A stretch of DNA of 64,000 nt from Patiria pectinifera (Eukaryota; Echinodermata; Asteroidea; Valvatida; Asterinidae). Where the stretch lies: assembly GCA_029964075.1 (NCBI GenBank), contig CM057129.1:17661430-17725429 (forward strand), read 5' to 3'. Made by a program: the position numbers and the translations under genes. Below the pieces are notes generated by a model. It saw only the letters and a list, made by a program, of their open reading frames with translations, did no database searches and was not told where the DNA came from. Below, one piece after another: positions 1 to 64,000 of the stretch. Numbering within the stretch: the first letter of the stretch is position 1; each line of letters begins with the position of its first letter.

Positions 1-3000
1 AGCGCACGGAGGCTTGAAAATAGAGAAGGCAATTTGTGTTTTAATGACATACACCAACATTGTCAGACGATTGGCAGACTCAATCAGGATCTTCTGGCGT
101 GAAGGAGGAGAACTACGTAAATTCCCCTACAGTCGACACATCAATACCACTGAAAACCATTCAAGAAAGAAATCGCTATGTGGCGCCCGTTAAAGTTTGG
201 CGTCCTACTATGCATTATTACTGTCTTTATTTATAAAAATACCATAGCTTTACTATCCCTATAATATAATCTTTAATACGTGTAGTTCCATACCCAAAGC
301 TTGCACTTTCAGTGGAATTCATGTATGACTTCAGGAATTTGCCATTTGTTTAAATTTGTTCGAATCGAGAAATATCCTTTCCGATGTCCACAAACCAAAC
401 TTCCTGTGTTTATAACAAAATTTACAAGACTTTAGTCCTTATACTAACCACTCACAGCTTCTCATTGGACCACATGTCATCAAGCTTACAAACACACAAG
501 TGACTTATTCGCCAGTCGGATCGTAAATCCATGCCAAAATGTCATTTCGGTTGTCAGCCCCATCTAAATATTGGATCCAGTTTTCATGACTGCCCTATTA
601 CTGTTGCGAAATTATTACTCGCCGAACCCACCACCCATAAAAATCACCGACCACGGACCTTAGGCCTATAGCTTCCCCGACTCGCCTGGGGGACATTGGC
701 CCCAAATCCCGCCACAGATAATAAGTCAAGGGTGCCCTTCCCTCGGAACTCATAATTTACGATGGTTATTCCTGGGATATTCTGGCTTGTTTTGCAGCTA
801 GTTTATCGACCGTGTTCACGGTCATGGCACCATGCTATGATTCATTTCCAGAACCGTAAAATACGCAACCGTGCCACTGACATTTTTGTGTCAATGTTCT
901 TCAAGAAGTTCTTCATCCTTCGTGACCCATGGACCTCTCGACTCGGACCACCATTACTGCTGCATTGCATCAGTCCAAGTTTTATCAGTGGCCGTGATGC
1001 TTCCGGTCGCATCAAAAATGTCCCGCCAAAATGTATCATGCCAAAATACGCACCCGCACACATGTTTCCAGTAACGACACAGGAATAGGCCCACGTGGGA
1101 TGATTTGGTACTGTATGTTCCCTTATTAAGTTCAAGAACCTGCATTTTGAACCATGGAGCTGTAACTCCATGTTTGAACTAACCTTCTTGTTTGGAAGTA
1201 ATTTATCGTGAAGTTTTGTTTCTTTTAGAAACCCCTTACCTCTTTTTAAAAGGTCACTAACCGGTTTACAACCTGGCCTGTGCCAATAGGTAGAAATAGG
1301 TATTGGCAAGTGAATTCGGGATATTTTGCTTTTCTTATATATAGCCGATAATCATATTGACTAAAGTTTCCAATGATGCGATTTTCTCACATTCAATGGA
1401 GGTACGGTGGGACTCAAACACACGACCTCTGCTCTTACGTCTGTAAAAGGGCAAATCCCAGTAGGTCTATCCCAGACCCCAATTCCATCAAAAATCGATC
1501 CGGGTCAGGCTTTTAGGCGGAGCTGGGAAATTTCCCCAACCAAGGCAGTGCAAAAAACAAGGCAACCCGTGTGATTTAGATCGAGATATTTACACCCGTA
1601 GGTCCCAAGGTCCACCATAAAATTATCTAATAGGCCTATGTAGGCCTACACTATTGGATAATACTAGGACCTGCAACGTTGAAGTAAAGTAGGATTGAGT
1701 AAGGTTGGGTGTGTTTTGGTTAATTTTTGCGAGGGCATAAAAACAATTTGTAAATACATCAACATCCAGCAATAATTTACGGTCCTTTTTCTTCGTTGGG
1801 TCACAGAATAACGGTGGCTACAAGATTAAAATGTCAGTTATTGAGAAGATGTTTGGTGCCTCAAGGTGTAAACTGTTTTTGAGATGGAACAGGAGTCCTC
1901 GTGAAGACATCAAGGGCTCGTCGTCCGTTGAACTACTTATGCTTGTCCTTCTTGCAAGGAGTAGGCATATTATGTAACTTCTTAAAAAGATATTGACGGT
2001 CGTTATTTAAAAAAAAATGTGCGTTAGAAAAAGTTTCGCCTGGGCCAGTACGTCACACCTATGTCACGTGGCACACACGAGCGTCCGTACTGCTTGGCAC
2101 CCCCTTAACCTCATTCCCAGATCTACTTTATAGATCAGCTTGTAGCGTGCGCGTATAGTGATTGATCGCTGTACGAGGACAAGGTTGGGAAGTTTCAGGA
2201 AATCGATGAAAAAGAAATCGTCGCAGACAGCGCGGGAATCCGTTTGAAGTTTGTCGAGTAGGCGTGCTTTCTTTGAGAGGAAACTGTCATACTGAAGTAG
2301 ATAACAGTGTGGTGGAGTAACTGTGAGCTTTCTTTTTCTTATTGTGGCCAAAGTATGCAATTGTTTTCGTCCAGTTTGGTTTAGCTTGCGTGATTAAATT
2401 CCACTCGGTTGCATGACTGCCATGCAGAACTGTTTTCGTCCACGTGGCCATGTGGACAGCATTTAATGTTAGTAACTTTTTGCAGTGTTGAAGGCATTGA
2501 ATGGGGGGGGGGGGGGGAAAGAAGGTGACGTTTTCTAACGGTCGAGAGAAGCACAACCTTCTATATTATTGTCATTGTAAGAATGACATTGATGACTTGA
2601 AGATTTCAGTAAGAGATTTTTGTCATGTCTGGGGGAAAATATTCCTTTTTGTCAGTTCTGTTGAGGTCTGAATCAAATTCTGGAGTTAAAATACTGACCA
2701 CACTTACACATGTGACATTGATTTAGTCAAAAGTCATCACGGTATGACTGCATCACACATAGGTCCATGTCTCGTGTCCGAATTCAAATCATTGCTTATT
2801 TCTTGGTAGACTAGGTGAAAAAAAATTAGTTTCTCGTCCGGGCTTTTTGAAAAAAGGATTGAGGAGACCACCTTTCCCCCCCCAAAGATGGCGATGCTTT
2901 TGTGTCCAAATGAGCTGTCACCCTTTCTACCAGATTTTGAACCGTTTGCTTTGGGGGTTGGTGGGTTGTTGTTGTTGTTGTGGGGAGGAGGGGGGGGGGA

Positions 3001-3234
3001 GGAAGTGGGCGGGGGAGGAAGTGGGCGGGAACAAGAAACTGGGCTACTTGGCCTTGTCTTGTGACCGGATTCATGACCTGAGGTGAGCGACTTGTAATTG
3101 GTGAAATAACGTTAGTATATGGAGGTAATCTAGTAATTAACATGGACCTAGACTTGGGCTAGGCTAGGGTTAAGTGATTGTATGTAAATGTAGTAAAAAA
3201 AACTCATATTTGCCGCAAATTTTGTTCTCTGCAG
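1..3234. other. 5' flank or first intron of the Wnt gene; no exon confirmed
   Basis: The required signal-peptide exon should lie here or further 5'. I found no convincing one. A possible donor AG|GTGAGC at 3083 has the right phase and is discussed in the findings. The open frames at 762-1088 (+) and 842-1309 (-) overlap each other and match no family I know. The stretch holds three TAGGCCTA octamers (661, 1631, 1641), a G-run near 2503-2517, a (GTT)5 run at 2964-2980 and a G-rich stretch at 2982-3030. Otherwise I see nothing in it. Confidence 0.6.
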
Positions 3235-3500
3235 GTCCCTATCGCTCGTCCACACATTCCCGCGGGTCTATGGACTAGGAGACTGGCAATCCCCAGAGAC
3301 TAAACGTTACTGCCACTCGCAGAACTGGCTCAGTATGCGCCAACGCAGACTGTGTGAGCTTCACCCAGACCTTATCCCAAGCCTGACGGAAGGCATACTG
3401 GCAGGCATCGGAGAGTGCAAACGCAACTTCAAGGATATGAGGTGGAATTGTCCAGTCAGTAACGTGACGGCCGTGTTTGGACCCAGCAGGTTGAGGACAA
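3235..3500 (+). CDS. Wnt16: Wnt16-like secreted ligand, exon 2 (N-terminal domain, partial gene)
   Basis: Encodes the first part of the cysteine-rich, lipid-modified Wnt ligand, which is secreted and binds Frizzled/LRP receptors. Seen: a polypyrimidine stretch and TTCTCTGCAG acceptor end at 3234, and the donor AA|GTAAGTG follows 3500. The exon is 266 bp: one base completing a codon, 88 codons, then one base (phase 2 in, phase 1 out). The peptide contains KRYC, RLCELHPDLIPSLTEG, GECKRNF and MRWNC, giving four cysteines at Wnt-typical spacing, and an N-glycosylation sequon NVT just after WNC. LCxxxPxLxPSxxEG recalls Wnt16. No signal peptide is encoded here, so at least one upstream exon is required. 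The exon assignment (second of four) assumes the vertebrate WNT16 four-exon layout. Wnt identity is secure; Wnt4-like or a divergent Wnt are alternatives to the Wnt16 call. Confidence 0.93.
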
Positions 3501-3827
3501 GTAAGTGAATCGTAAATTAACATGATTGAACAAGATAGAGCCATTGCATGTACTTTATTTAGTGCTTGGTGCCCTTTCAAAGTAATTTTAAAATTGGGAG
3601 ATTGCCAACATAATTCTAGTCTGAGATTCAGACGTTCATGGTGCAGAGCCACTCTACAAATGTCTGATATATATCTGTGCATGTAGATTTTATGCGAACC
3701 CATGGGCCAGCCAATCAGAAGTTGTGACGTCATTTAGAGCAGAAGTTCGGCCAAAGCTGTTGATTGGTCAATGGACCCCTCTTATAGACAGCCATCTTTC
3801 GTAGGAAAATTACAACTGCGTGTTCAA

Positions 3828-3940
3828 CGCCATCAGATTCGTGTGCGCGCAGTGTGAAAAATGTTCTGAACAGGTGCGCATGTTGTTCAAAATTCCTTTG
3901 AAATACGCGCAGCCGATGCGCGTCATGAAAATCTGACGCC
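3828..3940. repeat. Short inverted-repeat (MITE-like) element
   Basis: The left arm near 3828-3853 (GCCATCAGATTCGTG followed by GCGCGC) is matched in reverse complement by the right arm near 3912-3942 (GATGCGCGTCATG followed by ATCTGACGCC). The middle also contains short inverted matches. TGACGTCA octamers lie just outside on both sides (3725, 3975). The arms are imperfect, so this is an old or degraded element. Confidence 0.45.
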
Positions 3941-4351
3941 CAAAATGCTGATGCATGTGACAATCTGTAGGAAGTGACGTCATTATCAGAGAGACCTCTA
4001 GCTGCCACGTGTTTCTCATATAACATGGTAACCAAAGACTTGATATGTTGTTTTGCATAATCTGCACGCATATCATTGACGCTTGCTGTGCAAGCGCTAT
4101 TCCATAGACTTAGTAGAATGCTTGTACAGTGTTCAGGAGGTCACAGGTTGATATCCTTCACCAGTCAAGTTCTTTGTTCAACCTTTTGTTGAAAGTTTGG
4201 AGTGCAAAGTTTGTGTCATTGGCTTTCCTGACAGTGCTGGTTTTGTAGCCAATTAAAACGTTCTCGGGTTAAATCACTTAAGGTTCAAGTTGGTGTCTTG
4301 CATCTTGCAAAAAAATTTGTACTCATTCTCTGAATTTCCTGCCACACCTAA

Positions 4352-4525
4352 GGTAGTATCGAAAACAAAGACCGAAGACTGAAGACCCACTCGAAAACAG
4401 TGGGTCTTTATTTTCGAGTGGGTATTCGTTTTCGAAGACCCACCCGAAAACGAAGACCCACTGTTTATGAGTTGGTCTTTGGTCTTCGGTCTTCGTTTTT
4501 AGGGATCTTCATTTTCAATACTACC
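4352..4525. repeat. Palindromic element built of GAAGACCCAC motifs
   Basis: The ends GGTAGTATCGAAAAC and ATTTTCAATACTACC are inverted repeats. Internally GACCGAAGACTGAAGACCCAC is mirrored by GGTCTTCGGTCTTCG, and ACAGTGGGTCTT by GAAGACCCACTG, so most of the 174 bp can fold into nested stems. It looks like a foldback MITE. There is no coding capacity. Confidence 0.75.
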
Positions 4526-5110
4526 CACTCCTAAAACTGAAATATCCATTTATCTCACCTGGACCAGGTTTTTATTACTTTTTTATACTCGGACATAAAC
4601 TTTGTTTTTCCCAGAATCCATTCCTCAGTACACCCTCGAACAAATAAATATGTTTCACAATGCATGATAAATAGTGCGGGTGTTGCAATTGTATCCACTG
4701 TGAGAGATATAGGATTGCGTCTTTTCAGATGAGTTGGTTCAATAGTTCATTTCAATGTGCACCTTTTGGAGGAAATACTTGTGTGTCATTAGAATTTCCC
4801 AAGTTGGAGCATTCATCCATCATTTTAAGCGGTAACAGGAAAAGGAGGTGTGTGGTTTTTATGGCCAGATGCTAATGTGCAATAACACTTGGGTCTAATA
4901 CCTGTTTATCCTGGGGGTAACCCTCATGTAAATATCATCATTCAATGACATACCAATGCTCACCTGTTAAAATGCTCCACTATATCAGGCCTATAATATC
5001 CGTGGGTGGGAAATGGGATTGGAATTCCATGAAGTATTTCTTCCATGGTTACTGAAAAGGGGAGGGGAGGAGTCAGAAATTGTCCTCCCACTTATCTTGT
5101 CATTTCAACA

Positions 5111-5304
5111 GGGGCAAATTTCAAGGAGCTGTTAAGCACAGAAAGGATGAAAATTATTTGCTTAGAAGAAACAGGTTACCAGCCAAAACCTCATTCAATG
5201 TATATGGTTTGTGACTGCATGGTTCTCAGCTTATTCGTGCTTAGCACGTAAATTTGCTAAGCACTATTTTTCTGCTTAGCAGAACCTCCATGAAATTTGG
5301 TTCG
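5111..5304. repeat. Palindromic TGCTTAGCA / GGTTACCAGCC element, copy 1
   Basis: The left end GGGGCAAATTTCAAGGAGCT and the right end CCATGAAATTTGGTTC are inverted. The interior has TTTGCTTAG, GGTTACCAGCC, TGCTTAGCACGTAAATTTGC and CTGCTTAGCAG. It is the same family as 7789-7956 and 48043-48218. A partial mirror symmetry runs through the whole element, as in MITEs. I recall this motif set from sea star and other echinoderm sequences (memory, not a search). Confidence 0.7.
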
Positions 5305-7209
5305 GATCTGTTAAAGAGAGGAGGAAGGCCATGTTCATTGACGGGAAAGGGAGGTGTAAACGGGGGCGGGTTTTAAAATCAGACGGGAAGGGACTGACTT
5401 TTTTTTTAGTGTAGCGACTATTCAAGGCATTCCACTCAATTTTCATGAACACAGAGGGGGGTTGGGGTTGGGGAGGTACAGAAGGCTTAAAAGCAAAATT
5501 AAAGTGGAAGGAAGGGTGATGTTGAGCCCCCACTGGCCCCCCCCCCCCCTCGTTCCCCAAAACTTCTAGACCACAATTGCATTAGGAGTATTTTTATTTT
5601 ATAACAGATCTTGTTAATTACGTAGAGGGAGGCAAAATACGATCATCCCAAATTGTCTTTAAGTTTTTGTTTTACAGATAGTATCATGGAGATTGCTCTA
5701 GTGGTCATTCTCTGGCCTATTGTTCCCTTGGGTGCACTACACGCTTCTCCAATCCATCCATTCACATCCATATAAACAGTCATTGTTCACAAAGCAAATT
5801 CTAGGCAGTATTCATCCAGTTTCTTCCCATGCACTGCCTCACTATATGGAACTCCTGTATCTTGGTTTCCAGTTGATTTTGATCTGTCCCAGTTCAAGCA
5901 TAACATTAATTCTTATCTTTGTGCTTGAAGTGTTTTGTCTTTTTCTTAGATTTCCTTTTTGATCCCTTCTTTGGACCTTGTGATGGACGACTCTCTCAAA
6001 AAAAAATGTTTTATTGGACTCAAATGGTATGAAGTCTTGAGATGGATTTCACCAGTTAGAATTCTATAGCTGTTCAGTTTGCCATTTGTCATCAAGGGTT
6101 GTACAGCTTCAAGGAGTTCTAGTGAAACACCTAAGATTTATTGTTTCCTGTGTAATCTTAGGAGAAAAAAGAGAAGGAATCTTGAGATGCCATCACTGGG
6201 GCCAATATTTCATGGCAGCCTTGTCCTTGTCCAATATAGGCCTTGCTCTGCTGCTTGGGGAAGCAAAATAAATCACTCCTCCAGCTTCAGAACTCATCAA
6301 TTGACACCGACTTTGGTCGCACTGTACCTGCATAGCTGTAATTCTTGGCATATTGCACAAACAGCCCAGGTATGCCTGAGACTGAGAGCGGGGCTCCTTG
6401 GGAAAACTAATTGTCATTGATGAATCTTGTTTTTACTTCTGTAAATGTCACTGTAAATTTTCTTCAGTGGAAATTGACAGTTGTACAAAAATTGTTAATT
6501 CGTTTCACAATACAAGTAATCTTTTATCTTTGTTCTTGATGATGCAGTCACTGGGTTACATCCAAGAAACAATCTAAAACGTTCTTATCAAGCTCAGATC
6601 CCACAAAATCTACCAGCATACTTTGGGGACTAAAGCAGGATTTAGGAAGATATAACGTTTTAGCCAGTGTACTCTTGAAATTCCAAAGAGTACCTATATA
6701 CACCTAGGGATTTGATTTACTTGGCCAGCCTATGAGCAGGCAATTGTGCCAGACATTGATAAACTCAGTTTGGATTCTTCTTCGTAAAGGCATAGAAAAG
6801 CTGGGTCGATAACAAAAGTCTGCAGCTTTCACGCCCATGTTTCTTTAAATTAGGTTATTCACAGATCCTGAAAAGTTTTGAATCAAGCATTGCGCGTACT
6901 GGAACAGCATAGGTGACTCATTTTGTTTTGGAGACTGGGAGTGCCACGGAAGACAGTGTCCGAGTCTTTGTGTAGTTTGCTCACAGGGACGTTTGAGTAT
7001 GGCTGTATGGATCTAGTTTGTACCCTAGTCATGCGCCCATGGCCATCCGCCAGTCCCCTCTGCGTTTGTCGCGTTTCCTGATGAAATAAGTGGGCCACAA
7101 CTAACTTTGAGTGACAGTTGTTCGTTGATTCAGATGGCTAACTTTTTGGTAGTAAAAAAAAAAACCACTTCACTGTGTGATTGTCTCTGACCCTAATAAT
7201 AATATAATG
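5305..7209. other. Intron stretch without recognised features
   Basis: Mixed unique sequence. A C-run lies at 5540-5549. Short open frames at 5720-5962 and 6079-6420 show no domain or codon pattern I recognise. Confidence 0.5.
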
Positions 7210-7435
7210 GACTCCATGCATTAACAGTAGATGGCGCTATTTACCACTTTCAAAAGCTTCAGTAATAGGGACTCGCTGCATTGCGCGAAGAACGCGTGCA
7301 ACTTTTTATTCTGAGTGTGCACGAACCAGTTGCGTTTTTGTGTGAACGTCGGTCGTCGTCAGCAAAGCGTTTGAGTGTCCCTCCAAAAGGTCTCCCTCAA
7401 TTCTCCCTGTGTAACCATTGAGGGGTTACTGGTGC
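7210..7435 (-). repeat. Dispersed repeat with GGGAGAGTTGNGGGAGACC motif, copy in reverse orientation
   Basis: On the minus strand the segment reads GTAACCCCTCAATGGTTACA, then AGGGAGAATTGAGGGAGACC, GCTTTGCTGACGACGACC and finally GCGCCATCTACTG. These blocks recur in the same order at 18947-19352 (+), and partially at 22957-23060 (+) and 52785-52915 (-). Non-coding. Confidence 0.6.
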
Positions 7436-7788
7436 AATTGAGCCCCTTGTCAAAAGACAGTGTTTTCAGTAATCCACAATCAGGAGACAGATCATGGACT
7501 CCGTTCAAAAATATATCCTCAGCGGTGATGCTGGCGGATCGAGAGAGGTTAGGGAGGGGGTTGGGGGTGGAGGGCTGAGGCGGACGGTGGGGGGGGGGGC
7601 AGAAGGTCTCTCACAAGTGAAATATGGTCTTGTTTGAGACAATTTCTGTCCTTGCTGGGGGGGGGGGCGGGTGTCCCCCTCTGCGCACCACACCCGATTT
7701 GCCACTGTGTGGACACCGAGTGCCGTTCTTCTCACACAAAGATGCTGTACGGATGCATTGCTCTATTACATTGTAAGTTCAGTCACCA

Positions 7789-7956
7789 GGGGCCAATTTC
7801 ATTAACTGCTAAGTGTTGAAATCTGATAAGCACAGAAAATACAGGTTACCAGCCAAACTGTCATCCAATGTGTTGTGCTTGCGACTGGTTACCAGCTTAT
7901 TTGTGCTTAGCACATAAATTTGCTAAGCAGCATTTTAGTTTCATGAAATTGGGCCC
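7789..7956. repeat. Palindromic TGCTTAGCA / GGTTACCAGCC element, copy 2
   Basis: Best-preserved copy: GGGGCCAATTTCATTAACTG at the left is mirrored by TTTCATGAAATTGGGCCC at the right. GGTTACCAGCC lies in the left half, and GGTTACCAGC with TGCTTAGCAC in the right half. No target duplication is obvious. Confidence 0.75.
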
Positions 7957-9944
7957 GTTTGTTCAGAGGTGCGGGACATGAACATAAACTGTTAACATTC
8001 TCCACGAGTTTTCAGGAGGTGCGCCGAAAACAGATGATGTAATTTGATTTTTACTTCTCCCTGTGTGGTAGAAAATATAACGCACACTTCTACCTTTACC
8101 TTGAGTGCAAAAATCGTTCAATATTATACTCTGAAATGAAATATAAATATGAAAGCAGTATGTAAAATTTGAAAGCCCACAGGCTACAAAACATACATAG
8201 TGACATATAAAAGAAGATATAAATGTTTTATGTACATATTTGATTTATTACATTTGTAAATGTTTGTATTACAGTATGCGTGAAAGTGAATTAAACACGT
8301 TAATAAAATATCTATTTACATGCCTAGTGGGTAGGCGTAATAAATCTTAATAGCCGGCCTCCGTTAATCATAATTGTTCCGTCAAAAGAATGCATGTGCT
8401 CAAATATGACATTAAACATACGCGCAGATTCTATGTTACGAGAAAGGTCAAACGATCAGGTCATCGCTAGGGGGTCTCATGCCTACATACGGAAAATTAC
8501 GGAGCAGTTTATGGATACACACCTCAAATTCCATTTGGCGCCCACCTTTTGGACGTGCTGCCATTTCTTTCAAAATGCAAATCGTAAATTATTTGTAAAA
8601 ATTGCTAGAGGATCCCTTTTTTAAAGAAACGATTCCCTTGTTTGTGTACTTTAAGGCATATTAAAAATCTGTACATGTGTCAGTGCTTTGTAAAGTTTGT
8701 ATTTGAAAATGTCTCACACTGTTTTTTATATGTTTAAATGCAAAAGGCGCTTAAAGTTTATCGGTTGAGAAAAAGTTGCAAAAAAGTTCAGAAGAATTTC
8801 TCATGAAGTAGGCCTACTTAGGATATTGTTGACAGATCAATCCCGGCCTGAGATGTTATGCTCATTGTATGCCTGTGTTGACATTCAGTCTTGCAATGTA
8901 ACAAATTTCGAGGAATTAGTGGTCATTGAGCTGTTGCTAAAATATTCTGTTAAAAAAAAAATGTTTTACCAGGAAACTGTTTCTGTCAAACTATGTGTGG
9001 AATTGGGTAGAAAAGTAAACAGAAGGCCCTTGGATCTTCACCCTCTCAGTTGAAACAGTTTTTTTCTGCGCAAGCTTTAGCAAGAAGCTTCCATCAACTG
9101 TGCAAACTGTACAGAAGTAGCCTTCCCGGGGTGGTGGGTAAATGCCCCATTGTTGGTAGGAATTTATCTACCAACTGTGTCTTTCGGGGAACAATCACCT
9201 TTCGAATGCACGTAATCACAAGAAGGCCCTGACTGATTTCCAAAGCTCCTTTGAAACAAGAAAGCGCATCATTACTGTGAGATAAAAGACAACCTCAAGT
9301 GTTGCTTTTAGCTGAGGACATTCGTCAGTTGTCTAGCGGCAGGGATTTTGGAATCGGGGAAGATTTCGCCCTCTCTCCGGAGAGAGATGTCAACAGAGGT
9401 GGGAGGTTCGATCGGAGAACAAAGACAGGGGGAGGGGTAGCTCTTTAGCAAGATAAGCCCCTCAGGATGGCAGCCCTAAGTGCCTCAAAAGGATTAGAGG
9501 GTAGGAGGGAATGATAAATGGGGCCAAATCTCCCGTTGTGCTTCTTCAGAGAGAAAGGAGTCAAGACAGAGATTGACAGTGTTTAAAGTCCCCCAGGGAA
9601 GGGTCTTACTTTCATGACAAATAAGACTGAAGTCTGTTGGAGTCAGTCATTTCTACAGAAACCTCCATCTCCAGGCTGTCAATACCACAGATTCGCTACA
9701 TTAGTCTTCTGGTTTTGTTGGTGAGTTTCTTGTCCAGTTTTTAAAAGAAGATTGTGGCAGTCTTTAATCAGTTCCTTGGAATTTCTCGGTTAGACATAGA
9801 GCCAACACGGAGGAAAAAAAGAGTATAGGGAAAGGAAAGAGTGATGTTTCAGGTTTTTTCTGGGCTTTGTGTAGGCGTACTTTTCTTGTCCAGCTTGCAT
9901 TGAACATTGCTAAATTGTATAATGTAGGGACTTCCTTGTTAGCA

Positions 9945-10055
9945 GGGACCATGTTTATGAAGCTGCAGAGCACAGAAAATATTTGCTTAGCAAAAAAAAA
10001 CCCAGGTAAGCAGGAATTGCCTGTGACTCATTCTCAGCTGGTTATCAGTTATTCT
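9945..10055. repeat. Palindromic TGCTTAGCA / GGTTACCAGCC element, degraded copy 3
   Basis: GGGACCATGTTTATGAAGCT, GCACAGAAAATATTTGCTTA and CAGCTGGTTATCAG resemble the left half and centre of copies 1 and 2. The right terminus is not recognisable. Confidence 0.5.
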
Positions 10056-10195
10056 TGAGTGAATGCAGAGGACTACATAGCATGTTTTGGCCAGTTGTCC
10101 TGAAAAGTAAAGTCTGTCATGAGCCAATGTAGCCCATCAGGCCGGCATTTATCTCCCATTTCAGTGGCATGAAACAACTGAGAATATTTTCTATT

Positions 10196-10386
10196 CTGCC
10201 TTGATAGAATGCCAGTCCATCTCAGGTTACTCTCCAGCTAATGCTAGTACTTATTTACACTCCTGGGTGGAGATGGGAGTGAAGTGGCTTGCCCAAGGAC
10301 AAAACATATGACCAGCAGCTGGATTTGACCCCATGAACCTCTGATGGAGAGTCACAGACCTTAACCACTTGGCCACACTCTCCCCA
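10196..10386 (-). repeat. tRNA-derived SINE (Ser/Leu-like head)
   Basis: On the minus strand the head reads GAGAGTGTGGCCAAGTGGTT (A box TGGCCAAGTGG), then TCTGTGACTCTCCATCAGAG and a B-box-like GGGGTCAAATCCAG. The body follows with CTTGGGCAAGCCACTTCACT and CACCCAGGAGTGTAAATAAG. The CTTGGGCAAG...CACTT core is a feature I associate with many metazoan tRNA-SINEs. Body rather than a mature tRNA, as the acceptor stem does not close. Confidence 0.7.
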
Positions 10387-13300
10387 AGATGTCCAGTAGT
10401 GGTGCCCAAATGATTACTCAACAAAAATACCTGAAGATCTAACATGCTGAATTGCCCAAATGAAAAGTAGGTCTCTTCAGGCTTTGGGATCTTGATTTTA
10501 ATTGTTGTGACAGTTGTAAATAACTTTAAAAACTTTGACAATCCAACAATTACAGCTGTGATATAAGAGGACTGTAAAAGATAGAGTTTTTCATCCAAAG
10601 ATTAGTAACAGAGAACCCTTGTGACAGGCCTACAATACAGCCCGTAAGAATGTCTACAGTGAGATATCTCTTGAGGAGAAGAGATTCTGAAGAGATTATA
10701 CCTCCAAAAACCAATGTTTAGGAACCAGAGGATTTACTGATAGTGATAGACAAGGGATTAAAGGAACCAACAAAAAAGGAGAAAGAAACTGTAAGAGTTT
10801 CAACTGGAGGAAGGAAATAATTGGCCTGACGGAGAAGAATGGCTGTAAAAGAAGAGATTACCTGTCAGTTGGCGTTAGTCTTCCGGAAACGGGTGGGATT
10901 AGCGACTCGGAGAGGATGTCAAAGAGTTATCGCTTTGACATCAGCGAGTCAGGTGGGTGGCGCACAAGTGAATGTTCCCGTGGAGACCTGTCATTTTTAT
11001 TTTTATTATTTTTATGGGGAGTGAAATAAAGCAGCAGTCAAGAAAGTGGTTGTGGTCGAGGAAAAGGAAATGATTTTTGTTTCAGTGAGGATTATTCATC
11101 AGTTTCTCTGTTGTTTTTGTGTGTGTTTTTTTTTTTGATCTGTAAATTGAAGCTAACTTTGCGGTGCTGTAGCTGCACTAACTTTAGCAGAAAAAAATGC
11201 ATCAAACCTCAAGTAGACATGCGAATGCTTGTCTGCCATAGAGATTGCTTCAATCAATATTTTCAGCAAATTGCATTGAGCATTTTCACCTATAGTTAGT
11301 CTGCACCCATCTGTGTTTACTGCATGGTGTTTATGAAAGGAATACCTCTTTAAATAGCAGTTAATTGTATGTTTAGCAGTGCCTTGAAATTTTGCCCCGT
11401 GCACAACCACTCATTTTTTGAAAATTCAATGTGACAATCCTGCACAAAACTAGTCGATAAGACCAATTTTTGAAAAACTGGGAGTTGGAGCTCATTGGAA
11501 AGTGAATAAATGTCCCCCATCAGTGTTTGGAATATGGGATTCGGACAAAATCTGACCCAGTTAGAGGTTTTATAGTTTTAGAAATTGAGAAATTTGTTGT
11601 TTCAGTTTCCCAAATGAACTCCTTAGCAACACACATTTTTGTAAAAGCAGTTAGAATGAAATTTGGAGTACACGTTTGTCACTTGCCCTTATTTATTTAC
11701 ACAAATTTCCATCAATATATTCTTTTTATAGGCAGCGGCTATATATCTCAAAATCTGGCCGTGAAATTTCCCACTGGTTTTGTGCTGGCAGGGCAGAAGG
11801 GCACAAATGTGTATAACTATAAGGCATTTTAAAAACATTTACTCCCAGTTCGTAAGCCTGCAAGATTGATGGGGTCGAGTGTTCTCCCAAGAGGGGTATA
11901 ACGCAGGTGTACATGTACCCACACTTCCCCCCTTATGGGACAGGTGATATGGGCAGAGGCCATGATAAAGGTTCCCCTACCCTATTTCGGGCAAGCTCCC
12001 TTTTCATTTTCTGCCCCAGTTTGAGTTGATTTGTGTAACGTTTTTTTTTTTCCTGTGCTCTGAGTGAACTTCCTCAGGTAGGAGCGGGTGTGGTTGGGGT
12101 TCCCCTTGCCCTACTTTTCACATTTCAATGAGTTCCGTGCAGTTTAAAACTGTTTCTGCTGTGAGGAGGTCACATATCTAATGTCTGATTTATATAGAAT
12201 GGGTGGGGGGGGGGGAGAGGGGAGGGGAGCAGTAGGGGGGAAGTTGAAAAGGGCAGAGGCGCATGTGTATCGCTTGTAGTAAAAATAGTTTAAAGCAGTC
12301 TGTCAAACCCAGAAATTATGATATCTCTGGGCGTGTTTAACAAAATTTGAAAGTCAGAAGTGGGATGGGAAGAACACTTCATCATTTTGAATGATCTTGG
12401 CCCAACCGTCTCCAGTTCATCTGGGTGCCAGACGGCACTGAGTCATATCTTGCGAGTGGGGGGCAACTCCACGTTTTCGAGCCTGCGAGGAAAGTCCGTC
12501 AACAGACAACTAGCGTATACCCGAAACTTTCCAGCCTGTGAGACTGTTGGTATCCAGCAGGGGATTTCGTCATCTCAGTGTCAGAATCTTTCTGCTCGTA
12601 TTTTCTGGTTCATTAGGAACCATTCCGGCTGACTTGGTCGAGTTTGAGCACTGTCGTGGTGGTGGAGGAGATCACTGGATACCGCTGGCAGTCGGCCGTG
12701 GGTGTCCGTAGGGAGAAAGCAGGGGGAATCACTAAACAGACAATACAGATGGGGATGTCTGGACAATGATAGTCGTTTGAGTGGCTGGTCGTGAGTTGGC
12801 AGTGCCTATCAACTCAACTGTCTACAGGTAGAAAGAGTATCAAAACGGTGATCTGGATCTAGAGACATGAGATTTTTGGGGGGCAAACGTTATCTAATTT
12901 GGGTTGCTACAAATTTCTTAATACATGTCAATGGTACGTTCTGTCTATTTACATGTCGGCAGATAATAAGGTTGTATTTTGAAATGTTGTTCCTACACAT
13001 TATTGAAAACACACTCCCAAAAGGTATGTGAACATTGACACTTTTCTATAATGGAGGGAGCACCATTCTGGGAGTGCACTTATAATACAGTGCAAACCCA
13101 ATAATTTTCCCCTCGAGAATAATTTCAGGAACTTTTATGAGGTGGGGTTGGAAGCTGTGAATGATTGGGTGGCATTTATTGGCGGATTGTGATGGGATTA
13201 ACATTGAGGGTATTAGGATTACGATGCCGGCACTGAGTTTTGTAAAGTTTGCATGAACCTTTTCTCAATGCATAAACTTTTCAAAACTTTCCATTATTTC

Positions 13301-14032
13301 CATTATTTGAATTTTTTTATTGTGGCTAAAGGCAAGGATTAGCTCTCAAATTCCAAAAATCATGTGCAAACAACAAAAATATTCCGTGGTAAAATGTCAT
13401 GTTGGTAAAAGTTGTTTTCCTAAGGGGAGACTTAAAAGTCTGCACCGCGGAACTTTGAATGTGTCATGCAATGACTAACACTAACAGAGTTTTGGGTAAA
13501 ATAGAAAAAAAGGACCATGTAACCCATAACATTTGGTTTATCTTGTGCTTTGGGGTAAATACTGCAGAATTGATCACTTTACTGACTCCAAGCTACAGTA
13601 AACAGGCTTGTGAGGTGGAGATGGAAATACTGGGCCGGGGAAAATTAGCCTGAGTGATGAATCAGTGGTGATTAATAAATTAGAGTTAGTCTTTTTCAGG
13701 AGTTGCTGTCAAAACAACATTTGTGGTTAGTTTGTTTTTTTAGAAGTTTCAATTGGTAAAGCTTTTAATTATTATATGTTCATCAAATTAAGAAAATAGT
13801 TCATTCACACTCCGTGTTCTGAACTCGGTTCATATGTTCCATATTTTTCTTCGGAGTTAATTATATAAACAAAATTTATTGGCAGTTTTTCCCGTTGTCC
13901 TACAGTGATATCATTTGTTTGTTTATTTTGCATCAAAAATACAGTTTATGAAAATGAGTTGTCAGTATTATTGCTTGCTGCTTTATATTATTTGTTTACC
14001 TGAGTCATATTTTGTAGGGCTGTGGCGGATAA

Positions 14033-14178
14033 GGAGTACCGAAGTGTGACGTCATTTAGAACCAAAAAGTGTAGTGCAAACGAATGGAGTACGCGCGCGT
14101 GTTGGTTCACGGGCTGAATCACGCGCTTATTTCTTTCACACACATTGTGTGCACGTGACGTATTCACTTCGGTACTCC
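14033..14178. repeat. Inverted-repeat element with GGAGTACCGAAGTG ends
   Basis: GGAGTACCGAAGTGTGACGT at 14033 is mirrored by TGACGTATTCACTTC plus GGTACTCC ending at 14178. The left arm contains a perfect TGACGTCA at 14047. The interior has alternating GCGCGCG and CACACACA stretches. MITE-like, with no coding. Confidence 0.65.
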
Positions 14179-14624
14179 ATATCAAATATTCATTTATCCT
14201 ATCATCCACCATATATCTGAAATTTATAATACCAATTTTTTTCTATTCAAATATTGAAAATGTGAAGGGTCTCGAGGAGGTGACGGAAAGGTCCAAGATG
14301 TTATTTTGATTGTATACGTTGCATGGTTTTCGTTTGTCAAATGCCATTTTGTCAAAAGCCACTTTGATGTACGTGATGTTCTTATTGGTGGAAACCTTGT
14401 TCACCAACCAGTTCAGGTTGATGCTAATAAAACTCAATCAGTACGTTTTTGAACGTTTAAGTCCAAGTTAGAAAAATGGAATACCAAATTATTCCGAAAT
14501 GCACACAATAATATTTTGACATTGGAGTACGTGCCTGCCATCAAATGAACATCAGAACCCCGCCCTTAAGTGTTCTTGTACACCTCAAGCCCCATTGTCA
14601 CATGACCCTGGTTACTAACCAAGC

Positions 14625-14955
14625 TGCTTTTTTTTTTTTTCTAAAATGTTCCGGCGGTAGCTCCAACAGCGCCCTCTATTGCCGCACCTCCTCAATTTTT
14701 TTTTACCAAAGAGCACCAAGGAATGGAAAATTGCACCAAGGCAAATGATCGAAAGCACCAAGGCAAATTATGGAGGACAACAATGTACATCAGGACACCA
14801 AAAAAGCAAAATAGTACCCCACCTTGTCTGTACAATCCAAGCTTGAAGAAAAAAAAAAAAAAAAAAGCAAAAAAAAAAAAAAAAAGCCGCGTCCCTGCGT
14901 CAATTCCGGAACTTTGGTCTGACCAGAGACCGAAGATTATTTTTTTTTGGCCTAA
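14625..14955 (+). repeat. AGGCCAAAAA-type inverted-repeat element, copy A
   Basis: Shares long matching blocks, inverted, with 58871-59250: ACCAAAGAGCACCAAGGAAT, AAGCACCAAGGCAAATTATG, TGTCTGTACAATCCAAGCTT, GACGCGG-type blocks and TTCCGGAACTTTGGTCTGAC. The right end reads GACCAGAGACCGAAGATTAT and runs into GGCCTAA. A long A-rich tract occupies 14851-14885. The left terminus is worn. Confidence 0.75.
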
Positions 14956-15562
14956 CCTTATGTTCCTCAGAGAATTGTCAAAAGCAAAATAACAGGAACT
15001 ATGTTGAATTTAGAGAAAGTTGGAATGTGTCCCAATCACCTTGGAGTACTTTGATTGGCAGGGAAAAATGCAACAGGCATGGAAAACACATAGTTTCACG
15101 CTAAGAGATATATGCATCAAGTTGAGAAATGTTCAGTGGAGGGTTGAAAATGTCGTGAAATGATTAACAGATTCTTTGAGGCTTCATTCAGTCTACTGTC
15201 CCTGACCCAAACTGTAGTATTTCTCAATTGGAACCCGTTGCCACAAAGTGGTATAAAGAAGTTGCCTAAGTTAGTGGAATGTTTGGGTGTTTTCTTGAAA
15301 ATTAAGTGTCAGATTTGCAGTTTCACATGTACCGGTACCTTTGTCTACCTGTGTAATATTTTTGAAATGTGAGGTCAAGATCAAAACAAAACGGAACAGC
15401 TAAACACCCTAATCTATTACACATGTATGTGTAAGTACTATCACATTGTGGGGTTGCAAGTTCAAATCGTGTTCAAGTAAATTTCTTTGTTTTTTTAACT
15501 GTATATTGTTTTGCATATTTAATAGAAAAGTTTTTATGCACTACAGATGAGTATCCGTGCTC

Positions 15563-15795
15563 TTTTCAAAATCATTCTGAAAAATAAATTACTTTCTAAG
15601 TTGCTATTTTCCTAGCAGTTACAAAAGTTATTCACTTTTGAATGAGACAACGACAGAGAAAACCCACCCACATTTAGTTTTTGAATAATTGCGGCCCAAC
15701 AGTAATTCTGTTGGGAGGAGGGAGGCTGGTTACCACCCCACAATCAGTTTCGATAGTGTACAGACCAGGAACCAGTCTGCTTGTAAGGCAGCTCT
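15563..15795 (+). repeat. Dispersed repeat with GGTTACC/GAACCAG motifs (copy 1, weak)
   Basis: Contains GTTGCTATTTTCCTAGCAG, TTCACTTTTGAATGA, GAGGCTGGTTACCACC and GGAACCAGTCTGCTTGTA. The same order of related blocks occurs at 29280-29550. Divergence is high and the boundaries are uncertain. Confidence 0.4.
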
Positions 15796-16998
15796 TTTTG
15801 ATGACCAAAGTTTTTTTTGGTTGGAATAAAACATACAAGTTGAAAATTTTGCATTTATCGAAGAGCAGGGTTACAACTTTAAATTTATCACCTATAGAAG
15901 TATAATTTGCCCAACTTCAAACAGCAGACTTTACCTGGCACAACTTTAGTCTTATTTGGAGTTAGAAAGGAAGGGTATGGCAGACTAGTCCATTCCCCCG
16001 AGGCCGTCAGAGTGGGCCTGGTGCTTAGGCTTGTTATGTCCGCAGCCTGGGTATCTTAACAAGGCAGCTTGATTTGCCCTATCCAGAAACAGGTAACGTG
16101 TGCATACATAGATGGTAAACATTTCTTAGGTTGATCTAGGCATGGTTGATATACGGCCATTAAACCTTTGCCACAGAACGAGTAACCTTAACCCCCAGCT
16201 CATCTGGAACATTTTACTTTTAAAAAGCTACAAGACGGGACTCAAAAAGAAGTCTCAAAAGTTAAAAAGACAAGACTGAAGAACATGTCTACAACAAATT
16301 GCACAAGCAGACTTACAGACAGACGTACACGTCCGTTGACGCGCGTGCGGGTTTCAGGATGTTTAGCCTAGATGACCGTGAGGCGTGTAAGGGGGGACTA
16401 GCCCGAAGGCACAAGTTTTCAACAGCAGTGAAGCTGACTGTTTAGTGGAGTTTCCACCCCTTCCGCTTTTGTTTAACACTTTGAGGTGTAGCCTGAGGGG
16501 CGGGCTAGCTACGTGCCAAACCAACAGCTACAGGTGCCAAATATTATACCTGACCCCCCTCACCCAACCAACCAACCAACCCCCTTTTTTTCCCTCCGTA
16601 TAAGTCAGAGAGGAAATTCCCAAAATACTTGCACGCCGTGCTACACCACACTTTCCCGTGCTCCTACGTACCTCGCCAACACAACCTCCTTCCTGCATGG
16701 GCCCTTCAAAAAAGACCATTGGGACCCCACCTTGAACAGAGAGATCGATGCTTCTTGTGGTAATCCTGTTCAATGCCCGTTGGAAGGTATTCCTTTGTGA
16801 GCTTCACCATTTTGTTGAAATACGCAGACTATTAGAGGCTTTTAGATTTTGTTTAGCTGGATTAATGGAGAATGAAAATGTAGGGTTATGCTTCCTGCAA
16901 AGTTTAATAAAGCTATTTTGCAAAATTTGCTTGATGAAATATATTTGGCAAAGTAACCTTTAAAGAAATAGAAGATATTTTGATTTAAAATGTACATA

Positions 16999-17153
16999 AT
17001 GGGATACTTTTGAGATGCTTGCTGGCTGCAAACATGTCAGTCCTTTTGTATTGTTTGCGTCATTTGAACATGCACACATTAGCTTAAATATGATGTAAAC
17101 AATCGAAAAGGACCGTGTGCTTGCTGCCACCGCGCGTTTCAAAAGTCTCCCAT
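16999..17153. repeat. Inverted-repeat MITE 'GGCAGCAAACA', copy 1
   Basis: AATGGGATACTTTTGAGATG at the left is mirrored by CGTTTCAAAAGTCTCCCATT at the right. Inside, TGGCTGCAAACATG and GTCCTTTTGTATTGTTTGCG are mirrored by GTAAACAATCGAAAAGGACC and TTGCTGCCACC. Same family as 52623-52778. Confidence 0.75.
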
Positions 17154-17628
17154 TGTTTACTGCTTAAACACACAAGTAGTATATAGTGCATGAAGTTACA
17201 TGTAAGCTGTACACAGTCTCAGCTGTACACAGTTTCAGCTGTTCACAGCTTCAGCTGTTCATGATAAGAATTGAAAAAAAATTAAAATCTTAAAATCTTA
17301 AATCCAGATGTAACCCCACCCTTGTTAAAAAGAAGAAGTGGAAATTACACACTTCCTTACCAGCTTACTAATATTAATATAGTATGATGTCTTTCCTTCC
17401 TACTCTACTAGTTCTGAATGTCGTACGAAAATAATTTGTTATCCTATGACCCATATTCGTTTTATCTGTATTTAATTTGCACGTTGGGGTGTGGATATAG
17501 GGGTGAAGTCGGAAGAGTGACGTCATTTGCAGTGAGATGACAAAGCATGTTACTTTACGGATTTTTTTTCTGGGTTTTGCACATTTGGAGCCTGTCGTTA
17601 ATTGACCTTATCCGTTAAATCGGGGTTA

Positions 17629-17812
17629 AGTCCCGGTCATACTACTTGAAAATGCGAATGCAAAGTGAATTTGACGTCGCGAAGCATTTGCAACGAAATT
17701 CACCGGAGTTGAAATTTGTTCAACCTCTGCGAATTTGCAGTGCGAAAAACTTGCCCGGACGTCACAAATTCGCGTTTACGGTTCGCTTTCGCGCCAACTA
17801 TGAACCGGCTTT
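17629..17812. repeat. GCGAATGCAAA-type palindromic element
   Basis: The ends AGTCCCGGTCATACTACTTG and CCAACTATGAACCGGCTT are imperfect inverted repeats. The interior has AATGCGAATGCAAAG, GACGTCGCGAAGCATTTGC and CTGCGAATTTGC. The related end GAAGTATGAACCAGGCTTTA recurs at 49001-49020. Confidence 0.55.
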
Positions 17813-18946
17813 TAGAGAGCAAAAGTAAACATTTGCTTGCATTCATTGTTACTAAATAAAAACACAAACATACAAAGAACGGGCTCTGAGTTACCTACAA
17901 AATAAGGTCTACAGTGATCCCTAATGATAATGTTAACAATAATGTCTGTTCCTGTTAAGAAAACAAAGGCGGGGATTTCTGAATAAGTTCAAAACTTTGG
18001 GTACGTTACTTTCTTTTCCAATTTTTTTTTGTTAAATTGGTTTGTTAGTACATTGGGGTGTGCGTACATTAGTAAGATTTCTTGAGGAAAAATATTGAAA
18101 CGTCGGAAATGTCAGGGGACGCAGGATTAGGCTACACCCAAATGTATGACAAGCCCTGTGTCTTGTCTTCCTATAATGACTTAGCAGTATGTGGTTCACG
18201 AGAATATCACCAAGTCATGTTCCCCTGTTCTGCTATAAAACAAACCAAAAACTCTTAAATTTATGACACCCTGCGGAATATTTTGCAAAAAGCCTCGTTG
18301 CAAAACAGGAGCACATTCACAGCGATTGGGACAGCCTATATCTCTTGAAACATTTTCTAAAGTTTCGTTTTGAGAGAAAAACAAATGAAATTGAGGTTAC
18401 CACCCCCGCCCCCAATTCCACAGGTGACTTTGTTGCTACCAGGCAAATGTTCTGAATCATAATTCACAGCTGAACATTTCGCCAATTGGGTTTTTCCCCA
18501 ATACTTTATCTTTCGCCAAAGATTAAATTAGTCCCCATTAGTTGAGAGTTTAACTGGAGTGCAACCCCCTCAAGGAAATGCTGGGGTCACGCTTGTGATA
18601 CCGTCATCATATTTCTGTTTGAGGTTGGGGGGGGGGGGGTTATAGGGGTAGGGGTGGGGTGCCGTGAAAGTCACTCCGAATATTACTTGAGTGGGTATTT
18701 CCAGGAGGCAATGAACTTGCTCTTTCGATCAATGGGAGGGGGAACATACTGGAAACATTATCTTGCAAAACAAGTTGATTGGCCCCAGACGGCATTTGGG
18801 CAGTAAACTTGAAACAAATTATTGAAGTGCGTGCAATTTGTCACTATACTTTTGCAGCAGTTCTGTTCTTTTAGGTTTGACCTCTTTAGCATATTAAATA
18901 GGTACCATATCCTGAGGAAGGCGAAACGTTACTTTCATTATGAACA

Positions 18947-19352
18947 CTGCACAAGTACCCCCTCAACGGTTACAAAGAGAGAGTTGTGGGAGACCACTGG
19001 GAGGGACATACATGTAGAACATATTGCTGACGACGCCTATACCTGACGCTCACGCGAAGGCACTTTCTGCACATTCAGAACAAACTAGGTCGTTCATAAT
19101 TTCAGCGTTGTACTCGAGGCCATCACAAGTCCTTTCATAAAACCAGTCACAAGTAACAGGATGAACAATGACAAAGGAATGCTTTTGTTACAGTTCATTT
19201 GAATAGCTAGTGACTTGACTTGAGACTGAAGGACTTGTGATGGTTTTGTGATGGACTTGTGATGGACTTGCAGGCACTTGAATACAACACTTCGTAATTG
19301 GTGCCATTCATGCTTTCAAAAGTGGTCAAAAAGTGCCATCTACTGTTCGTGT
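18947..19352 (+). repeat. Dispersed repeat with GGGAGAGTTGNGGGAGACC motif, interrupted copy
   Basis: The left part (18947-19050) carries CACAAGTACCCCCTCAACGG, GAGAGTTGTGGGAGACCACT and TTGCTGACGACGCC. The right part (19300-19352) carries GCTTTCAAAAGTGG and GTGCCATCTACTG. These two parts are contiguous in the reverse copy at 7210-7435. Here they are separated by a different element at 19107-19288. Confidence 0.6.
19107..19288. repeat. CATCACAAGTC palindromic element nested in another repeat
   Basis: GTTGTACTCGAGGCCATCAC is mirrored by the right end GGCACTTGAATACAAC. The left half has ATCACAAGTC and AGTCACAAGTAAC; the right half has GGACTTGTGATGG, repeated about three times in a row. The same 11-bp word builds the array at 53314-53554. 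Confidence 0.65.
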
Positions 19353-22300
19353 GTGTAGGAGTTTTTAATTAAGATGCAACAAATGATCTGCTGCCTCCCC
19401 CCAAAAAGTTCAATATTTTTCCATTATTTGCAAAAAGTGGATTTGTATCGGAATAAACCTTAGTGACCTGTCACCACGAAATGAGCATAAAGTTGGAAAT
19501 TGCCATTTTGCAGTAGAGTAGACCAAAGCTAAAATCTGAAGGATGGTATTTTTTTTGTTTTCAGCTAAAGTTTAATCTTTAAGTCCTGAATTACTTTTCT
19601 CCAATTTTATTCGGTCTGTGAAACATCTTTAAAACCTTTCATCCCATTTGTATTCGTCGTTCATTCACTGTAACACAACTGTAGGATTTTCATGCCATTT
19701 TCTTGAGAATCAGTTTTACAACTTCAAGCAAGTTGACGGTCTACATTTCCGTTACAGAGCTTGATACCTCTTAAATACCATTTGAAAGCTCTTATTCTGC
19801 AGAATCCAGATATATAGGCCTAAATACCTCAATTCTTTGCGGTGACATTTAAACTAACGACTGTGTTGGAATGATCATCATTTCAAATAAAGTACATGAA
19901 CCCATACTTTCTATTTCTAATGAGCGGACAAATAAACCTCTTCACATGTTCACCCCGAGGTGTACAAATAAACTTCAAACAGATAGGTCACATACTCTAG
20001 GATGTTGCAAGCAACAATTTTTTGATGAATGGGGTTGCTCGGTTGGGGAACCCTCTCCCCTCACTAAGGGTCCACGGCTTGCTAACCTCTAGCGATGACC
20101 CAAGAAACTCAAGAATAACACCTGGAGGACCCATAACTCAAGGGGGAGGGACAATGAAGCCATCCGCTGACTTGCAGCTGGCTTACAAGGAGGTTTGATG
20201 AAACTTGACAAATGTACACGTTATGATTTTCATACTTTCTGGAGTCAGTTTGCAAGATTTTTGTACTCGAGTTACGTGCATACATGTCTACCAAATAGAT
20301 GTACAAATTGTACAATGAAGGCTTCTTGCAACAACTGCAATATATTCTTTCCTGTTCTTTAACACAATGTCAAGTGTACAGTGAGGTTCTGAATAGTGAC
20401 TAGAAGATTTTCACTCACATACATTTTGTACGTGATAGATGTACGTGTAAGTGTGATCAAGACTTTTTAGCAGCAGCTTTGAGATATACTCACTCAAGCT
20501 GTTCAAAGGATGTATAAAGTGAATAATTTTTAGGCTCTGGAAATTTTTTCACAGCGATTTCAAGGAGTTTATTCGAGTAACTTGACCGATGCGATGATTT
20601 TATGACAATGATCTGCATACTTTTTAGTAGCCCCTGCAAGATTTCTCATTCTTTTTTTCTTGGCATTTGTACAAATTGTACAGGACGGACTTTTTTGGGG
20701 GGTGGCAGAATTGAGATATTAGGGAGGTTTCGCAAGCGAACGGATACGCTTACACTTACGTTTAGCTATCCGTATCCGTTTTTTACTTATGTGTAGCGAG
20801 ATATGCTGCGTGTCGCACGCGTTTGGATAGTGAGTGGCGTGTTGTGTCATAATGCGCAATACGACACGCATATGCGCGCGCATATTAAAGTAAAAACGGA
20901 TACGGAATAGGAAGCGGAAAGGTAAGCATATCCGCTCAAATATTACCTCTATTGTATTCCATAGAAACTTTGGAATTTCAATATGATCTGGCACTGGTAT
21001 AGATTCATGTAGAAAGTGGACAGTTTGGCAGATCTACAAAATGTGAAGCCCAAGTATCACAGCCGTGATAATAATCATCTTCAAAGCAGAAGAGTGCAAG
21101 TGTTCATCAGGCTGAAACCTCAGAAAACTGTTTTCAAAATTGTCGCTTCAGAGGATTTGACTGCCGCAACGAACGTAAACAGTATTCATGAAATCTGCTC
21201 CGCAGATGCTCAAAAGACATTGAGAACATTTGACGACATTAAACCTGTCCTTTTGAAAATTGGATTGACCTTTTGAAAGCGGCACAAAAGTATGTTTTTC
21301 TTTTGTAAATAAATTAAAAACTTTTTGCTGCATTTGTAACATGAGCTGTTCACAATAAGATGCACTTCTCCTTTTACATATTCAGTGTCGAAACGCTTTT
21401 TATAATTCACTTATTTTTTTCTACAAGTTTAGGAAGGGGATAGATAGATAAATATATCTGGCGTAATAAATCAAGGTTTTGTTGTTGCTGCAAGCATTCC
21501 TGGAGTGACTACCAATGGAACATGTTTAAAATATGGCCTGCTACAGTCAAGGGTCACCTGCAAGGATTCTGGACCAGAGAGCTTGCAGACCCGTGCTTAA
21601 ATGTGCACCAAAGATGCCTTGTGTGTCGGATATTAAATAATTCTCAAGGATGGCAAATTGGAGGGGAAGGAATGACAATTTTTTGGCCTCTGCGATTCCC
21701 CTTCGATTCCCCTTTGCCATACCAATGTGTTGGATACTTCGAACACTCACTGCCACAAACACAATGCTACAACCAAAAGTGTGGTGTTCCACTAGTTTGT
21801 ACATGTAGTAATCTTGTGCCTGATTTATGCATGTTTTACAATTCTCAAGTCCATCACATTCCCCTTGTCAAAACAGAGGCGCATTGGAATTCTCAGAAAC
21901 TAAATTACTACCCCTCAATCCCTGCTTCACTCAAAGCTGGTGGTTTTTCAATTTTTCACCCGTCTAGCAATAAATATTGTTCACGTTAATCACCTCAATA
22001 AATTTTTAAAAATTGCCAGTTAGAAAAAAACACACCACCCATTGTGTCTTGGACAATTGCCAGGGAAAAGGAGCCACAATTTACACGTAACTTGAAAGAG
22101 TGACACCTGACACGTGGACCAGACACGGATAGTTATGAGTGGAAGTGACTCACGAAACGTGAAAACACTTGCTGCTGGTATGTTTCGATTTCATCTGTAC
22201 GGTGTATAACACAGCTTACGGTCAGTTCATTGTCGGCGCGAAAGTGAATGCAAATACGTGACATCGTGGCAAGTTTTCATGCCGCAAATTGGCAAAATAG

Positions 22301-22956
22301 AACATACATATTTCAATTCCAGCTAATTTTGCAGGACTGTTTTGTGAAGTCAAATTTGCTTTGCATTAAGTTGCATTCACTTGGAGTATGAAACATCTGT
22401 TACACTTCCAATTTCCTTTCGTCACTTTGAACTTTTTCTGGATGTCAAATGCAACAGATGTTGTTGTCTTGGTAAATTATCAAAGAAAGGGAGGGATGGT
22501 TTGGGGTCATGTTCTGGTTTATCAGCTTGTACATGCAAGCCGTCTGTGCTTGTGCTTCACAGGATGTGAAAATATCAGCCGGGTTGCATCTTGAGTGTGA
22601 TATATGTACGCCACCTGTAAATGTTGATAGGATCTGAAGATTGTAAGTGTACGTGCATTTTTTGCAACCAAAAATTCAATCATCCTTCAAACAATATCAA
22701 CAACTTAATTTTTTTTTTTGAGACTTGTGTGCCGGCAGTAACCTTTTACTATGACACTCAAAGCCTGATGAAATTTCCTCCCTTCTGGGAAAATTCAGAG
22801 TCATAATCCCTCTCCATAATTCTTGTCCCGAACGAGGATTATCTCCATGACTGTTTCATTCGTGCAGTCTGCGGTTTGCTTTTCTCTTGCAGTTCAGGAA
22901 TGTTTGATAAAGTTTGACTCCAGTCAAACTGCCTGGAAAACCTGCTATGGGCCTCG
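19353..22956. other. Intron stretch, mostly unique
   Basis: Contains the element at 20724-20950. An open frame at 21522-21989 (155 codons) has no recognised domain or splice context. Sequence at 22225-22385 has AGTGAATGCAAATACG and TTGCATTCACTTGGAGTATG, loosely like the GCGAATGCAAA palindromes. Confidence 0.45.
20724..20950. repeat. Inverted-repeat element with CGGATACG core
   Basis: AGCGAACGGATACGCTTACA and TATCCGTATCCGTTTTTTAC are mirrored by AAAGTAAAAACGGATACGGA and GGTAAGCATATCCGCTC. The centre has GCGTGTCGCACGCG and CGACACGCATATGCGCGCGC. It is much richer in CpG than the flanks. Foldback MITE-like, no coding. Confidence 0.75.
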
Positions 22957-23060
22957 TCCACAAGTACCCCCCCCCCAACGTTAAGAAAGGGAGAGTTCAG
23001 GGAGACCTCTGGGAGAGACATTTGAACGTATTGCCATCGACGCCTGATGCAAACTTACAG
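22957..23060 (+). repeat. Dispersed repeat with GGGAGAGTTGNGGGAGACC motif, partial copy
   Basis: GTCCACAAGTACCCCC, GGGAGAGTTCAGGGAGACCT, GGGAGAGACATTTGAACG and TTGCCATCGACGCCTGATG align in order with 18947-19050. Confidence 0.6.
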
Positions 23061-23648
23061 ATTGTATGGCTTTGTGTGAACCAGTACTTGCATGCAGTGG
23101 GGCTCTCGAAAGTCGAAGGTGGCAACAAAGAACCGTCTCTTCTTTGTGCACGGAGCTCATATTGGGACAAGGGTGGATGCAGAAGGAGGGGGGGGGGAGG
23201 TAGCACTCCCCCCCCCAAAAAAAAAATTCTGTTTTTGGTTTTGGGTCAGGGCATGGCCCCCATTGGACCCCGTGGGTCTGCCTTTTGATAGGGAGAGGGA
23301 AGGGGGCATGGCCAATTTGGGAAGGACACAACCTGTTTGTTCCGCAAACACTTTATCCTAGATTAAACTCTCGGCTCAGGTTCGAGGGTAGTCAACCCTT
23401 TGTGGTCTTGCTTGACACGGTCATGAACCCTGCGGTCCAGGTTCAACTCCCTCCTGAGTCATCTTGGCAGCTTTGGTCAATTATTTCAATCGATTTGATT
23501 TTTTCAGTCACCATTTTAGAAAATTACAAGATGTACATGTTCATTAGCACTCAGTGTGGAGATTGACAAACTTCAAAATTGAAATTAGGGATGTGGTGTC
23601 TTAAAAAACAAAACCACAAGTTGAACTGTTTTATCAGTTTTGTCAGTT

Positions 23649-23995
23649 TGCAAATCACAAATCAAAGGAGGAGAACTCACCTGTCAGTGCACTTTTCATA
23701 TAGAGTCATTGATTATTCATGAGGTAGAGTGGCCAGCCGTTTTGATTGGTCAAATGTTGTGGTTGCAAATCATGTCTGAGAGGAGTCGTCACCTGTCTAG
23801 TGCACTTTTAATATAGAGTCATTGATTATTCATGAAGTAGAGTGACAAAGCTTTTTGATTGGTCAAAAGTTTTTGCAAATCACTTCTGAGAGGAGAAGTC
23901 ACCAGTTCCTATCAGTGCACTTTTCATATAGAGAATTGATTGTTCATGAGGTACAGTGGTGAAGCTTTTTGATTGGCCAAAGGTTGTGGCTGATC
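23649..23995 (+). repeat. Three tandem copies of a 110-122 bp unit
   Basis: Units start with TGCAAATC at 23649, 23764 and 23874. Each contains CACCTGT or CACCAGT, AGTGCACTTTT, ATATAGAG, TTGATT(A/G)TTCATGA, GTAGAGTG or GTACAGTG, and TTTTGATTGG(T/C)CAAA. The copies differ by many substitutions, so the array is not recent. Each unit holds an octamer-like TGCAAAT and an inverted CCAAT box. Confidence 0.85.
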
Positions 23996-25130
23996 ATTTT
24001 CATGTTCTGCCTGAACTTGTGATGAACTTGATATAGATTGCGAAATTCGAATGCAGCACTTAAACTGTAATCACGTGTCCACTTGAAGTCTTGAATAAAA
24101 TGAATACTTCTGACTTTAGTGTACGCCTAAATTACAGTTGTCTATATAGGTTTGATCTGACTGCAGTAGTTTGGATTTTTGTGGTTTAGTGTGTATCAAC
24201 ATGTTTGTTATTTTATGGGTCAGTGAGCCACTGTGCATGTGGTACTATTTCAAGTGTGAATTAATCTTCAAAGAAAGCAAACATAACCTCTCCAGTGACA
24301 ATTTAATGTCTTTTACCTAGCAGGAGGGTTGCTTGTTATACCGAAATGGATGGAACTAGGAAACTTGTAAAAACCAAGAAACAATGATTTATTCTGTGGT
24401 TTTCTTTTTTTTTCAAGAAATTTGTGGTCATGTTTGAAATAAATCAGAAGTATAACATTTTGAAAGAGCTATACGTGTAAGTGTTTTCTTTTTTTCATAA
24501 TGACAGTTGCAAAACCGCTCAGAATGTAATATATATACTGTTTCCTGTCGTTAATTGCCTGATGAATAAACTTGTTCAAATCTATTGTGATATTTGGAAA
24601 GCAACAACGTTGCATTGCAAAGCCACTGAAGATTTCTCAAGCTGCTGTGATTAAAATCAGGAGGACAGGCACAGCGTTGCAGTGACAGCAACAAAATAAC
24701 AAAGGTCAGGGACAGGAAATGGAGTTTTGAAAATAAATGGAACAAGCGTGAGTCAGGGAATTTCTTGGTTTATTCAAGGAGAGATCAGGAAATATTACAA
24801 GGGATAAGAGACGAGTCTATCTAATGAAAAACATCCCAGGCTGGGTCAGATGGGAGTGAAACATTAGAATGGGAAGATTAGGAATGACGCCGTGTTGAGG
24901 CGGCGGTCTATCCTCCGCATGGCGTCAAAACAAAAGTGGATCAAACAATTGTCCAATCCAAAGCCGCTTTGATTTTTTGAGGTGCTGCATTTGGAAACAC
25001 GTTTGCAGATCCAGGAGGGGAGCTGAGAGCTCAAGCCTTCCCCATGTCTGTGAAACTTGTGGTCCGGGAATGTTTTCTTGCATTGACTATGGTACACATT
25101 TAACATAAAACTTGCGTCTTCCATCTAATT

Positions 25131-25146
25131 TCTGGATCCGCCCCTG
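25131..25146 (+). repeat. Terminal motif CTGGATCCGCCCCTGA of a poly-G/C element family
   Basis: TCTGGATCCGCCCCTG here resembles CCTGGACCCGCCCCTGAT at 62222 and CTGGATCTGCCGTTGA at 39258. The last is one end of an inverted-repeat element. The other end of this copy was not found. Confidence 0.35.
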
Positions 25147-28100
25147 AAACCTGTTACTTGGTAAATACCGTCACTGATTTTGGAGTAAGGCTGAGTTGCT
25201 GTATGGAAGTACATCTGTCTTTAGCTTTGTCAGCAATGGGTGTTTTTTTTTTTGAATAAGTAGATATGTGTGCCAAGATGAATTAATAGACAAGGGCCAA
25301 TTTTGTTTTATTTAAAAAAATTTTTTTTAAGAAATACATGCTGTCTAGAGTTAAATATTTCAGAATCATGCACTAAAAAGATAAGTCCAGGTTTAACTTG
25401 TACTGTAAGTACACAATTGAACATGTTTTGTCGGTGACAAAGCTGTTTCTGAAATGAACGTAATGTGCATGTACTTGGAAGGGTTGGTGAAAGATCAGTG
25501 CAGAATGTGTGTCAAAGTTTCTCAAAAGTGAAATGTCGTGAACTCGTGGGGGTAAAACATGACTCAGTCATGAAGAGATACATGTACATGTGTTTTGAAA
25601 TAGTTGAACTTTACCAGCAAATGCGTGGATTGTAGCACAGCTTTTTGCAGTGAATACAACCATTGTTCCGTTCGTGGCAGTCTAGAGTGAATTTCAGCAT
25701 ATTTAGTGTTCGTGTAATAGGGAAAAATTGAGGCCATTTAATAACTGGCTCATGCGGTGGCACGTTTTCTGCATGCCTTGCGATCTCGACTGCAGCCCGT
25801 GGCCGTGTCGGAATAAATGACTTTGGAGACAAAAACGAGGTCGGCTAATTATAAACAAGTAGAGCTTTACAGAGACTAGGACCCATCGATCGTTTAGCTC
25901 CTTACAATGAATGGGTTAGGAGAAGGATGGATGGAGGGAAATGAGGCTAAGAAAGGACCGAGGGGGTCTGCCTTGGGACTTCCAGGAGCCAAATGTCAAT
26001 TTACTGGGGGAGAAAACTCCAAAACAAAACAAGAAATGGGTCTCTGTCTGAACTTTTGACCCCCGCCATGTTAATTGATTTGGGGTGTTTTGGTTACGGC
26101 AAGTTTATTTTTTTCGCTTTAATTTCTGTTATTCATGTGGTTAGTTTAATCTATTGCTAATTTTTACCTTGTACAAATATGGTGAAGTGTGTCACTGAAG
26201 GAAAGGTAAGCAAATGAATAAATAAACAAATAAAAGTTTGGTCAGATTGGGGGTAATAGGCACATAGTGATATCAGAAATTAAATTAGGCCTAGTGGTAT
26301 CAGAAATACCTGTATTTTCTACAAGTACATATTTGATGAAAAGAAATTATAGAAAATTGTTTTTCATATTCTAGGTTTTTGAACATAAATATATTTGTCG
26401 ACCGTTTTTCATGAAATAAATGATTGTCTTTTTTAGCTACATGATTGTCATGCCATTCATTTACATAAATTAATGTTAGCGAAAAACTGCTGTTGTAAAG
26501 TAAGTGAAATTTTTTTTAGCACACAATTCTGTCAAATGGACAGTGTAAAAAAGGGAGACCTGCCCTATAATCGTTGACAAAAAGTTGTCTTGATCTTTCA
26601 AGCAAGTGATATGAGCGTGATTACCGTGTGAAATATTGTGCAAAGTTGGAGAGGTTCATTGGCCTTGCGTGTTCAAAATCAAGTTTGACATATCGAGGGT
26701 GTGGAAGATTTCTCTGAACTCTGTCCTCAACTTGAAGTAGGCTTGTCCCCTCCAGATAGACGGCCTTCTATAGAGAGGTATATTATTCATCCAGTTGTTT
26801 AAACAAGTCTTGAATGTGTTTGTTGGTGAGGAAGTATGGGGTTGGGGAGGGGGCGGGGTTCATGTTAGGAGCGGAAACAGTGAGAATGAAGACAAATTGG
26901 CATTTTTTTCTTTTTCAGGGAGGAGAAATTCACTTTGGGTATTAGTGGAATGTTTTTGCATTTGTGAAGTTGGTTTGAGCTGAAAATGTTTGTGTATAAA
27001 ATGTTTTGTCTAAAAAATTGTTGCAGCCCGTGTAAAATTAGTTCACCTAAGCCAAGGCCGTAAAGACCAGGAGGGATGGGGAGGATATATCCCCCCCACT
27101 CTTTGACCAGGGCGGATGAGCCATTTGATCATTACCCCCCCCCCCCCCCCAATTTTTGATTTTTGTGGTGAGAAACAAAGAAACACCGATTTTAAGATAT
27201 CTTGTAATTTCAATAGTTCAGAAACTTGGAGAACAGTACAAAAGCTTTAAATGTACGGTTAATGAGCAAGGTTAATGAACGTACATGTAAGCGCACAAGT
27301 TTGCATAAGATGTACATTAGTGTCATGAACAACACCCCTTGGTGTCATGTGTTGTCCAGCTCCCCCCTATTTTTCGAATTTCAACAGCCGGACAATTTTA
27401 GGATTTTTTTGGTCATCCCCATCCCCCCTCCTTTCCCCCACTTGCCGTCACGGATTTACGCCACTGAGTTCACTGAAATTTATGATAGAGACCCCGGCAC
27501 ATGCATTTTGTTAAAATGCAAGGGGGAAACAGTAAAACCCCATAATTTACAAAGAAATATATTGATAACCAGAGCAATCTGTAAGACTGCAAATATAGGC
27601 CACACACCCTTTATAATTTTTTTTTGGGGGGGGGTGGGTATTTTGAAATAAAAAAAAAGATATTTGGTGAGGGGGATCAGACATGTTTTTGTCCCAAATT
27701 AATTTGATATTTTTGGTAGAAAGTCAGACAGGAAGACAGCATCATAACCTTTTTAGTTGTCTCACACTTGAATGCCCTGCTTTCAGACAGAAATCAAAGT
27801 GTGTGACGTCATCTGGAGAAGTATCGAGGAAGACCGGCTTATCTTGGCTCTGCCTGGAAAGAAAAATTCCTGCCCTCTTTCCACCCTATTGATTTCTGAC
27901 CGCCTTTTTGGGGGCAAAGTCTGGGAAACTTTCTGATCTGTCCTGGAAATTATTTCTCATTTTTCAGCCCTCCTGGAATTGCAGAGAGGGAAGGGCTCGT
28001 AGCAGTGGGGAAAAAAACCCTGAGAAAGTCGGCCAGAACGTTGAATGTTTCCCATTAGCAAATTGATGCTTTCGTTTCTGGTATTTGAAGCCCATTTTCC

Positions 28101-29279
28101 TGGACCTAATTCTTGATTTGATTACAGAGTATGCCCACGGAGATTAAGTAATTTCCCAAAACGTTATGTCAAGTTCTGTACAAGCATCATGGACCCATTT
28201 AGGCCACTTGCATAGAGCTCTGGCGAATTGGAGATGAATGAATTGAAATTTATCATCAAGTCCCCGTAGGCCTACCTGTGCAATCATTCTCCTGTAATAT
28301 GCAATGCCAAAATCAAGCTTCGTTTGAATATTTCAGAATTTTATAAAAACGTGCATTTGAAATGTGTAATACATCACTTCGTTTACGAGAGTTGTAAACT
28401 CAGTATTTCTTCATCGTCTGCTTCAGGTTTTTTTCGGATGACGCTCTTCCAAAAAGAATTATAACATGTTGTACATGAAAACGGAATAAGATGGAAATGA
28501 ACAGTGATAAAATAGTCTCAAAATTATTCTGAAACATGTAGAGAGCCTGTCCTATGTGACTTCAGTACTTCTACGTCACCGTAACTTGTGACTTCAATAC
28601 TTTTTTTTAATACCCTCAAGTCAAAGTACAACCCCCCCCCCTCTCTTTCTCCCCTCTTTCCCCCCTCTGGCCAAAACGTGACGAGCCCATCCACCTCATC
28701 CTGGGGACATGAGCCGTGTTGAAGGAAACGAGGCAAGGCCTTGCTAATTGTCAAGAATTTCCGCGATGGGTCACCCCCGGTGGCTCCGCGGTGCTGTTTT
28801 CCTGATAAGCGCAGACACCTTTAATCCGGTACTCATATATCAGTCTCGGCCGGTCCCCTTCTGACAGCCTCATGCCTGCGTGCAGTGCATGGGGACCGGC
28901 AGGCTGAATTAGCACAGGTGTCCTCGTACTTGTTGGACATCTTTACTGTCGTCTAGATTAAACGTTTAATGCTTCCTGACAGTGCGGCGCAGGCCTGCAC
29001 ATCATGGTCCCTGTCAACTTTATTGAGATAAATTTGGTTAAATACAATGAGTTTTAATTGTTCTTCCTGCTTATTCGTGACAAATAACTTTATTGTGGCG
29101 AAGCAGCTTCAGTCCATGTGGATATATCCTACATGACCACAAGCTCAGTGCATTAAATTCAACAAGCTTAAGATTAGATACCTTGTAAAAGTGGCCAGGA
29201 ATGACGAAACATTGTTATCTACTCTTTGAAGCGCAATGTTCATTCTTAAAGAAGTACTGCCAAATGCAATTGTTTTTTG

Positions 29280-29550
29280 TTTCACCCGGAAAAATAGATT
29301 TCTTTTTAAATTGCTATTTTTCTAGCAATGTAAAGAACTTTTGAATGACATTCACTTTTGAATGACATTGGAAGAAAAAAAATTGTTTCAGGTGGGGCAC
29401 TAAGTATTTTACGAATTTTAAATTATTTGTGTCCTGATGAGAATTCATTTCCCACAGGGTAGACTAGACTGGTTTCTGCCATCACTCATAATCATAATGT
29501 AGGGAGCGGGAACCAGCCTCCTCATATACAGGGCGGATCTGTCTGTGTGA
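29280..29550 (+). repeat. Dispersed repeat with GAACCAG motifs (copy 2, weak)
   Basis: Contains ATTGCTATTTTTCTAGCAA, TTCACTTTTGAATGACATT, GACTGGTTTCTGCC and CGGGAACCAGCCTCCTCATA, matching the order of blocks at 15563-15795. Possibly an old foldback element. Confidence 0.4.
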
Positions 29551-30270
29551 AAAAGTAACCAAAACTGAAAAGCCTTTATTCAGATAGTTCACACACCCAT
29601 ATTAGAAAAAAGTAGGTTTTTTAGTTAAAATAAAACAGGCAAGTTCAAAAAAAATCAATTTGTTACAGAGCACAGACATAGAACATGTGATACATTGTTC
29701 AGCATTCAATTGTTTTTCCAAATGACAGAAAATTAAACAAATTTTTACAATCAATGACATGCATTTTAAAATATACCATGCAAAATACTGTCTACGTACA
29801 TGTACAGTGTATTGTGGGGAGCAGTTTGCAATAAATCACACACCGGACCAGACTATCAGAAGAATAACGCAAGGAGTTGACAGACACGTAACCCTTGTCT
29901 GTTTGGACTTGACAAATAAAGACCCTGCGTGCGCAACAGCGTACACGTTCGTGTACGTAATAATGTCCGACCAAAATACCACACGTTGTCTCGGCACTAC
30001 TTAATGCGGAATTTGGGTTGTGATGAAAGGTTTCGATCGCGGTTTACATAAGATGTGTGAAATATGTGAGGCCTGTGTATTTTCGGAGCAATTTTTTGTG
30101 GGTATGGAGAGTTAATGAACAAAAAGTGAAGAAAGTACCGGTACTTGACGAAATGAGTTTTTATGGGAAACTTTGTATTTTTTTTATTTGAAACCTGAAA
30201 ACAGAAACAAATAAAAGTTCATTAATTAAAGTGTTCTATGCAGAAAATGTGTTTTGTTTCGGTGACTGCT

Positions 30271-30436
30271 CTATGTTCCGACACCCTATTACGTTCCGAC
30301 ACCCCTATGTTCCGACAACCTGCACATAAGATTGTGTTACTCCCGGTTAGGGTTAGGGTTAGGGTTAGGGATAGGGATAGGAATATGTGCAGTCAGAACA
30401 TAGGGGTGTCGGAACATAAGGGTGTCGGAACATAGG
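30271..30436. repeat. Foldback element enclosing vertebrate-type telomeric repeats
   Basis: CTATGTTCCGACACCC and ACACCCCTATGTTCCGACAA on the left are mirrored by CATAGGGGTGTCGGAACATA and GGGTGTCGGAACATAG on the right. Between them, 30345-30370 reads (GGTTAG)4 plus GG, followed by the degenerate GATAGGGATAGGAA. TGCACATA and ATATGTGCA also pair. Confidence 0.85.
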
Positions 30437-32560
30437 TGTGCAACCTTTGTTTCTGTATACTACAAGCCTGTCCTTCCCTGAACGGAATTAACACTTTACA
30501 CACATTTTTACACCATGTACAGGTCATTCCTAAAAGTAATGAAGTTATGCTTTCTCTTCCCATTCATTGCATTTTTGATTTAAAAGTTTTGACTTATTAT
30601 ATTCTTGCTTCGGACAAAAAAAATCCTCTTTGATTTTGTCTTACCTAAAATAAAATAATATTTGCCAAACAGCACAAACTTAATGCCATCAATAACATTC
30701 CTTTAGAATTCCCCTGGTGAGTTCAGGATTCTCAATAAAATGAAACTGTCCCACACTATTTACTCATTTATCTGGCACCAGAAACCCGGCCACTATTCAT
30801 CATTTTCCATTCAAAACTGTGAAGAATCCGGTCATGAAATTCAGGCCAAGCCTTATTAAAAAAAAGAAGGGAAAAAAAAAAGGCAATTGACATATTTTTT
30901 AGATTTACAGGGTTCCTATAAATTTCTCGGCTGTCAAGTTATCGCTCCCAGTAGAAGAATAACTGTAATCCATACCACAACTCCCAGAAAATATTTGAAG
31001 GGTGTGAAAATCTGTTGGGAAAAATTCAACTTGAAGCGAACTGTTTCCAATTCCGTTTGGAGTGATTTGAAGTGTGAGATGGTTGATGATTGATGCCTAA
31101 ATTCTCAATTTCAAGACAAATGTTTGAAACCTGAAGGTCCGAACCGTGAGAGGAAAAAGTAGTTAATCTTTGAGTGACCTCCCCACCCCCTTGACAGTTG
31201 GCAGTGATAATGGGAGAACCACACACTCTGAATATTTTTTTGTGTTTTTTTTTATTGCTCCCCAGATTTGGACACTTAGGTTTATGTGATTTCCACCATT
31301 GATCATAGTGGCACAATAATATGCCAACTGACCCAGTTCTTATGCAAAAGTTATTCTTTGGTTGAGTTTTAAAATGTCCATTACACTCCAGAGATGCAAA
31401 TAGCCATGGAAATATTTGCTGCCAGGGAGAATAGTTCTTGCTATTGACTGATGAGGCCGCTCTGGTAATATGTCCACTTTACGGACTCTCTTTATCAACA
31501 TCATGATAGATTGCTCTGAGATTTCTTTGTGGAGTAGAGAAAACTTTGAGTGATGCAATAGTTTTTATCTTAATAGGTCTCACTAAAAACAGAATCATGA
31601 GAAAACACCCCTTACTCTTATTTTTCACCTGATTTCATTTTACAGGGTAAAAATAACAAAAAAACACCGTGCATAAATGATAATTCCTAATCATGTCAAA
31701 TTCCAATTCTTGAAGAACTAAATCCCTTCGCATTTTCTCAAACAACAAATTCTCTGTCTTAAAAAAAGAATAATTGAAACATTTGTAAAGCTTTTCTAAG
31801 ATTCTAAATTCCTGATTAAAAAAGCTGATACTGCTTGTAATTTTGGAATAATCCAAATACAAATGTTTACACCTTAAATCTTTGAGTATTTGTCCATGTA
31901 CATGTAGTCGCTAAGGGTTGCAACTTCTTCTAAACCAAACTGGCAGGAATAGCAGCGGAGAAACCACTTGCAAATCGGTCTGCCTCCGTTTCCGACAAAG
32001 TAACCTACACGGAAAAACGTGACAGTCGCGGTTTCAGGTGCATTCCGGCACCTCCTTGCAAATATTGCAAGGAGGTGACATATCGCGTACCCTAAGACGA
32101 AGAAAAGCGTTGAGTGACGCTCGGATGTGACCCTAGGTCTAATACTTCAACGCAGGCACAAACCGGACAAGATGAAAATAACTGCAACACGTGTTGTGTG
32201 AACCACAGGACATTTGGAAGAAAAAAGTTGAACCCCTGTCTGACCACTTTGACGGTGTGGTTTGTTTTGCTGTCAACTACAGGAAAAAAAATGCCAGACA
32301 CAATTTAAAGTCACCATGTAGACAGTTTTGCTTTGACTTCACGTGCTTTCTTATTTCCAAAGAGAGAAAATTTACTCTATTTTATTAAAAATTCACTCCA
32401 TTTCAACGAACTGAATCTAGGGACAGGGCAATTTAGAGGGAAATTCATCCAGTGTATAAGATTGAGTTGTTTTAACTGAAGTGATTCTTTTTTAATAAGT
32501 GTCAATGTCACTGTAAATCATCTAGTCCCTAGTTTTACTCTTTGGAAATTAATTTTAACG
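30437..32560. other. AT-rich intron stretch, nothing recognised
   Basis: No repeats, RNA genes or domain-bearing frames were seen on either strand. Confidence 0.5.
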
Positions 32561-33295
32561 TTGAACAAAGAAATTGAACCTGCGACCACTAGATCACTGT
32601 TGTGACGCTCCAGATCATTGTTGCGACGCTCCAGATCACCGTTGCGACACTCCGGATCATGGTTGCGACGCTCCAAATCACTGTTGTGACGCTCTGGATC
32701 ACCGTTGCGACACTCCGGATCATGGTTGCGACGCTCCAAATCACTGTTGTGACGCTCTGGATCACTGTTGTGACGCTCTGGATCACCGTTGCGACGCTCC
32801 GGATCACCATTGCGATGCACCAGATCACTGTTGCGATGCTCGGGGTCCCTGTTGCGACGCTCTGGATGCCCGTTGTGATGCTCTGGATCACCATTGCGAC
32901 GGTCCAGATCACCGTTGTAATGCTTCGGATCACCATTGCGATACTCTGGATCATCGTTGCAATGCTCCAGATCACCGTTGCAATGCTCTGGATCACCGTT
33001 GCAATGCTCCGGATCACCGTTGCAATGCTCCGGATCACCGTTGCAATGCTCCGGATCACCATTGCAATGCTCCGGATCACTGTTGTGACGCTCCGGATCA
33101 CCATTGCAACACTGCAGATCACCGTTGCAATGCTCCGGATCACCATTGCGATACTCTGGATCACTGTTGTGACGCTCTTCCAACTCAGCTAACCAGCCCT
33201 ATGTTGGTGGTTCCTAACTGTACATGCCAAATGTCACCAAAACAGCCCTGTGTTTGTCCACAAACAAAAGTCTAGTTGTCAGTGTCTTTGTTCAA
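32561..33295 (-). repeat. tRNA-derived SINE with internally expanded 21-bp array
   Basis: The ends TTGAACAAAGAAATTGA and TGTCTTTGTTCAA are the same inverted termini as the unexpanded element at 45274-45401. On the minus strand a D-arm/A-box-like GGTTAGCTGAGTTGGAAGAG (33178-33194 region) precedes the array. GGTCGCAGGTTCAA, the T-arm/B-box region (32573-32587), follows it. The array thus sits where the anticodon arm belongs. Confidence 0.8.
32591..33178. repeat. 21-bp minisatellite, 28 copies
   Basis: 588 bp, exactly 28 units, of a GATCACTGTTGTGACGCTCCG-like word. Units vary at a few positions (C/T, A/G; for example ACCATTGCGATGCTC and ACCGTTGCAATGCTC), with a homogeneous TTGCAATGCTC block at about 32955-33070. 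Because 21 is a multiple of three and the unit lacks stops, several frames on both strands stay open for 190-230 codons. These encode heptapeptide repeats and are not supported as genes. Confidence 0.97.
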
Positions 33296-35384
33296 GGGAC
33301 ACCCTCTAAGACATTAGAGAGTGTCCTTAGTTTTACCCTTTTGTAAACATGCATGTCGATTTGGCAGGCTGCTGGAAAACTACCAGCTTCAAGAAAATGG
33401 TTTCGGTTCTTCTGTGAAAAAAAAGAAAAAAAAAAGAAAGGTAATGTAATTGGTTAATTGAGAGGAAAAACGAGAGTGCTGGGGAACAGACTAACGCTCC
33501 TCGCCTGGAGGTGTTAATAACCAACAGTACAATGACTGTCTGGTACCCTACGTCCCCAATGGCCCAATCCCTGAACATATTTCCCGTCCTTTGAAATATC
33601 TCCTCTTCCCCGGCCGATTTACACCTGTTATCTCATTTCCGCCAATTTTCACCGCGCCGTCACCTGAGAGAAATGACAATATACCTGCGGCCGATTTTCC
33701 CCCCGGCTTTTTGCTTTAACCTCCCCCCCTGCACCTTCCTCCCGACTGCACGGGAATTTCAAAATCTGGGAGGGGAGTGTGTTTGGGCTTGTGTGCCTGG
33801 CTAAGGTTTGGGACTTGCATGATCTTTTGGGGATTGTTCCCATAATAGAAGCCAAACGTGTGGAGAGATTAGGTAGACGCCTGTTTCCTTTAATGTCTAT
33901 CCTGCTCAGATTATAAAGATTTCACGGCAAGATAGGTTCGGTCTGTGCCCCATTGGAAATGTGCTTGATCTTGATTGGTTGATTGATTGATGGATCGACT
34001 CAATGCTTTAGGCAGAGTAGGTTGTTCCCGGTGACTATAGATATTTGCCGAAAAGTTAATCCATTGAAGTTGACCGACATTTTGTGATCTGGTGTTTAAT
34101 AACGTTAACATTAAGTTAAACAAAGAGATGTGTACATACATCATAAGTCGCTAGAAATGTTAAAAAGGTTGATTCTGACCAGACCATGCACACTGAAATA
34201 CAAGCTAGTGAAGTAGGAATTAGAAAATGTTGTCTTTTTTGTAATACGCTGAGTATTTTCACAACAGAAAGCAAGTTCAGGTGAGGACCATAAGTTGACT
34301 AGTGGTTGATTTGTGATGTAACTTTAGCTGCGCACTACTAGCAACATGTGAACGTCTCTAGTCAAACGATTGGTCAAAACGTCATCACGAAACTCCATGG
34401 TGAGGTCCTGGCTCCCTGCTGTGCTTTGATGTGCACAGCTAGTGGTCACCAGCGAAGTAACCGTGCCATGGGATTCGGTTCCAAGCAGTCGACTGGAGAC
34501 AGTATTATTATTACCCCTGATCACTGGGCCAATGAAACATTCCAAATACCATCTCAGCTCCCTGGGGAGTATACAGCTCGATGCTGCCTGTTAGGCGCAA
34601 GCAAGCTTATTTAGTCCAACCATCCTCCCTTCAAGTAAAACTTAGTTAAACTTAAGTCTTTCAAAAACTTTTTCATTTTTGAAAAAGCGTCAAATTTTGT
34701 GTTCAACCACTCATATTCCATATTATTGATATTACCTCGTCACAGGTTTTATTCGCCATGGACCAACCGTGAATTTTAGTTCATTCGGGGACACCATCAG
34801 AAATGTGACCTCAAACATTTGCATAGATGCAAAAGGGGATTAGCATGAACCGGTTTTTGAGGAGACAGGCTTCAGACAACTTCAGACAACAGTGAAAAAA
34901 ACTTTGACACAAAATGAAAAACCCAACCCAAAATGAGCTGCAATTCCTCAGCCCGGCAGTTCATTGGCCGATTAACATTGTAGGAGTATCCTAGGTATCC
35001 AAGTTGGACCCAGCTGGGCTCAATATTCAATCAATTATCTCATTACCGTACCAGACACCTGCGCTGTAGCATGGGGCATTGACGGACACATTTATTTTCC
35101 TTGCACAGAAGTGTATACTGTAGCATGAGGGCACTAGGCACGGAGGTTGTGGGTGAATTCACAACAGCTAAAATGATAATGTATGGTGCTAGCTTGTACT
35201 CACTTTGTGTTCAAGTTTACTTTGATTATACTTGTAAAACAAAGGGTTTTGTGACATGGAAGGCGATTTTCATGTTACATTGTGCAACCGCAATCTTACT
35301 CTTATTACGGACTTTACTGTGCGAACCTTAAAATGTTATAAAACAAATTTTATTTTGCATCGGGTAATGTAAATGCAATATTTG
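33296..35384. other. Unique intron stretch, nothing recognised
   Basis: 33580-33850 and 34330-34620 are higher-complexity and less AT-rich than average. No exon or repeat was recognised. Confidence 0.45.
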
Positions 35385-35520
35385 ACAGGAGGTAGTGGGT
35401 TTGAATCCCCTCCGAGCAGTTTGTGAAGTTTTTCTCACAAGCACTCTTGACACCACCGAGTATGAAGTGTTTAGCAAAAAAATATGACAGTGAAGGGCAA
35501 AACCCCAATATTGAATTTAC
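35385..35520 (+). repeat. tRNA-SINE relic (GGTTCGAGTCC family)
   Basis: B-box-like GGTTTGAATCC at 35398 is followed by CTCCGAGCAGTTTGTGAAG, ACCGAGTATG and GTGAAGGGCAAAACC, as in the better copies at 55265-55400 and 56763-56930. Confidence 0.55.
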
Positions 35521-35850
35521 AAATTATGATATTCCTCTGTTTAAAACTTTCAAAGATTTGGCACTACATTTAAAAAAAAAATACTTGTGGTGGCTTTATG
35601 AAGGGTTAATGAATATTCTCTTCAATAGAAAAGGTCGAATTAAATTCATAATTTGGAAATATACTTGAGAGGTGCAGAGCGCTAGATATGCTTATCCTTT
35701 TGATGGTTTTGATTTTTCACATTCTTCTGTGAGATTGATTGATAGAAAGTCTTCAGTTATTTTTTAATTGGTATCCACTAAAAGACAAAATGATAAAATT
35801 TAATTGTGCAAAGGATTTGTTTGTTCTGTTTGGACTGTTAGAAAAAACAT

Positions 35851-35871
35851 ACAAACAAACAAACAAACAAA
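35851..35871 (+). repeat. (CAAA)n microsatellite
   Basis: About five perfect ACAA units in an AT-rich stretch. A second short ACAAACAAACAAAC run lies near 39202. Confidence 0.9.
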
Positions 35872-36082
35872 TCATTCAGATATTTTTTTACAAAATATTA
35901 TTTACTGTATTTGTTACTGTATGCATGATTCAGCTATTGACAAGTGTGTGGGAAAGACGATACCAAGGGTTGAAGCCCCTCGTTATGCAACTCAAGAAAG
36001 TTTACTAATGAAGCGTGTGATTAATGACTTAATGACTTGCGAGTTTAATTTTCAATAAGGAATCCCCCACTCGTTAATTACG

Positions 36083-36172
36083 GGATTAAGCCAGGCTCTG
36101 TCACAGCTCACATGGGGATCAGGGTAATCCCCAGGGACCTTGCTTAAGGGGATTTAGGCTTGGGGATAATCC
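36083..36172. promoter_or_regulatory. Cluster of TAATCC (Otx/Gsc/Pitx-type) sites
   Basis: GGATTA at 36083-36088 and TAATCC at 36125-36130 and 36167-36172 lie in 90 bp of unique, non-repeat sequence with TTAATTA just upstream. K50 homeodomain proteins such as Otx bind TAATCC. A candidate intronic enhancer, inferred from motifs only. Confidence 0.3.
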
Positions 36173-36524
36173 CAAAGCCGAGACAAAACTGTGAAAACAT
36201 GCCTCTGGGATGTCCACATTTCGGTCCGCTTTGAAAGTTGTACGGGTTCTGGTGCTTAGCACTCTCATGATTACAAATGCAGTCATCAAGAATTCTTCAA
36301 ATATTGAGAAATAAGTTGCTCTCAGTTGACTGGATTCACTTCTGCGAAAGATGTGCAGTAATTGTAAGTGAACAGGACCTTTATTTGATTCAATTATTTC
36401 CGCCTAGTCAACTACCCATTTGGGTTAGCCCAGTAAAATTTCCTGTGATAAAGCCTTCCTTCCATTTCCCTACAAGTCCATACAAACACTGCTTACATGT
36501 ACATGTAAGTCAGCCAATTTAGAT

Positions 36525-36580
36525 TTATCCCTGTCGTGGGTTCGAGTCCCACCCAGGAAAGCTTGTGATTTTTTTTTTTC
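36525..36580 (+). repeat. tRNA-SINE relic (GGTTCGAGTCC family)
   Basis: CGTGGGTTCGAGTCCCACCC, a perfect B box at 36539-36549, followed by AGGAAAGCTTGTGATTTT. No A box is visible. Confidence 0.45.
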
Positions 36581-37489
36581 ATATTCTCTCAGACAGCACT
36601 GACTACAAACGAATCCGGGCACATTCACTGTTCACTCATCACAAGGCCCCCTTCAATGGAGAAACCATTGTGCATGCTATTGTACAAAGCAACTGCCCTG
36701 TGACGGATTATTTTAACAATAGCTAGCACAATGCTTTCGCCATTGATGGAGGCCTTTGTGATAGAACTGACAGCGTGCACGGATTGGTCAATATATCCAG
36801 TGCTTAATTTACATGTAGGTTAAATCCTTGAAAATTAAAACCTAACATGTATAAATTTCTCAAAATCACAAATTCATTTCATCAAAACATTCAGATCAGT
36901 TAAAACAACAGCTGAACTCTTGTATGGTGTGTAGCTGTCTGGGCCAGACTGATATAATCCAAACAACATTTTTCTCAGAGCTTCTAGTAAGCACAAACAT
37001 TTGCAGGGGAAAAAAAATGTCTTGCTAGTTCACCAAAAACGTCATCTAATATTACGTGGTGGTTCTTGTTAAGGGAACAGGTGATTTCTGCTGTGTCTGT
37101 AACTTTGCTAAGCAAGATATTTTCCTGGCAGCCCCACAGAATTGACCCAGATTGGCTTCAACTCGTTTAACCCCCCTTTGGTGCATACCCTCACTCCGCA
37201 CCAATGATCCCCACCAGATTGCAGTTTACCTGAACGGTGTCAGCCTAACCATATCCAGTTTGGCTAACATTTTCACACAGTCTGCATTCTGGGACTGATT
37301 TCACAAGGCTGGGAACATGAGATGCTTTCAAGTCGGACTATAATTTGAAACATTTTTTGAATGTTCCCTTAGCTGAACCAAATTCTACTCTAGCATCCTG
37401 CGCAAGTAAATGGACTTTTTTGAAGGAACTTTTTAAGTTCACGTAGTGTAGATGCTACATCACATGCGTGAATAGGCAAGGCACGCGTA

Positions 37490-37689
37490 CGTAGAGCTGC
37501 TCCTATACCATGGACAGTCAGTTTGTGAGATCGTAACCAGTCCGAGTGACAGGCGGGGAGTCAGTCAGTCAGTCAGTCAGTCAGTGCGATTAGGATAGGA
37601 CGCTAGGCAGCCTGCCATCTCTGGGACTAGCAAAAAAGTTTGCTCCGAAGTTGACAGTTTCACCCTGAAGACAGATCTTCAAAATGCAG
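37490..37689 (+). promoter_or_regulatory. Possible alternative promoter / first exon inside the Wnt intron
   Basis: A unique, GC-richer segment in AT-rich surroundings ends with CTTCAAAATGCAG followed by GTAAAT, a good splice donor immediately after ATG-CAG. Splicing ATGCAG to the 52982 exon would be out of the Wnt frame, so if real it is a non-coding leader or belongs to another transcript. No TATA box was recognised. Weak, inferred only. Confidence 0.25.
37559..37585 (+). repeat. (AGTC)n microsatellite
   Basis: About 27 bp of AGTC repeats (seven near-perfect units) inside the unique, GC-richer segment 37490-37690. Confidence 0.9.
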
Positions 37690-38473
37690 GTAAATCTCGC
37701 TTTACATTCTCGACTGAAAGCAGCGTAAATCACACACCTTATAAATCTCGCCGTTGTCAAAGCCTAACATTGAAATGAGTCATTGCGGGATTACGCTTTC
37801 AGTTTTCAAATTTTCATCAGTGTGAAAGTCTTATCACAGGGTCAGCTTTGATACCTCTGTACTTTTCTTTGACAGGGTTTTAGTTAAAACAACAGGTGGT
37901 GTGTCAGTTTTAATCTGCCAATAAATTACAACTTATTACTTTCGCATTCGGATCCAATCCCATTCATAAGCCTGGTGGAATTGTAAAGAAGCTGCAGTGT
38001 TTTTTTTTTCACTTTTAGATTTATTGCATTCTTGGGGTCAGATTTCTTTATCAATTTTTTTTTCATCATCTTTTTGTGGTATCTCCCCTGGGGGTCATAT
38101 TATCACACCTTGTGACTGACAGCTACATCTGGTTCCTAATTGGTCAGTTAACACCTGCTAGTTCCAACACATGGTCCTAATTGGCCGGCTAGGAAGAATT
38201 TGGCATCTCCAGGGAAACAAGTGTTTCGCGTGAGATTTGTTTTTGCAACAAACACAGATTCTTTTCCAAATCGTATCATAACAGGTCAGTCGCCATGAAG
38301 CATGCTGCCGTTTGCCGGCCAGGTTTCTGCATTGATTCTTTGCATGTGTTGCACAGCTTAGGTTTATGCCTGTGCTGAGTTTGTAGACGTTACATTTTTG
38401 AAAGTGCTGCATTTGACTTCCATGTAGTCTGTTTAAACTTGACATCAGAGTCATTAGATATTTTTATACAAAG

Positions 38474-38635
38474 CCTGAATAAATCCTTGTCATCTGATTG
38501 GTGAGTCGCATGTCGTTGAATTATTCGTCCCATGCCATGGCCTGGCCGCACCGCAAAATAGAAGTTCTATTCCATGGTAAATAAAAGTCACACGATTGGT
38601 GACTCTGACCATCAGATGACGAGGATTTATTCAGG
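38474..38635. repeat. Inverted-repeat element with CCTGAATAAATCCT ends
   Basis: CCTGAATAAATCCTTGTCAT and CTGATTGGTGAGTC are mirrored by ATTGGTGACTCTGAC and ATCAGATGACGAGGATTTAT plus TCAGG. The arms are about 45 bp and the spacer about 70 bp. Confidence 0.8.
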
Positions 38636-38658
38636 TGTTACATGAAACAAACACTGAC

Positions 38659-38788
38659 TGTTTCACATTTGTGCAATGGAAAGAATAATTTCATTCGGTG
38701 ACAGATGGAATGTTACATTTTCGCCACGTGGAATGGAACATCCATCTGTCACCTCATGAAATTATTCTTACCATTGCACTCGTGAACA
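38659..38788. repeat. Inverted-repeat element with GTGCAATGG ends
   Basis: TTTGTGCAATGGAAAGAATA and ATTTCATTCGGTGACAGATG are mirrored by CATCTGTCACCTCATGAAAT and TATTCTTACCATTGCAC. The arms are about 55 bp with a small loop. It lies 23 bp after the previous inverted repeat. Confidence 0.8.
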
Positions 38789-38963
38789 TTCATTATTTGT
38801 GTGATATAATTGTTGGAAGAAATTTGATGAATAGACCCTTTGCACGGTGCGCCGTCACTGAGGTGATTTTTTTTAATTCCAATTCAGTGACAATGAAAGT
38901 ACGAACTGTCTGCTCATGTGTATCACTAAGGAATAAATATTCTGAAATATGACGTTCAGATCA

Positions 38964-39270
38964 AGGGCAGATCCAGAACCCAATTTTATTGGGGGGGGGG
39001 GGGGACCAAAAATTTTGTTCTCCCAAAAAGTTGATTCAAAACCTTACAGCGTGGGGTATGGGGCCTGCCTAAGGGCCCGGAATGTTTTTGGATTCTAGAT
39101 GCTCTGTACGATCTGAGGCAATTTCTGACCACTTTGACCAATTGTTTTTTAGCAATAGATGGTGTTGTATGCAGTGGCTGCCTTTTTGCAAAAAAATTCC
39201 AAACAAACAAACAAATTGGGCTCGTTTTTTTGGGACCATGGCCCCCATTTTCCCCCCTGGATCTGCCGTT
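38964..39270. repeat. Inverted-repeat element with GGCAGATCCAG ends and poly-G tract
   Basis: AGGGCAGATCCAG at the left is mirrored by CTGGATCTGCCG at the right, and a G-run of about 14 at 38991 is echoed by CCCCCATTTTCCCCCC near the right end. The similarity extends outward (TTCAGATCAA and TTGATTCAG), so the true ends may be a few bases wider. Confidence 0.65.
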
Positions 39271-40247
39271 GATTCAGATGGAAGAAGTCTGTTGAATTTC
39301 TATAAGAAATTCTGAATGAGCACTGGTCATATTCAGCTTATGTATACAAAGAGCGAATTCAGCAAATTTTTTGAGATCCGTAAAATTTTATGTTCACCTC
39401 ATTACAGTTTGTTTTGTTGGAGACCGACATCTGTCCTTATGAGTCGAATTCTATTAAATTTGGATTAAATCCTGTGGCGGATCCATTAAAAAACATCTCT
39501 GTTTACGTTGCTAAGTGTTTATAATGGTAATAAAAACCAAGGATTTCTGTGCTTCTGTATATCTCCCCGAAACTTGTTTAGAGGTGATTGTGAAATGGCA
39601 TTCGGTACAGGGGTTGGAAAGACATTTTTGGATGAAAAAGTCCACGGGCAGTGCCCAAGAAATTGGTTATGGAACAAAAATCAGTTCGTCAGATGGAGTG
39701 ACGTTCAAACCTGAGTAAAAATTATTGATATGAGAACATTTACTATTGTGCCCCAACTGCCAAAACTGATCTCATTCAGTGAGGTCACTTGTGTACATTT
39801 TTGGTCTAATTTAATTTACTCTTTTGGAGGCAACAGAGATGTTTTCTCACCGTACTCTTTTGGACGAGGTCAAATATCATATCCAAACTTTCCTGGCTGA
39901 CTAGCATCTTTTACCCCAAGGTCAATTCCATAAAAGATATGATGCAATAAAACTGCTCAGCAAATTGCTTAGAAAGAACATTCAGTAAAAAGCCTAAATA
40001 AGTATATTGTCTGGTAACCCAAGGCTTCCTGGGCGTCAATCGACGGGGGACATGTCCCCCCCCCTCCCACTTTGTAAAGTGGGGGGATCGATATCTTATC
40101 GTTTGTTCCCCCACATTTTTCGTCCCTGAATAACAATTGTTGCCTATATTTTATTCTATAGCTCAGAATAGCTGATTCAATTACTCCAAACTTGAAAATG
40201 ATGTTTAAGTAAGATTTGAGGCTTTGCATGGTGGAGATACTAAATGA

Positions 40248-40393
40248 TGAAAGGTTTGCGGAAACACCATGTGCGAATAATTTCTCAACTAAAAGAATGG
40301 TTCTGTAAAGAACCAGAAGAACCTCTGGTTCTTTTCAGAACCATTCTCTTAGTTGAGAAATTATTCGCACATGGTGTTTCCGCAAACCTTTCA
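40248..40393. repeat. Near-perfect 146-bp hairpin (foldback)
   Basis: TGAAAGGTTTGCGGAAACAC, CATGTGCGAATAATTTCTCA and GAATGGTTCTGTAAAGAACC are mirrored by GGTTCTTTTCAGAACCATTC, TGAGAAATTATTCGCACATG and GTGTTTCCGCAAACCTTTCA. The arms are about 69 nt with only a few mismatches and a loop of about 6 nt. Confidence 0.92.
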
Positions 40394-41384
40394 TTAGTTA
40401 TTTAATGATGTTTAAATAATCTTTTGCTCAAATAATTTGGTAAAAGTGGTCAGAAACTGCCTCAGATCGCACCACAGAGCCATCAGGGTTGCGCATTTGT
40501 TCGCTGGCATTAGTTCTGATCAAGGTATGCCCCCCCCCCCACTTTTGAGAAGCAACTGATGCCCTTGGTAACCTTTAACTGTTTACCAAACGTTTCTGTG
40601 TTATATTGATGTTTTTTTTATACAGATACTTTAAAAACTTATTCACAGAGAAACCTGCTTCAGATAATGCAAAATGTAGATCGAAAGTTCAGACTTGTGT
40701 AAATGGTCGGTGGTTGGACCTACTCAAACTCAAATCAAAGAACATGACAACATGTATGGCCAACTGTCACTCTTTGTGTGTTTGTCTATCATCAAGTACT
40801 TCATACATCTGTCTTTTGTAGCTGAAAGTGCTGTTAAAGTGGGTTGATTGAAATGGCCATCAAATGTAGAACTGATCTGTCCGGTACTTCAAAAGCCACC
40901 TTGTCCGAATCCGATGCTAACTTCGCCTGACAACTATACATTTACCCAAATCACAAGACATCAACCTTTTTTGGGTCGCCAATAGTATCCTCTAGAGAAT
41001 TTCCGACCCACTGGATAGACAGTTTTTCTCTGGAAATCCTTGGTACTTAATAAAGTAGAGGTGTCGCTGACCTCAATGATTAAAAAGATTTGCCTGCTAG
41101 ATTAAACTCAGTTGGGTTGAAAGGATAAAAGAAAAGAAGGGAGAAAGCGAAGGGGTATTGTAGATTGACGGAAGTGATAGCATTTGTTGTCAGCAACACC
41201 GTAAATTTGTAATTGTTTGGGTTGCGTACTTGTGGCGCCATGGATACAGTCATCATTTTAGATCCTGCTCTGATTTGGAACTCTATATGAGAATGGTTAA
41301 TTATGGCCCCGGGGTCATCTGGGATATTTAGGACAAAAGTATTAATGGTACGTACAATGAATGGAAAATCTTGTATAACAGGAA

Positions 41385-41525
41385 GTCAGGTTAGATCTCC
41401 TCGCTTTCCATCTTTGTGTCTCGGGTTCGAATCCATTCTAGATCAACAGGTGGATTGGATTGTCAGTCCCTGCCTGATTCTGTTGGTGTGTTGGAACATT
41501 TCTTCGTGTCTCTCTAGATACGTTT
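41385..41525 (+). repeat. tRNA-derived SINE (CAGTCCCTGCCTGATT family), copy 1
   Basis: B box GGTTCGAATCC at 41424, followed by GGTGGATTGGATTGTCAGTC and CCTGCCTGATTCTGTTGG. CTCCTCGCTTTCCATC matches the anticodon region of the copy at 59300. The A box is lost. Confidence 0.65.
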
Positions 41526-42235
41526 CTTTAGGCTCCTACACACAACTACGGTGCCATGGCACATTTGATGATCATGGCCATTCTTTGGTCACTGTGTGAC
41601 ATAAAATTGGGCTCGTCTGATTTTTGAAGCTGTACCCCTTGTTAACTACTTCTGACAAATTGCTTTCACTGATTCGTCAGGTTAGTACTTTTTACTCCCT
41701 ACCTCAGAATATAGTTTCTAATTTCACAAATTGTGTCAAAATATTAGGAGGGATCATCAAAGTTTGGTCACGTGTGTAACATCAACAAACAAAAAATTAT
41801 CCGGCCCATATCGGAAATTCAAGCTTTTCTCCAAAGTTCTAAGGACACACACACCCATACTTATTTTGGAGTAAGACTAGTCTGTTGTGATTTACAGAAT
41901 GCATGAACGTTTAGTTTAACTAAATGGGAATTGTTCTGTGGTCACGTGTGTGACATTTTGATCGGTCACGTGTGTGATATTTTGTAATTATAATTATGCT
42001 AATTTATGCACAGAAAGACCAACTTATAAAACTTCTTAAGAAATTTGCATCTTTACCTACTAGCAACCCTTAAGCGAACAATAATCATTTGTAAACAAAC
42101 TTTTTTCCCCAAAAACAATAATTTAGGTTCAGTTTCTGAAGAATCGCCCATCATTGTTTTCATTATCAGGAATAAAATAGTAATAGTAGTAATACATGTA
42201 CAAATGTTGCATGCAACAATAATTGTATGCACATC

Positions 42236-42330
42236 TCGTTCTGTAATTTCTCTTCACTCGTCATGGCCCGGGTTTGAATCTCACCTGATTGGCTTTTTCA
42301 GCTTCAACCGATGGTTTTCCTCAAGTCCAG
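42236..42330 (+). repeat. tRNA-derived SINE (CAGTCCCTGCCTGATT family), copy 2, degraded
   Basis: B-box-like GGTTTGAATCT at 42271, with TTCACTCGTCATGGCCC before it and ATGGTTTTCCTCAAGTCCAG after it, in family order. It abuts the 600 bp dispersed repeat that starts at 42331. Confidence 0.5.
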
Positions 42331-42922
42331 TGGTTATTCGAGGAATCAAGGGTCAAAATTTGTTAAAGGTAATATTTAACATTTGCAGACATCAGCAAAA
42401 ACAAAACTACCAAATAATTATGAAATACCTTACCTGACTGTAAGTGAATAATAGTCTCATGCATCCTGTGAAATCATGGCACCTGGTGTGCTGTCATTTT
42501 CAAGAAAAGTGGAATGTTTGTGTCACTTTCCGACCATGGTCGGCCGACCATCGTTTGAAATTGGTACTGCTCCCAAGTTTACCAAATTTAGTTTCCACAA
42601 GAATTCATTAAGGATTGAAGTCTTGCCCTATAGAATCATGTGTACAAATCTATGATTACAAATTAAAAGGAAAATTGATTTGAAATATTTCATATGACTG
42701 TTTGTTTTTAAACTCTCATTGCACCTGGAGGTGTAAAACTTTGGCTGCCTTAGTACACCTTCCTTTGAGACTGTTTCCCTCTCTCTAGACCCGCCATTAT
42801 TCCTGTTATTCCCAAAAAATTATCCTCTTTCAGTAAACACGTGGTTCACCAGGGATTTACCTGTCTGATTTTGCATTTGTTTGGGAAAACTGTTTGTGTC
42901 AGTCTAGCGTTCCTATAGTTGC
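42331..42922 (+). repeat. 600 bp dispersed repeat, copy 1
   Basis: Runs from TGGTTATTCGAGGAATCAAG to CTAGCGTTCCTATAGTTGC and aligns end to end with 45890-46504. Diagnostic blocks are AATCATGGCACCTGGTGTGC, CATTTTCAAGAAAAG, GACCATGGTCGGCCGACCAT and CAGGGATTTACCTGTCTGAT. There is no conserved ORF. Confidence 0.9.
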
Positions 42923-45273
42923 CTTGATTTTTCCTTTTGCCTCTCATATTAGCTGTCATCTTTGTGATCATCTTGTAATATTTCTCTGATATGACAAAAC
43001 GGGTGCATATGATTTATGGCTGGCATGGTTAACCTCACTGACACAAAATGTCAGCTTCTTTTTTTGCCTGCATGGCTGCACACTTCCCAGTGAGCGATTT
43101 CATTAGAAAAAATTGTACAGCAAAACTGCAATGCATTTTAACTTTTTTGTTTTTCTGGGCAATCTGTGAAATTATGAATGGCAGAAAGTTGAAAGTGACT
43201 TCCATTTTGTGATGCAAATCAAGGAAAATTGCTCACAGCTTCCACTTGTCTCTCTTAACACATGCAGTTGGAGGTTTGCAAAAATAACATCATAATCAAT
43301 ATACATATATAAATGATTCTTCAATAAATAAAAGTGCCTTTATTTCGATTTTGAAGGTTTAACTTTGTAAGATTATGGAGGGAACACCACATAGCATTAT
43401 CTAGATGACAAGAGAAACATATATCTCTCCGAACTTGAAAGATTTTGTGGTTGAATTAAAGTGCATGTGCACTGCGTCTAGAGCAGCCCTCAGCCCCTGG
43501 CAGTAAACCCTCAACCACTGAAGTGCACTGTGGCTTAACACCCATTGAAAGCTCCTCACCGGACCTATCATCACCCGATAAGATAGTCACCCCGATGCTA
43601 GGCAAACAAGGAAACAGTAAATGGCCCGTGGCAGTCTTGGTCCCAGTCACGGCTCAGCCCGTAATAAACCATAATACCCACTTTCCTACTTGAGTTATCT
43701 CTGCGGTCCCCTCTTCACATCCTTGACAATAGATCATGACGGGATGCACTGGTACGGGCGGGCCAGACGTACTACTTGTGGCATACTTGCCCCCGAGTGT
43801 CAGCTTCAGAAGTTGTAGATTCTTGGCTTCAGGGGAACTACATATGATAGCAGTGCTGACTGCTATTGATATTGGGTTGGGGGGAGGGGGGGGGGAGGTT
43901 GCTACTGGAGGAAGATGACAACAATTCTTGAAACAATATGATGCATAATTATGTCCAAATCCTTAAATTCAGTTATCGCCTTAATGATATATGTGCCTGG
44001 GCAATGTAGCTCTGATAGATCATTTCAAATCCACCATGAGGTATCGGTATGAAGCCCACTTGGGCTATGTGCCATTGGGTGGATTTTGGAGAAGTCACAG
44101 CAAAAATACTTACAAGAACAAAATTGAAGCAACAAAATTGTAAGTTGGGTGCATAACAACTAACATGTGGAACGTTTATCTCAGTGGCTGCTATACATTT
44201 TGAGAAAACAGAAAACATCTGCACATTTTTTAGGTTAATGCTTGTAAAAAGATATGCCCGCAGGCGCAGTTTTGTAAAACCACCTCCAATGATAGTTTTC
44301 TTCCAAACTATGCCATTTTTTTCAGAATTATTTCACGTGGTATTTGGTGTTACCCCTTTCTTCACTTCAAGTAAGGTTTTTCTCATTAATTTCAAAGTTC
44401 CTACGTACCTTTAAGTGTTAGGGTTATGTTTATGTTTTACCAAAGAAAATATTGTAGAACTTGATTTAAAAGATTGAAAACTTTCCGTGGACTTAGATAG
44501 ATATTCAGTAACAGATATTACAAATTATATTGAACGGAGCAGTGTACTTTTCCAAGGCACAATGAGAAAAATATGATCACAATAGTTTAGATAATGATAG
44601 AAACTATCAAACTAATTAAACAATATTTTTTTTTTGGACCTGTCATCAGCTGAAATCATTTTTTTTTTATGCGTGGGGAATAGGTAAGGATTAGAAAGTA
44701 AAAAAAAAGGCTGACATTTATTTAAAGTGCATTTCTTTTTTATCGAAGGGACCTGTTTTTATAAAATTGAACGGAAGGTGTGGTTTTTCATGCCTTCACA
44801 AACAACCAGAGCACCCACGGAATTATCACCCAGCATCAGTCAGACAATGTGCGAACTTGATACTATGGGGCCCGGTTTGGATTAATGTGGTGTCAATGAA
44901 GAAGGATAGGATTAGATCTGTGTTGTCATCGGAGGATGTTGTATGGAGCAAATAGGACATTGTCTGATTTCTCACCTCCAAAATAGAAGACTGAAAAAAA
45001 AAACGGTCTTCAACATGAAAACAGGTTGTTTACGAGGAGCTTTTTCAAAATTTGTTTTTAATATATTTGTGGTTACACAAAGAAGAAAGAAAGAAAACAC
45101 ACGTTCCTTCTGCAAAACAGCTACAGTGGGAAGGTTTATGTAGTGAAATGGAATGTAAATTTCAACTCACAATTCAAATTCAAATGCACAGAGTAAACGG
45201 GCTACAGAGATTTACAATGCAGGGGGAAAAACACAAAGGGAAACTGACTAAGCGCATTGTAATAATTTTGTAG
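42923..45273. other. Intron stretch between the 600 bp duplicates
   Basis: 43440-43920 is GC-richer, unique sequence with a G-run at about 43879-43896. The rest is AT-rich. The two duplicates lie at the left edge and about 600 bp past the right edge. Confidence 0.45.
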
Positions 45274-45401
45274 TTGAACAAAGAAATTGACAGGAGCAGG
45301 GTTTGAACCTGCGACCTCCAGATTGCCATTCCAGTGTTCTACCAACTGAGCTATCAAACCCTTTGTTAACGGTTCCCCATTTTGTCGATATCTTTGTTCA
45401 A
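45274..45401 (-). repeat. tRNA-derived SINE, short complete copy
   Basis: On the minus strand: TTGAACAAAGATATCGAC, then GGGTTTGATAGCTCAGTTGG (A box), TAGAACACTGGAATGGCAAT, CTGGAGGTCGCAGGTTCAAA (B box GGTTCAAACC) and TCAATTTCTTTGTTCAA. The 13-17 bp ends are inverted repeats. The head looks like a tRNA with a D-arm, anticodon region and T-arm. The acceptor stem does not pair cleanly and an extra body is attached, so it is a SINE, not a tRNA gene. Confidence 0.75.
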
Positions 45402-45889
45402 GGGAAAAAAAACCATTAACCATTGCTAGTTTTAAGGGATCATTAGTGTATAAATTCCAACTGTCATATTTGGGTTTCCTGCACTTTCCTTGTGATTTTT
45501 ACTTAAACATACCTGAAATACTTTATTTTGCTGATTCTCGTAGCCGCAGGCCAAAAATATTAAGACGTTCGTAAGAATCTTGCCAGAAAATTTTACCATC
45601 TTAAAAATATCATCATACTGACATAAGTTATGTGGCTCTCTGGTGCGTGCTGTACTTTTGAGAACCGAAAGTGTAATTTGTGTTGTTTATTCAGAGTTTT
45701 AAGCCATTACTTCTGCACTTTTGCGGAATGTTCCTATTAAATGCGTACCCCAAAATACCTGACCAGAGTTATTGGTATCTGAAACGGCATTCTAAAACTG
45801 TATAAAAATTGCACGGGTTAAAAAAATGTGAGAAGAATTTGTATCAATTGGTCATACAAATTCCTTTTTATGTTTTTAAGATTTTCCAA

Positions 45890-46504
45890 TGGTTGTTCGA
45901 GGAATCAAGGGTCAAAATTTGTGGAAGGTAATATATAACATTTGCAAACATCAACAAAAACAAAACCACCAAATAATTATGAAATACCTTACCTGACTTT
46001 AAGTAAATAATAGTCTCAAGCATCCTGTGAAATCATAGCACCTGGTGTGCTGTCATTTTCAAGAAAAGCGGAATGTTTGTATCACTTTCCGACAATGGTC
46101 GGCCCTCCATCGTTGGAAATTGGTACTGCTGCCAAGTTTACCAAATTTAGTTAATCCACAAGAATTCAATAAGGATTCAAGTCTTGCCCTATAGAATCAT
46201 AAAATGTGTAAAAATCTACGATAAATTAAAAATCAAAAGGAAAATTGATTTAGTTCAAATAATTCATATGACTGTTTGTTTTTATAACTCTCAATGTACC
46301 TGCATAGAGCTGTAAAACTTCAAACCCTGCCTTAGTACACCTTCCCTTGAGACTGCATCTCCTCTCTCTATACCCTCGATTATTCCTGTTATTCCAACAA
46401 AGTATCCTTTTTCAGTAAACACGCCTTCCACCAGGGATTTACCTGTCTGATTTTGCATTTGTCTGGGAAAACTGTTTGTGTCAGTCTAGCGTTCCTATAG
46501 TTGC
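45890..46504 (+). repeat. 600 bp dispersed repeat, copy 2 (direct, 3.6 kb downstream)
   Basis: TGGTTGTTCGAGGAATCAAG to CTAGCGTTCCTATAGTTGC. The same blocks appear in the same order as 42331-42922, with scattered substitutions and small indels. The palindrome here is GACAATGGTCGGCC followed by CTCCATC. Confidence 0.9.
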
Positions 46505-46956
46505 ACATCTGTCAATACTACTTTGAACAACACGGAGTAGTAATTGGGGAAAATTCAACTTGAGCGTTTCCAAATGTTTTCCCTCCCTAGTTTAGGGACT
46601 TTATAAGAACGTGGGCAGCCCTTTTCACCTTTTGTTATTGCATCAAATAAAGTAACTCTTGATGACTTTTTGATGATTCTTCTCATGTTCCCTTTGATGT
46701 GTTACTGTATTACAAATTATGACAAATAAGGCCAATGTAAGGAGAAAGGTGGGTCAGTTGATTTTCCTCATGCAGACCATTGCCGTGAGATTTCTCCAGA
46801 TTTTTGCAGATTTTTTTGATTTTGATAAAGCCTGACTGAGAAGTTTTCCTTGTTAAATTTTCCTTGATAAATGCATGGGACAGTTTTTAGGAATGCCTTT
46901 TAATTTTATGCCCAGGACCTATACTGTATGTCACAGTGAGGCTTCACCATTTTTGT

Positions 46957-47156
46957 GCGTTTGTTTATAGTATAAATCGAGGACACACTCGTGCAACATC
47001 ATCGATGAATCGAGGACAGGAACCAAATTGAGGACTCTTCGGTTAGAAAACATGTACAAAACCAAAGGGAGCTGTTGCAAAAAAAAGTTAAAGTATAAAC
47101 AAAGGAAAAGGGAAGAGGAACAATAGAGCATCCTCAATTTACACTATAAACAAACG
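46957..47156. repeat. Inverted-repeat element with GTTTGTTTATAGT ends, copy 1
   Basis: GCGTTTGTTTATAGTATAAA and TCGAGGA are mirrored by TCCTCAATTTACACTATAAA and CAAACG. The interior has AACATGTACAAAACCAAAGG and AGTTAAAGTATAAACAAAGG, matching the order seen in the adjacent copy at 47254-47414. Confidence 0.65.
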
Positions 47157-47253
47157 TGCTGGTGTGTGTGAGTTTGTTTCTGCATTCAATAGGGGACGTT
47201 GAACAATAAAGGACAATAGGGTTCCCAATTCCCGAAGGTCCCCAATTTGGCGA

Positions 47254-47414
47254 TGTGTACAAAACATATGGGAGGTCTTCCTAAAAAGTTTAAGTACAAA
47301 CAAAAGTGGGACAATAGGGGGTCCTCAATTGCAGGCAAATACACAAACACAAACGTGTGTTTGTTTGTACTCTTGTCCTAAACTTTTTAGGAAGACTCCC
47401 ATAGGTTTTGTACA
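47254..47414. repeat. Inverted-repeat element with GTGTACAAAAC ends, copy 2
   Basis: GTGTACAAAACATATGGGAG and GTCTTCCTAAAAAGTTTAAG are mirrored by CCTAAACTTTTTAGGAAGAC and TCCCATAGGTTTTGTACAC. The arms are about 50 bp, around GGTCCTCAATTGCAGGC and CAAACGTGTGTTTG. Confidence 0.75.
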
Positions 47415-48042
47415 CGACCCCAATCGCAGACGTATGCTTGGAATCATGGACGATATTGTTCTCTTTTGTTCTCTGGTATTTTTCGTCCACGGTTTGAAAA
47501 GATGAACACGTACTTGTGTGTGTGTGTCGATTTTTAAAACTTCTCCCAATCTCAGCCCTACCAAGTAAGTTCATTTTCGTAACGGAAAGCTTTGTTTTGT
47601 GAAGGTTGATTTTTTTTCTACTCTGACCAAGCGGTGCCACTTTCCATGCAAAGTAATCCATAAGTGTACGACTTTGTTTATGTTTTTTAATTTTTGTCAA
47701 AAGAAAATATCTTGCTTTCCATACTTGTCATGCACTCAGTGGACAAAACTCTGAAAGCAAAGATATACATAAACTGCATATCTCTTAACAAAAAAACTTT
47801 TTCATTTTCAGTTTAAATTGAACACTCCTGAAAGTTTAGGTCCTGTGAAAACTGAAATTGCCTTTTATCCCCTAAAACATGGTGTGGTGTGAGAACATTT
47901 CTTGGACTAACAACCTGCAACTCTTTTTGTGACAAGCCTCGCCCACGTCTTACCAAAGATCTTATCAAAAAGTACACGGCAACGTGTTAGCGATTGTTGC
48001 AAAACTCCAAGGAAAGTTACTGGAATGTTACCAAAAAGCCCA

Positions 48043-48218
48043 GGGCCCAATTTCCTGTAGCAGCTAAGCAGACAGTTTTGCTGAAGACATTTATATGCTA
48101 ATTAGAATCAGTGAACCAGTCATCCATAGTGTATAACACATGAACCACTGGCTGGTAACCGGTTTTTAACTTAGCGTAATTCAATGCTTAGCAATTCAAT
48201 GAAATTGGCTCCTGGGCC
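48043..48218. repeat. Palindromic TGCTTAGCA / GGTTACCAGCC element, copy 4
   Basis: The left end GGGCCCAATTTCCTGTAGCA and the right end CAATGAAATTGGCTCCTGGG are inverted. The interior has GCTAAGCAG, TGGCTGGTAACCGG and TGCTTAGCAATTC. Same family as 7789-7956. Confidence 0.7.
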
Positions 48219-48929
48219 TTTGTAAATGTAATTTAAAGAAACCGCAGTATTTCTTTTCCCTTTTTTTGAGTTTTTTTTTTCTTCTTTTTCCCAGACTGAT
48301 TTTTATCAGAGTCCTGTCGGCAATTACATGTACTTGAATAACACTGCTGATTTTGATGAGAAGTTGTTCTGGCAAGTTCGCGACCCTTAAGATTGGACAT
48401 TGTTTGCAAACAATGTCCGCAAGTAAAGAATGTTCCTCTGACTTTTTTTTTGGCAGCTTTCAAAATGAATTCAAAAGGTGCATGTACTCGGGCATAATGA
48501 TAATTGAAAATAAAATCATTTAGTAATAGCATTTACACCATCAACTCAAGTAAGTATTCTTTAGGTTCGCTAAATTACTGCAGACTAATATTATTAATTC
48601 AGACTTAATCTCAAAATAATCAGCAACTCTCCATGGTAACACTTTTTTCTAAAAGTATTTCGTAGCCTGTGATACAACTTTTGCAAGAATCCCAATCTGG
48701 ATAAAGCATGTTGTAAATCTAAAGTAGCCAGCAACCATAAACCTGTGCCATGTAGCCTATTGCCTTGATACCCAAAGTCATGGTGCTATAGCATCATTAG
48801 ATAAATAGCTGGGAAGTACACAATGTAGCAAGTTTGTTTTATTATCTAAACTTAAGGCTGTCCATTAGGATTTGTTTTTTTTCTTTGGAAAATAAAATTA
48901 AACCTGAAAAGTTGGTCAAAAGTTGAACA

Positions 48930-49020
48930 TATTTCAACTCGGGCGAATTTCGCAGTGAATGTTTCATGACGTAAAAGTTGCTTCGCATTTGCATTTGCAT
49001 GAAGTATGAACCAGGCTTTA
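48930..49020. repeat. GCGAATGCAAA-type element, partial copy
   Basis: CAACTCGGGCGAATTTCGCA, TTGCTTCGCATTTGCATTTG and the terminal GAAGTATGAACCAGGC match the right half of the element at 17629-17812. The left end was not found. Confidence 0.5.
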
Positions 49021-49644
49021 GGGCACTGAAAAGATGTTTCCAACAGTTCACAGTATGAAGAAAGTTTCAAATACAAGGTACTTAACTATTTCCATGTTAT
49101 TTTGTGTAATATGAGTTACTGATAATAACAATGATTGCCAAATGCACAGAAGTTTATTTTGTTTGCAATGTTTTTGTAGTTTAGTCTCTTAAGTCCAAGG
49201 GATAGTGTGAGAAAATCCACTTTAAATACTTTGACTTTATAGAATAACAGTACAAAGTTAACTGAAGACCCCTCATGAATCTCCTTCTGAAATTGCCCAG
49301 ATGCAGAAGTAGGACAACAGTTTGTGACTCAACAAAGTTGATATTTCAGTTGCGCTATGCTTTGAGCAATCTTTCGCTACTCGGAAAGATCTTTCGTCAC
49401 TCGGAAGCGGTAAATACAACTTTTCGTTGTGGTTTAATGCCGTAATTGTTTCTATCTACAACAGCTGTTGTATCCGGACAAAGGATATTACGCGTATCTG
49501 CTGAATAACGAATAGTCACTTATCTTCCTTGCACAAAGTTGTTTTTTCTGCTTTTTCTTGAGAAATAGAAATGGTGTCATCCTTTCCATCCCAATAAAAC
49601 TTAATTGCACAAAGATATTGACAAGTTGGGAGACTTCCAACAGA

Positions 49645-49690
49645 GGCCTGGATAGCTCAGTTGGAAAAGTATAGTTGAGACCCTCCTCTA
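49645..49690 (+). repeat. tRNA-SINE fragment (A box only)
   Basis: CCTGGATAGCTCAGTTGGAA matches the D-arm/A box of the SINE at 45274-45401. No B box follows. A truncated relic. Confidence 0.45.
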
Positions 49691-49983
49691 CAAAGTTCAA
49701 TATCAAATTGATGCACGTAGTCAGTTCTCCTGCTAGATTTATTTGATAAAAATAAATTTTAAAAGAAGAAGTTTAACCACCCTTCCTGTTACTGTTATAC
49801 TCCCTAAACTACCAAAACCTGCCCAAGCACCCTATGGTTTTATGTATGACAATGTAGTACAGCCTCGGAGCTAATTTGTTGTATTTGTGTGAGGGCAGGA
49901 GGGGGGGGGGGGAAGAAAATAAATTGAGAGAAATTTATTGAGAATAAATTGAGGTTATTTTTTAACCAGTTAGCAAGTGTACT

Positions 49984-50444
49984 ACAGGGTGATGCAAAAA
50001 GAAGGAAACCCACTTTTGACAGCAATTTTAACCTACTTGTTGAGCATATTTCAAAAAATATATTTAATGGTATTAAAATATTGATCTTTAAACGTAACTG
50101 ACTAACTGACGAAAAAATGATTGCAAGTGCACATTTTGTCTCTGAGATATGTTACTTAAAATATTTCTTGTGCCAATCCTGTTTGTCCATGGACGGCTTT
50201 ATTCCATCCGCTTGACTGAGCCCCAGAGCTTGATTTGAAGACAAAAACACTGCACTAGTCTTACATGTGGACAACAGTGATTTTGGTGACTTGTATTCAA
50301 ACTAGCATAATACCGTAACTCTATTGCGATATTTTTTTTACCACGTATGATTGAAGATACTTTTAAAGAATAACCAGTTCAAATAAGTTAAGTAAGTAGG
50401 TTAAAATTCCTGTCAAAAGTGGGTTTCTTTTTCAGCCACCCTGT
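49984..50444. repeat. 460-bp element with 55-bp terminal inverted repeats starting ACAGGGTG
   Basis: ACAGGGTGATGCAAAAAGAA, GGAAACCCACTTTTGACAGC and AATTTTAACCTACTTG are mirrored by AAGTAGGTTAAAATTCCTGT, CAAAAGTGGGTTTCTTTTTC and AGCCACCCTGT. The interior is unique and non-coding. It has the form of a non-autonomous DNA transposon (MITE); no clear target duplication was found, so the superfamily is undecided. Confidence 0.85.
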
Positions 50445-52622
50445 GCATCGTTTTACATTTTGTTAATTCACTGCTGAATCTATAAAACCATAGAATGTTC
50501 AGGCGAGTAATCTATGTAGATTGGGTGGTTTCATGCACAACATGTACAGTGACTAAAAATGCATACTGATGAATGCACCAACTTTTTATCTTTTCGTAGT
50601 AATTCCTTTTGGGGTGGAGTTAACTTCCTGGCTCATCTTTCTTTAACACCTTCTGTCAGCTTGTCTTGGACTTGACCCCTTGCGGGAGCTTTGTTGACTT
50701 TGGTTAAGCGCTGGGAATAATCCTGTGGATCATCAGCTTTTCAGTTCATGTCTGTCTCTTGAAGCTGCAGCAGTAACCATGTATGGTCATCAAAATACAA
50801 AGGCCCCTCCCCCTCCAAAAAAAATAATAATAAATAAGACTCAGCTTTATGTGTCTTGACCCAATATATAATGTAATTGATTCTAAATTTGGAAAGAAAT
50901 GGTGAGGAATCACTTTCTTTCATAGCTAATTCTGGAGAGTCGATTCAAGGAAGTGCCCGACAGTTCTGCAGATGAGCTGACTCCAAGAGGAGTTCAAATG
51001 TTGGACAATTCTACAACTTAATGACATGACATTACAAAGAACCACATTTCAGTAGTAAATATTATTTTTCTTTTTTCCATTTTTCCGTAGGAATTTTGAA
51101 GTAGACTCTGAACATAATCTTGACTCCTGAACAGAATTGGAATCAACTTTAAAACTGTTGGAATCAGCCAAGCCTACTTATGACTTAAGTTGTTTGAGAA
51201 CTTTACCCTAGTTTTTGCTCTAGCAAAAAAAATAATAAATAAAAAAAACAGTACTTTATAAATCCCTTGTGAGCACTGTTTGAGAGATGTGAACGCTATT
51301 TAAAATGACAACTGTGAACTCTGATGGAGACCTCCACCAATTGGCGACGGAAACGCCCGTCAAGAAAAGTTTGTTGTAAAATATGACCATGTCATCTTCT
51401 ATCTTACTAGGCTATCTGAAAACTTCACAGATTTGTCTACAAGACGGGAGGAATTAATCTGAAGGGAATGTCAATTTATTTATGGCAGTGTCTCAATTTG
51501 CGGTTTAACACTTAGCGGCCATGTCGAGGAAATTAGCCCTTCCCCCCTCACCCTGCTTATGGGTAATCATTTCGGCAACTATCCAGGGGAATAAAAAAAG
51601 TCCCCCCTCCCCTCTTTGTGATCATTCTTGACAATTTCAGCTGCTATTAGGAAGCTGTCACGTTCGGTTGGACCATTTGTCTCGGGGACGGTTTGGGACA
51701 ATTGCGATGACTCGCCTGGAGGATTTTGGAATCTTTCTCACACGCGAGACGCGATTCGTATCTGACATGTTGACACGCATGTCTCGGAAGCTCCGCATTT
51801 GTCGAAGTCCTTGAGAGTTTAGTACCTTGAACTGGGTGGACACTTGTTAGACACTCATTTTGTCATCAAATTAAAGGAAAACTTTCCTCGGTAACAGCTG
51901 CCAGCAATCTACTGCGCTTGACCAGCTCTTAAGGGTCTCCCAATTTTCTCTGACCAATACTAGTAATTTCAGCTATACATGCATGAACGTGCGATGTAAT
52001 GATGGATCATGTCCCAAATTACAGTTTGACCTAGGACATTTTGAAATCATATACATGTACAACATTTGAACAAACTTTTTGCCTTTCAACAAATTAATCA
52101 TTTAGACCAATTACAAATATGCACTAAAACAAATAATTTCATTGGTCTGTCCTGGCGGGTATTAAAAAGTCCTCATTATCTCAGCTTGGCTGCTAATTGT
52201 AAATCCCAGTACCTGTCTGAGAGTCAGAGCTTTCAAGGAAAAAAAAACAACTGGATGTGATGATCCCAAACCTCCTGTTTATTATGAATAAGAGCATAAA
52301 TCATGTTGGTGAATAACACATCAATATTAGAATGTCCCTGATTCTAAACGCCTTCATTACAAATTAGCACTGATGGTGTCTTCCCATTATCAACTTCATA
52401 ATTCAACCTTTCTCTTTCCCAAAATCAGTTTTCTTGTAATGAAACTGCTAAAGTGGAATTTGTACCTAATGCCATTGTCAGTTTTGTTTTTGAAAATCCG
52501 ATTTGAATACACATACTTTATGGACTTTGTGCAACAGTAGATGACCGTTGATGATCGTGCAGGAGAGCTCTCTGGGGAGGAGGGGGCACACTGCATGGGC
52601 ATACTGGTTCACCTACATAGGC
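50445..52622. other. Unique intron stretch upstream of Wnt exon 3
   Basis: 51300-51900 is higher-complexity unique sequence of the sort expected for regulatory DNA. No motif cluster stands out and no gene was recognised. Confidence 0.4.
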
Positions 52623-52778
52623 AATGGGAGATGTTTGAGACGTTGGTGGCAGCAAACACACCTGTCCTTTTCCCATCGTTTGCGTCATGTTGAGCATGCA
52701 TGCTTTAGCTTAAACATGACGTGAACAATTGAAAAGGACCGGTATGTTTGCTGCCACCAACGTCGCAAAGTCTCCCAT
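52623..52778. repeat. Inverted-repeat MITE 'GGCAGCAAACA', copy 2, close upstream of Wnt exon 3
   Basis: GACGTTGGTGGCAGCAAACA and CCTGTCCTTTTCCCATCGTT are mirrored by CAATTGAAAAGGACCGG and TGTTTGCTGCCACCAACGTC. The outer ends are ATGGGAG and CTCCCAT. The arms are longer and better matched than in copy 1, suggesting a younger insertion. It ends about 200 bp before the exon 3 acceptor. Confidence 0.8.
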
Positions 52779-52784
52779 GAGTTT

Positions 52785-52915
52785 TATTCTGAATGCGATC
52801 AAACCAATAGCGTCATCACATGAGTGTCAGATGCTGTCGGCAAAGCATTCACGATTCCTCCAAGTGGTCCCTCCCAACTTTCTCTTCGAAACCATTAAGA
52901 GGGTACTTTTGCACA
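52785..52915 (-). repeat. Dispersed repeat with GGGAGAGTTGNGGGAGACC motif, copy 66 bp before Wnt exon 3
   Basis: On the minus strand it reads CAAAAGTACCCTCTTAATGG, GAGAAAGTTGGGAGGGACCA and GAATGCTTTGCCGACAGC, the same order as at 18947-19050. It lies directly between the MITE at 52623-52778 and the pyrimidine tract of the exon 3 acceptor. Confidence 0.6.
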
Positions 52916-52981
52916 GAGTTTGTAGTTAGTCTTTCTATCACAAACTTCATCATCCGTCCTTTTATTTCTTTCCCGTTTCAG

Positions 52982-53271
52982 GAAACCGTGAGATGTCTTT
53001 TCTCCAAGGCATGACGTCGGCAAGCATCACCTTCCACGTCACCCGGGCCTGCGGCAGCGGGGAGGTCGTAGAGTGCGGGTGCGCCCAGTCTAGAGGGCGC
53101 AAAAACAACAAGGACTCAGGCGTGGAGGACTGGGCCTGGGGCGGCTGCTCGGATAACATCCGCTACGGCATGTACTTCACGAGGGATTTCATTGATACCA
53201 CAGATGCAGGCGCCAGCGATACGACGGGCGCCAATCTGATGATGCAGCACAACTATGAGGCTGGGCTCAAG
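52982..53271 (+). CDS. Wnt16: Wnt16-like secreted ligand, exon 3 (central domain)
   Basis: Continues the same Wnt ligand. Seen: acceptor TTTCCCGTTTCAG ends at 52981; two bases complete the split AGA codon, then 96 codons follow to AAG and the donor GTAAAT at 53272 (phase 1 in, phase 0 out). The peptide contains NREMSFLQGMTSAS, VTRACGSGEVVECGC, WAWGGCSDNIRYGMYFTRDF and MMQHNYEAGLK. These correspond to the family's RE(T/A)AF, RACSSGxxxxCGC, WGGCSDNxxYG and HNNEAGRK blocks. WGGCSDxxxYGMxFxRxFxD is what most suggested Wnt16. Four cysteines are present. The exon is visibly more GC-rich than the introns. It has RNREM instead of the common GxRE(T/S)AF, and HNYEAGL instead of HNNEAGR. Repeats end 66 bp upstream of it and begin about 28-43 bp downstream. 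Confidence 0.95.
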
Positions 53272-53298
53272 GTAAATATGATAGCCTAAGAAAACAGA

Positions 53299-53690
53299 AT
53301 TGTAATTGAGTAAATCACAAGTCCATCACAAGTCCATCACAAGTCCATCACAAGTACATCACAAGTCCATCACAAGTCCATCACAAGTCCATCACAAGTC
53401 CATCACAAGTCCATCACAAGTCCATCACAAGTCCATCACAAGTCCATCACAAGTCCATCACAAGTCCATCACAAGTCCATCACAAGTCCATCACAAGTCC
53501 AGCACAAGTCCATCACAAGTCCATCACAAGTACATCACAAGTCCATCATGAGTCAAGGCACACCTGTGATAAAAGCATTATTTTTTGTCGTTGTTCATCC
53601 CTTGATACTCGTGACTGGACTTGTGAATTGAGTTGTGATTTACTAGTGACCAGACATGTGATGTTCTTATGATGAACTCGACTAGAACAC
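53299..53690. repeat. CATCACAAGTC element carrying an 11-bp tandem array
   Basis: The left end AATTGTAATTGAGTAAATCAC and the right end GATGAACTCGACTAGAACAC are imperfect inverted repeats related to the ends of 19107-19288. The right half contains ACTGGACTTGTGAATTG and ACTAGTGACCAGACATGTG in opposite sense to the array in the left half. The element begins about 28 bp after the exon 3 donor. Confidence 0.6.
53314..53554 (+). repeat. 11-bp minisatellite (ATCACAAGTCC)n, about 22 copies
   Basis: About 241 bp of head-to-tail ATCACAAGTCC. Two units read ACAAGTACATC and one has CCAGCAC; otherwise copies are identical, which suggests recent expansion or homogenisation. It starts about 43 bp after the exon 3 splice donor. 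The open frame across it is a by-product of a unit without stops, not a gene. Confidence 0.95.
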
Positions 53691-53720
53691 TGCCTCAAGT
53701 TAATCACCAGGCAGTTTTTT

Positions 53721-53922
53721 TCCCAACAATGGTCAGCCGACCATCATTGGAAATTGACACAAAAATTTGACTTTTCTTGAAAATGACAGCACACCAGGTG
53801 CCATGATTTCACAGGATGCTTGAGATACTAGAGTATTATTCACTCATGGTCAAGTAAGGTATTTCATAATAATATGGTAGTTTTGTTTTTTGATGTTTGC
53901 AAATGTTGTATATTCCCTTTAA
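53721..53922 (-). repeat. 600 bp dispersed repeat, partial inverted copy
   Basis: ACTTTTCTTGAAAATGACAG, CACACCAGGTGCCATGATTT, CACAGGATGCTTGAG and AAGGTATTTCATAATAATAT are the reverse complement of the first 200 bp of the copies at 42331 and 45890. It stops at the ATGGTCAGCCGACCAT palindrome, so the full repeat may itself be a composite. Confidence 0.8.
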
Positions 53923-54735
53923 GTTGTGATGAGTTGTGATTCATTAGTGATGACGTGTGATTGGCTTCAACGCTGCTGGAAAATGATTGGGATCGTATCT
54001 TGAATCGACAATTATGAAGACATACTGTTTGTGTAGACAAGTGTAGACATCAATTGAAAACTTGAATCATCATGACTCATTTGATTGCACCAAACACCCA
54101 CAGTTGAATCGCTAAATTTGTGACAATCTTGGGAGGTGAACTTTGGAATTTTGATGCTTTGACATACATGATGCAATTTGTTCACAATGTCTCCAAAACT
54201 GTTTAACATTTGAGAACTCATAAAAGTGAAACATACCTGTAATTCCTCACATTCCTTTTTATAACAAAGTCATTCAAAATGAAACCGTAGAAAATATCCC
54301 ATGGGAAAAAAAGGTCATTGTCCTGTAGTTCATTGACCCATTGTGATACTTTTCTTAGTTTTTTTCTTTGGGGTTTGAGAGAAATGTGTGATTCAGAATA
54401 TTGCAACTGGACCATTAGAAATTGCATCCCACGATTGAGCAATCTTAATCCTCCTTAATCCTGTATCATGAACATAATCCCTGTCATTGGATTAAGTCAC
54501 TTGACTGTGCCCAAATCGCCCAAAGAGTCGAGACGTTTAAACAGATTATCTCCACAAAAGACGGCATTTTATTGATGTGTCCATGGGGAAACCTAGTGCT
54601 GTTGTCTGCCATTTGGCCAAAGTGCCGTTTTTTGGGGCTTCACTGTTTGCAGTGACCTCACATGGTATTGTTGTCTTGACCTTCCAACATTTTTTGGAAT
54701 TTTGAGCGGATTGAGAAAAGAAACTGATCCGTCGT

Positions 54736-55123
54736 TAGGCCAAAAAAAAAAAGTCTTCGGTTTCTGGTATGCGCGCGCGTTGCCGTAGCTATGCGCGTCG
54801 GCAAAATGAAAAAGGTTTTTTTTTTCAATACAAAATGATGTCTCAAAACCGCCAAACTCACTGGTTTGACTGGAATCCTGCTGCTGCACAATTTTAGCGT
54901 GTTTTTAGATGGGGTTATGATCGAGAATAAGCTTTATGTGGCCTCTCTGGACTCCCATATATTTGCACTAAGTTTAGTCGGGCACCATTTGCAGTCATCA
55001 GCCGACATTTGAAGTCAAAAAAAAAAAAAAACCAGGTAAAAAAAAAAAAAAAGGCCGCTTCGCCGCACCACTTTTGGGGCAAGCTCCATACCAGAAACCG
55101 GAGACTTTTTTTTTTTGACCTTA
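54736..55123. repeat. AGGCCAAAAA-type inverted-repeat element, copy C
   Basis: The left end TAGGCCAAAAAAAAAAAGTC with TTCGGTTTCTGGTATG is mirrored by CATACCAGAAACCGGAGACT and TTTTTTTGACCTTA at the right. The termini are related to copies A and B, but the interior differs and includes long A runs near 55018-55053. Confidence 0.7.
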
Positions 55124-55264
55124 GCTATTGATGCAAAGATTGTCAGTGTGAAAGAACTCTTCTTTGTGGTAAGACACATGCATTCTGGCAAAATGAGACA
55201 GAACTCGGCAGAGGTCGAAATGAGGGTTTGGAGGAAAGACAATACAATTCTCCTTACAATACTG

Positions 55265-55400
55265 TTTGTTGCACTTTGTTGGAGGTCGTTGGTTCGAGTC
55301 CCAACCAAGTGATATTTTCCAACTTTTACTCGGGAGGTAACACACTGAGTATACAGTGTTTATACGTCGGTGAAGGGCAAAACCTAATTTGAAAGACACC
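55265..55400 (+). repeat. tRNA-derived SINE (GGTTCGAGTCC family), 5'-truncated
   Basis: B box GGTTCGAGTCC at 55291, then GTGATATTTTCCAACTTTTA, CTCGGGAGGTAACACACTGA and CGTCGGTGAAGGGCAAAACC. The body is nearly identical to 56832-56930. The A box is not recognisable. Confidence 0.7.
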
Positions 55401-56762
55401 ATCATGTTATTTACAAGTATGTTCGTGTACGTTTTAGGATAAGGAAGCTTTTTTCCCTCGTATCCAAGTTAATTGCCAAGGAACACTACTCAAACTTTTG
55501 GAATTTTTCACACAATCTCTTCTTTGCCTAAAGTTATAACAAGTGACGTAAGAAACAGTCCAGATGATTTAAGCGCGGAATTTTGTTTTGAGGGAGGGAG
55601 GGAAGATTGGGTGGGGCTGTAGCTGCATCCGGCATCAATCTCACCATAAGACGTTGGTGTGAAGAAATTGTAACTTAAAATAATTAAAGAAAGCAAAAAA
55701 ACCCAAACTATTTTAGGATACGCTATCTCTTTTTAGTTATAACCCCTGCACTTTTATCTAATTAATGTAACCGCAGCAGGTTCCACCCGTACACTTTGAC
55801 AGGCCAGTACACGGTTAAAATGACTCAACGTTATAGGCGAGCAAGAGAAGAAAAAAAGGACAAAAACCCCAAGAATGGCCAGATTTAAGTAGAATGGGTA
55901 CCAGTCCCCGAGCCCCTTAACGAATTGAATAGAAACCCATCACAAGACATCCAGCCGCTTCTTGAGTTGTAACCGATACTGACATGCGGAGGCTAAGCCG
56001 TCTGTGGCCGACAATGGACCCCCATATTGCCGGCCCGGACAATGAAAAACCTCGCAACAACCCTAATCCTTGGGCAGGGGAAAAGGCATTTAGCACAGAG
56101 GAGAAAGACTATAATACCAGTAAAAAGAGAGAACTATTAGTACAACTATTTCCTTTTTTCCTTGCAAAATCCACCAGTTTTCTTATATTTTCCCTTTTGC
56201 GTTTATTTCTGTGATGATTTCCTTTCACGAGATCCAAATTGTCATGGAAACTGATTTGGATTTGCGACCAGTTACTCTCTCTGCCGAAAAAAACCCACCA
56301 GTTGTGTTGTATTTCCTTCTCTGCTTTGTTAATTCTGTGTTGATATGTCATGAGAACTGAACTCCTCTGTGAAAAACTTGATGGATTAGCGCACAGTGTC
56401 CCATACAGAGGATAATGTTCATGGAAGCTGTGCTGTTGTAATCTAGTCTGAATATTTGGTCCAGACAGTTGAGAAAATCCGATTATGGAAGTGAACATGC
56501 TGCCACAGCTTATAAAGCTAATCGCATCGACTTGACATCACGTAAATTGAAAAGAACCCTTTGAAGTGTTCTCAACATTTTGGTGTGCTCATTTATTACT
56601 CCAGTCCAAGGCCCCACACCCTGACAATCAAACGAGACAATGGAGAGTTTTGGAGTGAACCCCAAAACAATATACTTTGTTAACTGAATCGCTAAGTTTC
56701 TTAGTATTACCCAAGTTACAAGCTTTCCAGTGAGCCGTACGTGGGAAAACAAAACTTTAAGC

Positions 56763-56930
56763 AACAGATAGCTCGGTGGTCAAGTGGTGAGACATCTGCA
56801 CTAGAAAGCAGGAGGTCTTGGGTTCGAGTCCCACCCGAGTGATTTTTTCCAAATTTCGCTCGGGAGGTAACACACTGAGTATATGGTGTTCAAACGTCGG
56901 TGAAGGGCAAACCTAATTTGAGATGAAACA
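56763..56930 (+). repeat. tRNA-derived SINE (GGTTCGAGTCC family), best copy
   Basis: A box TGGTCAAGTGG at 56777 and perfect B box GGTTCGAGTCC at 56821, separated by GACATCTGCACTAGAAAGCA, as in a Ser-type tRNA. The body follows: CTCGGGAGGTAACACACTGA, ACGTCGGTGAAGGGC, CTAATTTGAGATGAAA. Confidence 0.8.
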
Positions 56931-58870
56931 AGTTTCAAATTTTGTATTAGAGTGTCCTGCTGCTAATTCCAACTGGGTCAATCCAGTCTTCATCTTCAAA
57001 ATGTTTGTTTATTTCAAGACCGAAAAACATTTCAAGACCAGATAGAATGAAGTGTGAGGTGTTTTTGCAAGTTTTTTTTTATTGGGGTTGGGGCAATCTT
57101 CTTCCATGTTCCTTAATAGGGAGAATTCCAGTTTTAAAGAATTTTTTCAGCAGAGCATGGATATTCCAACTTTAAGGACAGCACATGTACATCATTGCCT
57201 CGATCAGATAGGATTGGCAAAACCCAAATTATCTTGTTTCTCGGCATGACTCAAAAGGGGTGTTGGTGTTAAGAGAGCAAAGAACTGTCAAAAAACAAAA
57301 CCCTTGTGACATTTAAGACAAGCTTGCAGTGACATAGCTCCACATCTGTTCTTAGGGACAGCCAAGTTTTTGTCAATGTGTGTGGTGTTTTTTGATGGGG
57401 AAGCAAGGATTCATGTGTATTTAAAACCATGTGTATCCCGGAAATGCAACATGACAGTGTGATGGCTCAAACTTTAAGAAAATGTGGATGTACCACTTAC
57501 TAAAATGCTCTCTGGCTTTGTAGGGATGAATAGTCCGAAAATACAAGCGAAAGGCCGGAAATGGTACATTGCTCAACCAAACATCAGAATTTTGTTCCAG
57601 GTCCACCAGAAATATAGATTAAGTCTTAAACAGGCGTTATTGTTTAATAAGACCATGGCTGTTTCACTGTACAGGGCAATGGCAAAAAACCCCCAAAATC
57701 TTAGCCAAAAAATACCGAATTGGACCTTAGAATGAGCTCTGGATTGTGAGTTCAATGTTGATCCTTTACATCCCTCTTCGTTCCAAGACCTTCATGGTTT
57801 TATCCTTTTCCAGTTTAAATTGATCCTCCACTGTACTCGATTCTTGAGCTTTGTTTTTCTTGATTCTTGTCTCTGATGAGAATCGATTCCTTGGTACTTT
57901 TATTTGATTCAAAGGCGACCGGTAAGTTCTGCTCAAAAATGAATTGTGTAACAAGTATCGGTTAGTAACGTCTTGGACCGACACTTAATTGTTGAGTTGA
58001 TGACATGTCGTTGGCTGTGCTGATCATGCAGAGTTGCAAATGCACCTTTTATGAAAGTATGCAAACTGGAGACAATTCAGGGTTTTTTTTCATCAAAATG
58101 ACTAGCATTTCATTGATGCTAGCTTGTACTGGTAGAAACTTTTTCCAGGATAAAAAAAAGATTACTTGACTGTTATCCAATCTTCTGCTGAAGTAGACTC
58201 CAAAACCAGGAATGTTGTTTACAAGAATCTATTTTAAAGACACTTTTGTTGTGCTTCCTGCTTCCAACATTTCCACTTTATTTAACTGCTCCAAACAGCT
58301 CTCTGGCCATTTTACGACTCAATCAACCATTTAGCAGCTATTCCTAGCCCTCCTATAACAAGATTGGGGAGTCCTGAAGCAATCTTAAGACACAAAGCAG
58401 GGAAAAGCACGCTTCTGTTTTCTGTTCTTTAAAAATAAGAAAACCTACCCACTGTTTCCATTGAGTTTGTAGAAACTTTATCAGTTGTTGTGTAGATAAA
58501 TGAGGCTTGTTTGGCAGGAATTTTTATCACTCGGCGAGAAGTGACAGAAAAAAAACACGTGCAATTTAATTTGATTGCTGCTGTAAATCGTTTAGGTAAA
58601 TAATAGGCAAGGCAACAAGGATTTACCACATATTCGGTGGTCCATTGCATGAAATTGTTGTGGGCACAGCATTGTGACAGTGGATCCGAGAAAAGCAACA
58701 ATGAATGTGCCTTTTTCTGGAGGATGTTGGGGGCTTTATAAGATGATGAATTTTCAATTGGGAGATTCTGTTGTGAACATTTCTGACTGCAGCTAGGGTG
58801 GTCTGACGATGGACCACTTTACTTGGTCTGACAAGTCAATAATTAGTTTTTAGACTGGGTACATGCATTT

Positions 58871-59250
58871 TAGGCAAAAAAAAATATATTCGGTCTCTGG
58901 TCAGACCAAAGTTCCGGAATTGACGCGGTGACGCGGCTTTTTTTTTTTTTTTTGCATTTTTTTTTTCTTCAAGCTTGGATTGTACAGACAAGGTGGGTAC
59001 TATTTTGCTTTTTTTGGTGTCCTCATGTACATTGGTGTCCTCCATAATTTGCCTTGGTGCTTTCGATCATTTGCCTTGGTGCAATTTCCCATTCCTTGGT
59101 GCTCTTTGGTAAAACAAATTGAGGAGGTGCAGAAATAGGGGACGTTGTTGGATCTACCACGGAACATTTTGGAAAAAAAAAAGATTGATGCGCATGATTA
59201 AAATCGACGCGCGCGCTGACCAGAGACCAACTTTTTTGGGGGGGGCCTTA
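58871..59250 (-). repeat. AGGCCAAAAA-type inverted-repeat element, copy B
   Basis: Terminal inverted repeats are visible: TAGGCAAAAAAAAATATATT then CGGTCTCTGGTCAG at the left, and CTGACCAGAGACCAAC then a T/G run and GGCCTTA at the right. The interior matches 14625-14955 in reverse complement over about 300 bp. No ORF; non-autonomous. Confidence 0.8.
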
Positions 59251-59299
59251 ACGCACAATATTACAGGTTCTATTCAAACCTGAATTTTTGGAGTTCTAG

Positions 59300-59559
59300 C
59301 TAGTTTGTGACAGGTTGGCGTAGCGGTACTTTCCTCGCCTTCCACTGCTGTGACCCGGGTTCGAATCCCACCTGGGCCAATATGTGGATTGGGTTTTCAG
59401 TCCCTGCCTGATTCCGTGGGTTTTCCCCAGAATATTCTTCTGGGCTTTTCCTCCCACCTCTAAAACTGTAACTTCTTCTCATTGTCTTCTCTCCATTATC
59501 CATCCTGTTATTGGCTCTTGCGCTGTTGGATGAGGCTGAAATAAAATAAAGCTGAAAAA
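59300..59559 (+). repeat. tRNA-derived SINE (CAGTCCCTGCCTGATT family), best copy
   Basis: A box TTGGCGTAGCGG at 59315, TCCTCGCCTTCCACTGCTGT, perfect B box GGTTCGAATCC at 59358, then CACCTGGGCCAATATGTGGA and CAGTCCCTGCCTGATTCCGT. The 3' end is AAATAAAATAAAGCTGAAAA, a typical SINE tail. Full length is about 260 bp. Confidence 0.8.
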
Positions 59560-61983
59560 TTGACAGAATTCTCGTAATGTTTTGTTCAACAAGTTTACTT
59601 CCATGTTGAAGCCACTTCTATTGGGCCCAGGATAAATTCTTGCCTTCTGTGATATTTCCTCCAGAATGTTGGTACACTAAACAGGTTACCCTCAATAAAC
59701 AAGCAATACCTTCAGTAGGCCTTTATTTTGACAAAGGTAAGAGGTTTTACTGGCTTTAATTTATGTTCCCAATGAAAACAAGTGGGTCATTCTACAAATT
59801 TATGGTCCAAAGTGTGACATTTTTCCTGTCCCTGTAACTTTGAAATTTTGTAATTTGCCGTCCAAGTACCATGACTTCAAATGATTTTTTTTATTTGGTG
59901 GATATAGTTTGATATTCATAATCAATACTGAAGGATGACATGCATTAAAAAGTGCATCCAAAATTATAAAATTGTAGATGTCAGATGTAACAGGGACCCC
60001 AAATTTATGGACTGACCCAAATGCAAACTTTGGGGGGGGGGGGGCATAGGTGATGAATTCCTATCTGATTGGATAATATGTGGGGACAAAAATTAGTGAG
60101 ACATTTGTAACAGGAGCGGAAAACCAAATACACTACACAGTTTGCTTAACTGAAAAGAAGGGAAAAAATACTTCAGGCTATCAACTCGTTAAGTTTTTTT
60201 TGTCAACCGTCAAAAACCATTGACGTTTTCGGCCTTAAATAAGACACCACCAGTAACCCAAAAAGAAATCAATGCAGTAAATTAAGCAGAACGAGATGAA
60301 TTGTGTCCATTTAGGTAGTTTTGCAACATTGTTGCAGTTTGTAATGGCACTTAAAGGTATTGAGTTCGGTGACATGAAAGGATAGCAGACGCTCGTTAAA
60401 AGATCTCGCAAGGACTGGGCGGTAGTAATTTCTCAGTATTCACTGGAATGAAATAATAGGTGTTTGAGATTACTGTAAATCGCGGGCCATTAAAGTCGTA
60501 ATTTTGCACAACTTCTCGGGAGAAATGCCAAATTTAATGAAATCTTTGGTGGAGCAAGGAAAATTGAAAGTACGTTACCTGGGTTCAGTCTTACAACCTC
60601 AACGGAATCTTTTCAATTTGAACAAACACAAAGGGAAAGCGGATATTAAATTAAAGACTAAAGTAAATTTAGATATAGGTAATGTTTTATGATCCGTATA
60701 AATCTTTAATTCAATACTTTTAAAAAGGCATCCGACTTGATTTGTTACTTGTGCAACAGGCTTTACACATTTTTTTTTTACCCCTACCCAACCTTTCCAG
60801 TTTAAATTTTTTTTTTCCAAGTCTGGATATGTTATCTTTTGTATGTCAGTTTCCATGGCAACTGAGAATATTCAGCGTGAAGATCTTCCGTTTATTGACT
60901 TTAGGGTTTTGATCTATGAGACAACACATCTTTTTCAATTGTGATCCAGAAGACAACGGACAACATCATCAATTATGACCCGAGGTATACACCGACGCTT
61001 GAACCCTGGCCGTTTTGTTTAAACCCGAGTCCAGCACGCACGCATTTGTCTATGAAAACAGAAGGGAATGCGTGATAAAATTTGCCACAAATCAAGCTCC
61101 ACAGACAGTCGTAAATTGCCGCAAATCTGCCTCAGGGGTCAAGTCCGTGTGTATTAGTCTTTAAGACACCTCCTAGACAGTACCTTTCAGTGCAAAGACG
61201 TTTCTGTGCACAGGAGTAAAAACAACAGATCTTTATCACCTTTGTGTCGGCGATAAATTTGAAACCCTTGTCAAATAAAACGTCTGTTAAGGCCTCTCTT
61301 GCCAAGAAATAATGGCCACGCAATGTTTTTTCCCCGCAGCATCCTTACAATGATTTTCCTTATAATTATTCCTGGGGATAAGTGACTACCCTGCCTTCGT
61401 GACGGTGTTTTTTCCACGGATGAGCAGCATTTCGCTTCACACCTTGTGGAGAAAAAAAACTGGCGGCACCTTCCTATTTAGCCCGTTTGGAAACCTATTT
61501 CTGTGACTCCCAGGAAAATAGTTGGTAGACTCTTTCGTAAACATCCGAGTTGACAAATGAAGCCATTTATTTAGACAGCTCGTCGTAATCCACACCGTAC
61601 CGCCCCGGCCATAATCATTTTTAACCATTATCGAAAGGCTCCGGAACAGCTTAACTGATATTCATATTTCATCCGACAAGACTTTTCCTCGATTGCAGGT
61701 GTATCAAGTGTCAAGTAATTCATCAGCTGCCGTTAGCAGTTGATACAAATGATAAAATCAGTTGATCTTAGACCTTTGATCTGTACAAAGAGCTGTACTT
61801 TTTTTCATTTCGTTTATTTTTTAAAGGAAACTTAAATTCAATTTAAATTGCATTTTTATGTTTAAACTGTTCCATCCTATCATCCTATCCCTTTTTATCC
61901 CTTTTTATCTCAAAATATACAATTAAAAGACATATTATAGTTTCAATCAAGTCAAAATACAGTGAAATATTTTTTTTTAATTT

Positions 61984-62000
61984 AGAGAGAGAGAGAGAGA
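61984..62000 (+). repeat. (AG)8 microsatellite
   Basis: 17 bases of alternating AG after a T/A-rich run. Confidence 0.9.
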
Positions 62001-62099
62001 TTTGGTTTTTGTCTGTAAAATATCACTGGAAAGCATCTACCAATGCATCGTGAGACCCCGATAAAAGTGACAACATTTGAGCTTTTTGCTAATAGCATT

Positions 62100-62240
62100 G
62101 GTGGATCTTTGGCAGGAATTTAGGGAGTCTAACACCCCCCCCCCCTCCCGGGGCTGCACAAAATAGGGAAATTGTGCCGAAAAACACAGCACATGCCTGC
62201 TAAACCCATTCTTGATCCAAACCTGGACCCGCCCCTGATA
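62100..62240. repeat. Probable poly-C element of the GGATCCGCCCC family
   Basis: A C-run at 62136-62147 is followed by GCACAAAATAGGG and the terminal ACCTGGACCCGCCCCTGAT. The left end TGGTGGATCTTTGGCAGG is only loosely complementary to the right end. Confidence 0.35.
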
Positions 62241-63724
62241 ACAAATCATGTGAGCATTATCTAGTCTAAGGGAAGAGGTCAAAATGTATTGGGAATTCAC
62301 ACAACAGGTCCATGTGCAGGTCTACTTGGCGTTAATATAAATGAAAATTTGCCAATCCTGCTTCTTCATCCTGGTCCCTTCCTCTATTCTCCATTCTCTT
62401 TTTCCCGCAGTTTGGTGGTAGTCTGCACTGATACATGCAGTTCCTTTGTGTGATGTAAAGTTAGCTTTTTTTTCTCCAGAAAAGTTCAGGGAAATTCAAG
62501 AGCTATAGACACTTCCCAAATGTTACCCTTTTTAATCATTTTGCCATTTACCAGTGTAAAGTCCCCAACACTCTTTACTCTATTCGGTTCACGCCGGCCG
62601 AGCAGATCCCAGCACAAACACCCATCGGTCATGATCAATTTGTCTCATCCGGGGAGTGGTAAGGCGCACCGCCCTCTCAGGAATCAGCGAATCTTCTTGT
62701 TTCTTGCCCCCCTCCAAGGAAAAGCCCACTGCGAAGTTTAATTTCCTGAATGCTTGATGAACGGACTGCAACTTCAATTCCCTCTTTTCCCTCGTCTTCC
62801 CGACCTGCTAAAAAAAACCTCCCTCGGATATTCAGGCTTTGGTACGTGTAGGTACCCGTATCTTGGCACTGTCTCGCGATGATTTCAAGCAACAGTTGTC
62901 TGGAGTCGGTCTCCTCTGCCCAGTACAAGCTGAGTCATGCCAGACTATCTAGCGTCTTGAGATTGCCGGGCCAACATTCTGCAGTGTCTCATTTAACATT
63001 TTGACAGCTTCTTAAAAAGTTCCACTTATTGTTTCAACCCCAGATGAACTATGGCAAGAAGTGACAAGGGCCAGTCATGATTGGTCGTTTCTTCCGAGGC
63101 ACACCTGTGGCTTGAACTCAGTGACCCCTTCCTCACACCCCCCCCCCTTCAAATAAATCCAGCTTATTAGGACCATTTCCTTTCATACCTCATAATCTGT
63201 CACAGGTTTGAAAATACATGCGTAATTTAAATCCTAAATGAAAAAGGTTTGCATTTGCATGTACCATATGCAGCAGTGATCTGTGCAAGTGTTTTTGTGT
63301 CCTTTGGGCAATATGTGACTTCCTTTCTATCCAATTACATGAGGGAATTGGTTTAAGAAAATTCTGGAAGCAATTTTAGACTCCGGCTCCTAAATTGGGG
63401 ATGAATGTGTCAGATACTTTTCTGTTACCGTGACCAGTAATCTGTCAAGTTTTTTTTTTGGTAACAACATAAGTTCAGTTTAGCCCAAGATTGAATGCAA
63501 TTTTTTGAGTTTGTGTTGTGGGTCATTAGGGTCAACTTGCAATTTACGGGGCGCAATTTCGTAAAAAAAACTTGGTTTAGGTTACTTTCAAATTGGTTTT
63601 CTTAACTTTTAAGAAGGGGAGGGGAGCTTACAAGCTAAGAAAACCAAGTATCCATTCCTTAAAATGTTTTTAAAAAACCTGTATTTTCATCTTACATCTT
63701 ATCTTTTTTCCCCCTTCTTTTCAG

Positions 63725-64000
63725 ACAATTGACTCCAACATGAGAGTAAAATGCAAGTGCCACGGCGTCTCAGGTTCCTGCACCTCCAAGGTCTGCTGGA
63801 ACACCATGCCCAAACTGGAGGAGATCGGACGCATCGTCTTCGACAAGTATGAACAGGCCAAGTTCATGACCTATTCGCGCAAGCGCCGCCGATTACGCCC
63901 CAACAAGAAGGACAAGTCTGCACGCGGGAAGCCGTCAAATACCGACTTGGTCTATGTGCTGCCCTCGGTGGACTACTGCGAACCTAACAAGAAACACGGT
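63725..64000 (+). CDS. Wnt16: Wnt16-like secreted ligand, exon 4 (acylation site; continues past window)
   Basis: Encodes the lipid-bearing thumb and the linker of the Wnt ligand. Seen: acceptor CCCCCTTCTTTTCAG ends at 63724; 92 codons in phase 0 stay open to the window end. The peptide has KCKCHGVSGSCTSKVCW at residues 9-25; the first serine of HGVSGS (residue 16 of the exon) is the one palmitoleoylated by Porcupine in known Wnts. CWNTMPKLEEIG and DKYEQA follow, and this pattern fits Wnt16 best. Next comes a strongly basic linker around RKRRRLRPNKKDK, then NTDLVYVLPSVDYCEP, the usual DLVYxxxSPxFC block with SPD changed to SVD. Five cysteines are present. The C-terminal domain with its many disulfides should lie just beyond 64000, probably in this same exon. 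Confidence 0.95.

Follow-up and report, generated by a model that had tools for sequence, protein, structure and literature searches.

A minisatellite in the genome of the sea star Patiria pectinifera takes the place of the anticodon arm in one copy of a dispersed tRNA-derived repeat, on the minus strand, a conclusion well supported by sequence comparison. It lies on contig CM057129.1 (assembly GCA_029964075.1) within a stretch of 64,000 nucleotides, referred to here as the window, whose first base is position 1. A retroposon very probably inserted here and had its arm expanded in place to 28 units, leaving a copy that now seems inert and is decaying. The features are as follows, the minus strand being the tRNA sense.

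32525 to 32543, no strand: flanking direct repeat, copy 1 (GTCCCTAGTTTTACTCTTT), read as a target-site duplication, 17 of 19 positions identical to 33323 to 33341
32544 to 33322, minus strand: whole copy, apparently retroposed, 779 bp, between the direct repeats
32561 to 32577, minus strand: 3′ inverted repeat (TTGAACAAAGAAATTGA on the plus strand), identical to 45274 to 45290
32570 to 32580, minus strand: damaged B box GGTTCAATTTC, the remainder of the T arm deleted, placed by position and family consensus
32574 to 32589, minus strand: variable loop and start of the T arm, GTGGTCGCAGGTTCAA
32590 to 33177, minus strand: array of 28 anticodon-arm units of 21 bp, from TRF and the unit cut
33180 to 33192, minus strand: D arm and A box, TTAGCTGAGTTGG
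33193 to 33214, minus strand: acceptor region and family leader, GGAACCACCAACATAGGGCTGG
33215 to 33276, minus strand: 62 bp fragment from a different dispersed repeat (terminus AACTAGACTT../..AAGTCTAGTT) within the leader
33285 to 33295, minus strand: 5′ inverted repeat (TCTTTGTTCAA on the plus strand), with an exact match at 45391
33323 to 33341, no strand: flanking direct repeat, copy 2 (GTCCTTAGTTTTACCCTTT), from direct-repeat comparison
45274 to 45401, minus strand: unexpanded module of the family, its body tRNA-like (tRNA call at 45288 to 45360; ARAGORN, and Rfam tRNA at 42.5 bits)

Cutting the window sequence into units gives 28 full 21 bp units at 32590–33177, in register and with no indels, and TRF reports a period of 21, 27.9 copies, 80% matches and 0% indels at 32592–33177. 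The original prediction was of a unit repeated exactly 28 times, which holds for unit number and register and fails for the sequence; the units are about 80% alike, with six types present twice and the remaining 16 units once each. A tandem unit of 21 bp repeated 28 times in register falls within the usual range of minisatellites (about 10–100 bp), and this one resides in a retroposon, the unit being homologous to and in phase with unexpanded copies and element sequence lying on both sides; it is a single array of 588 bp within a dispersed copy. The longest exact repeat inside it is 69 bp at an offset of 63 (32634 and 32697), and mean unit identity declines from 0.80–0.83 between units one to five apart to 0.74–0.79 at 10 to 14 units. 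Identity that falls with distance, together with block repeats, is what arrays growing by local duplication usually show. Elsewhere in the window TRF finds a second minisatellite, with an 11 bp unit (ATCACAAGTCC, 21.4 copies, 97%) at 53314–53548, and a tandem repeat of 113 bp in 2.8 copies at 23668–23989.

The family was sampled as 67 loci (given L numbers here) out of 123 places located by the inverted-repeat pattern in the 613.5 Mb assembly. Its arm reads GAGCACCGGAACGG(C/T)AATCCG and that of the array GAGCGTCGCAACGGTGATCCG; by eye, the arm of the 59-copy consensus, GAGCACCGGAACGGCAATCCG with C or T at position 15, agrees with the array consensus at 16 of 21 positions, or 17 with T, and the two are in the same phase with GAG at both sides. 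The array consensus matches the arm of L004 at 15 of 21 positions in phase, a value reached by none of 20,000 shuffles in phase and 18 of 20,000 in any phase. A genome-wide search for the unit with its right flank, allowing three mismatches, returns 151 places and none for the reversed control; among the matches listed (all but 51 of these) the array alone has no mismatch, none has one, 13 have two and 86 others have three, and the nearest unexpanded arms listed agree at 18 of 21 positions by eye (e.g. C19:28217662 and C22:18805321). The anticodon region of unexpanded copies thus resembles the unit and carries it at the same place and phase, as had been proposed. Matches spanning D arm to T arm number 67 in the sampled loci and the window, counting the short window element twice (as L002 and in the window); 42 have a 24 nt arm, six of 51–323 nt are by eye not real arms, and the array is the single case of 591 nt. 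Gene conversion from a downstream GTCGCA was considered as the source of the unit's own bases and rejected, since each change occurs singly in unexpanded copies among the matches listed.

The sequences flanking the array are those originally recognized, with the D arm and A box TTAGCTGAGTTGG at 33180–33192 and the T-arm and B-box side GTGGTCGCAGGTTCAA at 32574–32589, the T arm being partial. Only its first part remains; by eye against the 59-copy consensus the family sequence GGTTCAAACCCCGCTCCAGTCAATTTC has become GGTTCAATTTC, a loss that corresponds to a 16 nt deletion between two TCAA repeats. The inverted repeats TTGAACAAAGA (32561) and TCTTTGTTCAA (33285) are exact, with identical copies at 45274 and 45391, and TCTTTGTTCAA is additionally present on its own at 4171 of the window. 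The expanded copy looks retroposed because a direct repeat matching at 17 of 19 positions flanks it, and no pair of window segments among 1,500 random draws reached its score (the 1,500 include draws that were skipped for lying within 2 kb of the array). These flanking repeats put the true extent of the copy at 32544–33322, larger than the 32561–33295 first delimited, with its end 17 nt beyond its 3′ inverted repeat, or about +105 in family numbering. Ahead of the array, 4 of the 41 aligned bases depart from the family consensus, similar to the 9.7% median divergence among family copies. The foreign repeat at 33215–33276 has a sharp terminus (AACTAGACTT/AAGTCTAGTT) and is common, with 40 matches scored of 352 candidates, that of the expanded copy included, and its junction with the family leader, giving the copy a chimeric head, occurs once in the genome within three mismatches. 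At the short window element (45274–45401) the best direct repeat is 8 bp in 60 bp flanks and 11 of 12 in 120 bp flanks, which is unconvincing as a target duplication.

What kind of element this is can be judged from 73 family alignments, scored against a tandem target and with some loci giving one per orientation. Of these, 62 begin upstream of the 5′ inverted repeat and 59 extend beyond the 3′ one, as counted in a sample chosen by the inverted-repeat pattern and from local-alignment ends, two of which are cut by the end of the fetched stretch. The inverted ends thought to bound both window elements are indeed identical at 45274–45401, but they are not supported as element termini, being passed by most of these alignments. 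Transposition by a DNA transposase, of a foldback element or MITE with the 17–19 bp inverted repeats as its ends, would fit the presence of those repeats at both ends of the tRNA module in the two window copies and the inverted modules of L042 and L061; yet 62/73 and 59/73 alignments run past the supposed ends, and the sole convincing duplication, at the expanded copy, is 19 bp long and lies 17 and 27 bp outside the inverted repeats, so that we hold such an origin to be very improbable. In a few family copies a second tRNA module lies 335 bp from the first, and joins in inverted orientation are also seen; two full modules are seen in seven of the 73 alignments, at least two of these through inverted modules. 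In L042 and L061 the first tRNA module is inverted within the inverted repeats that enclose it, as if turned around on the spot.

The family has a common 3′ end with variable 5′ truncation, starts being scattered from −581 to +106 and 3′ ends falling at +92 to +112 in 38 of the 73 alignments, at +125 to +162 in 21 and elsewhere in 14. Ends of the first class lie directly behind TTTT, by eye a possible pol III stop, and the end of the expanded copy at about +105 belongs to this main class. A tRNA-like body with A and B boxes is present at 45288–45360 and in the 59-copy consensus. Direct repeats in a copy's own flanks reach a score of at least 8 at 12 of 48 loci, compared with 38 of 336 swapped pairs, and of at least 11 at 2 of 48 compared with 0 of 336, the 48 being those loci with one orientation, both flanks and a span of no more than 520 bp, with the rest dropped. 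The designation SINE offered at the outset suits the tRNA-like body and the common 3′ end and is at odds with a long leader upstream of the tRNA, 62 of the 73 alignments starting more than 41 nt upstream of it.

A second possibility is a TRIM of the Helenus kind, with tRNA sequence inside LTRs and the array within one LTR, as such elements are described in Kojima 2024 (PMC10886601). Some copies do have the order module, about 207 bp internal region, module; L004 and L069 have their start no more than 3 nt from the first inverted repeat; and the module can be read as TGAACAAAG...CTTTGTTCA. As in Helenus as described there, tRNA-like promoter sequence sits in a module flanking a short internal region, here in few copies, while the scattered 5′ ends, the 3′ ends past the module and the long direct repeats at some copies are unlike it. 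In 38 of the 73 alignments the 3′ end lies 4–24 nt past the module; by eye, neither window copy has a 4 bp duplication where its module ends, nor is a tRNA primer-binding site apparent. We consider a Helenus-like TRIM rather unlikely and call the family a SINE-like tRNA retroposon, not a classical SINE because the tRNA is not at the 5′ end, and not Helenus because most ends lie off the module borders. A tRNA-like sequence at window positions 56769–56843 and 55281–55392 (Rfam 40.3 bits), part of which recurs nearby with its 3′ flank at 88%, is perhaps another tRNA-derived dispersed repeat.

Expansion of the arm looks unusual within the family. The exact pair GTTGGTAGAGC..GAGGTCGCAGG at unexpanded spacing is found at 537 genome places, which may include tRNA genes and units of the 67 bp arrays on contig C17 described below, and at none for the reversed control. 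At two- or three-arm spacing the same exact flanks occur nowhere in the genome, and at four- or five-arm spacing they occur at two places, both in one other array (L100). A degenerate tandem-arm pattern allowing three mismatches gives 30 places, 27 within the array and three elsewhere, these with three mismatches (controls, 2 and 2); exact T-arm duplicates with periods of 19–49 number zero; and the array used as a DNA query finds only itself in a genome search that skips common words. No second 21 bp array was found, with or without SINE flanks, by searches that miss strongly decayed copies.

In the reading we prefer, a tRNA-containing retroposon copy would have inserted, creating a direct repeat of about 19 bp, after which, in this single copy, the 21 bp arm segment between two GAG triplets would have been duplicated in tandem. 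Growth to 28 units would then have come from repeated in-register duplication, by slippage or unequal exchange and at times in three-unit blocks, and the copy would now be inert and decaying mainly through CpG loss; no function of the array is indicated. Growth in place is suggested because no other copies of the 21 bp array were found. It counts against this account that the arm offers a microhomology of just 3 bp (GAG), that the module contains longer direct repeats which were passed over, and that indels are not enriched in the arm.

The order of events could also have been the reverse, with expansion in the RNA or the source element and retroposition of an expanded element of about 780 nt. 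The entire array does lie inside the 19 bp direct repeats, and two arrays on C17 share variant combinations in differently truncated copies, which indicates that expanded forms can be copied; but neither another 21 bp array nor another copy with the chimeric head was found, and non-CpG divergence among the units (14/364) is below that of dispersed copies in the arm (68/825), which suggests growth or homogenization after insertion. We regard expansion before insertion as unlikely.

The same counts bear on how the array has aged. Unit differences are mostly CpG loss: 67 of 112 CpG sites have changed (45 intact, 60 CA or TG, four TA and three CC), compared with 14 of 364 non-CpG bases that depart from the array consensus. 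Unexpanded arms retain 88 of 173 CpG sites and show changes from the consensus at 68 of 825 other bases, C/T site 15 being excluded. The array looks younger or better homogenized at ordinary sites and more worn at CpG, a comparison that is suggestive only, as the units are not independent. Greater CpG wear is as expected under methylation, and the array has a CpG observed/expected ratio of 1.07, the window one of 0.58; the strong CpG pattern points to methylation of the array, which would carry a record of its decay. A protein repeat of seven residues encoded by the array would give open frames across it on both strands, but the four that exist (226, 236, 199 and 199 aa from stop to stop) are expected for a stop-free unit divisible by three. 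The changes fall mostly at CpG sites, and of two frames scanned with Pfam one gave a sub-threshold match (22.7 bits, cut-off 27.6) and the other none, leaving a coding role scarcely credible. A probable Wnt family gene exon (Pfam PF00110, E 1.3e-10) is present at 3197–3505 of the window.

The distance from A to B box is 611 bp in the expanded copy and 44 bp in the family consensus, where a separation of about 600 bp had first been suggested, and there is no run of four T between the two boxes of the expanded copy. The B box consensus is GGTTCRANNCC, and the GGTTCAATTTC of the expanded copy has lost one C relative to it. Because the B box is damaged, a stretched pol III promoter that works is unsupported, and we think that the promoter of the expanded copy is dead. 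Nor is support found for the slippage at a tRNA-like hairpin that had been put forward as the cause of expansion: indel density is 16.1 per 1,000 copy-bases in the arm and 8.4–25.0 in other parts of the module. Folded as DNA, the family arm forms a 5 bp hairpin (z −2.5) and the array unit alone does no better than shuffles (z 0.0); the RNA fold of the whole expanded copy has a z of −2.5 (20 shuffles), which is hard to interpret in a tandem array. At a permissive threshold Rfam gives 10 matches over the array, all under gathering scores.

The tRNA module has also been amplified in a different way. In L100 (C17:13410300–13412600) the whole tRNA body forms a 67 bp unit repeated 15.0 times at 89% (TRF; L100:664–1668), between the family's own leader and tail and with up to 15 A/B-box pairs in succession, some not intact. 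L101 (C17:12908700–12910700) has 8.0 copies of 67 bp at 82% (TRF; L101:656–1195) and is more diverged. The junction of 67 bp units, allowing three mismatches, is found at 19 genome places, 14 in L100 and five in L101, and at none for the reversed control. The two copies lie 0.5 Mb apart on one contig and are truncated differently; the 20 longest BLAST matches between them are all inside L101 618–1218, none of them showing similarity of the flanks, and no target duplication was found at either. The variant combination ACAGGAA is present in 11 of 15 L100 units, 2 of 7 L101 units and 0 of 48 unexpanded bodies, GCAATTCTGAGG in three, two and 0 of 48, and AACCCTAC in two, two and 0 of 48, in counts that omit the first L101 unit, which is one base longer. 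The nine single-base states common to both arrays are each also seen in 3 to 13 of the 48 unexpanded bodies, so that a common ancestor array is indicated by the combinations alone. Such an array may have been carried between the sites either by RNA or by recombination. We suggest, tentatively, that minisatellites arise repeatedly from this family's tRNA module, in which the 21 bp arm (28 units, contig C1) and the 67 bp body (C17) expanded independently and the 67 bp array was itself carried to a second site as a still-mobile expanded retroposon with many A and B boxes in a row; we would put this at distinctly less than an even chance.

Several known systems offer parallels. The mouse (GGCAGA)n minisatellite from B1 (Bois 1998) and human minisatellites from Alu (Jurka and Gentles 2006), both cited in PMC6947457 and PMC9659126, similarly come from tandem amplification of a short internal segment of a retroposed copy; the present element differs from them, as those texts present them, in being tRNA-derived, with the anticodon arm as its unit, one locus found and no VNTR family. 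In the Haber–Louis model (as described in PMC6947457) duplication occurs between short direct repeats of 5–10 bp and growth follows; the array is similar in its short-repeat duplication and later growth and differs in having a microhomology of 3 bp (GAG). Hydromantes Hy/Pol III and Xenopus Satellite 1 are listed in PMC9659126 among the satellites from tRNA-related SINE regions. There too a tRNA-related region became tandem DNA, but these are listed as satellite DNAs whereas the 21 bp case is one 588 bp array in a dispersed copy; L100 and L101, in which the whole tRNA body is repeated, are the closer parallel. No description of an anticodon-arm minisatellite in a tRNA-derived SINE was found in the titles and abstract openings of open-licence literature, which is weak evidence of absence.

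The event is thus of a known kind, a clear but ordinary birth of a minisatellite inside mobile DNA, in one old copy. What we did not find described in that literature is a repeat unit made from a tRNA anticodon arm, within a family showing at least one further expansion with another unit. One genome holds the ancestor sequence, the register, the insertion scars and hundreds of unexpanded relatives, which makes the birth of this minisatellite readable. Three arrays of the same family would permit testing of what sets the site and manner in which an array starts, and would also test whether expanded retroposons move again.
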